Source: Burkholderiales bacterium (GTDB taxonomy: Bacteria > Pseudomonadota > Gammaproteobacteria > Burkholderiales > Burkholderiaceae_E). Taken from it: a stretch of DNA of 64,000 nucleotides. Location: assembly GCA_026399835.1 (NCBI GenBank), contig JAPLQE010000057.1, positions 62,001-126,000 on the forward strand, read 5' to 3'. Positions 1 to 64,000 of this stretch are shown here, piece after piece. A program made the position numbers and the translations under genes. Below the pieces are notes generated by a model. The model saw only the letters and a list, made by a program, of their open reading frames with translations. It was not told the origin of the DNA and ran no database searches. The first letter of the stretch is position 1, and every line of letters starts with the position of its first letter.

Positions 1-759
1 GCCGCGTGGGAGCCGCAGGGGCGCCACGACGCCTTCGATGTCCGGACCCGCGCGGTGCGCGACCGCGATGGCTGGCGGCTCGACGGCGTGAAGACGCTGG
101 TCCTCGGCGGCGGGGCGGCCGACGTGCTGCTGGTGGTGGCCCGCGAATCCGGCGCCCCGCGCGAGCCCGGCGGCCTGGCCGTCTTCGAGGTGCCCGCCGA
201 CGCGCCCGGCCTCTCGCGCCGCGCGCTGCCCACCTACGACGGCCGCCAGACCGCCGACCTGCGGCTCGACGGCGTGCCCGTGCCCGCCGATGCCCGGCTG
301 GGCGGCACCGGCGACGCCTGGCCCGCCCTCGAGCAGGCCGTCGATACCGCGACCGCGCTCGCCTGCGCCGAGGCCGTGGGCGCGATGCAGGCGGTGCTGG
401 AGACCACGCGCGCCTACCTGCAGCAGCGCCGCCAGTTCGGCCGGCCGCTGGCCGCCAACCAGGTGCTGCGCCACCGGCTGGTCGACCTGTACGCCGACAT
501 CGAGCAGTCGCGCGCGATCGCGGGCGCGGCGGTAGCCAGGCTGGGCGATGCGCCCGCCGAGAGGCGTCGCGCGGTCTCGCTCGCCAAGGCCTTCGTCGGC
601 CCGGCCGCGCGCCGCTGCGGCGAGGAAGGCATCCAGCTGCACGGCGCGATCGGCATGACCGACGAGGTCGTGATCGGGCACCTCGCGAAGCGGCTCGTGG
701 GTTTCGCGAACCTGCTCGGCGACGAAGCCTGGCACCTCGAACGGCTGGCGCCGGCATAG
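1..759 (+). CDS. acyl-CoA dehydrogenase, C-terminal part (5' end outside window)
   Basis: The frame is open from base 1 and ends at 757-759, giving about 252 residues of an acyl-CoA dehydrogenase. The first part (about 80 residues) looks like the end of the middle beta-barrel domain; the rest is the C-terminal four-helix bundle, with the conserved QRRQFGRPL segment and the late GAIGMTDE segment typical of the family. These FAD enzymes oxidise acyl-CoA to trans-2-enoyl-CoA and pass electrons to ETF. The sequence resembles small-subunit, pimeloyl-CoA-dehydrogenase-like members more than classical short-chain enzymes, but substrate cannot be read from this fragment. It lies 31 bp before the pirin gene on the same strand. 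Confidence 0.85.
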   Translation, partial: AAWEPQGRHDAFDVRTRAVRDRDGWRLDGVKTLVLGGGAADVLLVVARESGAPREPGGLAVFEVPADAPGLSRRALPTYDGRQTADLRLDGVPVPADARLGGTGDAWPALEQAVDTATALACAEAVGAMQAVLETTRAYLQQRRQFGRPLAANQVLRHRLVDLYADIEQSRAIAGAAVARLGDAPAERRRAVSLAKAFVGPAARRCGEEGIQLHGAIGMTDEVVIGHLAKRLVGFANLLGDEAWHLERLAPA

Positions 760-790
760 ACTCGGGGCTCGCCCAAGAGGAGACACCGGG

Positions 791-1654
791 ATGACGGTCA
801 CGCTGCTCGAGCCCTCGCGCCGGGAACTGTCCCCGGGCTTCTCCGTGCGCCGCGCGCTGCCCGTCGCCACGCGCCGCTCGGTGGGCCCGTTCGTGTTCTT
901 CGATCATTTCGGCCCCGTCGAGATGCCGCGTGCCGAGGTCGGCGACGTGCGGCCGCATCCGCACATCGGGCTGGCCACCGTGACCTGGCTGTTCGAGGGC
1001 GAGATCGTGCACCGCGACAGTGTCGGCAGCCTGCAGCCCATCCGGCCGGGCGAGGTGAACTGGATGGTCGCCGGCCGCGGCATCGTGCACTCCGAGCGGG
1101 CGCCTCAGGGCAAGCGCGGCGCGCCCGCCCGCTCGCACGGCCTGCAGGTCTGGGTCGGGCTGCCACGCGCGAACGAGGACGACGCGCCCTCCTTCGTGCA
1201 CGTGCCCGCGGCCGACGTGCCGGTCTTCGAGGCGCCGGGTGCGCGACTGGCGATCGTCGCCGGCGACGCCTGGGGCCTGCGCTCGCCGGTGCCGGTCGCC
1301 AGCCGCACGCTCTACGCGGTCGGCACGCTCGCCGCGGGCGCCACGCTCGCGATGCCCGCCGATCACGCCGAGCGCGCGCTCTACGTCATCGAGGGCACGG
1401 TCGCGCTCGACGGCACGCCGGTCGCCGCCGGCACGCTCGCGACGGTCGAGCCCGGCGCACCGGCCGTCATGGGCGCCACCGCCGACGCGCGCGTCGCGGT
1501 CTTCGGCGGCGCGCCGCTCGACGGGCCGCGCTTCGTCTGGTGGAACTTCGTCGCGAGCGAGCGCGCGCGCATCGAGGCCGCCAAGGCGCGCTGGCGCGAG
1601 GACCGCTTCGAGCCGATCGAGGGCGAGACCGAGAGGATCCCGCTGCCGGACTGA
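791..1654 (+). CDS. pirin family protein
   Basis: The 287-residue product is a bicupin of the pirin family, the usual full length. The N-terminal cupin carries the metal-binding set His56, His58, His100 and Glu102, at almost the same positions as in characterised pirins, so an iron site is likely. Some bacterial pirins have quercetinase activity or act as redox-sensing regulators; which applies here is unknown. The ATG follows AGGAGACACCGGG, a good ribosome-binding site. The neighbours (acyl-CoA dehydrogenase upstream, PhyH-type dioxygenase 38 bp downstream, all plus strand) suggest a small oxidative-metabolism cluster. Confidence 0.9.
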   Translation: MTVTLLEPSRRELSPGFSVRRALPVATRRSVGPFVFFDHFGPVEMPRAEVGDVRPHPHIGLATVTWLFEGEIVHRDSVGSLQPIRPGEVNWMVAGRGIVHSERAPQGKRGAPARSHGLQVWVGLPRANEDDAPSFVHVPAADVPVFEAPGARLAIVAGDAWGLRSPVPVASRTLYAVGTLAAGATLAMPADHAERALYVIEGTVALDGTPVAAGTLATVEPGAPAVMGATADARVAVFGGAPLDGPRFVWWNFVASERARIEAAKARWREDRFEPIEGETERIPLPD

Positions 1655-1692
1655 CCGGCGGGCGGGCGACACCACACGAAGGGAGACGGGAC

Positions 1693-2871
1693 ATGAGCAT
1701 CGACACCGCGACACGCGAGGCCCGCGAGGCCCACGAGGCCCGTGAAGCGCACGAGGCCGCGATGCGCACCTACCTGCGCGAGGGCGAGGCCCGCGCCTAC
1801 GCGCTCGGCAACCGCGGCCCGGTCCGGCGCACCGCCGACGGCCGCATCCACCCCGACATCCTCGAGGCCTACTGGCGCTGCGGCTTCTACGTCTTCGAGG
1901 GCGTGCTCTCGAAGGCGGAGCTGGCCGAGATCGACGCCGACATCCGCGGCAACGTGCTCGAACGGCTGCCGGTCCGGCACGACGCCGCCGTCGATGCGCG
2001 CGGCCGGCCGGCGATCGGCGTCGGCCTCGAGGCGCCGACCTTGTTCTGGTCGAAGCCGCTGGCCGACCCGTTCGGCGGCACCACGCTCGCCAACGGCCGG
2101 CACCCGGTCAAGATGCACGAGCCCACCGCCGCCGCCGATGCGCCGGAGGAGATCGTCTACCTGATCCTCGGGCCGCTGCAGTTCTCCGAGACGCACCTGC
2201 GCGTCTACGGCCACCCCGACCTGCTCGCGGTCGCCGCCGCCGTCAACGGCGACGACTTCGTGCCCTTCAACGAGGCGCTGTTCATCAAGGCGCCCGGGCT
2301 CGGCGCCTCGGTGGCCTGGCACCGCGACGGCGTCACCCACTGGGACAGCCCCGACTGGGACGAGGGCACGCACGGCTTCAACTTCATGGCGCAGGTCTAC
2401 GGCTGCACGCCGGCCAACGGTGTCTGGGTCGTGCCCGGCACGCACAAGATGCGCCGGGTCGACATCAAGGCGATGTGCGCGGCCGCCGGCTCCGAGCGGC
2501 TGCCCGAGGCGGTGCCGATCATCTGCGCGCCTGGCGACGTCGCGATCACCAATCGACAGGCGGTGCACGGCTCGTTCGCCAACACCAGCCCCGACTGGCG
2601 GCTGACCCTGAACCTGGGCTTCCACCGCCGCCGCTCGGTGCTGGGCGTGACCGGCGGCGGCATCCACGCGGCGCCGGCGGTGTTCGACGACGCGCGGATC
2701 CGCGAGCGGGCGCGGGTCATCGGCTACGGGATCGACGCGCGGCGACAGCGGTTTCCGGACGAGACGCCGTTCATGTACCGGCCGCACGCCGAAGCCGGGC
2801 TGGACTACCGGTGGGACGACGCGGCGCGGGCGACGATGAGGGACTACAACCGGCTGGACCTGAGCATCTGA
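1693..2871 (+). CDS. phytanoyl-CoA dioxygenase (PhyH) family protein
   Basis: A 392-residue Fe(II)/2-oxoglutarate-dependent oxygenase of the PhyH family. The facial triad is visible as His210-x-Asp212 in WHRDG and the distal His292 in AVHGSFANTSPDWR, followed about 11 residues later by the arginine that would bind 2-oxoglutarate. The N-terminus has a short Glu/Ala/Arg repeat (AREAHEAREAHEA). I chose the ATG at 1693 because GGGAGACGGGAC precedes it; the frame is open further upstream but that part overlaps pirin. PhyH relatives hydroxylate many substrates, so the true substrate is unknown. It ends 8 bp from the oppositely oriented XRE antitoxin. Confidence 0.85.
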   Translation: MSIDTATREAREAHEAREAHEAAMRTYLREGEARAYALGNRGPVRRTADGRIHPDILEAYWRCGFYVFEGVLSKAELAEIDADIRGNVLERLPVRHDAAVDARGRPAIGVGLEAPTLFWSKPLADPFGGTTLANGRHPVKMHEPTAAADAPEEIVYLILGPLQFSETHLRVYGHPDLLAVAAAVNGDDFVPFNEALFIKAPGLGASVAWHRDGVTHWDSPDWDEGTHGFNFMAQVYGCTPANGVWVVPGTHKMRRVDIKAMCAAAGSERLPEAVPIICAPGDVAITNRQAVHGSFANTSPDWRLTLNLGFHRRRSVLGVTGGGIHAAPAVFDDARIRERARVIGYGIDARRQRFPDETPFMYRPHAEAGLDYRWDDAARATMRDYNRLDLSI

Positions 2872-2878
2872 AGCGAAC

Positions 2879-3250
2879 TCAGGTGAGGTCGTCGAGGTCG
2901 ACCGCGAGCGCCGCCGCGATCCGCTTGAGCACGACCACGGTCGGCTGGCGCTTGCCGCTCTCGATCTGCGACACGTAGGGCGCCGACACGTCGGCCGCCA
3001 ACGCGAGCGCCTGAATCGTCAGACCGCGATGCTCGCGCCAGACCCGCACCGGAGATTCGCCGCCGAGCAATCGGTCCAAGACCTCGACGGGCACGACTTC
3101 AGCCGCGCCTGCACGTCGCGCCCGGCGAAACGCCGCGACCGTGCGCGCATCGCTGGCCCGCGCTGCTTGAGCGACCAGGCGGTTGTACTCGTCGATCGGC
3201 ACGACCGCGAACATTCGACGGCGGCCCTGCACGATGAATTGGACGCTCAC
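2879..3250 (-). CDS. XRE-family antitoxin / transcriptional regulator
   Basis: A 123-residue protein with two parts. Residues 1-25 contain [13 protein letters not shown], reminiscent of the Phd/YefM-like N-terminus of some antitoxins. Residues about 65-120 form a helix-turn-helix of the XRE/HipB type, with the recognition segment [19 protein letters not shown]. The GTG start at 3250 overlaps the toxin stop codon (GTGA), so the two genes are translationally coupled. Toxin-first order with an HTH antitoxin recalls HigBA-type systems. It probably represses its own operon. An alternative start further upstream would lie inside the toxin gene and is unlikely. Confidence 0.85.
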
Positions 3251-3501
3251 TCGTAGGCCTCCGCACGCGTTGCGATCCGGATGACGATGACGATCAAGGC
3301 GCCACGATCGAGTTCGTAGACGACCCGCCATTCCCCGACACGCAGGCGATAGGCGTCGAGACCGACCAGCGGCCGAACGTGACGTGCACGATCCGGGTCG
3401 GCCGCGAGCCGCTCCAGAGCCGAGCGGATCGCGATCGATACCTTCGGCGGCGCCCGTCGCAGCGCCTTGATCGATTGCCGACTGAACTCGATCCGATACA
3501 T
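3247..3501 (-). CDS. RelE/ParE-superfamily toxin
   Basis: An 84-residue RelE-fold protein: N-terminal [15 protein letters not shown], central [22 protein letters not shown], and a terminal beta-strand ([12 protein letters not shown]). The GxYRLRVGxxRVVY pattern is the hallmark of RelE-type mRNA interferases and the related ParE gyrase poisons. Length and basic character fit. The ATG at 3501 is the first in the frame. It is the first gene of a two-gene operon and overlaps the XRE-type antitoxin by four bases. RelE-like ribosome-dependent mRNA cleavage is the likelier activity, inferred from sequence pattern only. Confidence 0.88.
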
Positions 3502-3813
3502 GGATCGAGCATAGCTTTCGGAAATTCTCTCACGTTGCTGAGCGCTACGCCATCCGTGCTAGGCAGGACGATCGAGACCGCCTCCCGGACGGCGTCAGCG
3601 GCCGCGCCGACGCTCGAGCGTGTTCTTGGAGAGCAGGAAGAAGATGCGTTCGATCCGACGGTCGAGGGCGGCGAGCAGGGAGGACATGGGAGGGCCGTTC
3701 TTCAAAGGGCCCCGATCATGCCTGATCGCTCCCGCCCCTACGTTGCGCACGGTCAAGCCTGTCTGCCGCACGCGCCGCGCCCGGTCCCGCCGGGCGCCCC
3801 TTCGGCACGCCGC
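3502..3813 (+). other. intergenic region between aceE 3' end and relE toxin, no convincing gene
   Basis: These 312 bp separate the end of the aceE-like gene from the toxin start. It should hold the promoter of the relE/xre operon near 3502-3560 (minus strand). The only small frame I noticed is 3595-3687 on the minus strand (30 codons, starting [11 protein letters not shown]), which lacks a good ribosome-binding site. I see no repeat or RNA gene here. Confidence 0.5.
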
Positions 3814-6573
3814 TCAACGCTGCCAGGGCGCCTCGCCGCCCGCGAGCCGCGCCCGCGCCTTCATGAGCGACCCCGCGTCGGCCCGCCCCTGCGCATGCAG
3901 GGCGTGCACCGCGGCATGCGCGATCGACGCCGCGTCGACCTCGAAGAACGCGCGCAGCTCGGCCCGCGTGTCGCTGCGACCGAAGCCGTCGGTGCCGAGC
4001 ACGACGTAGCGCCGCTGGCGCGGCACGAACGCCCGGATCGACTCGGGCACCGCGCGCACCCAGTCGCTGACTGCCACCACCGGCGCGTCCGAGCCGGCGA
4101 GCATGCGCTCGACGTGCGGCACGCCGCCCGCGCCGTCGAGCCGCGCCGCGCGCTCGCAGGCCGCGCCGTCGCGGGCGAGCTCGCTCCAGCTGGTGGCGCT
4201 CATCACCTCGGCGGCCACCCCGTGCTCGGCGGCGAGCAGTTCGGCGGCAGCGGTCGCCTCAGCGAGCAGCGAGCCACTGCCGACGAGGGTGACCCGGGGC
4301 GCGTCCGAAGGCAGCTCCGTCGGCGCAGGCCGCGCGCGATACAGGCCGCGCAGCAGGTCCGCCTCGACCCCGGCGGGCAGCGAGGGCTGCGGCTGGTTCT
4401 CGTTGCCGACGGTGACGTAGTGGAAGACGTCGCGCTGCTGCTCGAGCATCTCGCGCATGCCGTGCTCGACGATCACCGCGAGCTCGCCCGCGGTGGCCGG
4501 ATCCCACGCGCGGCAGTTCGGCACGGTGGCCGCGACCAGGTGCGAGCTGCCGTCCTGGTGCTGCAGGCCCTCGCCGCCCAGCGTCGTGCGGCCGGCGGTC
4601 GCGCCGATCAGGAAGCCGCGCGCCCGCTGGTCGGCCGCGGCCCAGATCTGGTCGCCGACCCGCTGGAAGCCGAACATCGAGTAGTAGATGTAGAACGGCA
4701 TCATCGCGAGGCCGTGCACCGAGTACGAGGTCGCAGCCGCGGTCCACGAGGCGAGCGCGCCCGCCTCGGTGATGCCCTCCTCGAGGATCTGCCCGTCGGT
4801 CGCCTCGCGGTAGTACAGCATCGAGCCGATGTCCTCGGGCTCGTAGCGCTGGCCGACCGAGGACCAGATGCCCACCTGCCGGAACAGGTTCGCCATCCCG
4901 AAGGTGCGCGCCTCGTCGGCGACGATCGGCGCGATGCGGGGCCCGAGCGCCGGATCCTTGAGCAGGTTCCCCAGCATCCGCACGAAGGCCATCGTGGTCG
5001 ACATCTCGCGCCCGTCGGCACCCAGCGCGAACTCGCCCCAGCGCGCCAGCGGCGGCACCGGGACCGGCTCGCAGGCCGCCACGCGTGCGGGCATCGCACC
5101 GCCCAGCGCCTCGCGGCGCTCGCGCAGGTAGCGCATCGCGGGCGCCTCGTCGACGGGCTTCGCGAACTCGAGCGCCTCGGCCTGCGCATCGGTGATCGGC
5201 AGCCGGAAGCGGTCGCGGAACGCGATCAGCGCGTCGCCGTCGAGCTTCTTCTGCTGGTGCGTCGTCATCCGGCCCTGGCCGGCGCTGCCCATGCCGAAGC
5301 CCTTCTTCGTGTGCGCGAGGATCACCGTCGGCCGCCCGACGTGGCGCGCGGCCGCGTGGTAGGCGGCATAGAGCTTCACCGGGTCGTGGCCGCCGCGGGT
5401 GAGGCGGTCGATCTGCTCGTCGGTCATGCCCTGCGACAGCGCGCGCAGCGCCTCGTTCTGGCCGAAGAAGCGCTCGCGGTTGAACTTGCCGTCGGTGGCC
5501 GCGAGGGTCTGGAACTGGCCGTCGACCGTGCCGTCGAAGGCGTCGATCAGCGCACCGTGCACGTCGCGTGCGAGCAGGCCGTCCCAGTCGCTGCCCCAGA
5601 CCAGCTTGATCACGTTCCAGCCGGCGCCGGTGAACAGCGCCTCGAGCTCGTCGACGATGCGGCCGTTGCCGCGCACCGGTCCGTCGAGCCGCTGCAGGTT
5701 GCAGTTGACGACGAACACCAGGTTGTCGAGCCGCTCGCGCGCGGCCAGCGTCAGCGCGCTCATCGACTCCGGCTCGTCCATCTCGCCGTCGCCGAAGATG
5801 CCCCAGACCTTGCGCTGCGCCGCATGGCCCTCCTGCCCGGCGAAGCCCACGTGCGCGAGCAGGCCGCGGGTCTCGAGATAACGGATGAAGCGGGCCTGGT
5901 AGATCGCGCTGATGGGGCCGATGCCCATCGAGCCGGTCGGGAACTGCCAGAAGTCCGGCATCAGCCACGGATGCGGATAGCTCGACAGGCCGCGGGCGCC
6001 GGCGGTGGGCGCGGACAGCTCGCGGCGGTAGTGCTCGAGGTCCTCGGCGCGCAGGCGCCCCTCGAGGAAGGCACGGGCGTAGACGCCGGGCGCGGAGTGC
6101 GGCTGGAAGTAGACCAGGTCGCCGTGGAAGCCGTCGCGCCGCGCGCGGAAGAAGTGGTTGAAGCCGGTCTCGAACAGGTCCGCCGCCGATGCGTACGACG
6201 CGATGTGGCCGCCGAGCTCGCCGTGCGCGCGGTTGGCGCGCACCACCATCGCGAGCGCGTTCCAGCGCATCAGCGCCGACAGCTCGCGCTCGAGCTCGAG
6301 GTCGCCGGGGAACGGCGGCTGCTCGGTGACCGGGATGGTGTTCACGTAGGGCGTGGCGAGCGCCGGCCGCCAGCGCAGCCCGCCGCGCGCCGCGTGCCGC
6401 TGCAGCGCATCGAGCAGGAAACGCGCGCGCTCGGGTCCGGCGTGCTCGACCACCGCCGCCAGCGACTCGACCCACTCCGCGGTCTCCTGCGGATCGGCGT
6501 CGGCCTGGGGTTCGCGTGGCGACACGCCGCTCGCAGGGGTGTGGAGCGCGTCGAGACGCAAGGGGGCGTTCAT
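3814..6573 (-). CDS. aceE: homodimeric 2-oxoacid (pyruvate) dehydrogenase E1 component, AceE family
   Basis: A 919-residue homodimeric-type E1 (E. coli AceE is 887). It decarboxylates a 2-oxoacid with thiamine diphosphate and hands the acyl group to a lipoyl E2. The thiamine/Mg motif starts with GDGEMDE at about residue 261; the active-site loop segment HTKKGFGMG and the transketolase-like central and C-terminal domains are intact. ATG at 6573 follows a GGAG site. No E2 or E3 gene lies nearby. It is divergent from an Lrp/AsnC regulator, an arrangement also known for MdeB-type 2-oxobutyrate dehydrogenase E1 near methionine gamma-lyase. The substrate could therefore be pyruvate or 2-oxobutyrate; control by the adjacent Lrp is inferred. 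Confidence 0.85.
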
Positions 6574-6699
6574 GGGGGAGGTCTCCGCATCGTTGTCCGG
6601 ATGGTATGCCGCAGCGGACCGTCGATGGTGCCGTGCTTGGCCCCGCTTGGCGGGCGTGGCAGCATAGCGTGCTTCGGAACCATCGATCTGCACAACAAT

Positions 6700-7239
6700 A
6701 TGCCGCTGGATGCCATCGACCTCGCGATCCTGTCCGAGCTGCAGCGCGACGGCTCGCTGTCGAACGTCGAGCTCGCCCGCCGCGTGAAGCTCTCGCCCTC
6801 GCCGTGCCTGGCCCGCGTGCGAGCGCTCGAGGAAGCGGGAACGATCCGGCGCTACGTGGCGCTGGTCGATCCCGAGGCGCTCGGCCTGGGCGTGTCGGTG
6901 TTCATCTCGATCAGCCTGCGCGAGCAGAACACCGCGACGCTGGCCGAGTTCGAGCGGCGCATCGGCGCGCACGAGGAGGTGATGGAGGCCTACCTGATGA
7001 CCGGCGACGCGGACTACCTGCTGCGGGTCGTCGTGCCGGACATCCGCTCGCTCGAGCGCTTCATCCTCGAGCGGCTGTCGCCGATTCCCGGCGTCGAGAA
7101 GATCCGCTCGAGCTTCACGCTCAAGCAGGTCCGCTACAAGACGGCGCTGCCGCTGCCGACGACGACCGTCAGGGCCGCGCGTGCGTCGGCGAAGGCGGGC
7201 GCGGCGCCTGCGCCGCCCGCTTCGCGGCGCAGGCGCTGA
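6700..7239 (+). CDS. Lrp/AsnC family transcriptional regulator
   Basis: A 179-residue feast/famine regulator. Residues about 1-50 form the AsnC winged HTH ([17 protein letters not shown], then [19 protein letters not shown]); residues about 70-150 form the RAM/Lrp ligand-binding domain ending in the usual [19 protein letters not shown]. The last 25 residues are an Ala/Arg-rich tail. The ATG at 6700 has no clear Shine-Dalgarno sequence, so the start is less certain than the family call. It is divergently transcribed from the E1 gene with 126 bp between starts, the classic position for a local amino-acid-sensing activator or repressor. Confidence 0.92.
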
Positions 7240-7319
7240 AGGCCCGACGCCGGCCTGCGCCGAACCGATCCCGCCCCATCGCACGAAGACGACTCCCGAC
7301 GCTCCCTCAAACCACCTCG

Positions 7320-8576
7320 ATGCCCGACTCCCCGAACCGCTCCGCCCCGACGCCCGCCGCCCACGCCGCGCCGTTCCCCATCGACGACACCGTCGGCGCC
7401 TGGGTCCCGCACGGGCGCTTCATGCGCGCCGGCGCACCCGGCGGCCCGCTCGCCGGCCTGCGCTTCGCAGCGAAGGACCTCTTCGACGTCGCCGGCCGGG
7501 TCACCGGCGCGGGCAACCCGACCTGGCTCGACACCCACGGCCCCGCGCCCGCCGACAGCCCGCTCGTGGCCGCGCTGTCGGCGGCCGGGGCGACGCTCGT
7601 CGGCAAGGTGCTGACCGACGAACTCGCATTCAGCCTGCACGGCGCGAACGTCCATTACGGCACGCCGCTCAATTCGCGCGCGCCCGACCGGGTGCCGGGC
7701 GGCTCCTCGAGCGGCTCGGCGAGCGCGGTCGCGGCGCGCCTGGTCGACGTCGCGCTCGCCACCGACACCGGCGGCTCGACGCGGGTGCCCGCGAGCTACT
7801 GCGGGATCTGGGGGCTGCGCACCACGCACGGACGGCTGTCGACCGAGGGCCTGGTGCCGCTGTGCCCGTCGTTCGACACGCCGACCTGGATGGCCGACGA
7901 CGCCACCGTGTTCGCGCGCGTCGCCGACGTGCTGCTCGCCGACGGCGGGCCGGACGCGGCCGGCTGGCATGCGCGCCGCGTGCTGCGGCTCGACGACGCC
8001 TGGGCACTCGCCGACGAGGCCTTCCGCGATCCGCTCGAACGCGCGCTCGCGGCGCTCGGCGCGTCGCTCGACGCACCGGTGCAGGCGCGCCGCGCCGCCG
8101 ACGACGGCGCCGTGCTGGACGACTGGCGCCGGGCGTTCGTGACCGCCAGCAGCCACGAGGCCTGGGCCGTGCACGGCCCGTGGATCGAGCGCCACGCCCC
8201 GCGCTTCGGCGACGCGATCGCGGCCCGCTGGGACGTGGCGCGCCGCGTCGGCGCGGCCGACGCCGAGGCTGCCCGTGCGCGGCTCGCCGGCATCCGCGCC
8301 ACGGTCCGCGCGCTGCTCGGCGACGACGGCATCGCGGTGCTGCCTTCGGCCGCGACCGTCGCGCCGCGCCGCGACGACGACGCGCCGACGGTCGACGCGA
8401 TCCGCATGCGCACGCAGGCGATCACCTGCATCGCCGGCATCGCGGGGCTGCCGCAGGTGAGCCTGCCCTGGCCGCGTGCCGAGGGCGCGCCGCTCGGTGT
8501 CTCGCTGCTCGGTCCGGCAGGCAGCGACCGGGCGCTGATCGCGATCGCGACACGGCTGCGCGACGCGCTCGGCTGA
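7320..8576 (+). CDS. amidase (amidase-signature family)
   Basis: A 418-residue amidase-signature hydrolase. The Ser-cisSer-Lys triad is visible: Lys52 in AAKDLFDVAG, the cis-Ser in GGSSSGSA (residues 127-134), and the nucleophile Ser153 in DTGGSTRVPAS. The family hydrolyses amide bonds of small carboxamides, biurets or acylated amines; the substrate cannot be read here. It starts 80 bp after the Lrp-type regulator on the same strand, so it may be co-transcribed or co-regulated. Length is slightly below the usual 450 but all core motifs are present. Confidence 0.88.
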   Translation: MPDSPNRSAPTPAAHAAPFPIDDTVGAWVPHGRFMRAGAPGGPLAGLRFAAKDLFDVAGRVTGAGNPTWLDTHGPAPADSPLVAALSAAGATLVGKVLTDELAFSLHGANVHYGTPLNSRAPDRVPGGSSSGSASAVAARLVDVALATDTGGSTRVPASYCGIWGLRTTHGRLSTEGLVPLCPSFDTPTWMADDATVFARVADVLLADGGPDAAGWHARRVLRLDDAWALADEAFRDPLERALAALGASLDAPVQARRAADDGAVLDDWRRAFVTASSHEAWAVHGPWIERHAPRFGDAIAARWDVARRVGAADAEAARARLAGIRATVRALLGDDGIAVLPSAATVAPRRDDDAPTVDAIRMRTQAITCIAGIAGLPQVSLPWPRAEGAPLGVSLLGPAGSDRALIAIATRLRDALG

Positions 8577-8674
8577 CGGCACACCCGCGCGACGGCACGA
8601 TCCCGCGGGCGGGTCGGGACCACAAACGCGCGCCCGTCGCGGGCGAGCCGCGCGGGCTCGGGCATCATCGCAGG

Positions 8675-10534
8675 ATGCCCGGCCGCTTCCCCGCTCTCGC
8701 CCACCGCGAGTTCCGCCGCTACTTCACCGGCCAGGCGATCGCGCTCGTCGGCGGCTTCGCGCACAACGTCGCGATGGCCTGGCTCGCGTACCGGCTGACC
8801 GGCTCGGTCGCGGTGCTCGGCGTGGTCGGCTTCGCGCAGGCCGCCCCCACGGTGCTGGTCGCGGTGGCGCTGCTGCGCGGCCTGGCCTTCGCCTTCGAGA
8901 TCCCGATCCGGAACGCCTTCCTCGCCGACATCGTCCCCGACCGCACGGCCTTGCCCAACGCGGTCGCGCTGCATTCGAGTGCGCTCAACGGCGCGCGCTT
9001 CATCGGCCCGGCGATCGGCGGCCTGATGATCGGCGCCGTCGGCGAGGCCGCCTGCTTCCTGCTGCATCCGCTGACGCTGACCGCGACCCTGGTGCAGCTC
9101 GTGCGCATCCGCACCAACGAGTCGGCGGTGCGCCGCGCGAACCCGGGCTCGTTCCTCGTGCAGTACGCCGAGGGGTGGAAGCAGGCATTCTCGGACCCGA
9201 CCGTCGCACGCATGATCGCCGGCGTCTTCCTCCTCGGCTTCGGCGTCGGGCCGTATTCGCACCTGATGCCGGCCGCGGTCGCCGAGCTGCACGGCGCCCA
9301 CCCGGAGTACGTCGGGATGTTCCTGTCGAGCGCGGGGCTCGGCGCGATGCTCGCCGCGATGACGCTGGCCGCCCGCCGCTCGCGCGACGGGCTGCCGGCC
9401 ATCGCGATCGCAGGCAACGCGATCGCGGCCGCGGGGCTCGGCGCGATGCTCGCCGCGATGACACTGGCCGCCCGCCGCTCGCGCGACGGGCTGCCGGCCA
9501 TCGCGATCGCGGGCAACGCGATCGCCGCCATCGGGCTCGCGGTGTTCGCGCTCGCAGCGTGGATGCCGCTCGCGATCGCGGGCATGGTCACCGTGGGGAT
9601 CGGGACGATCGCGCAGGCCGTCACCACGAACATGTCGATCCAGCTGCGCGCACCCGAGGACAAGCGCGGCCGCGTGCTGGCGATCTACACCGCGATGTTC
9701 ATCGGCTCCACGCCGATCGGCAGCCTGTTCTTCGGCTGGGTCGGCCAGGCGATCGGCGCGGCAAACGCGCTGCTCGCGGGCGCCGCGCTCGCCGGTGCGG
9801 TCGCGGGCTGCGCGCTGCCCGGCGTCGCGTCGACCTCGCCGAAGACCCCGTTCACGGTGCCCGACACCACCGTGCCGATCGTCGGCAGCGAGCTGGTGTT
9901 CCCGGTGCGCCGCATCTACTGCATCGGCCGCAACTACGCCGCGCATGCGCGCGAGATGGGCAGCGACCCGACACGCGAGCCGCCGTTCTTCTTCCAGAAG
10001 CCGACCGACGCGATCCAGTTCGTCGCGCCCGGCACGGTGGCCGACCATCCGTACCCGCCGCTGACCAAGAACTACCACTACGAGGTGGAGCTGGTCGCGG
10101 CGCTGTCGAGCGGCGGGCGCAACATCCCGACCGCGCGCGCGCTCGACTGCGTCTACGCGTACGCGCTCGGCCTCGACATGACGCGCCGCGACCTGCAGCG
10201 CGCGATGGGCGACGAGAAGAAGCCCTGGGAGATCGGCAAGAGCTTCGACCGCTCCGCGCCGATCGGCCCGTTGCACCTCGCCACGCGGACCGGCCACTTC
10301 ACGCAGGGCAACATCTGGCTGAAGGTCAACGGCCAGACGAAGCAGAACGCGGATCTGAAGCAGATGATCTGGAACGTCGCCGAACAGATCTCGCGGCTCT
10401 CGGAGGCCTTCGAGCTCTTCCCCGGCGACATCGTCTACTCGGGGACGCCGGAGAACGTCGGGCCGGTGGTGCGCGGCGACACGATCGAGTGCCACATCGA
10501 CGGGCTGCCGAACCTGTCCGTGAAGATCGTCTGA
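8675..10534 (+). CDS. in-frame fusion: rearranged MFS transporter + fumarylacetoacetate hydrolase (FAH) domain
   Basis: One uninterrupted 619-codon frame. Residues 1 to about 390 resemble an EntS/MFS_3-type transporter (REFRRYFTGQAIALVG, then FEIPIRNAFLADIVPDR, ALNGARFIGPAIGG). Two abnormalities are seen: the segment that should hold TM2-TM3 and motif A is missing after FAQAAPTVL, and a 33-residue block is duplicated in tandem (bases 9332-9529). From about residue 393 the frame continues without a stop into a complete FAH domain (FPVRRIYCIGRNYAAHAREMG region from residue 409; metal ligands in YEVEL and GLDMTRRD). FAH-family enzymes cleave beta-diketones or decarboxylate oxaloacetate-like acids. 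A GTG near 9859 could start a separate FAH protein. The transporter half is probably non-functional; the FAH half looks intact. Confidence 0.75.
   Translation: MPGRFPALAHREFRRYFTGQAIALVGGFAHNVAMAWLAYRLTGSVAVLGVVGFAQAAPTVLVAVALLRGLAFAFEIPIRNAFLADIVPDRTALPNAVALHSSALNGARFIGPAIGGLMIGAVGEAACFLLHPLTLTATLVQLVRIRTNESAVRRANPGSFLVQYAEGWKQAFSDPTVARMIAGVFLLGFGVGPYSHLMPAAVAELHGAHPEYVGMFLSSAGLGAMLAAMTLAARRSRDGLPAIAIAGNAIAAAGLGAMLAAMTLAARRSRDGLPAIAIAGNAIAAIGLAVFALAAWMPLAIAGMVTVGIGTIAQAVTTNMSIQLRAPEDKRGRVLAIYTAMFIGSTPIGSLFFGWVGQAIGAANALLAGAALAGAVAGCALPGVASTSPKTPFTVPDTTVPIVGSELVFPVRRIYCIGRNYAAHAREMGSDPTREPPFFFQKPTDAIQFVAPGTVADHPYPPLTKNYHYEVELVAALSSGGRNIPTARALDCVYAYALGLDMTRRDLQRAMGDEKKPWEIGKSFDRSAPIGPLHLATRTGHFTQGNIWLKVNGQTKQNADLKQMIWNVAEQISRLSEAFELFPGDIVYSGTPENVGPVVRGDTIECHIDGLPNLSVKIV
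9332..9529 (+). repeat. 99-bp tandem duplication (two copies) inside the MFS part
   Basis: Bases 9332-9430 and 9431-9529 are two head-to-tail copies of a 99-bp unit, starting GCGGGGCTCGGCGCGATGCT and differing at about three bases. The unit length is a multiple of three, so the frame is kept and 33 residues are repeated (AGLGAMLAAMTL...NAIAA). The few differences sit at third codon positions, suggesting a recent duplication. Confidence 0.95.
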
Positions 10535-10585
10535 GAAGCCGCGAGTAAACCTACTGCGCGTCCCGATCCGACGCCTGCGGTGCTC

Positions 10586-10603
10586 GCCGTACTCACGTAC
10601 GGC
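10586..10603. terminator. inverted repeat between convergent genes
   Basis: GCCGTAC-TCAC-GTACGGC is a perfect 7-bp stem with a 4-base loop, between the FAH stop (10534) and the DMT-transporter stop (10647). The surrounding text resembles a palindromic intergenic element I recall from other Burkholderiales genomes, usually between convergent genes. It lacks a T-tract on either side, so a bidirectional-terminator role is inferred. Confidence 0.35.
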
Positions 10604-10646
10604 TGCGCTCCTCGACGCCGGCTCGGGCCTGCTCGCTACGGCTTCC

Positions 10647-11600
10647 TCACGGCTTCCGCGCAGCTTCCGGCGCCGGCGCCGCGCGCAGCGAGCGCCACTG
10701 CATCCACGCCACGCCGGCCAGCACCACCGCGCCGCCCAGCACCTGCGAGGCGCTCGGCACCACGCCGTAGCCGACCAGCGAGATCAGCACCGCGAACACC
10801 GGGATGGTGTTCTGCCACATGCCACCGGCGGCGATGCCCAGGCGCGCCACGCCGGTGTTCCAGGCCACGGTCGCGAGTGCGGTGCAGACCACGGCCGACA
10901 CCACGAGGCTCACGAGCGTGCCGGCGTCCGGCGACAGGTTGGGCGCGGGTGCCAGGCCTGCGGCGCGCGCTGCGCCCCAGACTGCGATCAGCCACGGGAT
11001 CGCGCCCAGCGAGGTGAGCCAGGTCCGTCGCAGCTGCGGCACGTCGGGACGGAACCAGCGCTGCGCGAGGATCGAATAGACGGTCCAGCAGGCGATCGAG
11101 CCGACGAGGAACGCCTCGCCGCCCTGCAGCCGCAGCCCCGCGCCGGCGCCGCCCGCCTCGATGCGGCCGTGCACCGCGATGCCGGCCCCCACGAGCGTCA
11201 GCGCGGTGGCGGTCCAGAAGCCCGGCGCCAGCCGCGCGCCGGTCATGGCCCGCATCACGACCGCCACGTAGACCGGCGAGCCGGCGATCACCGCGGCGGC
11301 GGTGACCGGATGCGTGTACAGCAAGCCGAGATTGAAGAGCAGCAGGAAGCCACTGACCAGCAGGCTCAGGCCGGCGATGCGCGAGAGCGCGATCGGCGAG
11401 CGCAGCTGCCGCGGTCCGAGCGTCACAGCGACCCACGCGCCCAGCGCCGCCGCTGCGATCAGGTAGCGGCTCGTCGGCAGCCAGAACGGATCGAAGGATC
11501 TGAGCAGCGCCGACGACAGAGGGATGTTCAGGCCCCAGAAGAGGCTGCAGGCGAGGTAGCACAGCGAGCCGACGAGGGCGGCGGACGGCGGGCGCGTCAT
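10647..11600 (-). CDS. DMT superfamily (EamA) transporter
   Basis: A 317-residue inner-membrane protein with about ten hydrophobic helices arranged as two EamA repeats (SLFWGLNIPLSS opening helix; second repeat from about residue 160, ACWTVYSILAQRW). EamA proteins mostly export amino acids or small metabolites. The ATG at 11600 overlaps the stop of the CobQ remnant (ATGA), showing the two were once a coupled pair. The tail ends in an Ala/Pro/Arg-rich stretch. Substrate unknown. Confidence 0.85.
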   Translation of the reverse strand: MTRPPSAALVGSLCYLACSLFWGLNIPLSSALLRSFDPFWLPTSRYLIAAAALGAWVAVTLGPRQLRSPIALSRIAGLSLLVSGFLLLFNLGLLYTHPVTAAAVIAGSPVYVAVVMRAMTGARLAPGFWTATALTLVGAGIAVHGRIEAGGAGAGLRLQGGEAFLVGSIACWTVYSILAQRWFRPDVPQLRRTWLTSLGAIPWLIAVWGAARAAGLAPAPNLSPDAGTLVSLVVSAVVCTALATVAWNTGVARLGIAAGGMWQNTIPVFAVLISLVGYGVVPSASQVLGGAVVLAGVAWMQWRSLRAAPAPEAARKP

Positions 11601-12046
11601 CGTCCCGCCAGCAGGTCGTCCAGCACGGCGGGCGCGAACGTGCAGTCCGCGTCCGGCAGCGCGACGCTGCGCCCGAGGCGGATCTCGTAGCCATCGGCAG
11701 TGACGCCGGCGAGCGCCCGCCAGCCACCGCGCGCATCGTCGAAGGTGAAGCGACCCCGGCGGGCGCGCTTGGCCAGCCCCTGCGCGCGCAGCCACGCGAG
11801 GTCGCCGCTGACCTGCTTGGAGCCGGGCAGCACCACGATCTCCGCGCCCGCGAGCTCCGCCGCCGTGCGGGCCCACACCAGGCGCAGACCCGGCACCGCC
11901 GCCAGCGGCGCGAACTCGTCGAGGTTGCTGATCCGCGGCGGCGCCACGATTGCGACCGTGCGCGCCGCCGCGCGGCACAGCGCGGTCGTGACCCAGCGCT
12001 TGCCGGCGCCGCTGCCGCATCCCCAGACGATCAGGGTCCGTGCCAT
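11597..12046 (-). pseudogene. cobQ: cobyric acid synthase (CobQ) remnant, internally deleted
   Basis: This 149-codon frame starts like CobQ with a P-loop (MARTLIVWGCGSGAGKR) and then jumps to the middle of the protein (PRISNLDEFAPL, LPGSKQVSGDLAWLRAQGL), followed by a short stretch that may match the C-terminus. Complete CobQ is roughly 480-500 residues, so both the body of the ATPase domain and the glutamine-amidotransferase core with its catalytic Cys are gone. Deletions kept the frame. The gene still overlaps the DMT transporter by four bases. CobQ amidates adenosylcobyric acid in cobalamin synthesis; this product cannot. No other cobalamin genes lie in the window. Confidence 0.8.
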
Positions 12047-12074
12047 GCCGTGCCGTGCCATGAGAGCCGCGGCC

Positions 12075-12913
12075 CTACACCTGCGCCCGGTGCCGCCGCA
12101 GGTGGTCCTCGATGAAGGTGGACACGAAGAAGTAGCCGTGGTCGTAGCCGGCCTGGCGGCGCAGCTCGAGCGGCACCCGCGCGTCGGCACAGGCCTGCTC
12201 GAGCAGCTCGGGCTTGAGCTGGTTCGCCAGGAAGGGATCGGCGCCGCCCTGATCGACCAGGATCGGCGGCCCCGACCAGCCGCGCGTGCGCAGCAGCTCG
12301 GTCGCGTCGTACGCGGCCCAGGCCGCGCGATCCTCGCCGAGGTAGCCGGCGAGCGCCTTCTCGCCCCACGGGCAGCGCACGGGCGATGCGATCGGCGCGA
12401 AGGCAGACACCGAGCGGACCCAGCCCGGGTTCGACAGGGCGAGGGTGAGCGCACCGTGCCCGCCCATCGAATGCCCGGACATCGCGGTGCGTGCGTCGTC
12501 GACCGGGAACTCGGCGGCGACCAGCGCGCGCAGCTCGTCGACGACGTAGCTGCGCATCCGGTAGTGGCGCGACCAGGGCTCACGCGTGGCGTCGACGTAG
12601 AAGCCGGCGCCCAGCCCGAAGTCCCAGCTGTCGCGATCGCCGGGCAGCTCGACGCCGCGCGGGCTGGTGTCGGGCGCGACCAGCGCCATGCCCAGCTCGG
12701 CCGCCACGCGCTGCGCGCCGGCCTTCACGATGAAGTTGTCCTCGGTGCAGGTCAGCCCCGACAGCCACCACATCACCGGCACCCGTCCGGCCGCCGCCTG
12801 CGGCGGCAGGAACAGGCCGAAGCGCATCGTGCAGCCGGTGGCCGCCGACGCGTGCGACCAGACCTGCTGCGCGCCGCCGAAGCAGCGCGCCTCGGAGACC
12901 TTCTTCAGCGTCA

Positions 12914-12914
<1 letters not shown>
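12075..12914 (-). CDS. fghA: S-formylglutathione hydrolase
   Basis: A 279-residue alpha/beta hydrolase of the esterase D type, the normal length. The nucleophile elbow is GHSMGG with Ser149; the acid and His are in the C-terminal part (DQGGADPFL and YDHGYFF). It hydrolyses S-formylglutathione to formate and glutathione, the last step of glutathione-dependent formaldehyde detoxification. Its ATG shares one base with the stop of the upstream alcohol dehydrogenase (TGATG), so the two are tightly coupled. Confidence 0.95.
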
Positions 12915-14023
<1,109 letters not shown>

Positions 14024-14130
14024 TGCGCGCTGCTCCCGTGCTGAGTGCGGGCATGTTCCGGCAGCGCCACGGTCAGGTCAACCGCGCCGGCAGCCGCGAC
14101 GTGGATCGCGGAACCGCGCGGCGCGGCCGC

Positions 14131-14541
14131 TCAGCTTCGATGGGATGCGAACGAGCCGGCGGGGGTCCGGTTGAAGACGAACGCTCGCACCGGCGTCGAA
14201 CGGCCCGCCCCCGCGTCGATGAAGTCGACATGAATGGACATCACGCCGGTGTACTCCGACGCCCCCGCCATGGCCCGCTCGATCTCGCCGGCGATCGCGG
14301 CGGCCTCCCGGTCCCAGGCCTGGGCATCGTCGGCGGCGAGCGCGCTGCCCGTCACGATGACGGTGACCAGATGCCCGGTCGAGCGGACCTCGACATCGGC
14401 ATGGGCGCTGGCCGCGCCGTTCAGCGCCGCCTGCCGGAGTCCGGGGGTGCGCGTCGCGGCCGGGCCGCTCGTCTGGGCGGCGACGCCGCCGCCCAGCGAT
14501 GCGAGGACGAACCAGCAGGCGACGACGAGGTGACGTGACAT
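14131..14541 (-). CDS. small secreted protein of unknown function
   Basis: A 136-residue protein with a clear Sec signal peptide (MSRHLVVACWFVLASLGGGVAA, cleavage near QTSG). The mature part (about 110 residues) is predicted mixed alpha/beta, with VTVIVTGSAL, an Ala/Glu-rich helix, and MSIHVDFIDA; it has no cysteines. I do not recognise the family. ATG at 14541 was preferred over earlier starts because it begins the signal peptide exactly. It sits upstream of frmA-fghA on the same strand, 107 bp away, without obvious functional link. Confidence 0.6.
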   Translation of the reverse strand: MSRHLVVACWFVLASLGGGVAAQTSGPAATRTPGLRQAALNGAASAHADVEVRSTGHLVTVIVTGSALAADDAQAWDREAAAIAGEIERAMAGASEYTGVMSIHVDFIDAGAGRSTPVRAFVFNRTPAGSFASHRS

Positions 14542-14788
14542 GCGAGGCTCCCGAGTGATCGTCGGACCGGGACGGCCGTGGGTGAACGACTCGCGCCGAC
14601 GCCCCGCATCGTGGCCGGCCCGGTACGCCCGGTCTGTCCGCCAGCGCACGGACGCCCGCGGGGCCCCGGATCAGGGTGAACGCCGGTCGGCCACGATATG
14701 AGCCTCATCAACAGCGCCAAAGCCGCAGCAGAATTCCTAAGTCACGCGTCGGTTTCCAACCCACCGACGCCACCACGAGGAACCCTGG

Positions 14789-15415
14789 ATGACCGCTCAA
14801 TCGACCGATACCCTGCGCCTCCCCGAAGGCGAACGCGCGCTCCCGGCCGAACCGCTGACGCTGTGGGAGCGGGCCCGACCGCCCCGCTACGCGTTTGCGG
14901 GCGGGCACTACCACACCGCCTGCTATGGCGGCCGAGCGGCATGGACTGGGCGGTCAGGACGCTCGCGGAGGCGGCGCCGGAGTCAGCGGACGGACTCTTC
15001 GCCCACTGGGTCCATGGCCTGATGCGATGCGGCGAGGGGGAGATCGACGACTACTTGCGTGCCGGACCCCTACGATCGCGACGAGCTCGGCGACCGCCCC
15101 ACGCTGACCCTGCGCCCGGGCGCGGTCATCACGTCGATCACCGTGGCCGAGGCCGAGGCACTCGGCAGGCAGTTCGCCGTCGGCCCGGGCGTCCCCGACC
15201 TGCCGTTCGGCCACCTGTACCCGGGCTGGACGAGGCTGCTCGATCAGCTCTCCGCATCCCGCAGGCTGATCCACGTCCGACTGCCCATCGGCACCCGCCT
15301 CACCGACAACTTCGTGCGCGCCGGCGATCTGAGGGCGCTGTGCGTGGAGGGCGCGTATCGATTTTGCGATCGGACCGAAGGTCTCGATCAGTTCGTCTAC
15401 CTCGACCACGCCTGA
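14789..15415 (+). pseudogene. frameshifted hypothetical gene (three frame segments)
   Basis: Protein-like text is spread over two frames. Segment 1 (14789 to about 14930) begins MTAQSTDTLRLPEGERA. Segment 2 (about 14940-15060, shifted frame) reads MDWAVRTLAEAAPES and WVHGLMRCGEGEIDDYLR. Segment 3 (15059-15415, back in the first frame) starts at a GTG with PDPYDRDELG and ends LDQFVYLDHA. Either one gene with two frameshifts or a broken gene followed by an intact 118-residue gene at 15059-15415. I do not recognise a family. Confidence 0.45.
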
Positions 15416-15518
15416 AGTCCGTGCCGCAGGCGGCGGGGCCCCGATGCCCCGCCGCTTGCAGGGCCCGGCAGGTCTCGCATAGGCTCGATGCTTTCCACGG
15501 AAAGCATCGAACCCGACC

Positions 15519-16508
15519 ATGACCTGGCTCGACCGATCGATCATGAACACCCGCGGCGTCGCCGCGGGCCGCGTCGGCAGCACCCACGAGCTGACCGAGG
15601 CGAAGCAGGGCACCTTCCACTTCACGATGGGCCCGTATTCGCAGCCGGTGCTGCACGTGAAGCCCGGCGACCGCATCGTGGTCGAGACCCGCGACGCCTT
15701 CGGCGGCGCGGTCAAGACCGAGCAGGACCTGCCCTCGAAGGTGCTGAAGATGCCCTTCGTGAACCCGCAGAACGGCCCGATCATGATCGAGGGCGCGGAG
15801 CCCGGCGACGCGATCGCGGTGCACATCGAGACGATGAAGCCCCGCGGACCCAACCCGCGCGGCACCTGCGCGCTGATCCCGTTCTTCGGCGGCCTGTCGA
15901 ACACCTCGCTGACCGCGACGCTCAACGAGCCGCTGCCCGAGATCGTCCGCAAGATCGACGTCGACGAGCAGGGCGTGTACTGGAGCAAGCGCGTGACGCT
16001 GCCCTACCGCCCCCACATCGGCACGCTGTCGACCTCGCCCGAGATCGACTCGATCAATTCGCTCACGCCCGACAGCCACGGCGGGAACATGGACCTGCCC
16101 GACATGGGGCCCGGCAGCATCACCTACCTGCCGGTGCGCACCGCGGGCGCGCGCCTGTTCATCGGCGACGCGCACGCCTGCCAGGGCGACGGCGAGATCT
16201 GCGGCACCGCGGTGGAGTTCCAGAGCACCACCACCATTCGCGTCGACCTGATCAAGGGCTGGACGCTCGAATGGCCGCGGCTCGAGAACGAATTCATGAT
16301 CATGGCCATCGGCAGCACCCGCCCGCTCGAGGACGCCACACGCATCGCCTACGCGGAGCTCGTGATGTGGATGGAGAAGGAGTACGGCTACGACCGCTGG
16401 GACGCCTACATGATGCTCAGCCAGTGCGGCCGCGTGCGCCTGGGCAACGTCGTCGACCCGAAGTACACGGTCGGCGCCGGCATCGACAAGACCTACCTCG
16501 CGCGCTGA
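15519..16508 (+). CDS. acetamidase/formamidase family protein
   Basis: A 329-residue FmdA/AmdA-family amidohydrolase. Family features include the N-terminal HVKPGDRIVVETRDAFGG, the NPRGTC strand, and the metal-site stretch IGDAHACQGDGEICGTAVE. These enzymes release ammonia from formamide or acetamide. ATG 15519 starts MTWLDRS; a second Met nine codons later is possible. It is followed 34 bp downstream by an SDR gene on the same strand and may form an operon with it. Substrate specificity is not evident. Confidence 0.9.
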   Translation: MTWLDRSIMNTRGVAAGRVGSTHELTEAKQGTFHFTMGPYSQPVLHVKPGDRIVVETRDAFGGAVKTEQDLPSKVLKMPFVNPQNGPIMIEGAEPGDAIAVHIETMKPRGPNPRGTCALIPFFGGLSNTSLTATLNEPLPEIVRKIDVDEQGVYWSKRVTLPYRPHIGTLSTSPEIDSINSLTPDSHGGNMDLPDMGPGSITYLPVRTAGARLFIGDAHACQGDGEICGTAVEFQSTTTIRVDLIKGWTLEWPRLENEFMIMAIGSTRPLEDATRIAYAELVMWMEKEYGYDRWDAYMMLSQCGRVRLGNVVDPKYTVGAGIDKTYLAR

Positions 16509-16542
16509 CGCGCACCTCACCACGCATACGGAGCTCATCAGC

Positions 16543-17304
16543 ATGGATCTCGGACTCAAGGGACTCAACGCCGTCGTCACCGGCGCCACCAAGGGCATCG
16601 GCCGCGCGATCGCCGAGACGCTGGCCGGCGAAGGCGTGAACGTGTCGATCTGCGCACGCAATGCGGGCGAGGTCGAGGCCACCGTCGCCGCGCTGCAGGC
16701 CCGCGGCGTCAAGGTGCACGGCGCCGCGCTCGACGTCGCCGACGGCGCCGCGCTCAAGGCCTGGGTCGACGCCACCGCGGCCGCCTTCGGCGGCGTGGAC
16801 ATCGCGGTCGCCAATGTCAGCGCGCTGGCCATCGGGCAGGACGAGGCGAGCTGGCAGAAGGAATTCGAGGTCGACATGATGGGCACGGTGCGGCTGGTCA
16901 ACGCCGCGATGCCGTACCTCGAGAAGAGCGGCAAGGGTTCGATCGTCGCGGTCTCCAGCGTGTCCGGGCGCGAGGTCGACTTCGCCGCCGGCCCGTACGG
17001 CACGTTCAAGGCCGCGCTGATCCACTACGTGCAGGGCCTGGCGTTCCAGCTCGCGGGCAAGGGCATCCGCGCCAACACCATCTCGCCCGGCAACACCTAC
17101 TTCCCCGGCGGCGTGTGGGAGCAGATCAAGAACGGCAACCCAGCGCTCTACGCGCAGGCGCTGGCGCTCAACCCGACCGGCCGCATGGGCACGCCGCAGG
17201 AGATGGCCAACGGCGCGGTGTTCCTCGCGAGCCCGGCGGCGAGCTTCATCACCGGGACCAACCTGGTGATCGACGGGGCGCTGACGCGGGGCGTGCAGTT
17301 CTGA
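16543..17304 (+). CDS. SDR family oxidoreductase
   Basis: A 253-residue classical short-chain dehydrogenase/reductase. The nucleotide-binding motif is TGATKGIG (residues 12-19); the NVSA motif is a variant of the usual NNAG; the catalytic Ser and YxxxK are in SVSSVSGR and YGTFK. The missing NNAG is unusual but occurs in some subgroups. The C-terminus (FITGTNLVIDGAL) is standard. It would interconvert an alcohol and a ketone with NAD(P)(H). Adjacent to the acetamidase; substrate unknown. Confidence 0.9.
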   Translation: MDLGLKGLNAVVTGATKGIGRAIAETLAGEGVNVSICARNAGEVEATVAALQARGVKVHGAALDVADGAALKAWVDATAAAFGGVDIAVANVSALAIGQDEASWQKEFEVDMMGTVRLVNAAMPYLEKSGKGSIVAVSSVSGREVDFAAGPYGTFKAALIHYVQGLAFQLAGKGIRANTISPGNTYFPGGVWEQIKNGNPALYAQALALNPTGRMGTPQEMANGAVFLASPAASFITGTNLVIDGALTRGVQF

Positions 17305-17308
17305 GGCG

Positions 17309-17452
17309 ACGCACGCGGCGCTCGAGCTGATCGGCGAGCCGCTGACAGACCGGCGCGGCGGTCGCCGGGGCTTCCCCGGCGACGCGCCCTACGAGCTGCT
17401 CGCGCTGCGCCGCCTGTGCGTCAGGCGGATCGTCGCATCGGCCGGCCCCTGA
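17309..17452 (+). other. short open stretch, possible gene remnant
   Basis: Between the SDR and aldehyde dehydrogenase stops, an uninterrupted 48-codon frame reads protein-like text (HAALELIGEPLTDRRGG, then FPGDAPYELLALRRLC) but has no start codon or ribosome-binding site of its own. It could be the tail of a deleted gene. I do not recognise the family; in GC-rich DNA this could be chance. Confidence 0.2.
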
Positions 17453-17461
17453 CGCCCGGTC

Positions 17462-18895
17462 TCAGCCCGGGAAGGTGTACGCCGTCTTCACCGTCGTGAA
17501 GAACTCCGCTGCATAGCGTCCCTGCTCGCGCGGACCGTAGGACGAGCCCTTCCTGCCGCCGAAGGGCACGTGATAGTCCACGCCCGCGGTCGGCACGTTG
17601 ACCATCACCATGCCCGCCTGCGCGTGGCGCTTGAAGTGCGACGCGTACTTGAGCGAGGTGGTGACGATGCCCGAGGACAGGCCGAACTCGGTGTCGTTGG
17701 CGATCGCGAGCGCCTCGTCGTAGTCGCGGGCGCGGACCACGTTGCACACCGGCCCGAACACCTCCTCGCGGCTGATGCGCATCGCGTTGGTGGTGTCGGT
17801 GATCAGTGCCGGCGCCATGTAGAAGCCCTTCGTCGGGCGCTCGAGCACCTCGCCGCCGAAGGCCACGCGCCCGCCCTCGCCCTTCGCGATCGACACGTAC
17901 ACCAGGTCCTGGTCGAGCTGGCCCTGGTCGACGACCGGGCCGATGTCCACGCCCTTGGCGCGCGCGTCACCGATGGTGAGCTTCTTCATCGCCTCGACGG
18001 TGGCCGCCACGAACCGGTCGTGGATGCCCTCGGTCACGATGATCCGCGACGACGCCGTGCAGCGCTGGCCGGTCGAGAAGAAGCCGCCCTGCACCGCGCA
18101 GTTGACCGCGGTGGCGAGGTCGGCGTCATCGAGCACCACCAGCGGGTTCTTGCCGCCCATCTCGAGCTGGAACTTGGCCATGCGCTCGATGCACTGCTGC
18201 GCGACCTTGCGGCCGGTGGCGACGGACCCGGTGAAGCTGATCGCGTCGACGCGCCGGTCGGTCAGCAGCGCCTGGCCGACCTGCGAGCCGCGGCCCATCG
18301 TGAGGTTGAACACGCCCGCGGGCAGGCCGCTGCGCGACAGGACCTCGGCCAGCGCCCAGGCGCTGCCCGGCACCGCGTCGGCGGGCTTGAAGACCACGCA
18401 GTTGCCGTAGGCGAGCGCCGGCGCGATCTTCCAGGCCGGGATCGCGATGGGGAAGTTCCACGGCGCGATGATGCCGACCACGCCCATCGGCTCGCGGGTG
18501 ATCTCGACGTCTAGGCCGGGGCGCACCGAGCCCAGCTTATCGCCCTGGATGCGCAGCGCCTCGCCGGCGAAGAACTTGAAGATCTGGCCGGCGCGGCCGA
18601 CCTCGCCGATCGCCTCGGGCAGGGTCTTGCCCTCCTCGCGGGCGAGCAGGTCGCCGAGCTCGGCGCGGCGGGCGAGGATCTCGGTGCCGACCGCGTCGAG
18701 CGCTTCGAAGCGCTGCTGCGGCGTGGACAGCGACCATTTCGCGGCCGCCTCGCGGGCTGCGGCGATCGCGGTGGCCGTCTGTGCGGCGTCGGCCTGCGCG
18801 TACTCGCCGACCAGGTCGGTGGTGTCCGAGGGGTTGATGTTGCGGGTGACGCTCGCGCCGTCGACCCAGGCGCCGCCGATCCAGTTCTGCTTCAT
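17462..18895 (-). CDS. NAD(P)-dependent aldehyde dehydrogenase, possibly 2-oxoglutarate-semialdehyde dehydrogenase
   Basis: A 477-residue class I aldehyde dehydrogenase. Catalytic Cys279 is in GQRCTASSR, general-base Glu245 in LEMGGKNP, and the cofactor-binding APWNFPIAIPAWK and FTGSVATGRK segments are complete. The opening NWIGGAWVDG...TRNINPSDT resembles 2-oxoglutarate-semialdehyde dehydrogenases of sugar-acid catabolism (hydroxyproline, glucarate or arabinose routes), but no such pathway genes are adjacent. It stands alone, convergent with the SDR gene, so the substrate is a guess from overall resemblance. Confidence 0.9.
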   Translation of the reverse strand: MKQNWIGGAWVDGASVTRNINPSDTTDLVGEYAQADAAQTATAIAAAREAAAKWSLSTPQQRFEALDAVGTEILARRAELGDLLAREEGKTLPEAIGEVGRAGQIFKFFAGEALRIQGDKLGSVRPGLDVEITREPMGVVGIIAPWNFPIAIPAWKIAPALAYGNCVVFKPADAVPGSAWALAEVLSRSGLPAGVFNLTMGRGSQVGQALLTDRRVDAISFTGSVATGRKVAQQCIERMAKFQLEMGGKNPLVVLDDADLATAVNCAVQGGFFSTGQRCTASSRIIVTEGIHDRFVAATVEAMKKLTIGDARAKGVDIGPVVDQGQLDQDLVYVSIAKGEGGRVAFGGEVLERPTKGFYMAPALITDTTNAMRISREEVFGPVCNVVRARDYDEALAIANDTEFGLSSGIVTTSLKYASHFKRHAQAGMVMVNVPTAGVDYHVPFGGRKGSSYGPREQGRYAAEFFTTVKTAYTFPG

Positions 18896-19012
18896 CGCGA
18901 TCCTCCGTGGAGGGCGTGATCGTACGCGATCGAGGCAGCCGCGCCGACGCCCGCCGCGGCGGGCGGGCGCGGATCCTGGAACGGGCCCGGGGCGACGCGT
19001 CCGGGCCGGCCG

Positions 19013-20491
19013 CTAGGCCCTGAAGAACGACGGCGAGGCCGACCCCTGGAAGCGCGACAGGTTCGGGAACAGCGAGCCCAGGTCCGAGTTGCTCGCGCCG
19101 AACCAGCGCGCCAGGTGCCCTGCGTACTGGTCGACCGAGATCGCCGGGATCATCGAGCCGCGGGCGACCGTGCGCGGCGCGTTCAGGCCCATCTCCGGGA
19201 TCACGCCGTGGACCTTGCCGCCGTCGACCGCCGCGCCCATCACCAGGTGATGCGCGCCCCAGCCGTGATCGGTGCCGTCGCCGTTGCTGCCGAAGGTGCG
19301 GCCGAACTCGGACGCGGTGAACACGGTGACCGCATTCGCGGCGTTGATCTCGGGTCTCGCCAGCAGGGTGTTGAAGTAGTCGAGCGCCTGCGACAACCGG
19401 CCCATCAGGCGCGCATGGCCGATCGGCTGGCCGTCGTGCGTGTCGAATCCGCCGAGCTGGACCATGAAGACCTGACGCTTGACGCCGCTGGCGGGCCTGG
19501 CCGCGCCGCCGATGATCCGCGCCACGATCCGGAGCTGCTCGGACAGCGAGTTGCTGGCGGCGCCGGTGGAGTCGTTCGGATTGACCGTGCGCCAGGTCGG
19601 CGCCGCGGGGACGCTCGAGAACGGCAGCATCAGCGCGCCCAGGTCGGCGCCCAGGTCGATCGAACGCTTCGTGATCGAGGCCTGCTCGCGCAGCAGCAGG
19701 TGATCGTCCGGGCGGGTACGCGCCGCGATCCGCGCCATCGCCGCGCCACCGTTCGGTGCCCCGTACAGCGCCCCTGTGGCGTTGGGCACGGTCACCGCGC
19801 CCGCCGTGGTCACCTGGTACTGCATGGCGGTGTCGCCAGCCAGGAACACGACGTTGCCGGCGGCCGAGATCGACGTGAAGCTCGAGCGCGTGCCGTTGCA
19901 CGACGCGAACAGATCGCCGAGGCGCCCGCCCCAGCCGCGCGTCGTGCCTTCCGGTCCGAACGCCTGCCAGGCCGAGCTCTGGTCGTTGTGCGAGAACAGC
20001 CGCACCGGCAGCCTGCGCTGGCTGGCCAGCGTGTTGAATTCGGCGGTGCTGGCGATCGGGTAGGTCAGCGGCCCGACGTTCGGGACGATCGCGAGGCGGC
20101 CCGCATCGAACAGCGCCGCGGCGTGCGTCATCTCGGGGTGCAGCGCGATCGGGCGACCATTGGGCAGCGGCGCGAGCGGGTTCAACCTGATCGCGCTGTA
20201 GGTACCGCTGCGCGGGATCAGGATCGGCGAGGGCTGGATGTCACGCGCCGCCTGGTAGGCCGCGAAGCTCGCGTCGTCGGTCGGAATGACCATGTTGAAC
20301 GAGTCGTTGCCGCCGTCCAGGTAGATGCAGACGAGTGCCTTGTAGTCGCTGGCCGAGCAGGTGGACTGCGCGGCGGCGCTGCCGATCGACGCGAGGTTGA
20401 GCGCGAACGGCGCGACGGTGGGGCCGACGGCCGAGAGCGCGCTCGCGGTGGCGAGGAACCGGCGGCGGGAAGCGTCGAAAGTGCGTTTCAT
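19013..20491 (-). CDS. DUF1501 domain-containing exported protein
   Basis: A 492-residue protein with a twin-arginine signal (DASRRRFLATASALS, cleavage near SAAAQS). The mature part is a DUF1501 domain of the alkaline-phosphatase/sulfatase superfamily, with CIYLDGGNDSFNMV near the N-terminus, QLGGFDTHDGQ, and FTASEFGRTFGSNGDGTDHGW toward the end as likely metal/active-site motifs. It follows the DUF1800 gene by 28 bp on the same strand; the two almost always occur together in proteobacteria. The biochemical role is unknown. Confidence 0.92.
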   Translation of the reverse strand: MKRTFDASRRRFLATASALSAVGPTVAPFALNLASIGSAAAQSTCSASDYKALVCIYLDGGNDSFNMVIPTDDASFAAYQAARDIQPSPILIPRSGTYSAIRLNPLAPLPNGRPIALHPEMTHAAALFDAGRLAIVPNVGPLTYPIASTAEFNTLASQRRLPVRLFSHNDQSSAWQAFGPEGTTRGWGGRLGDLFASCNGTRSSFTSISAAGNVVFLAGDTAMQYQVTTAGAVTVPNATGALYGAPNGGAAMARIAARTRPDDHLLLREQASITKRSIDLGADLGALMLPFSSVPAAPTWRTVNPNDSTGAASNSLSEQLRIVARIIGGAARPASGVKRQVFMVQLGGFDTHDGQPIGHARLMGRLSQALDYFNTLLARPEINAANAVTVFTASEFGRTFGSNGDGTDHGWGAHHLVMGAAVDGGKVHGVIPEMGLNAPRTVARGSMIPAISVDQYAGHLARWFGASNSDLGSLFPNLSRFQGSASPSFFRA

Positions 20492-20519
20492 GATGTCGAT
20501 GTCCGTGTCGGCGCGCGGG

Positions 20520-22370
20520 TCAGCGCTGCAGCATGAATTCGGGCGAGACGACCAGGAGCAGCGTCGCCAGCTTCACGCGGTTGAGGCGGGCGGCGGCGTC
20601 GCCGGTCGTCGGGAGGGTGATGGCCGATACCTCGGCCACGATCTCGTTGCGCAGACTCTGCGGAATCTGGTTCGCCGGCGCCAGCAGCAGGATCAGACGG
20701 TCGACCAGGGCCGACGGGTTGTGCGCCAGCGCCACCAGCGGCGTGAACGCCGGCTTGACGTCGGTCCCGGACCCGATGCCGTTGTCGATCACGGCCTTGG
20801 CGGCGATCAGCCAGCCGGCGACCGACACCTCGTTGGTGATCTGCAGCTCGGGGGCGACCGGGACGCGATCCGCGGCGCCCAGCCGGGTCCGCGAGAGCTC
20901 CGAGTTCGGCGGCACGTAGCCCGGCCGATAGAAGTTGAACACCGAGGGCGCGCGCATCGGCGACTGTCCGAGCGAGTTCGCCGGATTGTCGGTGATGTCG
21001 ATGCGGAAATCCTTGCTGGTCGAAGTCGCGCCCAGCGCGCGCAGCAGCGCGGTCATGCGCAGCACCGGCTCGCGGATGCGGCCGTTGACGCTCGCCCAGG
21101 CGGCCGGCGGGTTCGCGGCCTCCGGGTCGAGCAGCACCGCGCGGATCACCGCCTTCATGTCGCCGCGCACGCCCTGACCGTTGTTGGCGAAGGCCGCCGC
21201 GACCCGGCCGACGTAGCCCGGCGACGGGTTGCTGGTCACCATGCGCTGGATCAGCAGCCGGCCGATGAACGGACCGACGTTCTCGTGGTTGAACAGGATG
21301 TCGAGCGCCTGCTTGAGACTGTCGTTCGGCGTCGACGTGTTGATCGTGCGGCCGAGGAAGCTCTTCGGGCCATCCTCGTGGTACTGCGGGTAGCCCTGCA
21401 TCGGCAGGATGTCGCGTTCCGAGCTGCCGACGCGGTTGTTCACGAAGCGGGCGGACGAGGTGTCGGGGCCGCCCCAGGAGAAGCCGGTGAACACCTTCGC
21501 GAGGCCCTGGATGTCGGCGACGCCGTAGGTCTCGATCGGCTGGCCGTCGGAAGGGTCGACCTTGACCGTGCCGTCCTGGTTCAGCTGGTACAGCCCGATC
21601 GTGAACAGCTGCATGATCTCGCGCGCGTAGTTCTCGTCGGGCAGACGGCCGGTCAAGAGGTCGGTCTTGCGATTGCCCAGGTGCGAGAGGTAGATGCCCA
21701 TCGCCGGCGACAGGCTCACTTCCTCGAGCAGCGTGCGGAAGTTGCCGAACGCGTTGCGCCCGAGGATGTCGTAGTAGCCGGCAGCCATCCGCACGTCGAT
21801 GGCCGAATTCATCTGCGAGACCACGAAGATCTGCGACAGCGCGAACGAGACGCGCTGGCGCAGCACGTCCTCGCCGGTCAGCGCGTTGCGCCAGAAGCTG
21901 TTCTGCATCCAGGTCGAGCCGATCTGGCCGGTCTCCCCAAGCGTCGCGCTCCTCTCGGCGATGTTCGCCAGATGCGTGCGCGAGGGCGTGGTGAACTGCT
22001 CGTCGATCCAGCCCGAGTAGCCGAGCTGCATCACCCGGTCGATGTCGGCCTGCGTCGAGCCGAAGGTCGACTTGGTGACGAAGCGCGACGCTTCGGCGGC
22101 ATTGGTCGGCAGGTCGCGAGGCACGGTCGACGTCGGCGAGCCGAGCGGGCCGAGCGTGCCGAGCGGGCCGAGCGGGCCGGCATCGGCCGTGCCGGCATCG
22201 GGCGCTCCTGCAGCCGCCGGCGGCGCGGCGGCCGCGGACGGCGCGGACGGCGCGGGCGCCGCACCGGCGGGCAGACTGGTCGTCGGCAGCCCGGCACCGC
22301 AGGCGGCGAGCACGAGCGCCGCGCCGAGGCCGAGGCCGAGTCGGGATCCGGTCTTGAGGAAAGTGTTCAT
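20520..22370 (-). CDS. DUF1800 domain-containing lipoprotein
   Basis: A 616-residue protein with a lipoprotein signal (GLGLGAALVLAAC, lipidated Cys at about residue 24) followed by an Ala/Pro/Gly linker of about 70 residues that contains short GPLG/GTLG repeats. The remainder is a DUF1800 domain, starting ASRFVTKSTFGSTQADIDRV and including DENYAREIMQLFTIGL, typical of the family. Function is unknown; the constant partner is DUF1501, here directly downstream. The pair is probably located in the periplasm or cell envelope. Confidence 0.92.
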   Translation of the reverse strand: MNTFLKTGSRLGLGLGAALVLAACGAGLPTTSLPAGAAPAPSAPSAAAAPPAAAGAPDAGTADAGPLGPLGTLGPLGSPTSTVPRDLPTNAAEASRFVTKSTFGSTQADIDRVMQLGYSGWIDEQFTTPSRTHLANIAERSATLGETGQIGSTWMQNSFWRNALTGEDVLRQRVSFALSQIFVVSQMNSAIDVRMAAGYYDILGRNAFGNFRTLLEEVSLSPAMGIYLSHLGNRKTDLLTGRLPDENYAREIMQLFTIGLYQLNQDGTVKVDPSDGQPIETYGVADIQGLAKVFTGFSWGGPDTSSARFVNNRVGSSERDILPMQGYPQYHEDGPKSFLGRTINTSTPNDSLKQALDILFNHENVGPFIGRLLIQRMVTSNPSPGYVGRVAAAFANNGQGVRGDMKAVIRAVLLDPEAANPPAAWASVNGRIREPVLRMTALLRALGATSTSKDFRIDITDNPANSLGQSPMRAPSVFNFYRPGYVPPNSELSRTRLGAADRVPVAPELQITNEVSVAGWLIAAKAVIDNGIGSGTDVKPAFTPLVALAHNPSALVDRLILLLAPANQIPQSLRNEIVAEVSAITLPTTGDAAARLNRVKLATLLLVVSPEFMLQR

Positions 22371-22672
22371 GTCGCTTCGCGCCTGTTCGTTGGGCCGGGG
22401 TTCCGGCGAAGGCCGCCCGGGACGAAGCGAAGGCTCTCAGCCCGTTCACGACGGACATGAGACTAAGTTCACACCACCGGCGCCTCGGGGGTCACGTAGT
22501 CGGAGGCGACCGACGAACGGCGGTTTTCGGATGACGAACGGCGGCTTTCGGTACGACCGGCGGCGGCCGGTCGACGGGCGGCCCCCCTACAGCACCGCTC
22601 ACCGGTGCCCGCGGCGTTCCGGATCCCGGCGGGAAATCAGGCTTGTCGAACTCGTCGAGCGCGTCGGACCCA
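22371..22672. other. intergenic region with an imperfect direct repeat, no gene seen
   Basis: About 300 bp between the DUF1800 start and the HAD phosphatase stop. It should contain the promoter of the DUF1800-DUF1501 pair. A 19-base direct repeat, GACGAACGGCGGtTTTCGG, occurs at 22512-22530 and 22533-22551 with one mismatch. No coding text, tRNA or strong hairpin was recognised. Confidence 0.5.
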
Positions 22673-23362
22673 TCAGGCGCCGGAGACGTCCAGGCGCCAG
22701 CTCACACGGGGCCAGCCCCGCTCGCGGGCGATCGCCTCGAGCCGCGCATCGGCATCGACCGCGACCGGGTGGCTGACCGCCTCGAGCAGCGGCAGGTCGT
22801 TGGCCGAGTCGCTGTAGAAGCGGACCGCGGCGAAGTCGTCCCAGTCGCGACCCTGCCCGGCGAGCCAGTCGCGCACGTGGCCCGGTTTGGCGTCAGCGAA
22901 GCACGGAGCGCCCACCAGCCGGCCGGTGAAGCGCCCCTCGTGCACCTCGCAGCGCGTGGCCACCAGCGACGGATCACCGAGCAGCGCGAGGATGCCCGCC
23001 GCGAGGAAGTCGTGCGTCGCGGTCACTACCGCGATGGCATCGCCGCGCTCGCGGTGCACGGCCACGGCCTTGCGCGCGGCATCGGTGATGCGCGGCACGA
23101 TCCGCGCGGCGACGAACGCATCGCGCAGCGGCAGCCAGGCCGCGACGTCGCGCTCGATGAGCAGCGACAGGTGGAAGGCGAGGTAGGCATCGATGTCGAG
23201 CGTGCCCGCCTGGTAGCGCGCGTAGAAGTCGGCCTGCTGCGCCAGGCGCACCGGCGCCGCTGCGCCCTGCTCCACCAGCCAGGCGAGCCACAGCTGGTTG
23301 CTGTCGCCGTCGAGCAGCGTGTGGTCCAGGTCGAACAGCGTCAGGTCGGGGCGGGTCGGCAT
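22673..23362 (-). CDS. HAD-IB family phosphatase (SerB-like)
   Basis: A 229-residue HAD hydrolase. Motif I is DLDHTLLDGDS with nucleophile Asp11 and acid Asp13; motif II is the Ser/Thr of VVTAT; motif III/IV lies in YSDSANDLPLL. Subfamily IB (SerB-like) members in Burkholderiales are often annotated as histidinol-phosphatase- or phosphoserine-phosphatase-like. Substrate unknown. Complete length, ATG at 23362. Confidence 0.9.
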   Translation of the reverse strand: MPTRPDLTLFDLDHTLLDGDSNQLWLAWLVEQGAAAPVRLAQQADFYARYQAGTLDIDAYLAFHLSLLIERDVAAWLPLRDAFVAARIVPRITDAARKAVAVHRERGDAIAVVTATHDFLAAGILALLGDPSLVATRCEVHEGRFTGRLVGAPCFADAKPGHVRDWLAGQGRDWDDFAAVRFYSDSANDLPLLEAVSHPVAVDADARLEAIARERGWPRVSWRLDVSGA

Positions 23363-23410
23363 CGGCGGTCCACGGAGGGGCCCGGGTGGCGGGCGGAGCG
23401 GCCCCGGATC

Positions 23411-23477
23411 CTAGCCGAGCAGTCGCAGCGCGACGTAGCCGTGCAGCACGGCTCGACAGGATCCAGAGGACGGGCAT
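23411..23477 (-). pseudogene. possible tiny N-terminal remnant of a membrane protein gene
   Basis: On the minus strand MPVLWILSS (from ATG 23477) continues, after a frame change, as AVLHGYVALRLLG to a TAG at 23411. The combined text resembles the N-terminal membrane helix of metallophosphoesterases found in this order. Everything after it is missing. This is a weak call based on about 22 residues; it could be chance. Confidence 0.2.
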
Positions 23478-23623
23478 TCCGGTTTCTCGTTCACGACGGG
23501 CCCGGACCCGCGTCGCGGCGCCGCCGGGGGACGGCGCGGGGGCCGCGTCGCCGCGCCTGCCGGGTCGCCCCCGCACGCGGGGCCTTACCATCCGGACCGA
23601 GGACGATGACGAGGAGACCCGAG

Positions 23624-25160
23624 ATGCGCGACACCGACCCCGGCCCGACGTTCCGACACGAGACCCGCTTCGGCGACCGGCTGGTGCGCTGCTTCGCCGA
23701 GCGGCCGCCGTCCGTGCACGCGATGTTCGAGCGCTCGCTGGCACGCGGGCCCGAGCGGGAGGCGCTGGTGTTCGAGGACCGCCGCTGGAGCTGGTCCGAG
23801 CTCGACACGGCCGCGGGCCGGCTCGCCGCGTCGCTGGCCGACGACGGCCTGGTCGCGGGCGAGCGGGTGGCGATGCTGCTGTCGAACCGGCCCGAGTTCG
23901 TGACCACGCTGCTCGCGGTGCTGCGGCTCGGCGCGATCGCGGTGCCGGTGTCGGTGCGAGAGCAGGCCGACGGTCTTGCCTACGTGCTCGCCCAGTGCGG
24001 GGCGGCGGCGATCGTCTTCGATGACGGGCTCGCCGATCGCCTGCCCGCCGCGGGCTGCCCGGCCACGCTGCGCCTGCGCCTGTCCGCGAGCGAGGCCGCG
24101 CTCGGGCACCACCGGTCGACCCAAGGGCGCGATGCTGTCGCAGCTCGGCATCGTGCACTCGTCGCTGCACTACGAGCACCACATGCGGCTCGGCCCCGAC
24201 GAGCGATCGGCGCTCGCGGTGCCGGCGAGCCACGTGACCGGGCTGGTGGCGATGATCACCACGCTGTGGCGCACCGGCGGCACGCTGGTGCTGGTGCCGC
24301 AGTTCAAGGCCACCGAGTTCATCGCGCTGGCCGCGCGCGAGCGGATCACGCACACGATGCTGGTGCCCGCGATGTACGCGCTGTGCCTGATGCAGCCCGA
24401 GTTCGGCACCGCCGACCTGTCCGCCTGGCGGATCGGCTCCTACGGCGGCGCCGCGATGCCGCGCTCGATGATCGAGGCGCTGGCCGAGCGGCTTCCGCGG
24501 ATGACGCCGATGAACGCCTACGGGTCGACCGAGACCACGTCGCCGGCGACGCTGATGCCGATCGGCGAGCAGGCCGCGCATCTCGAGAGCGTCGGTCGGC
24601 CGGTCGCCTGCGCGCACATCGTGGTGGTCGACGACGACGGCCGCGAGGTGCCGCCCGGCGAGACCGGCGAGCTGCTGATCGGCGGGCCGATGGTGGTGCG
24701 CGGCTACTGGGACAACCCGGATGCGAGCGCCGCCGGCTTCATCGCCGGCTACTGGCGCTCGGGCGATCTCGGCAGCATCGACGCCGAAGGCTACGTCCGG
24801 ATCCACGACCGCAAGAAGGACATGATCAACCGCGGCAGCTACAAGATCTGGTCGATCGAGGTCGAGAACACGCTGGTCGGCTTCCCCGGCGTGATCGAGG
24901 CCGCAGCGGTCGGCGTGCCCTGCCCGGTGCTCGGCGAGCGCGTGCATGCCTTCGTGCACATGGACCCGGCCGCACGGGCCGCGGCGGGCGACGCCGACGC
25001 GCTCGCCGAGGCGATGCGGCGCTTCTGCGCCGAGCGGCTCGCCGACTACAAGGTGCCCGAGACCGTCGGACTGAACGAGACACCGCTGCCGCGCAACGCC
25101 AACGGCAAGCTGCTCAAGCGCGAGATGCGCGGCTGGGTGCCGGCCGCAGCGCCACGCTGA
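23624..25160 (+). pseudogene. AMP-dependent acyl-CoA synthetase/ligase, frameshifted by an internal deletion
   Basis: Frame 1 (23624 to about 24105) encodes the N-terminal ANL domain (RSLARGPEREALVFEDRRW, LLSNRPEFVTTLLAVLRLG, ending CPATLRLRLSASEAAL). The text then resumes in another frame with GTTGRPKGAML, which is the P-loop (A3) motif, and continues intact to 25160, including YGSTETT, RSGDLG, DRKKDMINRGSYKIW and the catalytic Lys in NGKLLKRE. Several tens of residues normally lie between these parts, including the start of the A3 motif, so an out-of-frame deletion sits near 24100-24112. As read, no full enzyme can be made. It would have activated a carboxylic acid to its CoA thioester. Confidence 0.85.
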
Positions 25161-25163
25161 GCT

Positions 25164-25506
25164 TCAGCCAGCCGAGAACTGCCGGTAGGCCGCGGGGTCG
25201 AACCAGTCGCCCCAGCCCGCGGACCCGCTCGCGCAGCGCCGCGAAGCCGGCGATGGTGAGCGACACATGGTCGACCGCGGCGCCGCCCGAAGGCACGGCG
25301 CCCTCGCTGCCGGAGGCGGCCTGCCCGGCGTAGACGTGGATGATCGCCGGCGAGCCGGCCACCGGCGCCCGCAGCCAGACGCCGGGGAACGCCATCTGCG
25401 GGCGGCCCGGGTCCTCGACCATGCCGAGCACGCGCGTGTAGAACGCACCGGTGGCACCGAGGTCGGCGGTTCGGATCGCGACGTGGAACAGGCCGAGTGC
25501 GCTCAT
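25164..25506 (-). pseudogene. VOC (glyoxalase-fold) protein, deleted and frameshifted
   Basis: The frame from ATG 25506 reads a glyoxalase/bleomycin-resistance fold (ALGLFHVAIRTADLGATGAF, FYTRVLGMVEDPGRP, VDHVSLTIAGFAALRERVRGLG). After RGLG it should continue with a long second half including the Phe/Asp-Pro-Asn-Gly strand, but instead a different frame gives GDWFDPAAYRQFSAG to a stop at 25164, which is the expected C-terminal end. About 30-40 residues are therefore missing and the frame is changed at about 25220. It ends 4 bp from the broken acyl-CoA ligase. Confidence 0.75.
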
Positions 25507-25522
25507 GGCGGGCTCCCGAGGC

Positions 25523-26152
25523 TCAGGCGAAGCGGTAGGGGCCGCCGCGCTCGAGCGCCCGGCGGTAGGCCGGCCGCGCCTGCATCGCGCGGATCCAGCG
25601 GTCCAGGTCCGGGTAGCTGCCGCGCAGCCCGTAGACGCCCGCGATCTCGCCCACGAAGCTCATCTGCACGTCGGCCCCCGAGAACGCATCGCCGACCATG
25701 TACTCGCGGCCCGCCAGCGAGCGGTCGACGTAGCCGAGGTGGTTGGCGATCTCGCTCGTGATCCGCGGATGCAGCGGCGCCCCGGCCTCGCCCAGCCGCG
25801 ACACGTACAGGTTCAGCATCAGCGGCAGCATCGCCGAGCCCTCCGAGTAGTGCAGCCACTGCTGGTAGACGTCGTAGTCGGCCGAGGACGGATCCGGCTG
25901 CAGCCGGCCGCCACCATGCCGGCGCACGATGTAGTCGACGATCGCGCCCGACTCGATGACCGTGCGATCGCCGTCGGTGATGACCGGCGACTTGCCCAGC
26001 GGATGCACCGCGGCCAGCTCCGGGGGCGCCAGCCGGGTCTGGGCGTCGCGCTGGTAGGCCTTGATCTCGTAGGGCAGGCCGAGCTCCTCGAGGAGCCACA
26101 GCACGCGTTGCGAGCGCGAATCGCTCAGGTGGTGCACGACGATCTTCGACAC
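25523..26152 (-). CDS. glutathione S-transferase family protein
   Basis: A 209-residue GST: thioredoxin-like N-domain (IVVHHLSDSRSQRVLWLLEE, with the glutathione-binding HPLGKSPVI and IESGAI) and an all-helical C-domain ending RALERGGPYRFA. The GTG start at 26152 was chosen because AGGAGACC lies directly upstream and residue 2 onward aligns with the normal GST start; earlier Met codons would add 35 non-homologous residues. It may detoxify electrophiles; no specific class assigned. Confidence 0.9.
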   Translation of the reverse strand: MSKIVVHHLSDSRSQRVLWLLEELGLPYEIKAYQRDAQTRLAPPELAAVHPLGKSPVITDGDRTVIESGAIVDYIVRRHGGGRLQPDPSSADYDVYQQWLHYSEGSAMLPLMLNLYVSRLGEAGAPLHPRITSEIANHLGYVDRSLAGREYMVGDAFSGADVQMSFVGEIAGVYGLRGSYPDLDRWIRAMQARPAYRRALERGGPYRFA

Positions 26153-26222
26153 GGTCTCCTCGGGCGCGCGGCCGGTTTCGGGCGATGATAGCTCCGAGCG
26201 CCCCGCGGCTCCCGCACGCACC

Positions 26223-26669
26223 ATGAAGCACACCATCATCTGCGACATCGACGGCACGGTCTCCGACCCGTCCCACCGCCTGCATCACATCCGCGGCCCC
26301 CGCCGCAAGGACTGGCTGGCCTTCTTCGCGGCCTGCCGCGACGACGCGAACCACGACGACATCCACGAGATCCTGCAGGGGCTCCTAGGCCCGGACCGCC
26401 ATGTCGTCTACGTGACCGGACGCCCGGAGGCCCAGCGCACCGCGACCCTCGGCTGGCTCGCGCGGCACCGGTATCCGAAGGGGTCGCTGCACATGCGCGC
26501 CGACCGCGACTTCCGGTCCGACGACGTGGTCAAGGAGGAGATCCTGGACCGCGACCTGAAGCTCCTCCCGCAGGACGTGCTGTGCGTGCTCGACGACCGG
26601 GACCGGGTGGTCGAGATGTGGCGGCGGCGCGGCTTCCGGGTCCTGCAGGTGGCGAACGGTGACTTCTGA
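26223..26669 (+). CDS. HAD-superfamily phosphatase, polynucleotide-kinase 3'-phosphatase-like
   Basis: A 148-residue single-domain HAD protein. Motif I is DIDGTVSDPSHRLH (Asp8, Asp10), motif II is YVTGRPE, and the late acidic motif is VLDDRDRVVEMWR. The HRLHHI...KDWLAFF arrangement after motif I matches the phosphatase domain of T4 polynucleotide kinase and its bacterial relatives, which remove 3'-phosphates from nucleic-acid ends. There is no kinase domain. The start is 70 bp from the divergent GST start. Function by similarity of pattern only. Confidence 0.75.
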   Translation: MKHTIICDIDGTVSDPSHRLHHIRGPRRKDWLAFFAACRDDANHDDIHEILQGLLGPDRHVVYVTGRPEAQRTATLGWLARHRYPKGSLHMRADRDFRSDDVVKEEILDRDLKLLPQDVLCVLDDRDRVVEMWRRRGFRVLQVANGDF

Positions 26670-26744
26670 ACCGGATCGGGGCGCCCGCGCTCAACCCGGG
26701 ACCGTCCGTGCCGATACGAGAGTGACGCGCACCCGCCCGAGTCC

Positions 26745-27470
26745 ATGATGCCCAACCGCCGTAACTACTACCGGATCCTGCAGGTCCAGCCCGAGGCCCC
26801 GCCCGAGGTCATCAAGGCGAGTTGGCGCGCGCTGATGCACGCCGGCCGCGCCCATCCCGACCTGGGCGGCGACCCGGCGGCCGCGGCGCTGCTCAACGAG
26901 GCCTATGCGGTGCTCGGCGATCCCGAACGCCGGCGCGACTACGACCGCCGGCTCGACCTGGCACGGATGCGCAGCACGGCCCGCACCGGGTCGGCGGGCC
27001 CCGGTCCCAGCGGCCCCGTGCGCCGCGTCGACCCCGCGCAGTGGCGCAGCGAGCACTGCTGCCCGATGTGCCACGCGCCCTTGCCGGCCACGCTGCGGAT
27101 CGACTCGCGCTGCGCGCGCTGCGATGCGCCGCTCGCCCCCGCCCCGGCCACCGCGACCGGCGAGCGCGAACTCCTCGGCCGGCGCTCTGCCTTGCGACGG
27201 CCGCGAAGCGATGCGGCCGCGCTGCTGACCGACTGGCGGGGCGTGCCCATCGACGCCCGCCTGATCGACCTGTCGCTGGGCGGCGCAGCGCTGTTCGCGG
27301 GCACCGCGGTCTCGCCCGGCACCGCCTTGCGCGTGCTCACCAGTTCGATCGACGGCGTCGCGCGCGTGGTGGCCTGCCACCGCTCGCAGGCGCAGTGGCG
27401 CGTGCGCGTGCAGTGGCTGACGGCCCGCCCGCTCGCCGGCAAAGGGGTCTGGGTGCGGGCGAGCGCCTGA
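26745..27470 (+). CDS. J-domain protein with zinc ribbon and C-terminal PilZ-like domain
   Basis: A 241-residue protein with three modules. Residues about 8-72: a J domain (YYRILQVQPEAPPEVI, His37-Pro38-Asp39, then LLNEAYAVLGDPERRRDYDR), which would stimulate DnaK ATPase. Residues 105-126: a four-cysteine ribbon (Cys106, Cys109, Cys123, Cys126). Residues about 146-240: a PilZ-like domain with an Arg-rich RRPRS and DLSLGGAAL, the two elements that bind cyclic di-GMP in PilZ proteins. No G/F region is present, so this is not DnaJ or CbpA. It may couple a chaperone or a zinc-site partner to c-di-GMP. Neighbours give no clue. Confidence 0.8.
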   Translation: MMPNRRNYYRILQVQPEAPPEVIKASWRALMHAGRAHPDLGGDPAAAALLNEAYAVLGDPERRRDYDRRLDLARMRSTARTGSAGPGPSGPVRRVDPAQWRSEHCCPMCHAPLPATLRIDSRCARCDAPLAPAPATATGERELLGRRSALRRPRSDAAALLTDWRGVPIDARLIDLSLGGAALFAGTAVSPGTALRVLTSSIDGVARVVACHRSQAQWRVRVQWLTARPLAGKGVWVRASA

Positions 27471-27503
27471 GCGCGCCGGCGAACGCTTGCCGGCCGCGCC
27501 CGC

Positions 27504-27923
27504 TCACTGGATCGAGAGCACCTCGACCTCGAAGGTCAGCGTGGCATTCGGCGGGATCACGCCGGGAACGCCGCGCGCGCCGTAGGCGGTGGCCGCCGGG
27601 CAGGTCAGCCGGGCCTTGCCGCCGGCCTTGACCTTCTGCATGCCCTCGGTCCAGCACGGGACGACCCGGTTCAGCGGGAAGCTCGCCGGCTGGCCGCGCT
27701 TGTACGAGCTGTCGAACTCGGAGCCGTTCTCGAGCGTGCCGCGGTAATGGACCGAGACCGTGTCGGTGGCCTTGGGGGCGGCGCCGTTGCCCTCCTTCAG
27801 GTGCTCGACCACGACGCCCGAGGGCAGCGTGTCCTTCTGCGGCGTGGCGGCATGGGCGGCGTACGGTGCCTGCACGGCGACGGCCGCGGCGAGGACGGCA
27901 AGGATGCGGTTCAGCGTGTTCAC
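27504..27923 (-). CDS. FKBP-type peptidyl-prolyl cis-trans isomerase, exported
   Basis: A 139-residue protein: Sec signal (NTLNRILAVLAAAVAVQAPYA, cleavage after AHA) and one FKBP domain with VSVHYRGTLENGSEFDSS, FPLNRVVPCWTEGMQ and the terminal LTFEVEVLSI strand. It would catalyse prolyl isomerisation in the periplasm. GTG at 27923 follows GAAGGAATCC and gives the best signal peptide; an ATG further upstream adds a non-signal stretch. Two cysteines (VPCW and LTCPA) are present, as in some secreted FKBPs. Confidence 0.9.
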   Translation of the reverse strand: MNTLNRILAVLAAAVAVQAPYAAHAATPQKDTLPSGVVVEHLKEGNGAAPKATDTVSVHYRGTLENGSEFDSSYKRGQPASFPLNRVVPCWTEGMQKVKAGGKARLTCPAATAYGARGVPGVIPPNATLTFEVEVLSIQ

Positions 27924-28012
27924 GCGTTCGGATTCCTTCGGGGACGGAGTCCGCAAGTGTGCCATTGACCGGTCGTCATGCTCCGCGGGCCGTGGGCCCG
28001 GCCCGGCGCGCC

Positions 28013-28936
28013 TCAGGCGATCGGTCGCGCGAGGTAGACCGCCTCGCGCCCGACGATCGGCTCGCGGGCGGGCATCAGGACCGCGCAGTGCTCCGGCGCA
28101 CGGATCTCGTCGTCGCCGTCGGTGGCGATCAGCTCGCCGGCCTCGAAGGTCTCGAAGCCCACCAGCGGGCGCACGAAGCGGAACGCCGACGTGCGCACCA
28201 TGCGCGTCTCGAGCAGTTCGTAGCGGCGCGGCGCCGGGAGCGACGCGGCCGGCTCGCGGGCGACGAGGCCGAAGTGCGCGAGGAAGTCGAGCGTGACCTC
28301 GACGGCGAGCTCGGAGGTCGCGCGCAGGAAGTGCTGGCCGCACTCCGCCACCAGCGCCGCGCCCGCGCCCGACCCGGCCTCGCCATGGCGGCCGTGCTCG
28401 ATGATCGGCACGCCCGAGCCCAGCCCGCGCGGCATCACCAGGTGCACCGCAGGCCGGCCGAGCGCGAGTGCCACCGCCGCGTTGCGCGCGAACGCCCGGT
28501 ACACCCAGAACGGCTCGACGGCCTGCGCGGTCGAGTGCAGGTCGAGCACATGGTCGGCCTGCATGACGACCGGCCGCAGCTCGCGCGCCCGGCGCAGCTC
28601 GGGGCTGTCCTCGCCGCCGTCCAGCCACTCGGACGACCAGATGCGGTTCAGGTTGTGGACCAGCTGACGGCTCTCGAACGGCCGCGCCGCATCGAAGGAC
28701 TCGTAGGCCGCGACATTCGCGAACGACACGGTCAGCGTGCCGACCTTCGGGCGCACGCCGGTGTCGAGCAGGTGCGTCGCCGCGACCATCCCGCAGAACT
28801 CGTTGCCGTGGGTGAGCGCGTTGACGAGCACGTGCGGGCCGGGCCGCCCCGACTCGAAGCGGTGGACGTAGTCGACGCCGACGTTGCCGGCCCGGTAGGC
28901 GGACAGGTCGCGGGGCAGGACTTCGAGGACGGGCAT
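28013..28936 (-). CDS. succinylglutamate desuccinylase/aspartoacylase family protein
   Basis: A 307-residue zinc-dependent hydrolase of the AstE/AspA group (M14-like fold). The zinc site is visible as NALTHGNEFCG (His and Glu) and the later DLHST His. The family cleaves N-acyl amino acids or related amides; this member has the C-terminal beta domain common to the group. It is transcribed head-to-tail with the two-component remnants upstream. Substrate unassigned; not necessarily aspartoacylase. Confidence 0.88.
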   Translation of the reverse strand: MPVLEVLPRDLSAYRAGNVGVDYVHRFESGRPGPHVLVNALTHGNEFCGMVAATHLLDTGVRPKVGTLTVSFANVAAYESFDAARPFESRQLVHNLNRIWSSEWLDGGEDSPELRRARELRPVVMQADHVLDLHSTAQAVEPFWVYRAFARNAAVALALGRPAVHLVMPRGLGSGVPIIEHGRHGEAGSGAGAALVAECGQHFLRATSELAVEVTLDFLAHFGLVAREPAASLPAPRRYELLETRMVRTSAFRFVRPLVGFETFEAGELIATDGDDEIRAPEHCAVLMPAREPIVGREAVYLARPIA

Positions 28937-28976
28937 GGCGCATCTTAGCCCGGCGCCGCGGCTTGCCCTGCGCGGT

Positions 28977-29588
28977 CAGTTCGAGCCGATACCCCAGCCC
29001 CCTGACGGTGTGGATCAGGGCCGGCAATCCGTCCCCGTCGATGCGCGCGCGCAGCCGCCGGATGTACACGTCGACGATGTTCGTCAGCGGGTCTTCGCTG
29101 GTGCCCCACACGTTGGCCAGGATGCGCTCGCGGCTGAACAGCCGACCCGGCGCGCTCATCAGCAGCTCCAGCAGCGCCAGCTCCCTGGCCGTCAGCTGCA
29201 GCGCCCGCCCGTAGCGACTGGCCTGCATGCGGTCGCGGTCGAGCTCCGGATCGCCCACCTGCAGTCGGCTGGCCGGACGAGGGCGCATGTCGCGACCGGC
29301 CACGCGGTCCTCCAGCGAACCCTGGGCGGTGAGCATCGAGGTGGGCAGCGACACCTGGGCGGCGCGCAGGGTCTGGCAGATCTCCAGCCCGTTGAGGCCG
29401 GGCAGCATCAGGTCCAGCAGCAGCAGCGTGGTCTCGCCACCGGCCTGCGCCTGGCGCGCCGCGTCCTGAGCCTGAGACAGCCCGGTCACGCCGTCGGCGG
29501 CGCGCTGCACCCGATAGCCCTCGGCACGCAGCCCGCGGCAGAGGAAGTCGGCAATGCGGTCGTCGTCCTCGACGATGAGGACGTTCAC
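28977..29588 (-). pseudogene. OmpR-family response regulator with internal deletion
   Basis: From GTG 29588 the text is a normal receiver domain (VLIVEDDDRIADFLCRGL, phospho-acceptor Asp in LLLLDLMLPGLNG, SMLTAQGSLEDRVAG). The next block, usually LRLGADDYLxKPF plus the last helix with the conserved Lys, is missing. It jumps to the linker (RPASRLQVGDPELD) and a complete winged-helix output domain (LLMSAPGRLFSRERILANVW, VDVYIRRLRARIDG, ending TVRGLGYRLE). No stop follows the natural end; the frame stays open to base 27504, through the antisense of the next gene. The loss of about 26-28 residues removes the phosphotransfer Lys, so normal signalling is unlikely. Confidence 0.75.
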
Positions 29589-29918
29589 GGGCCGATCTCC
29601 GTGCCCGACGCGGCGCCCGCTCCGGGGCAGGCAGGCCGGCAGCAGCAGGCGGGCCACGGTGCCCTGCCCCGGGAGGCTGCTCAGCTCGACCCGGCCGCCC
29701 TGCGCACGGGCGAGCGCCTGCGCGATGGCCAGGCCCAGGCCGCTGCCGTCGGGCCGCTGGCGACGCGCCGCATCGCCCCGGAAGTGGCGCTCGAAGACCT
29801 GGGTCAGTTCGTGTGCGGCGATGCCGAAGCCCTCGTCCTCCACCTCGACGATGCCGTGCGGGCGCGTGGCCGTGGGCGGCAGCAGGCGAAGCCGCACCGT
29901 GCTGCCGTCGGGCGGCAA
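29589..29918 (-). pseudogene. sensor histidine kinase, C-terminal remnant
   Basis: Only the end of the HATPase_c domain remains: TVRLRLLPPTATRPHGIVEV, the G1 box EDEGFGIA, an F-box-like VFERHFRGD, the G2 box DGSGLGLAIAQALA, and ARLLLPA. The N-terminal sensor, membrane helices, the phospho-accepting His and the N box are missing upstream of about 29925, where an in-frame TGA lies. It runs in frame directly into the response regulator, so the two now form one open frame. Confidence 0.75.
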
Positions 29919-30053
29919 CCGTCAGCGCCCGCTCATTCGCGGTTCAGGGGGCGTCCATGCCCCGACGCTAAGATGCACGAGGTGCCGCGGTCGATGCAGA
30001 CCCGGCCGCAGACGTCCCCCAACACCCGCGTACCCGACCGAACCGGAGCCTCC

Positions 30054-30611
30054 ATGAAGATCCCCCTCGCCCTGACCGCCGTCGCCCTGACCGCCGCGAC
30101 CCTGCCCGCCTTCGCCAAGGGCGTGGTCATCAACCAGGCGATCACCGAAGCCGAAGTGCTGGCCGCACAGCAGGGCTGGTGCAAGGCGCTGGTGGACATC
30201 TCGACGACGGGCGCCAAGAGCGGCCAACCGGCGGCCAAGGCCCTGGCCGAGAAGGTGATCGACGGGGCCTACGGCTATCAGATGGGGGCGGTGCTGTTCA
30301 AGCCCACGCTGACCGTCAACCCGCAGACCTTCCGGACCACGCGGGCCGGTGCCCTCGCCTACTTCGTCGGCGGCGACCCCGCCTTCCCCAAGGACACCGG
30401 CTTCGCGATGAAGGGCTGGACGAAGTGCGACATCGACAACGCGGCCATCTTCATCGCCGGTGACAGCGCCACCACCATGGGCAAGGTCAACTTCACCGGC
30501 AAGGATGGCAAGGTCACCACCGTCGACAAGACCTGGAAGTTCGTCAAGGACGACGCCGGCAGGCTGCGGATCGTGGTGCACCACTCGTCGCTGGAATACG
30601 CGGGGCAGTGA
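30054..30611 (+). CDS. secreted NTF2-like protein, often labelled phosphoribosyl-AMP cyclohydrolase by error
   Basis: A 185-residue protein with a Sec signal (MKIPLALTAVALTAATLPAFA, then KGVV). The mature domain (QGWCKALVDIST, YGYQMGAVLFKPTLTV, YFVGGDPAFPKDTGFAMKGW, TWKFVKDDAGRLRIVVHHSS) is a SnoaL/NTF2-like cone fold. Homologues are common in marine proteobacteria and are frequently mis-annotated as the histidine-pathway cyclohydrolase, whose Cys-zinc motifs are absent here. Role unknown, periplasmic. Confidence 0.75.
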   Translation: MKIPLALTAVALTAATLPAFAKGVVINQAITEAEVLAAQQGWCKALVDISTTGAKSGQPAAKALAEKVIDGAYGYQMGAVLFKPTLTVNPQTFRTTRAGALAYFVGGDPAFPKDTGFAMKGWTKCDIDNAAIFIAGDSATTMGKVNFTGKDGKVTTVDKTWKFVKDDAGRLRIVVHHSSLEYAGQ

Positions 30612-30666
30612 GGGCCGATCCGCCGGGCGGACCGTGGGTCGACCGCGGTCCGGCCTGTTCGCGACT

Positions 30667-30696
30667 AGGCCTTGATTTCGCCTGAAATCGAGGCCT
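30667..30696. terminator. hairpin between secreted protein gene and tRNA-His
   Basis: AGGCCTTGATTTC-GCCT-GAAATCGAGGCCT forms a 13-bp stem with one G-T pair and a 4-base loop. It lies downstream of the convergent tRNA cluster (minus) and the secreted-protein gene (plus). There is no long T-tract on either strand, so termination is inferred from position. Confidence 0.5.
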
Positions 30697-30721
30697 TGTG
30701 CGTATCAGAGGGGCGTTACTG

Positions 30722-30798
30722 TGGGGTGGCTGATGGGACTCGAACCCACGACAACTGGAATCACAATCCAGGACTCTACCAACTGAGCTACAGCCACC
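30722..30798 (-). tRNA. tRNA-His (GTG)
   Basis: A 77-base cloverleaf. Acceptor stem GTGGCTG/CAGCCAC, anticodon GTG in the loop TTGTGAT, T-arm GTTCGAGTC and an encoded CCA end. The extra base at 30798 gives the G-1 that pairs with discriminator C73, a feature special to tRNA-His. Confidence 0.98.
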
Positions 30799-30899
30799 AC
30801 CGGAACCGCCGCGACCAGCGCCGCAACGGGTAGAACTCGACGTGCCACCGGCTGCTTTTCAGCCGGCCATTCACTCGGCCATTCATTCGTCCGGAATGC

Positions 30900-30976
30900 T
30901 GGCCTGCCCGACAGGACTCGAACCTGTGACCCTCGGCTTAGAAGGCCGATGCTCTGTCCAGCTGAGCTACGGGCAG
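30900..30976 (-). tRNA. tRNA-Arg (TCT)
   Basis: A 77-base cloverleaf. Acceptor stem CTGCCCG/CGGGCAG, anticodon TCT in CTTCTAA, T-loop GTTCGAGTC, encoded CCA. It lies between tRNA-Pro and tRNA-His, same strand. Confidence 0.98.
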
Positions 30977-31014
30977 AACGGTCCTGCGGGGGCAAGACCG
31001 CAAGTATAGCTCAA

Positions 31015-31091
<77 letters not shown>

Positions 31092-31101
31092 ACGAAGACC
31101 G

Positions 31102-31109
31102 AGTGTAGC
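31102..31109 (-). promoter_or_regulatory. putative extended -10 promoter of the tRNA cluster
   Basis: On the minus strand TGCTACACT lies about 11 bases before the mature 5' end of tRNA-Pro. TACACT with the upstream TG matches an extended -10 element. I do not see a convincing -35. Confidence 0.4.
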
Positions 31110-31280
31110 ACCCGCCCCATCGACGCCCGGGGCGGGATCGACTGTGGCATCGACGCACTTCGGCGCCGTCCGGAACGCGGATCGCGCCGTTCGCGCGGTT
31201 CGACGTGAAGGGTCGCATGCGACCCCGGCAGGCTGTCGCATGCGTCGACCGAGCGGTCGGCGCCCCTCTCGGAGCGAACG

Positions 31281-31754
31281 ATGACCCGACACCGTCCGAC
31301 GATGATCCGCGCGGCGTGCCTGCTGATGGCGGCGGCACTCGCTGCCTGCGGCATGGTGGACGGCAGCGACCCGATTCCGGACCCTGCGCAGACCCCGGTG
31401 GTCTCCCGCAGCGCCGGCGCCCCGACGAAACCCTCCGTGACGGGCTCGCGCTCGCCTGCACCGGCGACGACCGCCGCTGCACCGGCCCCGGCCCCGGCCC
31501 CAGCGGCCCCGGAAGGTGACGCGGTCCGCGGCAAGCAGCTCTACGCCGCAGTGCCCGGATCGATCAATGCCTGCAAGGACTGCCACATGAGCGTCACGAT
31601 GGTCCGGCGCGCCGACACCACCGCGGCGGGCTACGAGACGATGCTGCGCAGCGCGGTCCAGACGAACCTGGGCACCATGGGACAGTTCGGCGACAAGCTC
31701 GCCGACGCCGACTTCCGCGACCTGGCGGCCTACCTGGCCTCGCCCGGGATCTGA
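31281..31754 (+). CDS. lipoprotein c-type cytochrome (1)
   Basis: A 157-residue protein with a lipoprotein signal (MIRAACLLMAAALAAC), a 50-residue Ala/Pro-rich linker with an APAPAPAP run, and a small cytochrome c domain with the single heme motif CKDCH (Cys98, Cys101, His102). A later Met (LGTMGQFGDKL) is a likely distal ligand. It is probably a membrane-tethered periplasmic electron carrier. ATG 31302 is an alternative start. A paralogue with the same layout follows 147 bp downstream. Confidence 0.88.
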   Translation: MTRHRPTMIRAACLLMAAALAACGMVDGSDPIPDPAQTPVVSRSAGAPTKPSVTGSRSPAPATTAAAPAPAPAPAAPEGDAVRGKQLYAAVPGSINACKDCHMSVTMVRRADTTAAGYETMLRSAVQTNLGTMGQFGDKLADADFRDLAAYLASPGI

Positions 31755-31901
31755 GCCCGGACGAGCGGTCGCACGAGGGGCCCCTCCAACCGCACGGAGC
31801 ACGGCCTCGACCGTCCGTCCGCGCGGCGGCCGAAACCCGTCGTACCCTAGGCACGCTTGCCGTTGCGCCGCGCATCCGACGGCGCGCCTGCGGAGCGCAC
31901 G

Positions 31902-32399
31902 ATGAAGCAGTCCACCTCGATTCCGATCTCGATGCGGCTGGCAGCCGCGATGACCGCCGGAGCACTCGCGGCCTGCGGCGGTGGCGGCGAGCCTGCGACC
32001 GGCGCACCGACCGCCGGCGCACCGGCTCCGGCGGCCGCACCCGCCGCGTCGCCGGCGCCGGCCCCGGCGCCGTCGGCAGCACCGGCTCCGGCGACCGATC
32101 CGGCGACCGCCCCGGCCCCCGCCCCGGCGCCCGCCCCGGCGCCCGCCGCGGTCGCAGGCGACGCGGTGCGCGGCAAGCAGATCTACAGCGACCTGCCCAA
32201 TACCGCCTTCGCCTGCTCGCAGTGCCACGGCGTGCCGAACCTGAACACCAGCAACATCCTGTCCGCTGCGGGCGACTGGCAGGTGATCTCCCGGGCCATC
32301 ACCGCCAACAAGGGCGGCATGGGTGCGCTCGCCTTCCCGGTCCTGACCGGCTACGACATGCAGGACATCGCCGCCTACCTGGCGCAGCCGAACCTCTGA
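31902..32399 (+). CDS. lipoprotein c-type cytochrome (2)
   Basis: A 165-residue paralogue of the preceding gene: lipoprotein signal ending AGALAAC, a longer linker of Ala/Pro repeats (APAPAPAPAPAA), and a heme domain with CSQCH (Cys105, Cys108, His109). Shared features include GDAVRGKQ(L/I)Y before the heme, a Met-containing GGMGALAFP distal segment, and DxxAYLAxP at the end. Start chosen at 31902, where the signal peptide begins; upstream codons in frame add a non-signal segment. Confidence 0.88.
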   Translation: MKQSTSIPISMRLAAAMTAGALAACGGGGEPATGAPTAGAPAPAAAPAASPAPAPAPSAAPAPATDPATAPAPAPAPAPAPAAVAGDAVRGKQIYSDLPNTAFACSQCHGVPNLNTSNILSAAGDWQVISRAITANKGGMGALAFPVLTGYDMQDIAAYLAQPNL

Positions 32400-32453
32400 G
32401 CGCGCAGCGCGGGGCGTGAACGGGGCTGCGCGGGCGCAGCCCCGGGGCCGTCC

Positions 32454-33788
<1,335 letters not shown>

Positions 33789-33802
33789 GTCGTGTCCTGT
33801 CT

Positions 33803-34666
33803 TCAGATGGCCGCGTCGATCGCGGCCCAGACCGCGATCGCATCGCGCGTGGCCGCGACGTCGTGCACGCGCACGATCCGCGCCCCGCGCGCGACCGATG
33901 CGAGCATCGCCGCCAGGCTGCCGGGCAGGCGATGCTCGACGTCGCGGCCGGTGATCGCTCCGATCATCGACTTGCGCGACACGCCGATCAGCACCGGCAG
34001 GCCGTCACCGAGCAGCTCCGGCAGGCGCGCGATCAGCGCGAGGTTGTGCTCGAGCGTCTTCCCGAACCCGATCCCCGGATCGACGACGATCCGGGCCCGG
34101 TCCACGCCTGCATGCTGAAGCGCCGAGGCGCGGGCGGCAAGCGATCGGCGCACCTCGGCGACGACATCCCGATAGGCGGGGGCGTGCTGCATCGTCAGCG
34201 GGTCACCCTGCATGTGCATCACGCAACAAGCGGCCCGCGCATCGCGCACCGCGTCGACCGCGTCAGCCGTTCCGAAGCCGGCGACGTCGTTGATCATGTC
34301 GGCCAGGCCGGTCGCCAGCACCGCCCGCATCACCTCGGGCTTGCGGGTGTCCACCGACAGCGGCCGGCCGCAGTCGGCGAGCGCGCGCAGCACCGGCAGC
34401 AGACGCTCCGCCTCCACCTCGGCCGGCACGGGCGGTGCGCCGGGTCGGGTCGACTCGGCGCCGATGTCGATCAGGTCCGCGCCCTCGTCGATCATCCGTC
34501 GGGCCTGCGCGACCGCTGCCGCCGGATCGAGCCAGCGCCCGCCGTCGGAGAACGAGTCCTCGGTGACGTTGAGCACGCCCATGACCAGGGGTCGGTCGAG
34601 CGCCAGCTCGAACCGGCCGCAGCGCAGCGTGGGGACGAACCCGGTATCGGCTGAGGACGGGGTCAA
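33803..34666 (-). CDS. folP: dihydropteroate synthase
   Basis: A 287-residue TIM-barrel enzyme joining p-aminobenzoate to the pterin diphosphate in folate synthesis. Signatures are [11 protein letters not shown] and [11 protein letters not shown], with [13 protein letters not shown] and SRKSMIG later. Full length. It sits between ftsH and glmM, as in E. coli and Burkholderiales. Confidence 0.98.
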
Positions 34667-34717
34667 GGCGGCGGCACCTCGGGATGGAGCAGGACGACGA
34701 ACACAGGGTCCGGACGT

Positions 34718-34749
34718 GACCGCGCCCGCCGGAGAGGGCGGGCGCGGTC
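34718..34749. terminator. strong hairpin between ftsH and folP
   Basis: GACCGCGCCCGCC-GGAGAG-GGCGGGCGCGGTC is a perfect 13-bp GC-rich stem in the 117-bp gap. No T-tract follows on the minus strand. It might pause or attenuate read-through, or stabilise the ftsH 3' end; the role is inferred. Confidence 0.4.
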
Positions 34750-34783
34750 GGAGGACACGGGAGCCGCCGGAGCGGCCGCCGCA

Positions 34784-36685
<1,902 letters not shown>

Positions 36686-36779
36686 TGAAACGCTCCTTCG
36701 CAGCCCGCCGGAAGGCGGGCCGAACCGACTACATCATTCTACGCCCAATCGACCTCCAAGGCCGACCGACCGTCCATTG

Positions 36780-37448
36780 TCAAGCCCCGGGCGCCCCCTG
36801 GGATCCGCTCGCACCGTGCTTCAGACTCCGGCCGAGCAGATAGGTTTCCGCGGACTCGGCCCGGGACGCCTTCGGCTTGCGCACCGCCACCGTCACGAAG
36901 GTGCGCTTGAACAGCTCGACGATCTGGCTGTAGCCGCTGCCGTGGAAGCACTTGATCACCAGCGCCCCCTGCGGCTTGAGGTGCCTCGTGCAGAACTCGA
37001 CCGCCAGCTCGGCCAGATGCCCCATCCGCGCGGCATCCGCCAACCCGACCCCCGACAGGTTGGGCGCCATGTCTGAAAGCACAAGGTCCGCCTTCGCGCC
37101 GCCCAGCATCGCGACGAACTGATCGAGCACCGCGTCCTCCCGGAAATCGCCCAGCAGGAAATCCACGCCGTCGACCGCCTCCATCGGCAGGATGTCGATC
37201 GCGACGATCCGGCCGTTCACGGTCCCGCCCGGCCCCGCGAGCTTCTCGCGCAGCACCTGCGACCAGCTGCCCGGCGCCGAGCCCAGGTCGACCACGACCT
37301 GGCCGGGCCGGATCAGCGTGTCCTGCTCGTCGATCTCGATCAGCTTGAAGGCCGCCCGCGAGCGGTATTTCCGCTGCTGGGCGAGCTTCACGTACGGATC
37401 GTTCAGATGCGCGTGGATCCACGCCTTGCTGAACCTGTTCTTCGCCAT
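36780..37448 (-). CDS. rlmE: 23S rRNA (uridine-2'-O) methyltransferase RlmE (FtsJ)
   Basis: A 222-residue SAM-dependent methyltransferase that modifies U2552 of 23S rRNA. The SAM motif is [15 protein letters not shown]; the catalytic K-D-K-E set is represented by the N-terminal Lys, DMAPNLSG, the Lys in [10 protein letters not shown] and a Glu near VELF. Full length with a short Ser/Gly-rich tail. It diverges from yhbY with only 26 bp between start codons. Confidence 0.97.
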
Positions 37449-37462
37449 TCGACCCCGTGGAC

Positions 37463-37468
37463 TACAAT
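37463..37468 (+). promoter_or_regulatory. putative -10 element of yhbY, implying a leaderless or near-leaderless start
   Basis: TACAAT lies six bases before the ATG at 37475, in the 26-bp gap between divergent rlmE and yhbY. If it is the -10 hexamer, transcription would begin at or next to the ATG. No good -35 and no Shine-Dalgarno sequence are visible. Confidence 0.35.
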
Positions 37469-37474
37469 CCGGCG

Positions 37475-38782
37475 ATGTCAGATACCCCTGCAGAAGGCCG
37501 CGACGCGGCCCCCGCCCCCCTGTTGTCGTCGGCAGAGCGCCGCACCTTGCGCGCCCGGGCCCACGACATCGATCCGGTCGTCATGATCGGCGACGCCGGC
37601 CTGTCCGATGCGGTGCTCGCCGAGACCGACCGCGCGCTGATCGCCCACGGGCTGATCAAGGTCCGCGTGTTCGGCGACGACCGCGACGCCCGCCAGGCCA
37701 TGGCCGCCGAGCTCGAGCAGCAGCTCGGCGCCGCGCTCGTCCAGGCGATCGGCAAGCTGATCGTGCTCTGGCGTCCGCGCCCGGAGGATACCGGGGTCGA
37801 GGGCACGCCGGCCAAGCCGCGCGCAGCGCCGCGCCGCAAGATGCTCACGGTGCCCAAGAAACTGGCTGCCGAAGGCAAGAAGCCGACGCAGCGCCGGGCC
37901 CGGCCCGGCGTGCCGCGCGAGCCCGAGCCGGTCGCCGCGCCGCGCCGACGCACCGGCCCGCCGGCCCACCGCGCCGGCCCCGGCATGCGCACGGGCACGG
38001 CCCGCGGCGCGCTCGATCCGTCGGTGGCCCGCGCGGTGTCCGGCGGCGCCTCGTCGGGCGTTCGCCCGGCGCGCGGCCCGGGCGCCCGAGACGGCGACTC
38101 GCCGCCGCGTCGCAGCGGATCGACGGGCGGTCGCGGTGCGCCGGCCGAGGGGCGCACGCCGCTGTCCGGCGTGCGCGGCCAGTCCTCGGCACGACCACCG
38201 GCCTCCGGCGCACGTCCCGGGACGGGCGCGCGCGGGCCGGGTGCAGGCGCGCGCGGTCCCGGTGATGGAGCTCGGGGGCCGGCGTCCGGTGCCAGGCCGG
38301 CGTCCGGCGCTCGGGGACCCGGCGCGGGCGCCCGCGGTCCGGGATCCGGCCCTCGCGGTCCGGGTGCTGGATTCGGCGGCCCCGCGACCGGCTCGCGCAC
38401 CACGGGCTCGGGCGGTCGGCCCCCGGCGGGCGGTGCACGCGGCCCGGCTTCGGATGCACGCGGCAGTGCTTCGGGTGCACGCGGCGGTGCTTCGGGTGCA
38501 CGCGGCGGTGCTTCGGGTGCACGCGGCGGTGCCGCGGGCGATCGCGGCGATGCGCCGCCGGCACGCGGCGCCCCGGCGCCCCGTGGCGGCGCGGGCTTCG
38601 GCGCCGGCACGGGCGCCCGCGGCGCGCCGCTCAGCGGCGCGGCACGGCGCACCTCAGCCAAGCCGTCCTCGGCCCGACCGCCCGGTCCGGCCCCGCGGGG
38701 CGGCGACCGGGGCGGCAGCACGCCGGCTACAGGTAGCGGACGTCCAGCACCTCGTACTCGCGGAGGCCGCCGGGGGCCCTGA
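37475..38782 (+). CDS. yhbY: YhbY/CRM-domain RNA-binding protein with a very long low-complexity tail
   Basis: Residues about 20-110 form a normal CRM (YhbY) domain ([50 protein letters not shown]), which associates with pre-50S ribosomes. The remaining about 325 residues are disordered: a Lys/Arg linker, then long Gly/Ala/Arg/Pro/Ser repeats ([12 protein letters not shown]). YhbY is usually near 100 residues; Burkholderiales often have an extension but this one is extreme. The tail overlaps the end of greA on the other strand by 56 bp. RGG-like composition suggests RNA binding. Confidence 0.8.
38435..38539 (+). repeat. five 21-bp tandem repeats in the yhbY tail
   Basis: Five consecutive 21-bp units beginning GCACGCGGC; the middle ones are identical (GCACGCGGCGGTGCTTCGGG plus T) and the first and last diverge. 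They encode seven-residue ARGGASG-type units in frame. Confidence 0.95.
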
Positions 38783-39203
38783 CCTCGGCGACGTCGCCGG
38801 CGACCTTCCCGATCAGCGCGCGCGCGATCGGGCTGGACACCGAGATCTTGCTGTCCTTGATGTCGGCCTCGTCGTCGCCGACGATCTGGTAGGTCACAGT
38901 CGAGCCGGCCTCGAGGTCCTCGAGGTCGACGGTCGCGCCGAACACGATTCGGCCACCGGCGTCGAGCGTGCTCGGGTCGATGATCTGCGCGCCCGCGAGC
39001 TTGGACTCCACCTCGGCGATGCGGCCCTCGATGAAGCCCTGCTTCTCCTTGGCCGCGTCGTACTCGGCATTCTCGGAGAGGTCTCCCTGGGCACGCGCCT
39101 CGGCGATGGCCGCGATGACCGCGGGCCGCTCGACCGACTTCAGCCGCTGCAGTTCTTCCTTGAGCCGCTGCGCGCCTCGCACCGTCAACGGAATCGTGCC
39201 CAC
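38727..39203 (-). CDS. greA: transcription elongation factor GreA
   Basis: A 158-residue GreA: N-terminal coiled coil ([19 protein letters not shown], tip [16 protein letters not shown] with the acidic Asp/Glu) and a C-terminal FKBP-like domain ([26 protein letters not shown]). It rescues backtracked RNA polymerase by stimulating transcript cleavage. Downstream of carB on the same strand but separated by a terminator-like hairpin. Its 3' end overlaps the yhbY tail antisense. Confidence 0.97.
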
Positions 39204-39215
39204 GTCCAGCTCCAG

Positions 39216-39250
39216 AAAAAAAGGCGCCCCGGACAGGATGACCGGGGCGT
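39216..39250 (-). terminator. Rho-independent terminator of carA-carB
   Basis: On the minus strand ACGCCCCGG...CCGGGGCGCC is followed by seven T residues. It lies between the carB stop (39334) and the greA start (39203), so it ends carAB transcription or limits read-through into greA. Confidence 0.85.
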
Positions 39251-39333
39251 GACAACCTCAATATAGCATCGGCGCACCGGCGCGCCGCCGCATCCCTGCG
39301 CCGGCCGGGGTCTCGCGACCCGGCCGGCCCGGC

Positions 39334-42561
<3,228 letters not shown>

Positions 42562-42562
42562 G

Positions 42563-43720
42563 TCAGGCACGCTCCATCAGGGCGATGAAGCGATCGAAGA
42601 GGTACCCGATGTCGTGCGGGCCGGGGCTCGCCTCCGGATGCCCCTGGAAACAGAAGGCCGGGCGGTCGGTGCGGGCGAGGCCCTGGATGGAGCCGTCGAA
42701 CAGCGACACGTGGGTGACCTCGAGGGTGGCGGGCAGCGTGTCGGGATCGACCGCGAAGCCGTGGTTCTGGCTGGTGATCAGCACCTGGCCGGTCTTCAGG
42801 TCCTTGACCGGATGGTTCGCGCCGTGATGGCCGAACTTCATCTTCAGGGTCTTCGCACCCGAGGCCAGGCCCATGATCTGGTGGCCGAGGCAGATGCCGA
42901 AGGTGGGCAGGCCGCGCTCGATCAGCGTGCGGGTCGCCTCGATCGCGTAGTCGCAGGGCTCGGGGTCGCCGGGGCCGTTGGACAGGAAGACGCCCTGCGG
43001 CTCGAGCCGCAGCACCTCGGCGGCCGAGGTCTGCGCCGGCACGACGGTGACCTCGCAGCCGCGGTCGGCGAGCATGCGCAGGATGTTGCGCTTGACGCCG
43101 AAGTCGTAGGCGACGACGCGGAAGCGCCGCGCGGCGGCGGCCGGCGCGTCGGCGGGGTGGCCGGTGCCGAGCGCCCACGAGCCCTCGCGCCAGGCATAGG
43201 GCTCGGTGACGCTGACGACCTTCGCGAGGTCCATGCCGGCGAGACCGGGAAACGCGCGGGCCGCGGCGATCGCGGCCTCGACGTCGAGCACCTCGCCGTA
43301 GGCGGTGCCGGCCACGAGACAGCCTGCCTGGGCGCCCTTCTCGCGCAGCAGGCGCGTGAGCTTGCGGGTGTCGATGCCGGCGATGCCGGGGACGCCTGCG
43401 CCGCCGAGGTAGCCGGACAGGGTGTCGGTGGCGCGGAAGTTGGACGCGCGCAGCGGCAGGTCCTTGATGACGAGCCCGGCGGCGTGGATGCCCGCGGACT
43501 CGGCGTCCTCGGGCGTGACGCCGTAGTTGCCGATGTGCGGGTAGGTCAGCGTGACGATCTGCCGGCAGTAGCTGGGATCGGTGAGGATCTCCTGGTAGCC
43601 GGTGAGTGCGGTGTTGAACACGACCTCACCGACGGTGCGGCCTGGCGCGCCGATCGAGTGGCCGCGAAAGACCGAACCATCGGCGAGCGCGAGGATGGCG
43701 GGCGGAAGTTGGGGCAGCAA
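42563..43720 (-). CDS. carA: carbamoyl-phosphate synthase small subunit
   Basis: A 385-residue glutaminase subunit: N-terminal CPSase_sm_chain domain ([36 protein letters not shown]) and class I amidotransferase domain with catalytic Cys in GICLGHQ and His-Glu in [10 protein letters not shown]. It delivers ammonia to CarB. The start is a rare TTG at 43720: AGGAG lies seven bases upstream and the next residues ([15 protein letters not shown]) match the family N-terminus; no ATG or GTG fits. First gene of carAB. Confidence 0.97.
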
Positions 43721-43880
43721 GGACAGCTCCTGGGTCTGGAAGCCCGCCCCGTGTTGCCGGAAGGTGCCGGAGCCGCGCGCCAGGCGATGCCGTGCACGGG
43801 CACGGATCGTCCGGGGGTGGCTCGCAGTGCGGCGGATCGGCTAAGCGCTAGGCTCGCGATGGAGGCGGGTAAACCTTTGA

Positions 43881-43889
43881 ATTCTACCA
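43881..43889 (-). promoter_or_regulatory. putative extended -10 promoter of carAB
   Basis: On the minus strand TGGTAGAAT (TG-n-TAGAAT) lies about 160 bp upstream of the TTG start of carA, in the gap after the DUF4230 gene. The -35 is poor. A leader of this length leaves room for regulation, but no arginine-repressor or attenuator motif is evident. Confidence 0.35.
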
Positions 43890-43927
43890 CGCCAGGGCAT
43901 GGCCGACCGCGACGCTTCGCGTCGGGA

Positions 43928-44779
43928 TCAGTGGTTGCGCGGCGGCTGGGGTGGGGGTGGGGGTGGGGCCACGACCCGGGGGTCGGGCGGCGCGAAGGCC
44001 GTGTCGTCGCCCCAGGGGTCGGGTGCGGCGGTCGGCGGCAGCGGTGCGCGCGGCATGTCGGCGAAGGGCGTGCCGACATCGGTCGAGAGCTCCTGCTTCG
44101 GCGCGAATCGCACCTCGATCTCGGGATAGCCGAGCGGACGCACCAGCATCGCGAGGGTCGTGTAGGCCGAGCGCTCGACCTGCGCGCGGTAGCGCTCGGC
44201 GAGCCCGTGCGCCTGCGCCATCGCATGCGCCCGCGCCGCGCCGATCAGCTGGTTCTTGTCGTCCTCGGAGAAGCGTCCGTCGAAGAAGCCCTGTAGCAGA
44301 TCGGGCAGCAGCCAGGGCAGCAGCCGCGAGCGCTGCTCGTCGTAGAAGGCGAGGTCCTTGATCGACACCTCGACCCGGCATGGCGGCAGGTCGATCATCG
44401 CCTTGGGGGGCGGCTGCGGCGTGCCGGCACGCGGGCCGACGTCGGCGGCCGGCCGGACCGCGTCGACGCGGAAGCGCTCGCTGCGCAGGTCGTAGCGGAA
44501 GTCCATCTCGAACTCGAAGACCATCGCGAGCTTCTTCTTGGTGAAGGCCCACGACAGGTACTTGCGGCCGAAGTCTCCGAAGGTGTGGTCGCTGTGGGTG
44601 ATCAGGTCCTTGCTGACCGCCTTGAAGACCGACAGCTCGCCGATCGCCCGCAGTTCGTCGATCGAGCTGCGCACGACGATCTCGCGCGGCTCGGCGCGGC
44701 GCCGGGCGCGCCACGCCCAGCCCCCGCCGAAACCGAGCACGAGGAAGAGCACCAGGCCGATGAGGGTCGCCAGATCCAT
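43928..44779 (-). CDS. DUF4230 domain-containing membrane-anchored protein
   Basis: A 283-residue protein: one N-terminal membrane helix (LIGLVLFLVLGFGGGWAW), a Lys/Arg-rich stop-transfer, then a DUF4230 domain (EIVVRSSIDELRAIGELSVF, KKLAMVFEFEMDFRYDL, VEVSIKDLAFYDEQRS). The C-terminal 55 residues are Pro-rich and probably disordered. The domain is probably outside the inner membrane. Function unknown. Upstream of carA on the same strand with 207 bp between. Confidence 0.85.
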   Translation of the reverse strand: MDLATLIGLVLFLVLGFGGGWAWRARRRAEPREIVVRSSIDELRAIGELSVFKAVSKDLITHSDHTFGDFGRKYLSWAFTKKKLAMVFEFEMDFRYDLRSERFRVDAVRPAADVGPRAGTPQPPPKAMIDLPPCRVEVSIKDLAFYDEQRSRLLPWLLPDLLQGFFDGRFSEDDKNQLIGAARAHAMAQAHGLAERYRAQVERSAYTTLAMLVRPLGYPEIEVRFAPKQELSTDVGTPFADMPRAPLPPTAAPDPWGDDTAFAPPDPRVVAPPPPPPQPPRNH

Positions 44780-44838
44780 CGGACGAGTGTAGCGGATGCG
44801 CCGAGCGCCTCGCCCGACCCGGCCGGATTCAGGCGCCC

Positions 44839-45219
44839 TCAGGCGCCCAGCAGGAAGATCCAGGCGTTGAGCGCGAGCGCGGCGATCCAGACCAGCGAGC
44901 GGGCGCTCGCGTGGTCACCGACGTACAGCCAGAGGTAGACGACGCGCAGCGCGAGCCACACGGCCGCGAGCGCATCGAGCCGGCCCTGGGCCGCGCCGAG
45001 CTGGTGGGCGACGATCACCGCGGCGGCGAAGAAGGGCAGCGCCTCGAAGGTGTTGTTCATGGCCGCGACGGCGCGCCGGCGCCGGCCGTCGAGCTTGAGC
45101 TCCCAGGCGCGCGGATCCGAGTTGTCGTAGTCGCGGCGCCCGGCCTTGGCGATGCCGGCGGCCACGAAGGGCAGGAAGAATGCGACGAACAGGAACCAGT
45201 AGGCGAGCGTGAGCTTCAT
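44839..45219 (-). CDS. MAPEG family membrane protein
   Basis: A 126-residue inner-membrane protein with four hydrophobic helices and the MAPEG pattern: DPRAWELKLDGRRRRAVAAMNNTFEALPFF between TM1 and TM2 and LRVVYLWLYVGD later. Relatives include microsomal glutathione transferases and eicosanoid enzymes; bacterial members of this subgroup have no assigned substrate. It sits between recR and the DUF4230 gene on the same strand. Confidence 0.88.
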   Translation of the reverse strand: MKLTLAYWFLFVAFFLPFVAAGIAKAGRRDYDNSDPRAWELKLDGRRRRAVAAMNNTFEALPFFAAAVIVAHQLGAAQGRLDALAAVWLALRVVYLWLYVGDHASARSLVWIAALALNAWIFLLGA

Positions 45220-45253
45220 CGCGGGTCAGGGCCTCGGACGGAGTGGATCGGGG

Positions 45254-45856
45254 TCAGTCGACGCTGCGGCGGTCGCGCAGCGCCTGGGCGACGGTGGCGG
45301 CGTCGACGTACTCGAGTTCGCCGCCCATCGGTACGCCGCGGGCCAGCCGCGAGACCGCCAGGCCGCGCGCTCGCAGCATCTCGCCGATGTAGTGGGCGGT
45401 GGCCTCGCCTTCCTGCGTGAAGTTGGTGGCGAGGATGACCTCGCGCACCACGCCGTCGGTGGCGCGCGCCAGCAGGCGATCGAAGTGGATCTCGTTCGGG
45501 CCCACACCGTCGAGCGGCGAGAGGCGGCCCATCAGCACGAAGTACAGCCCGTCGAACGCGAGGGTCTGCTCCATCGTCACCTGATCGGCCGGCGTCTCCA
45601 CCACGCAGAGCTTGGTCGCATCGCGGCGGATCGACACGCAGGTCTCGCAGACCTCGAGCTCGGTGAAGGTGTTGCAGCGCTCGCAGTGCCGGATGCGCGC
45701 GGTCGCGTCCATCAGCGCGCCGGCGATCGCCTCGGCTGCTTCCCGGTCGTTCTGCAGCAGGTGATATGCATACCGCTGCGCCGAACGCGGCCCGACCCCG
45801 GGCAGCCGCTTGAGCGCGGCCACCAGCGCGTCGAGCGCAGCGGGCGGTCGCAGCAT
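45254..45856 (-). CDS. recR: recombination mediator protein RecR
   Basis: A 200-residue RecFOR-pathway protein: helix-hairpin-helix ([15 protein letters not shown]), the four-Cys zinc finger CERCN...CETC, and a Toprim domain ([16 protein letters not shown]). It loads RecA at gaps. It starts 8 bp after ybaB, completing the dnaX-ybaB-recR operon. Confidence 0.98.
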
Positions 45857-45864
45857 CGCGGCGC

Positions 45865-46194
45865 TCAGAACGGCATCTTGAAGCCGGGGGGCAGCGGCAA
45901 CCCGGCGGTGACCGAGCCCATGCGCTCGGAGGCGGTCTGCTCGGCGCGACGCAGCGCGTCGTTCATCGCGGCGACGACCAGGTCCTCGAGCATCTCCTTG
46001 TCGCCGTCGGCGAGGACGCTCGGGTCGATGGTGACGCGCTTGACGTCGTTGCGGCAGGTGATGACGACCTTGACCAGGCCGGCGCCCGACTGACCCTCGA
46101 CCTCGACCCCGGCGAGGGCCTCCTGGGCCTTCTTCAGGTTGTCCTGCATCTGCTGGGCCTGCTTCATCAGGCCGGCGAGCTGGTTCTTCATCAT
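45865..46194 (-). CDS. ybaB: YbaB/EbfC family nucleoid-associated protein
   Basis: A 109-residue DNA-binding protein ([40 protein letters not shown] at the end), normal size. It binds DNA as a dimer and is conserved between dnaX and recR. ATG 46194 overlaps the dnaX stop (ATGA); a second Met directly follows. Confidence 0.97.
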
Positions 46195-48179
46195 CGCGTC
46201 TCTCCGGTGGGGCCGATCGGCTGGATCGAGTCGGGCACGATCGTACCTTCGAAGCCGGTCAGCAGGGTCTGGACGAAGGCATCGCCCTCGATGTGGGCCT
46301 GGGCCTGCGCGAGCGCCTCGGCCTGCTCGCGGGAGCGGACCTGGGCCACAGTGGTGCCGCGCACCTGGCCGATCTCGACCGACAGGCGGACCGGGCGGCC
46401 GAAGTGCTTGAGCAGGACCTCGCGAACCTTGGCCAGCAGGCCGGCCTCGGCGAGCGTCTTGACCGGCACGCGCAGCGTGAAGCCCTCGGGATCGTGCCCG
46501 AGGAGCTCGCTCTGCTGCATGAACTGACCGACCAGGCCGGCACGCGGCATCCGGGCGACGACCGCCGCGGCGAGCGCCGGCCAGTCGCCGTCGAAGTCCA
46601 GCGGCACGGCTGCGGGCGCGGTGTTCGGGGCGGCGCTCGGGGCGGTGTTCGGGGCGGCGCTCGGGGCGGTGTTCGGGGCGGTGTTCGGGGCGGCGCTCGG
46701 GGCGGCGCTCGGCGTGGCGTTCGGGGCAGGCTCGGGGCGGACGGGTTCGGGGCGGCGCGCTTCGATGCGAGGCGCATTCGACTGCGGGGCGTCGCTGCGC
46801 TGGGCCTCGGGGCGCGGGGCCTCGGTTCGCGGCGCGTCCGCACGAGGGGCCGCCGGTATCGCCGAGGCGGTGGCCGGACGGGTCACGGCGAGCGGCGCGG
46901 ACGGCGGGCGAAGCTCGGGGCGGGCGCCGCCTGCCGGGCGGGCACCCGCGGCGGCCAGCGCGGCCGCACGCGCCTGCGCGACCGCGGTCCCACCGCTCGC
47001 GCCGCCGACGGGGCGAGCGCCCGCGGACGGCGCCGCCGGCGCGGCGGACGGCATCGGCACCGCCGCCCGGGGCTGCGGCGCAGGCAGCCGCGGCGCCATG
47101 GTGTCCGGACGGAACGCGAGCAGGCGCAGCAGCGTCATCGAGAACCCGGCATGCGCATCGGGTGCCAGCGGCAGGTCGCGCGCGCCGTGGATCGCGATCT
47201 GGTACCAGACCTGCAGGTCCTCCGCGGCGAGCCGCGGCGCCCAGCGCTGCGGTGCGTCGTCGCCGGTGCCGTCGTCGGCGATGACACCGACCTGGGCCAG
47301 CGCGATCCGCTGCAGCAGGGACGCGAGATCCAGCAGCGTGCGCTCGAAGGGCGCGTTGCCCGCGAGCATGTCGTCGGCGGCGCCCACCAGCGCCCGGCCG
47401 TCGCCGGCGACCAGCGCCTCGAGGATCCGCTCGAGGTCGCGCCGGTCGACGACGCCGAGCATCTCGCGCACCGCCGCGTCCTCGACGTGGCCGCCGCCAT
47501 AGGCGATCGCCTGATCGAGCAGCGACAGCGCATCGCGCATGCTGCCCGCGGCCGCCCGGCCGATCTGCGCGAGCGCCGCCGGCTCGAAGGCCACGGCCTC
47601 GGCCTCGAGCACCGTGGCGAGATGACGCGAGACCAGCTGCGGCGGCAGGTTCTTGAGGTTGAACTGCAGGCAGCGCGACAGCACCGTCACCGGCACCTTC
47701 TTGGGGTCGGTGGTCGCCAGGATGAAGACCACGTGAGGCGGCGGCTCCTCGAGCGTCTTGAGCATCGCGTTGAACGCGTGCCCCGTCAGCATGTGGACCT
47801 CGTCGATCATGTAGACCTTGTAGCGGCCCGACACCGGCGCGTAGACCACCTGCTCCAGGACCTGCGCCATCTCGTCGACGGTGCGGTTGGAGGCGGCGTC
47901 CATCTCGACATAGTCCGGAAAACGGCCCTGCTCGATGCCGAGGCAGGCGCTGCACAGGCCGCAGGGGGTGGAGGTCACCCCGGTCTCGCAGTTCAGCGCT
48001 CGCGACAGGATGCGCGAGACGGTGGTCTTGCCGACGCCCCGCGTGCCGGTGAACAGGTACGCATGGTGCAGGCGGTCGGTGTCGAGCGCGTGGGTCAGCG
48101 CCCGCACGACGTGCTCCTGCCCGACCAGCGAGCCGAAGTCTCGCGGACGCCACTTTCGTGCCAGGACCTGGTGCGACAT
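46191..48179 (-). CDS. dnaX: DNA polymerase III subunits gamma/tau
   Basis: A 662-residue clamp-loader ATPase. Residues 1-370: RFC-like AAA+ domain ([18 protein letters not shown], Walker [10 protein letters not shown], the four-Cys zinc module CETG...CGLCSAC, Walker B MIDEVHML, sensor PVTVLSRC). Residues about 370-530: Ala/Pro-rich linker with tandem repeats. Residues about 535-662: the tau C-terminal domain that binds polymerase alpha. I see no clear slippery heptamer for a gamma form. It follows the SRP RNA gene and overlaps ybaB. Confidence 0.97.
46621..46728 (-). repeat. nine 12-bp tandem repeats in the dnaX linker
   Basis: Nine head-to-tail 12-bp units of two alternating types (plus strand GTGTTCGGGGCG and GCGCTCGGGGCG; last two diverged) encoding APNT/APSA-type units. 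The frame is kept. Such a tract is prone to copy-number change. Confidence 0.95.
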
Positions 48180-48217
48180 CGGGCGGGGCGCGGGGACCGG
48201 GAGGAGCGGTAAGAGGT

Positions 48218-48315
48218 GGACGAGCCTGACCCTCGGCACTTCCGGGGAGCGGCCTTGGCTGCTTCCTTCCGGACCTGACCAGGTGGACCACGCCGGAATG
48301 CGAGGAGGCCCGTCC
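48218..48315 (-). ncRNA. ffs: signal recognition particle 4.5S RNA (small bacterial type)
   Basis: The minus strand contains the SRP core CAGGTCAGGTCCGGAAGGA followed by AGCAGCCAAGGC, the apical loop and Ffh-binding region. The two ends pair: GGACGGGCCT at the 5' end with AGGCTCGTCC at the 3' end, defining about 98 bases. It lies between addA and dnaX, the common Burkholderiales place for ffs. Confidence 0.95.
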
Positions 48316-48327
48316 AACCCGATTGTA

Positions 48328-51300
48328 TCAGTCGCCCGGCATCGGCCCGCGATCGGGGCCGCCGAGGTCGACGTCGAACGCCACCTGCCCCGCGGCCGCA
48401 TCGACCAGAACCGTCCGCAGGCACCGCACCGGGCCGAGCGGCGGGGGCTCCAGGGCCTCGACCAGCGCCCGATAGCCGGCCAGCTGGACGACATACTCGG
48501 GCCGGCGTGCGGCGTCCACGGACCACTTGTAGTCGATGATCCAGACCTCGTCGCCCACCCGCGCGATCCGGTCGATGCGGCGCACCTCGCCGCCGGCGTC
48601 GATGATCTCGAACTCGCAGGCAGCCGGCGCGGCCCGCTCGAAGGCAGGCGCCAGCGGCACGAGCGCCATCACGCCGCGGGCACGCGCGAGCGCCGCCCGG
48701 CGCTGCCTGTCGTCGATCTCGAAGGCGTGCAGCGCGGCGAGGACGGTGTCCTCGTCGGCGCCCGCCGGCAGCAGCTCGAGCGCACGGTGCAGCGCATGAC
48801 CGAGCTCGGTGGCCAGCAGGCCCGCGGGCCGCCCGTCACGGTCGCGTTCGGCGCCGCCCTCACCCGGATCGCGGCGCGTGCCGACGTCGAGCCGCGACAG
48901 CTGCAGCAGGTGCATCGGGAACGGGGCATCGGCCGCGGCGGCGGCCTGCGCACGTACCCGGGCACGCCCGGCCCAGCCCGGCGGCTCGTCGACACCCTCG
49001 AGGAAGGTGTACCACGAGGCCTTGGGCGACTGGCGGTTGCGCGTGCCCGAGACGATCACGCCGAGCCGCGCGCGGGTGAGCGCGACATACAGCAGGTTGC
49101 GGTCCTCGCGCTCGCGCAGCACCTCCTCGCGCTCGAAGCTGTCGCGGCGTGCGCGGCCGGCGAGCGCGGCGCCCAGCACGAACGAGACCTGCGACGGACG
49201 CGGCAGCTCCGGCGACCAGTCGACATGCAGCCGCTGGCCATCGGGCTGGCCGCGACCGTGCGCATCGGCGAGCACCACCAGGTCGGCCTCGAGACCCTTC
49301 GAGCCGTGGATCGTCATCATCCGGATGGCGTCGACCGCATCGGCACGGCCCTCGCTCGGGCCCTCGCGGTCCTCGAGCGTGTCGAATCCGCGCAGCCTGC
49401 GCAGGAAGCGCGCCAGGCTCGGATAGCGGCCGGCGTCGACGTCGAGCGCCAGGCCCAGCATCGCGCACAGGTTGGCGTGCGCGACGTCGCGCTGCGCCGG
49501 CTCGACGGCCGCCGGATAGCGGGCGAACGCGTCGACCTGGGACAGCACGGCATCGAGGAAGTCGTGGACCGGCGCCCGCGCGGCGGCGTCGATCCAGCCG
49601 GAGACGAGGGCGACCACCGCGGCCGCGTCGAACGGAGGCGGGTCGGCGGGGTCCGACTCGGCGGCGAGGCGGCGCAGGCGCGGCCACCACCTGCGCGGCA
49701 TCGGTGCCTCGGAATCCTCGCTGTCCGCGGGATCTCCGGTGTCCGCGGGATCGCCGGCGTCCCCGGGGTCGCCGGCGTCCCCGGGGTAGCCGGCGTCTTC
49801 GGGATCGCCGGCGTCTCCGGGGTCGCCGGCGCTTTCCGGTGCTCCGACGCCCTCGGGGTCGCCAGACAGGCCCACGCTCCCGACGGCCGGAGCCCCAGGC
49901 CGGGCCGGCGCCGCCACCTGCGGGCCACGCGCCGCGATCCAGGCGATCGATGCGGCATCGAGCCCCACCAGCGGCGAGGCGAGCACCTGTGCGAGCGCGA
50001 GGTCGTCGGACGGACGCCGCACGAAGCCGAGCAGCGCACGCAGGTCGTCGCCCTCGAGCGTGCGCAGCAGACCACCGGCACGGTCCGACTGCACCGGCAG
50101 GCCGCGTTCGCGCAGCGCGCGCTCGTACGCCTCGAACCCGCTGCGGCTGCGCGCGAGCACGTAGACCTCGCGCCAGCTCAGGCTGCGGCCCTGGGCGGCG
50201 AGCGCATCGCGCGCGAGCAGGATCGCATCGGCGATCGCCTCGCCTTCGCGATGCCGCAGCGAGGCCTCGTCGTCACGGGGCGACGTCAGCCAGTCGAAGG
50301 GCTCGGCACCGGCGCCGGCGACCGCGTCCGCCTCGATCAGCGGCAGCCGCCAGGCGAAGCCGGGCGGACCGGCCGCGGCCGTGGCCTGCTCGCGGTAGTG
50401 CGCCATCCACGGGGGCAGGCAGCGGTTGAGCACGTCCACGATCGCACGCGCGTTGCGTCGCGTCGTGTCGGTGCCCGCCTCGCGCGCGCGGAAGCCTTCG
50501 CGCAGCAGCGCCTTGGCGGCGTCGAACACCCGCGCCTCGGCGCGCCGGAAGCGGTAGATCGACTGCTTGGGATCGCCGACGACGAAGACCGACGGACGCT
50601 CGCCGGCGCCCGCATAGGACTGCAGCCAGTCGGCGATCACGCGCCACTGCAGGCTGCTGGTGTCCTGGAACTCGTCGAACAGCAGGTGCCGGTACCGGCG
50701 GTCCATCCGGCACTGGACATACGCCGCGGTGCCCGGGTCGCGCAGCATGCGCCAGGCGATCGACTCGAGGTCGGCGAAGTCGATCACGCCCTGCGCCCGC
50801 TTCGTCCGGCGGAACGCCTCGAGCAGCCCGACGCCGCAACGCATCGCGGCGGCGTTCAGACCGACCGCGCGCCACTCGTCGAGCAGCGCGCGCGCATTCG
50901 CGATGCGCCCGCACAGCGCCTGCCAGCGCGCGATCAGGGGTGCCGCGCCGCCGGCCGCCGCGAGCGCGGCGTCGAGCGCCTTGCTCGGGCGCCAGGCCCG
51001 CGGCTCGCCCCGGGCGGTGAGCACGGTCGCGTGCAGCGCGTCCAGCCAGCCGTTCGCGGCGGCGTCGTCCGCGCAGTCCCGATCGGCGAGCTCATCGAGC
51101 GCGAGCGCGAGCGTGCGCGTGGCATCCGAGCCGCACTCGAGCACCAGGGCGATCGCGCGCAGCTCGCCGCGCAGGCCGGCCTCGGCAGCGATCGCGCGCA
51201 GCAGCGCAGCCTCGTCATCGGGCACAGCCTCGTCGTCGGGCGCAGGTTCGTCGTCGGGCGCGGCCTGGTCGTCGGAGGCCGGCTCATCCTCGCGCGCGGG

Positions 51301-52110
51301 CGATCGCATGCCGCTGCCGGTCGGCGCACCGGCGGGCGAGCGTCCCTCGAGCACGAAGGCCCGCGCGGCATCGCGCCACGCCTGCAGGTACGCGCGCGCA
51401 GCCCGCTGCGCCGCAGCGTCGAGCGCCTCGCGCGGGCCGTCCAGGTCGGCGTCGAGCGCCACCGCCCAGTCGGTGCGCTGCGCGACCATCGACTCCAGGC
51501 AGGCCCGCGCGCCAGACAGCCCGATCTCGTCGACCAGCGCCTGCAGGTCCTCGCGCTCGGCGATGCGCGAGGGCGCGCGCAGCGCGTCGAGCCAGCCGAA
51601 CCACGCCTGCTGCAGCAGCGACGCGCCCTCCTCGCTCAGCTGCGTGCCCTCGGCGGCGTCGACCGACAGCGGGCCGATGGCCGCGAGCGTGCGGAACCAG
51701 CGGTGGAAGGTGGTGATCTCGGGGCCCCGCGGATGGCGCAGCACGGCCTCGTAGAGCCCGCGCGCGTGCGGGGCGGCGGCCTCGGCACCGGCCTCGCCGA
51801 GCCCGTACCAGCCGGACAGCCGCTCGTGCAGCGTCGCGTCGTCGGCCAGCGCGAGCTCGCGCAGCGCGCGGTCCAGGCGCTCGCGCATCTCGTGCGCGGC
51901 CAGCCGCGTGAAGGTCACCGCCAGCACCTGGTCGGGCTCGCAGCCCTCGATCAGCGCACGCACGATCCGCGTCACCAGCAGCGTCGTCTTGCCGCTGCCC
52001 GCGCAGGCATCGACCACGACGCTGGCGGCCGGATCGATGGATGCGAGCCGGAAGACGTCGGCGTCGACCGCGTGTCCGTCGACCTCGAAACGCTCGCCGG
52101 AAGCGCTCAC
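48328..52110 (-). CDS. addA: AddA-type helicase-nuclease, double-strand-break repair
   Basis: A 1260-residue UvrD/Rep-family helicase fused to a C-terminal PD-(D/E)XK nuclease. Walker A is ACAGSGKTT (Lys41); other helicase motifs include FDEFQDTSSLQW, GDPKQSIYRFRRAEARVF, MMTIHGSKGLEADLV and YVALTRAR. The nuclease motif is VWIIDYKWSVD near the end. With AddB it resects double-strand ends to Chi-like sites. Two low-complexity inserts are notable: an acidic Asp/Glu/Pro tract near residue 280 and a 6-residue repeat near 770. GTG 52110 overlaps the addB stop (GTGA). Confidence 0.93.
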   Translation of the reverse strand: MSASGERFEVDGHAVDADVFRLASIDPAASVVVDACAGSGKTTLLVTRIVRALIEGCEPDQVLAVTFTRLAAHEMRERLDRALRELALADDATLHERLSGWYGLGEAGAEAAAPHARGLYEAVLRHPRGPEITTFHRWFRTLAAIGPLSVDAAEGTQLSEEGASLLQQAWFGWLDALRAPSRIAEREDLQALVDEIGLSGARACLESMVAQRTDWAVALDADLDGPREALDAAAQRAARAYLQAWRDAARAFVLEGRSPAGAPTGSGMRSPAREDEPASDDQAAPDDEPAPDDEAVPDDEAALLRAIAAEAGLRGELRAIALVLECGSDATRTLALALDELADRDCADDAAANGWLDALHATVLTARGEPRAWRPSKALDAALAAAGGAAPLIARWQALCGRIANARALLDEWRAVGLNAAAMRCGVGLLEAFRRTKRAQGVIDFADLESIAWRMLRDPGTAAYVQCRMDRRYRHLLFDEFQDTSSLQWRVIADWLQSYAGAGERPSVFVVGDPKQSIYRFRRAEARVFDAAKALLREGFRAREAGTDTTRRNARAIVDVLNRCLPPWMAHYREQATAAAGPPGFAWRLPLIEADAVAGAGAEPFDWLTSPRDDEASLRHREGEAIADAILLARDALAAQGRSLSWREVYVLARSRSGFEAYERALRERGLPVQSDRAGGLLRTLEGDDLRALLGFVRRPSDDLALAQVLASPLVGLDAASIAWIAARGPQVAAPARPGAPAVGSVGLSGDPEGVGAPESAGDPGDAGDPEDAGYPGDAGDPGDAGDPADTGDPADSEDSEAPMPRRWWPRLRRLAAESDPADPPPFDAAAVVALVSGWIDAAARAPVHDFLDAVLSQVDAFARYPAAVEPAQRDVAHANLCAMLGLALDVDAGRYPSLARFLRRLRGFDTLEDREGPSEGRADAVDAIRMMTIHGSKGLEADLVVLADAHGRGQPDGQRLHVDWSPELPRPSQVSFVLGAALAGRARRDSFEREEVLREREDRNLLYVALTRARLGVIVSGTRNRQSPKASWYTFLEGVDEPPGWAGRARVRAQAAAAADAPFPMHLLQLSRLDVGTRRDPGEGGAERDRDGRPAGLLATELGHALHRALELLPAGADEDTVLAALHAFEIDDRQRRAALARARGVMALVPLAPAFERAAPAACEFEIIDAGGEVRRIDRIARVGDEVWIIDYKWSVDAARRPEYVVQLAGYRALVEALEPPPLGPVRCLRTVLVDAAAGQVAFDVDLGGPDRGPMPGD
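49723..49830 (-). repeat. six 18-bp tandem repeats inside addA
   Basis: Six consecutive 18-bp units of the type GTCCCCGGGGTCGCCGGC (plus strand), variably diverged, encoding Gly-Asp-Pro-x-Asp-Ala repeats (GDPGDAGDPEDAG). Frame preserved; partial units extend slightly beyond both ends. Confidence 0.9.
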
Positions 52111-54890
52111 GACCAGTGCCCCTTGCGGCACAGCCCGCGACTCGCGCAGTGCCCGCACTCGACGCCCGAGGCGTGCAGCGGCTCGCCGTCCTGGATGCGT
52201 GCAAGCAGCACGGGCAGCCGCGTGCGCCAGCCGGCGAGCACGCTGGCGGCAGGCTGCGACAGCGGCACCCAGGTCACGCTGTCCCGGCGCAGCGACAGGT
52301 AGCCGCCTTCGACGACCGTGCCGGCCTCGGCCGCGATCAGCGTGTACAGCGCGAGCTGTGCGGCATGGTCCGGCTCGGCGGCGATGCGCTTGAGCCGGTC
52401 GGGGGCGCCGAGCTTGTAGTCGACGACGCGCAGGCCCTGCGGCCCCTCGTCGAGCCGGTCGAGCCGCCCTTCGATGCGCACCGTGCGCGGACCGTCGCGG
52501 GCCTCGATGCGCAGGTCGGTGCCGCCGGGCCGCTCGCCGTCGAGCCAGTTCCAGCCGCGGGAGGCGTCCTCGATCGCCCAGTCGAGGTAGCGATCGAGGG
52601 TCGCGTGCCACTCGGCCAGTTCGCCGAGCGCCCCGCCCCCGGTCGCGAGCTCGCGGGCCGCGACCGCATCGGTGACTTCGATGATCAGCGCCCGAGCGCC
52701 CGCGCGCCCCGACTCGGCGAGCACCACGCCGCGCGCCGGCGCCTCGCGATGGAAGCGTTCGAGCACCTCGTGGACCAGTTCCCCGCGCTCGCGCACGCCG
52801 GGCACGTCGACCGCCTGATCCGCCTCGCGCAGCCGCCAGCCGTCCTGGACGAGGAACCGGAACGGGCAGGCGACGAGCCGCTCGAGCGCACCGACCGACA
52901 GCGTCGTGGGCAGCCCGCCGAAAGCCAGGCCCGGGCGCGACGCACGCGCCGGCACGAGCTCGCGCGGCTGCCCCGGACGGTCCTCGCGCAGGGCGAGCGG
53001 CGTGTCGTCGAGCATCGCCTCGAGCCGCTCGACCCAAGGGCTCGGGCGGGTGCCGTCGCCCGGATCGGTACGGCAGGTGATGGCGGTGTCGGGCGACAGC
53101 GCCAGCAGCAGCGCGAGGTCGCGCTGCTGGCGGACCGCGGCCGAGGCGGCGGTCGGCAGTCCGATCAGCGCACGCAGCGGCTCGTTGACCAGGGGCAGTG
53201 CACCGGGCGCAGCGGGCAGCGCCGCGTCGGAGGCGCCGAGCACCAGCACCGCGTCGAACGCGCGGCCGGCCGCGTCGACCGGCGTCAGAAGTTCGACCGG
53301 GCTCTCGATCGGGCCGTAGAAGCGGTGCCGCTCCAGCGTCATGGCGAGCATCGCGCGGAACTCTGCGAACGGCAGCGCGCGAGCATGCCCCTCGGCATCG
53401 GCGGTGCGGCGCAGCGACTCGAGCCGCGACAGCAGCTGGCGGCCGGCCGCGTCGCCGGCGAGCCGGCGCGGCGCGCCAGCCCAGCGCATCGCATGCTCCA
53501 GCGCGTCGAGGTGCGCCCGCAGCGGCTGCGCGCGTACCTGCCGCTCGGCCAGCTCGCGCAGCCGGGCGAGCCCTTCGGGCGCCGCCCGGTCGGCGTCGCC
53601 GCGCAATCCGTCCCAGCCGCGCAGGTACCCGTGGCGCGTGGCGCGGCGCTCGATCCAGTCGCGCAGCACGAGCCCGCCCGGCGGCCGCACGAAGCGCGAG
53701 TCCAGCCAGCCGAGCAGATCGTCGTAGTAGCCGTCCGCGGCCACCGCATCGAGCCAGCCCATCGCGGCGGTCGCGGCGACCGTCGTCGACAGCAGCCAGC
53801 CCTCGCGGTCGTCGATCAGCACGCCGGCGCGCTCGAGCAGCGCACGCACCCGCCGCGCGAGCCAGCGGTCGAGCGCGACGATCGCCAGCGTCGGCACCGT
53901 GGCCGCCCCGGCGAGCGCTGCCCCTGCAAGGCGGGCATGGACCCACTGCGCGGCGAGCTGCGCCTCCCGCTCGCGGTCGGCCGCGTGCAGGATCGTCGGC
54001 ACCGGCCCGAGCGTCGCGGGCGCCTTCGCGGCCCACTGCCGACGGCGCTCGCGCAAGGGCCGCGGCGGCGCGTCATCGAAACATTCCGGCCAGGCCGCGG
54101 CCAGCAGCGGCGCGGCGCGCCCGACCGCGGCCCAGTCGGGCTCCAGGCGCAGCAGCCGCCCGGGCGGCAACCGCGCCTCGAGCTCGGCCAGCAGCAGCGC
54201 CTCGAGCGGCTCCGGCGGCTGCCACCCGACCCACGCGATCCGCGTGCCGCGCGCAGCCCAGGCGGCGACGAGCCGCCGCATGCGTTCGATGCCCTGGGCG
54301 ACCGGATCCACGCCGGCCCCTTCGGTGGCCCGGGCGATGCGTTCGAGCAGAGACAGGTCCTCGCGCAGTCGGGTCTCTGCGGCCGGCGAACCGAATGCCT
54401 CGACCACGGTGGCGATCCAGTCCGGATCGCCGAGCCGGCCGGCGGCACCGGCCTGCGCGAAGGCATCGAGCACCTCGAGCAGGCCGCCGGCGAAGGCCAG
54501 CCGGTCGGCCGGCGCGCGCTGCGGCAGGCTGTTGGGCAGCGCGGCATCGAGCGCCTCGAGCAGCGCCAGCGTGCGGGCGAGCGCATCGACGGGCACCGCG
54601 GGGGCCAGTTCGTCCGCCCAGGCGGCGCAGGGCCGGATCGGCGGCGGCGCCCACGGCCGCCCGGGCACGGCCAGCCGTGCGCGCACTGCGCGCTGCAGGG
54701 GACCCACCAGCGCCCCCCGGGGGACCACCACCGCGGGCGGTCCGTCGGCGGCGGCCGCAGCGTCGCCGAGCCAGGGCACGAGCGCGTCTGCGGCCGCGCT
54801 CCAGAACGCGCCGCTCCCCGGTCCGTCGGGGGCGAACCGGCGCACCACGGCGCCCGTGCCGAGCTTGCCGGTCACGGGCACGCCGCCCAC
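52107..54890 (-). CDS. addB: AddB-type PD-(D/E)XK nuclease subunit
   Basis: A 927-residue partner of AddA. The N-terminal helicase-like region lacks a P-loop (PAVVVPRGALVGPLQRA). The C-terminal nuclease domain has the motif GLRVVDYKLG, and cysteines in VACPFRF and CGHCASRGLC fit the AddB iron-sulfur cluster. The GTG at 54890 was chosen as the start of the family-like region; nearby alternative GTGs exist. It precedes and overlaps addA by four bases, so addB-addA is an operon divergent from trxA. Confidence 0.9.
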   Translation of the reverse strand: MGGVPVTGKLGTGAVVRRFAPDGPGSGAFWSAAADALVPWLGDAAAAADGPPAVVVPRGALVGPLQRAVRARLAVPGRPWAPPPIRPCAAWADELAPAVPVDALARTLALLEALDAALPNSLPQRAPADRLAFAGGLLEVLDAFAQAGAAGRLGDPDWIATVVEAFGSPAAETRLREDLSLLERIARATEGAGVDPVAQGIERMRRLVAAWAARGTRIAWVGWQPPEPLEALLLAELEARLPPGRLLRLEPDWAAVGRAAPLLAAAWPECFDDAPPRPLRERRRQWAAKAPATLGPVPTILHAADREREAQLAAQWVHARLAGAALAGAATVPTLAIVALDRWLARRVRALLERAGVLIDDREGWLLSTTVAATAAMGWLDAVAADGYYDDLLGWLDSRFVRPPGGLVLRDWIERRATRHGYLRGWDGLRGDADRAAPEGLARLRELAERQVRAQPLRAHLDALEHAMRWAGAPRRLAGDAAGRQLLSRLESLRRTADAEGHARALPFAEFRAMLAMTLERHRFYGPIESPVELLTPVDAAGRAFDAVLVLGASDAALPAAPGALPLVNEPLRALIGLPTAASAAVRQQRDLALLLALSPDTAITCRTDPGDGTRPSPWVERLEAMLDDTPLALREDRPGQPRELVPARASRPGLAFGGLPTTLSVGALERLVACPFRFLVQDGWRLREADQAVDVPGVRERGELVHEVLERFHREAPARGVVLAESGRAGARALIIEVTDAVAARELATGGGALGELAEWHATLDRYLDWAIEDASRGWNWLDGERPGGTDLRIEARDGPRTVRIEGRLDRLDEGPQGLRVVDYKLGAPDRLKRIAAEPDHAAQLALYTLIAAEAGTVVEGGYLSLRRDSVTWVPLSQPAASVLAGWRTRLPVLLARIQDGEPLHASGVECGHCASRGLCRKGHWS

Positions 54891-54908
54891 GGACCGACCC
54901 TGAGATGC

Positions 54909-54938
54909 TCAACGCTCGCCATCTGGCTATGGTAATTT
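54909..54938 (+). promoter_or_regulatory. putative promoter of trxA
   Basis: TGGTAATTT (extended -10, TAATTT at 54933-54938) with a weak TCAACG -35 about 18 bases earlier lies just before trxA. An AGGAG ribosome-binding site follows at 54946-54950. Position is good; sequence match is moderate. Confidence 0.4.
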
Positions 54939-54960
54939 AGACGACAGGAGACCCACGCTC

Positions 54961-55290
54961 ATGTCCAGCACCCAGATCACCCACACTTCCGACGCGACCT
55001 TCGACGCCGACGTGCTCAAGTCCGACGCGCCGGTGCTCGTCGACTACTGGGCCGAGTGGTGCGGCCCCTGCAAGATGATCGCGCCGCTGCTCGACGAGGT
55101 CGCCAAGGACTACGGCGACAAGCTGCGCATCGTGAAGGTCAACGTCGACGACAACCAGGAGATCACCGCGAAGTACGGCATCCGCGGAATCCCGACGCTC
55201 AAGCTCTTCAAGAACGGCCAAGAGGTCGCGACCAAGGTCGGCGCCCTGTCGAAGTCGCAGCTGACGCAGTTCCTGGACACCAACCTCTGA
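54961..55290 (+). CDS. trxA: thioredoxin 1
   Basis: A 109-residue thioredoxin with active site WCGPCK (Trp33, Cys34, Cys37), Asp in VDYWAEW, and cis-Pro in RGIPTLKLF. It reduces protein disulfides in the cytoplasm. It precedes rho, as is usual in Burkholderiales, with a 300-bp leader between them. Confidence 0.98.
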
Positions 55291-55591
55291 TCCATCGTAT
55301 CCTTTAGGGGCGCGCGAAAGCGCTCCCGCATGCTGCGGGCGATTCCCGGTACCCCCGGCGATCGACCCCGCGGTCACCGGGCCGGGCCCATCGGCCTGAT
55401 GCACCCCGAGTTAGATCTTCCGGTCTCCGGCCCCCCGCTTCTGCGTTTCGACCCCCGTTTTCCCTGACCGGCCCCCCGCCGGTTCACCTCCAGCCCCCCG
55501 GACGGGAGCGCAGCAAGGCGACATTCGCCTAGGCGCCCATGGACGTCCCGCAGGGCTCCGATCAGCCGTCACGCTGTCCGCCCCCCCCACG
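55291..55591 (+). promoter_or_regulatory. rho leader with hairpins and C-rich, G-poor stretch
   Basis: The gap between trxA and rho has two overlapping hairpins right after trxA (GGGCGCGC-GAAA-GCGCTCCC at 55308-55327 and CCCGCA-TGC-TGCGGG at 55325-55339), which may terminate or process the trxA mRNA. It then becomes C-rich and G-poor: in 55441-55500 I count 32 C and 12 G. Such text is what Rho binds (rut sites), and E. coli rho is autoregulated by Rho-dependent attenuation in its leader. The same control here is an inference. Confidence 0.6.
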
Positions 55592-56854
55592 ATGCACCTG
55601 TCCGAACTCAAAGCCCTCCACGTATCGGCACTGATCGAGATGGCCGCCGGCCTCGACATCGAGAACGCCAACCGCCTGCGCAAGCAGGAACTGATGTTCG
55701 CGATCCTGAAGCGGCGCGCCAAGACCGGGGAGCAGATCTTCGGTGACGGCGTGCTCGAGGTGCTGCCCGACGGCTTCGGCTTCCTGCGCACCCCCGAGAC
55801 CTCGTACCTGGCCAGCCCGGACGACATCTACATCTCGCCGTCGCAGATCCGCCGCTTCAACCTGCACACCGGCGACAGCATCGAGGGCGAGGTCCGCACG
55901 CCCAAGGACGGCGAGCGCTACTTCGCGCTGGTCAAGGTCGACAAGATCAACTACGAGCCGCCCGAGGCGAGCAAGAACAAGATCCTGTTCGAGAACCTGA
56001 CGCCGCTGCACCCCGAGGTGCCGATGGTGCTCGAGCGGGACACCAAGTCGGAAGAGAACTACACGGCGCGGATCATCGACATGATCGCGCCCATCGGCAA
56101 GGGCCAGCGGGGCCTGATCGTCGCGCCGCCGAAGGCCGGCAAGACCGTCCTGATGCAGCACATCGCGCATGCGATCACTGCCAACCACCCGGACGTCGTG
56201 CTGATCGTGCTGCTGATCGACGAGCGGCCCGAGGAGGTCACGGAGATGCAGCGCTCGGTGCGCGGCGAGGTGGTCGCCTCGACCTTCGACGAGCCCGCCA
56301 CCCGCCACGTCACCGTCGCCGAGATGGTCATCGAGAAGGCCAAGCGCCTGGTCGAGCACAAGAAGGACGTGGTGATCCTGCTGGACTCGATCACCCGCCT
56401 GGCCCGCGCCTACAACACGGTGGTGCCGGCCTCGGGCAAGGTGCTGACCGGCGGCGTCGACGCCAACGCGCTGCAGCGCCCGAAGCGCTTCTTCGGCGCG
56501 GCCCGGAACATCGAGGAAGGCGGCTCCCTCACCATCATCGCCACCGCGCTGGTCGACACCGGCAGCCGGATGGACGAGGTGATCTTCGAGGAGTTCAAGG
56601 GCACCGGCAATTCCGAGCTGCACCTGAACCGCCGGATGATGGAGAAGCGCGTCTACCCCGCGATCGACATCAACCGCTCGGGCACCCGGCGCGAGGAGCT
56701 GCTGATCCCGAAGGAGCAGCTGACCAAGATCTGGATCCTGCGCAAGCTGCTGCACGACATGGACGAGCTCGCCGCGATGGAATTCCTGCTCGACAAGGTC
56801 AAGCAGACCAAGTCGAACCAGGAGTTCTTCGACTTGATGAAGCGCGGCGGCTGA
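55592..56854 (+). CDS. rho: transcription termination factor Rho
   Basis: A 420-residue hexameric helicase: N-terminal SAP-like helices ([16 protein letters not shown]), the cold-shock-like RNA-binding domain ([20 protein letters not shown]), Walker A PPKAGKT (Lys184), Walker [17 protein letters not shown], and the R-loop region [17 protein letters not shown]. Full length and highly conserved. Start ATG 55592 follows a C-rich leader; no strong Shine-Dalgarno sequence is seen. Confidence 0.99.
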
Positions 56855-56873
56855 CGAGGGGTTTCGAGCTGGT

Positions 56874-56915
56874 TGATCGGGGGTTTCGAGCTGCGCAGCA
56901 GCGAGCCCGATCAAC
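56874..56915 (+). terminator. inverted repeat after rho
   Basis: TTGATCGGG and CCCGATCAA form a perfect 9-bp stem, with an inner CTGCGCAG palindrome. A 14-base direct repeat GGGGTTTCGAGCTG also occurs twice just after the rho stop. No T-tract follows, so this is a weak terminator prediction. Confidence 0.4.
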
Positions 56916-56992
56916 GGACGCCGCATACTTGCGGCGGCCGGGTGCCCCCCCGGACGTGAATCCGCCGAGAGGCGGCCAATCTCTCCCAAAAC

Positions 56993-57001
56993 TGATACAC
57001 T
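56993..57001 (+). promoter_or_regulatory. putative extended -10 promoter of rpmE2
   Basis: TGATACACT (TG-n-TACACT) lies about 84 bp before the rpmE2 ATG. The -35 region is GC-rich without a clear match. Confidence 0.35.
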
Positions 57002-57084
57002 CAAAAGCTTTCCCAAACCCAGGGAACGTGCCCGCCCCGTCAAGACGGCCTGCGCGCGGCGACCCACAAGACCGAGGCTCCAGC

Positions 57085-57357
57085 ATGAAAGACGGCATCC
57101 ACCCCGAGTACCGCGAAGTCGTGTTCCTCGACATGTCGAACGGCTTCAAGTTCATCACCCGCTCGACGGCGCATACCCGCGAGAAGATCACGATGGACGA
57201 CGGCAAGGAATACCCGCTCTACAAGCTGGACGTCACCTCCGAGTCGCACCCGTTCTACACCGGCGCCCAGCAGCGCATCAGCGAGACCGGCCGCGTCGAG
57301 AAGTTCCGCCAGCGCTTCGCGCGCACCGGCGCGACCAAGCCCAGCTCGGCGTCCTGA
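57085..57357 (+). CDS. rpmE2: 50S ribosomal protein L31 type B
   Basis: A 90-residue L31 of the zinc-free type B (C-minus) class: [37 protein letters not shown], and no Cys pair. It binds at the 50S-30S interface. ATG 57085 was chosen because [10 protein letters not shown] is the family start. It follows rho in the typical rho-rpmE2 order. Confidence 0.98.
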
Positions 57358-57371
57358 TCGTGGGTCGGCTG

Positions 57372-57413
57372 TCCCGGACCCGTCGGTCCGGGATCGGCGC
57401 CGACGCCGATCCC
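57372..57413 (+). terminator. two overlapping perfect hairpins after rpmE2
   Basis: TCCCGGACC-CGTC-GGTCCGGGA (57372-57393) and GGGATCGGCG-CCGA-CGCCGATCCC (57390-57413) share four bases, so they compete in part. Neither is followed by a T-tract. They probably mark the rpmE2 mRNA end. Confidence 0.5.
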
Positions 57414-57439
57414 GGGGCGCCCGCTGCGCGCTCCGCCCT

Positions 57440-57494
57440 CCAGGGCAGCCTCTCGGCTGCTTCGCTTTACCAGGGCAGCCTCTCGGCTGCCCTG
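57440..57494 (+). repeat. direct repeat with embedded hairpin before the glycosyltransferase gene
   Basis: The 21-base unit CCAGGGCAGCCTCTCGGCTG plus C occurs at 57440-57460 and 57470-57490. The second copy extends to a perfect 10-bp hairpin, CAGGGCAGCC-TCTC-GGCTGCCCTG, ending at the first base of the candidate GTG start at 57494. Confidence 0.8.
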
Positions 57495-59221
57495 TGCCAT
57501 TTACGACCGTGAAGCCCTTCTTCGTCACCGCCCTGCAGGCCGCCAAGATGCCGCGGTGGCTGCTGCTGTTGATGTGCGCGCTGTACGTCGTGCCGGGGCT
57601 GGTCGGCCGGGATCCGTGGCGATTCGAGGATGCCGCCGGCTTCGGCGTGGCCTGGACGATGTCGGCCGCCCCGCGCGGCCTGGCCGACTGGCTGATGCCC
57701 AATGTCGTCGGCGTGCCGATGGTCGAGGAAGGCCCCCTGCCCTTCTGGCTCGGCGCGATCGCGGTGCGGGCGCTGCCCTTCCTGGCGCCCGACGCGGTGG
57801 TGCGCGGCGTGGCGATGGCCTGGCTCGCCCTGTTCTTCGTCTGCCTCTGGTATGCGACCTGGCTGCTCGCGCGCCGGCCCGAGGCGCAGCCGATGGATCC
57901 GTTCGGCGCGTCCGCCAATCCGGTCGACTTCGGCCGTGCGATCGCCGACTCGGCGCTGCTGCTGACGCTGGCGACCTTCGGGCTGCTCGCCCGCATCCAC
58001 GAGACGACGGCCGAGGCGGCCCAGGTCGCCTGGGTCGGCGTGTTCCTGCTCGGCTGCGCACTGACGCTGGAACGCCCGCGGCTGGGGGGCGCGCTCGCGG
58101 GGCTCGCCATCGGGCTGACCGCCGCAACTCGGGGGCTGCCGCTGGCGGGCGCGCTGCTGCTCGCCGCGCTGCTGCTGGCGGCACGCGTCGGCGCCTTCCG
58201 GCTGGTCGCGCGGCCGATGATCGCCGGGCTGCTGCCGGTGGCCCTGATCGTCTCGGCGGCCTGGCCGCTGGCGCTGTCGACGGCAGGCGAAGCGGGCGCA
58301 CGGCACCTCGCCGGCTGGCTGGCCTGGAACCGGTCCCTGGTGTCCGGGCCCACGCTCGACACCGTCGCCTACGCCGTGCAGAACGTCCCGTGGTTCTTCT
58401 GGCCGGCCTGGCCGATGGCCGCCTGGGCGCTGTGGCGGTGGCGCGAGCGCAGCCTCGAGCCTGCGCTCGCGGTGCCGGGCATCAGCGCGGCCGTGCTCGC
58501 GATCGCCTCGGTACTGTCGCCGCGCGGCACCGAGGCGATGCTGCTGCCGCTGGTGCCCGCCGCAGCCATGCTCGGCGCGCTGGGCCTGCCGACCATCCGA
58601 CGCGGCCTGGTCAGCCTGATCGACTGGTTCGCCGTGATGACCTTCACGCTGATCGGCGCGGCGCTCTGGGCCTACTGGATCGCGTTCCAGACCGGCTGGC
58701 CGCCGAAGATGGCGTTCCGCGCGCAGCAGTCGGTGCTCGGCTTCCTGCCCTCGATCGACGTCTTCGAGGTGGTGGCCGGCGCGGTGGTGACGCTCGCGTG
58801 GCTGGCGCTCGTGGCCTGGCGCGTGTCGCGCCAGCCGCGCGCGATGTGGCGGCCGGTGATCCTGTCTGCCGGCGGCATGGTGCTGGCCTGGTGCCTGCTG
58901 ATGACGCTGTGGCTGCCCGCCGGCAACCACCGCAAGACCTACCGCGACGTCGCACAGCAGGCGGGGCTGGTGGTCTCGCCGCGCCACGGCTGCGTCGCGA
59001 CCCTCGGCCTCGACGTCGCGCAGCGCGCGACCTTCGCCTATTTCGGCGGACTGCGGCTCGACGATACCCGCGGCGACTGCGAGTGGCTGCTCGTCGCCGA
59101 CCGCTCGAACGCCCCGCTCGACCCGGCGCAGGCGAGCGGCCGCTGGCGCCAGGTCTGGCGCGGCCAGCGTCCGGTGGACCGCCAGGAGCAGTTCCGACTG
59201 TTCCGCCGAACAGCCGCCTGA
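57494..59221 (+). CDS. ArnT-like membrane glycosyltransferase
   Basis: A protein of up to 575 residues with about ten to twelve hydrophobic helices and a C-terminal soluble part (NHRKTYRDVAQQAGLVVSPRH, then FAYFGGLRLDD). The opening VPGLVGRDPWRFEDA, with the DPW...ED acidic loop after TM1, is typical of the ArnT/PMT (GT83/39) superfamily that transfers sugars from polyprenyl phosphates. The start is uncertain: GTG 57494, GTG 57509 or ATG 57548; the first overlaps a hairpin. Sugar and acceptor unknown. Confidence 0.8.
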   Translation: MPFTTVKPFFVTALQAAKMPRWLLLLMCALYVVPGLVGRDPWRFEDAAGFGVAWTMSAAPRGLADWLMPNVVGVPMVEEGPLPFWLGAIAVRALPFLAPDAVVRGVAMAWLALFFVCLWYATWLLARRPEAQPMDPFGASANPVDFGRAIADSALLLTLATFGLLARIHETTAEAAQVAWVGVFLLGCALTLERPRLGGALAGLAIGLTAATRGLPLAGALLLAALLLAARVGAFRLVARPMIAGLLPVALIVSAAWPLALSTAGEAGARHLAGWLAWNRSLVSGPTLDTVAYAVQNVPWFFWPAWPMAAWALWRWRERSLEPALAVPGISAAVLAIASVLSPRGTEAMLLPLVPAAAMLGALGLPTIRRGLVSLIDWFAVMTFTLIGAALWAYWIAFQTGWPPKMAFRAQQSVLGFLPSIDVFEVVAGAVVTLAWLALVAWRVSRQPRAMWRPVILSAGGMVLAWCLLMTLWLPAGNHRKTYRDVAQQAGLVVSPRHGCVATLGLDVAQRATFAYFGGLRLDDTRGDCEWLLVADRSNAPLDPAQASGRWRQVWRGQRPVDRQEQFRLFRRTAA

Positions 59222-59235
59222 ACCCACGCACGACG

Positions 59236-60615
59236 ATGGCAGCGGCGGGCGCCACGCGCGCGATCGTCTCGCTCGGCTGGCCGATGTTCATCGGACAGCT
59301 CGCGGTGATGGCCAACGGCATCATCGACACCATGATGGCCGGGCACCTGTCGCCCCGCGATCTCGCCTCGGTCGCGATCGGCTCGAGCATCTACTTCGTG
59401 GTGTTCGTCGGACTGATGGGCACGCTGCAGGCGATCTCGCCGGTCGCCGCGCAGCACGTCGGCGCCGGCCGGCTGCGCGAGGTCGGCGAGACCTGGCGCC
59501 AGGGCCAGTGGCTGGCGGCGGCCCTGCTGGTGCCGGGCGCCCTGCTGCTCGCCTTCCCGCAGCCGCTGCTCGCGCTCGCCGATGCCGAGACGGCGGTGCG
59601 CGCCGGCGCGGTCTCCTACCTGCAGGCGGTCGCGCTCGGCCTGCCCGCGGCGCTCTGGTTCCGCGCGTTCTCGACCTTCAACGTCGCGGTGTCGCGCCCG
59701 CGCACGGTGATGGCGATCAACCTGCTCGGCCTGGCGCTGAAGGTGCCGCTCAACACCCTCTTCATGTACGGCAGCGACGCGCCGGCAATGCTCGGGCTGC
59801 CCGCGGTGCCTGCGATGGGCGGCGCGGGCTGCGGGCTGGCGACCGCGGTGGTGTTCTGGATCTCAGCGGCGATCGGCTTCGTGCTGCTGCGCCGCGGGCG
59901 GTTCTACGAGCGCTTCGCGATGCGCGGCCTCGGCCGGCCGCGGCGGGCACCGCTCGCCGAGCTCGCGCGCCTGGGGCTGCCGATCGGCGGCATCTACCTG
60001 ATCGACGTCAGCGCGTTCAACGTGGTGACGCTGCTGGTCGCGGGCTTCGGCACCGATGTGGTCGGCGGCCATGCGATCGCGGCCAACGTCGCGGCGACGC
60101 TGTACATGCTGCCGCTGGCGCTGTCCGGCGCGGCCGGCGTGCTCGCCGGCCAGGCGCTCGGCCGCGGCGACCCGGTGGAGGCGCGCGCGATCGCGCTGCG
60201 CGGCATCGGCCTGGTGCTCGGGCTGGCCCTGCTCGGCGCGCTGACGCTCGCGCTGGGACGCGGCCCGCTGTCGCGCGCCTACAGCGATGCGCCCAGGGTC
60301 GCCGCAGTCGCGGCAACGCTGCTGGCCTGGGTCGCCGCCTACCACCTGGTCGACGCGCTGCAGTGCGCGCTGGCCTTCGCGCTGCGCGCCTGGAAGGTCG
60401 CGGTGCTGCCGATGGTGGTGTTCGCGGTCTCGCTCTGGGGCGTGGGCCTGGGCGGCGGCTGGTGGCTCGCTGTCGGGCTGTCGCTCGGTGCACCCGGCTT
60501 CTGGATGGCGGCGATCGCCGCGCTCGCGCTCGCCTCGGCCGGGCTGGCGATCCTGTTCGCGCGGACCACGCGCGACGCAGTCCGGGCAGCCGCCTCCGGC
60601 TCAGCGCAAGCCTAA
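59236..60615 (+). CDS. MATE family efflux transporter
   Basis: A 459-residue, 12-helix inner-membrane protein. MATE signatures are GWPMFIGQLAVMANGIIDTMM and, in the second half, GLPIGGIYLIDVSAFN. The NorM-like family exports cationic drugs or metabolites using Na+ or H+. It starts 14 bp after the glycosyltransferase gene. It ends 15 bp inside the opposite-strand AEC gene. Confidence 0.93.
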   Translation: MAAAGATRAIVSLGWPMFIGQLAVMANGIIDTMMAGHLSPRDLASVAIGSSIYFVVFVGLMGTLQAISPVAAQHVGAGRLREVGETWRQGQWLAAALLVPGALLLAFPQPLLALADAETAVRAGAVSYLQAVALGLPAALWFRAFSTFNVAVSRPRTVMAINLLGLALKVPLNTLFMYGSDAPAMLGLPAVPAMGGAGCGLATAVVFWISAAIGFVLLRRGRFYERFAMRGLGRPRRAPLAELARLGLPIGGIYLIDVSAFNVVTLLVAGFGTDVVGGHAIAANVAATLYMLPLALSGAAGVLAGQALGRGDPVEARAIALRGIGLVLGLALLGALTLALGRGPLSRAYSDAPRVAAVAATLLAWVAAYHLVDALQCALAFALRAWKVAVLPMVVFAVSLWGVGLGGGWWLAVGLSLGAPGFWMAAIAALALASAGLAILFARTTRDAVRAAASGSAQA

Positions 60616-61472
60616 GGCCAAGCCGATCGGCACGAACACCACCGATGCGATGTTGCCCACCAGCACGATCGCGGCGACCTTGCCCGGCTCGCGGTTCCAG
60701 CGCTCGGCGACCATGAAGTTCAGCACCGCCGGCGGCAGGCTCGCGAAGATGTACATCAGGCCGCGCTGATCGGCCGTCAGCGGCAGCAGCGCATCGACCG
60801 CGAGCGCGACCGCGAGGCCCGTCAGCGGGCAGACCAGCGCACCGAGCAGCCCGATCCGCCAGCTGCCGCGGTTGACCGACACCATGCGCACGCCGAGCGC
60901 GAAGAGCATCAGCGGGATCATCGCGTCGCCGGCGAGCTTGAGCGAGGTCATCACGATCTCGGGCCGCGGCAGGTCGGTCGCCGCGACCGCGAAGCCGGCG
61001 ACGGTCGCCACGTTCATCGGCGTGGCCAGCAGCTGCCGGATCGAGGCACGCGGATCGACGATGCGCGCGCCGAGCGTGAAGTGGATCGCGTTGGAGACGA
61101 CGAACATCGCGACCGCGGGCGCGAGCCCCGCCTGCCCGTAGGCGAGCACCGAGATCGGCAGTCCCATGTTGCCGCAGTTGTTGAACATCATCGGCGGCAC
61201 GAAGGTCCGCGGCTGCACCCGCGCGGCCCGTGCCACGCCCCAGGCCAGCACGCCCGAGCCGAGGCGAGCAGCAGCCAGCGGTTGTCGGCGATGCTGAAGT
61301 CGCGGCTCGCCAGCGCCGAGAAGATCAGCGCGGGCGCGAACAGGTCCATGTTGATGCGGTTGATCGCCGACATGTCCGGCGCGTGGCGGCGCGCGTACAG
61401 CCAGCCGACGGCGACCATGGCCAGCACCGGCACCATGATGCCGGCGATGCGTTCGAGCAGCGCGAGCGTCAT
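60601..61472 (-). pseudogene. AEC (auxin efflux carrier) family transporter, frameshifted
   Basis: The first frame (ATG 61472 to about 61268) gives TLALLERIAGIMVPVLAM, RHAPDMSAINRINMDLFAPAL and ADNRWLLLAS. The text resumes in another frame with GSGVLAWGVARAARVQPRTF and PPMMFNNCGNMGLPISVLA, and then runs normally to the stop at 60601. The joint lies near 61256-61268, where a few residues usually present are missing. The rest of the transporter (10 helices, FALGVRMVS) is intact. A single small indel inactivates it, so sequencing error must be considered. Confidence 0.8.
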
Positions 61473-61517
61473 GGGGCGCGAATCAGGCGGCGCCGGTCGC
61501 CCGCAGGCAGACCGCGC

Positions 61518-62093
61518 TCACTGCGCGGCCGTCAGCCGGAAGAAGTGCTCGCGGTAGTGGCGCAGCTCGTCGATCGATTCCTCGATGTCGGCGAGCGCCG
61601 TGTGCGCGCTGCGCTTGGCGAAGGCCTTGGCGACCTCGGGGCGCCAGCGCTTGCACAGCTCCTTGACGGTGGACACGTCGAGGTTGCGATAGTGGAAGTA
61701 CGCCTCGAGCTCGGGCATGGTCCGCGCCATGAAGCGGCGGTCCTGGCAGATCGAGTTGCCGCACATCGGGGACTTGCCCGGCGGCACCCAGGGGCGCAGG
61801 AAGTCGATCAGCAGCGCCTGCGCCTCGGTCTCGGTCACGGTGGAGGCGCGCACTCGCTCGGTCAGCCCGGAGCGCCCGTGCGTGGCGGTGTTCCAGGCGT
61901 CCATCGCGGCCAGCACTGAATCCGGCTGGTGGATGGCGAACACCGGCCCCTGCGCGAGGACCTCGAGATTGCCGTCTGTGACGACGACCGCGACCTCGAT
62001 GATGCGGTCGACCTCGGGCCGAAGCCCGGTCATCTCCATGTCGACCCAGACCAGGTGGGTTTCGTTCGGCGAGGCGGGAAGGGGCTGTGACAT
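61518..62093 (-). CDS. orn: oligoribonuclease
   Basis: A 191-residue DEDDh 3'-5' exonuclease: WVDMEMTGL (Asp-Glu), the second Asp in [10 protein letters not shown], and [11 protein letters not shown] (His and last Asp). It degrades RNA dinucleotides, including pGpG from c-di-GMP turnover. Full length; divergent from the M48 protease gene. Confidence 0.98.
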
Positions 62094-62132
62094 AATTTTC
62101 GGCTCCGCCTGCATTCTCTCACGAGCACCGAA

Positions 62133-63437
62133 TTGCCCTCTCCGGCGTCCCCGGCCCTGAGCTTCACGCTGGCCTTCGTGCTCGCCCTCCTCGCCTCGGT
62201 CGCCACGCGGCTGTGGCTGGCGAGCCGTCAGGCGCACCACGTCGCCCGGCACCGCGACGCCGTACCCGCCCAGTTCGCCGAGCGCATCCCGCTGTCGGCG
62301 CACCAGCGAGCCGCCGACTACACCGTCGCACGCGTGCGGCTCGGCCTGCTCGAGACGGTGCTGGGCGCCGCCGCGCTGGTCGGCTTCACGCTGCTCGGCG
62401 GCATCGCCGCGATCGCCGACCTGCTGCGCGAAGCGCTGCCCGGATCGCCCTTCTGGCGTCAGGTGCTCCTGGTCGGCGCGGTCGCCGCGATCGGCGGCGC
62501 CATCGACCTGCCGCTGTCCGTGTACCGGCAGTTCGTGCTGGAGAAGCGCTTCGGCTTCAACCGGATGACGCCCGGCCTGTTCCTCGCCGACCTGCTCAAG
62601 GGCACCGCGCTCGCGATCGTGCTGGGCACGCCGCTGCTGGTCGCGGTGCTGTGGCTGATGGAGCGCGCAGGCCAGGCCTGGTGGCTGTGGGCCTGGGCGC
62701 TGTGGGTCGCCTTCAACCTCGCGGTGCTGGTGCTCTACCCGACCGTGATCGCGCCGATGTTCAACCGCTTCGTGCCGCTCGAGCCGGGCCCGGTGCGCGA
62801 ACGCGTCGAACGACTGCTCGAGCGCTGCGGCTTCGCCTCCAAGGGCCTGTTCGTGATGGATGGCAGCCGGCGCTCGGCGCACGGCAACGCCTACTTCACC
62901 GGCTTCGGGCGTGGCAAGCGCATCGTGTTCTTCGACACGCTGCTGTCGCGGCTCGATGCCGACGAGATCGAGGCGGTGCTGGCGCACGAGCTCGGACACT
63001 TCAGGCACCGGCACATCCTCAAGCGCATCGTGCTCACCTTCGCGATCAGCCTGGCCGGCCTGTGGCTGCTCGGCTGGCTCTCGACCCAACCGTGGTTCTA
63101 CCAGGGCCTGGGCGCCACGCCGCAGGCGGGCGACGCGCTCGGCGGCTACGCGCTGCTGCTGTTCTTCATGGCGATGCCGGTCTTCACCTTCGTGCTGCAG
63201 CCGCTGTCGAGCTGGCTGTCGCGGCGTCACGAGTTCGAGGCCGACGCCTTCGCCGCACGGCAGTCGAGTGCCGAGGACCTGTCGCGCGCGCTGGTCAAGC
63301 TCTACGAGGACAACGCAGCGACCTTGACGCCCGATCCGGTGCACTCGGCCTTCTACGACTCCCATCCGCCCGCCGCGATCCGGCTGGCGCGGCTGGCCGC
63401 GCTGCACCCCGGCGCGCCGCCCGCGCCGGCCACCTGA
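62133..63437 (+). CDS. M48 family metallopeptidase (Ste24/CAAX-protease-like)
   Basis: A 434-residue membrane protease: an M48_N domain with several helices ([20 protein letters not shown]), the zinc motif HELGH (His285, Glu286, His289) and the third ligand in [11 protein letters not shown]. Bacterial members act in envelope protein quality control. The start is a TTG at 62133 because the text [15 protein letters not shown] begins the first helix and no ATG fits; a weak ribosome-binding site makes the start tentative. It forms a head-to-tail group with phhB and rsgA. Confidence 0.92.
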
Positions 63438-63461
63438 ACATCACCACCCCGGAGGTCCGCC

Positions 63462-63818
63462 ATGCACGTGCCCCAGAGCCCCGAGCACCTGCGCGAGCGC
63501 GACTGCGCGCCGCTGTCCGGCCGGGACGCGCTGCGCCCCGAGGCCATCGACGCACAGCTCGCGGTGCTGCCGCGCTGGTCGGTCGTCGACGGCGCGCTGC
63601 AGGCGACCTACGCGTTCAAGGACTGGTGGGAGACCGTCGCCTTCGTCAATGCGCTCGCCTGGATGGTCCACCGCCAGGACCACCATCCCGAGCTCCTCGT
63701 CGGCTACGACCGCTGCACCGTGCGCTGGAACACGCATTCGGCCCGCGGCATCACCGTCAACGACTTCGTCTGCGCGGCGCGCAGCGACGCGATCCACGAC
63801 GCGAGGCCGGGCGCATGA
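63462..63818 (+). CDS. phhB: pterin-4a-carbinolamine dehydratase
   Basis: A 118-residue PCD/DCoH protein. The active-site motif is present as HRQDHHPELLVGYDRCTVRW followed by GITVNDF. It regenerates tetrahydropterin after phenylalanine hydroxylase; no phenylalanine hydroxylase is in the window. The N-terminus is about 15 residues longer than the minimal enzyme. ATG 63462 follows GGAGG. It sits 25 bp after the M48 gene and just before rsgA. Confidence 0.93.
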   Translation: MHVPQSPEHLRERDCAPLSGRDALRPEAIDAQLAVLPRWSVVDGALQATYAFKDWWETVAFVNALAWMVHRQDHHPELLVGYDRCTVRWNTHSARGITVNDFVCAARSDAIHDARPGA

Positions 63819-63819
63819 C

Positions 63820-64000
63820 GTGCACGGCGCGCCCGATGCGGCGCACGCCTTGAGCGAGGCCCTGGCGCACGCCACCGTGCTGGCCGCCTACGGGCGGCAG
63901 TTCTGGCTGCGGCTCGACGGTGACGACGAGAACGGCGGCGGCGGCGAGCGCAGCGCCGTCACGCGCGGGCGCCGCGGCGACGTGGTCGCAGGCGACCGGG
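63820..64000 (+). CDS. rsgA: ribosome small-subunit-dependent GTPase RsgA, N-terminal part (3' end outside window)
   Basis: The first about 60 codons match the OB-fold start of RsgA (HATVLAAYGRQFWLRLDG, then TRGRRGDVVAGDR). RsgA matures the 30S subunit with a circularly permuted GTPase, which would lie beyond the window end. Start either GTG 63820 (just after the phhB stop) or TTG 63850; not resolved. The place after phhB agrees with other Burkholderiales. Confidence 0.75.
   Translation, partial: MHGAPDAAHALSEALAHATVLAAYGRQFWLRLDGDDENGGGGERSAVTRGRRGDVVAGDR

Follow-up and report, generated by a model that had tools for sequence, protein, structure and literature searches.

The Fused Reading Frame

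The window analysed here is a stretch of 64,000 nucleotides (positions 62,001 to 126,000 of contig C63) from the genome G000, which comprises 4.95 Mb in 93 contigs and is 97.95% complete; among named matches, the best come from metagenome-assembled genomes of Burkholderiales (loci L038 to L040). On the forward strand, positions 8675–10534 form one reading frame of 619 codons and a stop that is open throughout, from ATG to TGA. Pfam recognises two kinds of domain in the encoded protein, a transporter of the MFS type (MFS_3, PF05977, 110.1 bits against a cut-off of 27; MFS_1, PF07690, 65.8 bits against a cut-off of 33.4) and a hydrolase (FAA_hydrolase, PF01557, 166.2 bits), the latter at residues 414–618 (9914–10528) and covering profile positions 2–213 of 214. 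The single in-frame MFS–FAH frame announced in a preliminary description of this DNA is thereby confirmed, and the transporter is indeed an MFS protein, but the label “EntS-type” fits only loosely, the EntS equivalog model (PRK10489) giving 54.7 bits where its cut-off is 324.

Read along the forward strand, the frame consists of an MFS-derived part (8675–9800, residues 1 to about 375), the MFS/hydrolase join (9794–9803), the remnant of a hydrolase leader with a lipobox-like VAGC (cysteine 379) and a linker (9801–9853), and the complete hydrolase domain. The length of an open frame alone proves little here, since DNA as GC-rich as this often contains long open frames; one of 1286 codons lies at 3379–7239, and in it Pfam sees just a C-terminal Lrp/AsnC regulator. 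Both halves of the fused frame derive from real genes.

Three Rearrangements Relative to Intact Genes

Of 259 relatives found, 80 loci were retained for comparison, three of them MFS genes (L038–L040) and 77 hydrolases (L041–L117). The closest relative found is locus L038 in the genome G008, at about 95% nucleotide identity, where contig C147 carries an intact MFS gene of 399 residues (4001–5200) with its own stop codon at 5198–5200. The MFS protein of L039 (G010) likewise has 399 residues and its own stop, and that of L040 (G005) has its own stop and neither the deletion nor the duplication described below. The intact L038 protein is hit by the same Pfam models (MFS_3, 172.8 bits; MFS_1, 118.8 bits), has the same start as the fused protein, and is identical to it at 93–97% of the residues in the parts that they have in common; at the DNA level, the aligned MFS blocks are 93.3–96.0% identical, and the two main blocks 95.7–96.0%. 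The window copy differs from this MFS_3 exporter in lacking 46 residues, in carrying a duplication of 33 residues, and in having no stop codon of its own.

The first of these changes is the loss of 138 nt (46 residues) after residue 57. In L038 a 15-nt sequence stands at either end of the stretch that is missing from the window, as two direct copies that differ by one mismatch and are spaced by 138 nt; comparison with that locus shows that a single copy of the repeat remains in the window as the scar of the deletion (8846–8860, forward strand). According to the alignment with L038, the lost residues include the cytoplasmic 2–3 loop DRYPRRR, which presumably is MFS motif A; if the helices are numbered correctly, the end of TM2, this loop and TM3 would have gone. 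The second change is a tandem duplication of 99 nt (9331–9528, forward strand, 97% identity between the copies) that adds 33 residues and is present as a single copy in L038, L039 and L040. By the same tentative numbering the duplicated residues would represent the end of TM8, an RRSRDG loop and the start of TM9. The copies differ at three of the 99 sites, all three synonymous, and when L038 is taken as ancestral, copy 1 alone carries two of the changes and copy 2 alone the third. The duplication is therefore not brand new, and it may have been under constraint since it arose.

The third change is the join itself. DNA identity to the MFS gene of G008 stops at 9800, and identity to the separate hydrolase genes of G001 and G004 starts at 9803. 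What has gone comprises the final codons of the MFS gene with the stop, together with the hydrolase start and the arginine-containing front of its leader. At the duplication and at the MFS/hydrolase join, short homologies can be made out by eye. The preliminary description had offered two readings, i.e., a chance fusion after loss of the MFS stop codon or a new membrane-tethered hydrolase. A chance fusion has more support than the alternative, but a simple loss of the stop is ruled out: the join was made by a deletion that took away the end of the MFS gene, the spacer and the front of the hydrolase. Also ruled out is the union of two whole proteins, because the MFS part lacks the 46 residues and its last codons and carries the duplication, and the hydrolase lacks its start.

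All three rearrangements keep the frame. After a deletion that removes the stop of the MFS gene and the start of the hydrolase gene, one third of joins will be in frame by chance, and for the three changes together the chance would be about 1 in 27 if the frame were irrelevant, a figure to be read with the fact that the finding was selected for its open frame.

Such a concentration of changes raises the alternative that the contig is chimeric, i.e., that an error of assembly or binning joined strain variants, or reads, at short repeats, and that the organism has ordinary MFS and hydrolase genes. This explanation has to be taken seriously, if with less confidence than a real fusion. In its favor, three rearrangements fall within about 1 kb, and nothing comparable was seen outside a simple repeat in the eight other blocks of the window that could be aligned to G008 (about 23.4 kb). 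There, the only insertions or deletions of at least 40 nt measure 44 and 102 nt, and both lie in one 18-nt tandem repeat (about 49720–49863); the blocks were taken at a minimum of 80% identity and 150 nt, filters by which the MFS blocks themselves drop out, and changes at block ends are uncounted. The repeat at 49720–49863 is about 174 nt (28 + 44 + 102) longer in the window than in G008. The three synonymous differences between the duplication copies are also what two strain haplotypes might show. Moreover, 20 other stretches of G000 (389,199 bases, about 8% of the genome) yielded no tandem repeat of period 60 or longer with a score of at least 100, and contain two of period 45 and 48 at that score; elsewhere in the window there are two such tandem rows, one of period 60 at 32011 and one of period 63 at 38435, each within an array of short-unit repeats. 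On the other side, the preservation of the frame by all three changes speaks against a chimera, and the direct repeats at the ends of the deletion fit real slippage.

The Transporter Half

The full set of MFS helices with the 2–3 loop is no longer present in the window protein. From the loss of the MFS core around TM2–TM4, the membrane part would be unable to transport, and, judged from its sequence, the transporter half is probably dead. A hydropathy scan gave nine hydrophobic segments in the fused protein and ten in the intact relative, the scan being coarse and prone to under-counting. Structure prediction yielded a mean pLDDT of 31.8 for the fused protein (4 sequences) and of 36.6 for the intact MFS protein that served as control (3 sequences), both too low to be informative on the fold.

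Neither dN/dS nor hand-mapped codon counts showed clear decay of the MFS part through point mutations. The dN/dS between the window and L038 is 0.175, close to the 0.165 between L038 and L039. When codons were mapped by hand and polarised with L039, the window branch received 15 synonymous and 4 nonsynonymous changes and the L038 branch 8 and 3, with 4–5 synonymous changes unplaced. A cruder automatic count, which includes the join codons, gave 17 synonymous and 12 nonsynonymous changes for the window and 11 and 3 for L038; we take this nonsynonymous excess to stem mostly from the join and from the placement of gaps. The selection results fit a protein that was recently joined or is still used, and they fit just as well a chimeric contig made from two normal genes, in favor of which the near-normal dN/dS can also be counted.

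The Hydrolase Half

For the hydrolase part the nearest solved chains are 6j5y_A (8.1e-83, “FAA hydrolase family protein”) and 4maq_A (2.5e-66, “Putative fumarylpyruvate hydrolase”). Alignment of all rows together put the MFS rows onto the hydrolase, and the hydrolase rows alone were therefore used. None of the 127 near-invariant positions is changed in the window protein; in a leave-one-out control, 57 of the 77 homologues likewise showed no change. E470, E472 and D501, which we take to be the probable metal ligands of FAA hydrolases, are near-invariant in this alignment. The enzyme had been described beforehand as complete and equipped with its metal ligands, and the near-full profile match and these three residues bear this out. 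As far as its sequence can tell, the hydrolase half looks intact, with the full domain of the fumarylpyruvate-hydrolase-like family.

FAA hydrolases are usually regarded as cytoplasmic. The homologues are separate proteins: all 77 have their own start (picked by a script) and measure 261–300 residues, with a median of 264. In every one of them the first 28 residues contain RR, KR or RK (RR in 62), and 67 of the 77 have a strict lipobox-like motif, features which suggest a leader of the Tat or lipoprotein type. This leader-bearing family is found mostly in Burkholderiales, and a search of the open-licence literature turned up no paper that joins the FAH family, twin-arginine and signal peptide. 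Four of the homologues (L048, L079, L091 and L098) lie in stop-free frames of at least 500 codons; they were considered as further fusions and rejected, because Pfam finds FAA_hydrolase alone in them. In the window, the end of the MFS part replaces the front of the leader, so that a leader of this type with its own start was lost at the join and only its hydrophobic end with VAGC survives.

An intact enzyme behind a shortened transporter might be a working membrane-tethered hydrolase, in which the MFS part serves as an anchor, the hydrolase sits at the membrane and the frame is kept by selection. The unchanged near-invariant positions, the in-frame nature of every insertion and deletion and the lack of a clear nonsynonymous excess in the MFS part would agree with this, and the export- or lipoprotein-type leader of the homologues means that a membrane-linked place is not foreign to the family. 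Nevertheless, nine hydrophobic segments make a costly anchor, G000 has other FAA-hydrolase paralogues, and none of the other genomes examined has the same architecture; the second of the two readings in the preliminary description is accordingly improbable. Still further down in likelihood is a specific version in which the cell makes and uses the fused protein: the in-frame loss around TM2–TM4 and the added helix would alter the number of membrane passes, and the former last MFS helix with the VAGC end of the leader would act as a signal-anchor of the hydrolase. The hydrolase would thereby come to lie on that side of the membrane to which its ancestors were exported, and a few slippage steps would have converted a transporter into an anchor.

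Least probable of all is that the hydrolase is translated separately, as a cytoplasmic protein, from an internal GTG of the fused frame, with the MFS part as a decaying leader. In-frame GTG codons do stand just before the conserved domain, from 9857, but no ribosome-binding sequence is evident by eye before them, and the 77 homologues begin upstream with a leader.

The Neighbourhood of the Locus

The genes on either side appear sound, which weighs against a chimeric contig: gap-free alignments were obtained for the amidase with G008 and for the EamA gene with G010 and G011. In G010, G011 and G005 the MFS and EamA alignments are about 95–140 nt apart, without room for a hydrolase between them, from which we infer that the hydrolase entered there in the lineage that G000 shares with G008. 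In G008, G010 and G011 the amidase and the MFS gene are separated by 3.1–3.2 kb that contain cydA in all three genomes (in G008, a marR-like gene and cydB were also identified in this block); this segment is absent from the window, its site being 8577–8609. Nor was cydA found anywhere in the G000 assembly, by a search that detects it in seven of 11 congeners. The missing block just upstream and the missing cydA make the locus look rearranged, and since the absence of cydA extends beyond this contig to the whole assembly, it favors a real rearrangement over an artefact. Structural change is concentrated at this locus.

The sibling locus L038 is itself unusual. About 70 nt after the MFS stop, at the very end of the contig, it carries a piece of hydrolase (corresponding to residues 529–544 of the fused protein) of which the preceding part is missing; by eye, L038:5201–5317 shows an apparent ribosome-binding sequence and a hydrolase front, then a jump into the middle of the hydrolase, and there the contig ends. 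This odd join from front to middle may be a second deletion or a contig-end artefact, and the fact that a sibling contig also ends in such a way can be counted in favor of an assembly error in the window.

Directly 3′ of the hydrolase stop lies a dispersed intergenic repeat of about 122 nt (10535–10656, forward strand), with at least 15 matches in G000, at least 28 in G011, at least 15 in G008 and at least 11 in G010 (E 1e-15), and none in the eight other congeners at that E value among the up to 40 candidates scored per genome. It contains an inverted repeat; folded as single-stranded DNA it did not stand out from shuffled versions, with a z of −1.29 and 19 of 200 shuffles as good. Rfam had no match at the gathering score in 8500–10900.

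Occurrence of the Architecture

Of 74 genomes of the family that were searched, 70 gave some match to a query of 169 residues across the join, and the window alone covered this query end to end. In the other genomes the matches on the hydrolase side begin at residue 53 of the query or later, and the earliest of them (in G088) has an internal stop. In 61 genomes of the genus, family and order, no sequence outside G000 spans both parts among the matches listed, and none of the 989 plasmid records with a match covers at least 80% of the query. The best plasmid match, from Shinella, is an annotated separate hydrolase gene between transporter genes, and hence no fusion. Recurrence in more than one lineage, as expected of an established MFS–FAH architecture, was not observed in these searches, and a fusion of an MFS protein with a fumarylacetoacetate hydrolase was not found in the open-licence literature, where the matches were unrelated by their titles. 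Close relatives in which the two genes are always separate, combined with raw reads that lack the fusion, had been named beforehand as evidence against it; the relatives do have separate genes, with an MFS stop in G008, G010 and G005 and a hydrolase start in every homologue.

Probable Origin of the Fusion

The most probable explanation, to which we would give a probability of roughly one half, is an in-frame fusion private to the G000 lineage that arose by deletions at short homologies and that has a dead transporter half. An artefact of assembly ranks close behind. Deletions between adjacent genes that point in the same direction remove the stop of the first gene, the spacer and the start of the second, and thereby fuse two frames. 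The window shows the same losses, and differs from such deletion fusions in having two additional in-frame rearrangements in the upstream gene.

By the account of a private fusion, the common ancestor of G000 and G008 would have had a separate hydrolase gene with an export leader just downstream of an intact MFS gene. In the G000 lineage, a deletion that ran from the MFS tail across the spacer into the hydrolase front would have united the two frames. Inside the MFS gene, slippage between short direct repeats would have removed 138 nt and duplicated 99 nt; the order in which these events are given is likewise a reconstruction. If the sequence is right, one polypeptide should be made from the conserved MFS start, its expression and its location in the membrane being presumed. 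A helical membrane part would then carry an apparently intact fumarylpyruvate-hydrolase-like enzyme, and this enzyme would hang on the last MFS helix, merged with the hydrophobic end of the old leader (LLAGAALAGAVAGCALPGV). Against a fusion with a dead half stand the absence of clear decay by substitution, the synonymous-only differences between the duplication copies and the preservation of the frame, all of which fit a protein still in use or an assembly chimera.

For genome mining, the case is a caution that an unprecedented architecture which appears in a single GC-rich draft genome should be believed only after comparison with relatives and inspection of the reads. The finding would gain in importance only with proof that cells produce the fused protein and put it to use. 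Provided that the sequence is correct, the locus offers a snapshot of a gene fusion by short-homology deletion, taken while a relative at about 95% identity still keeps the intact, separate MFS gene.
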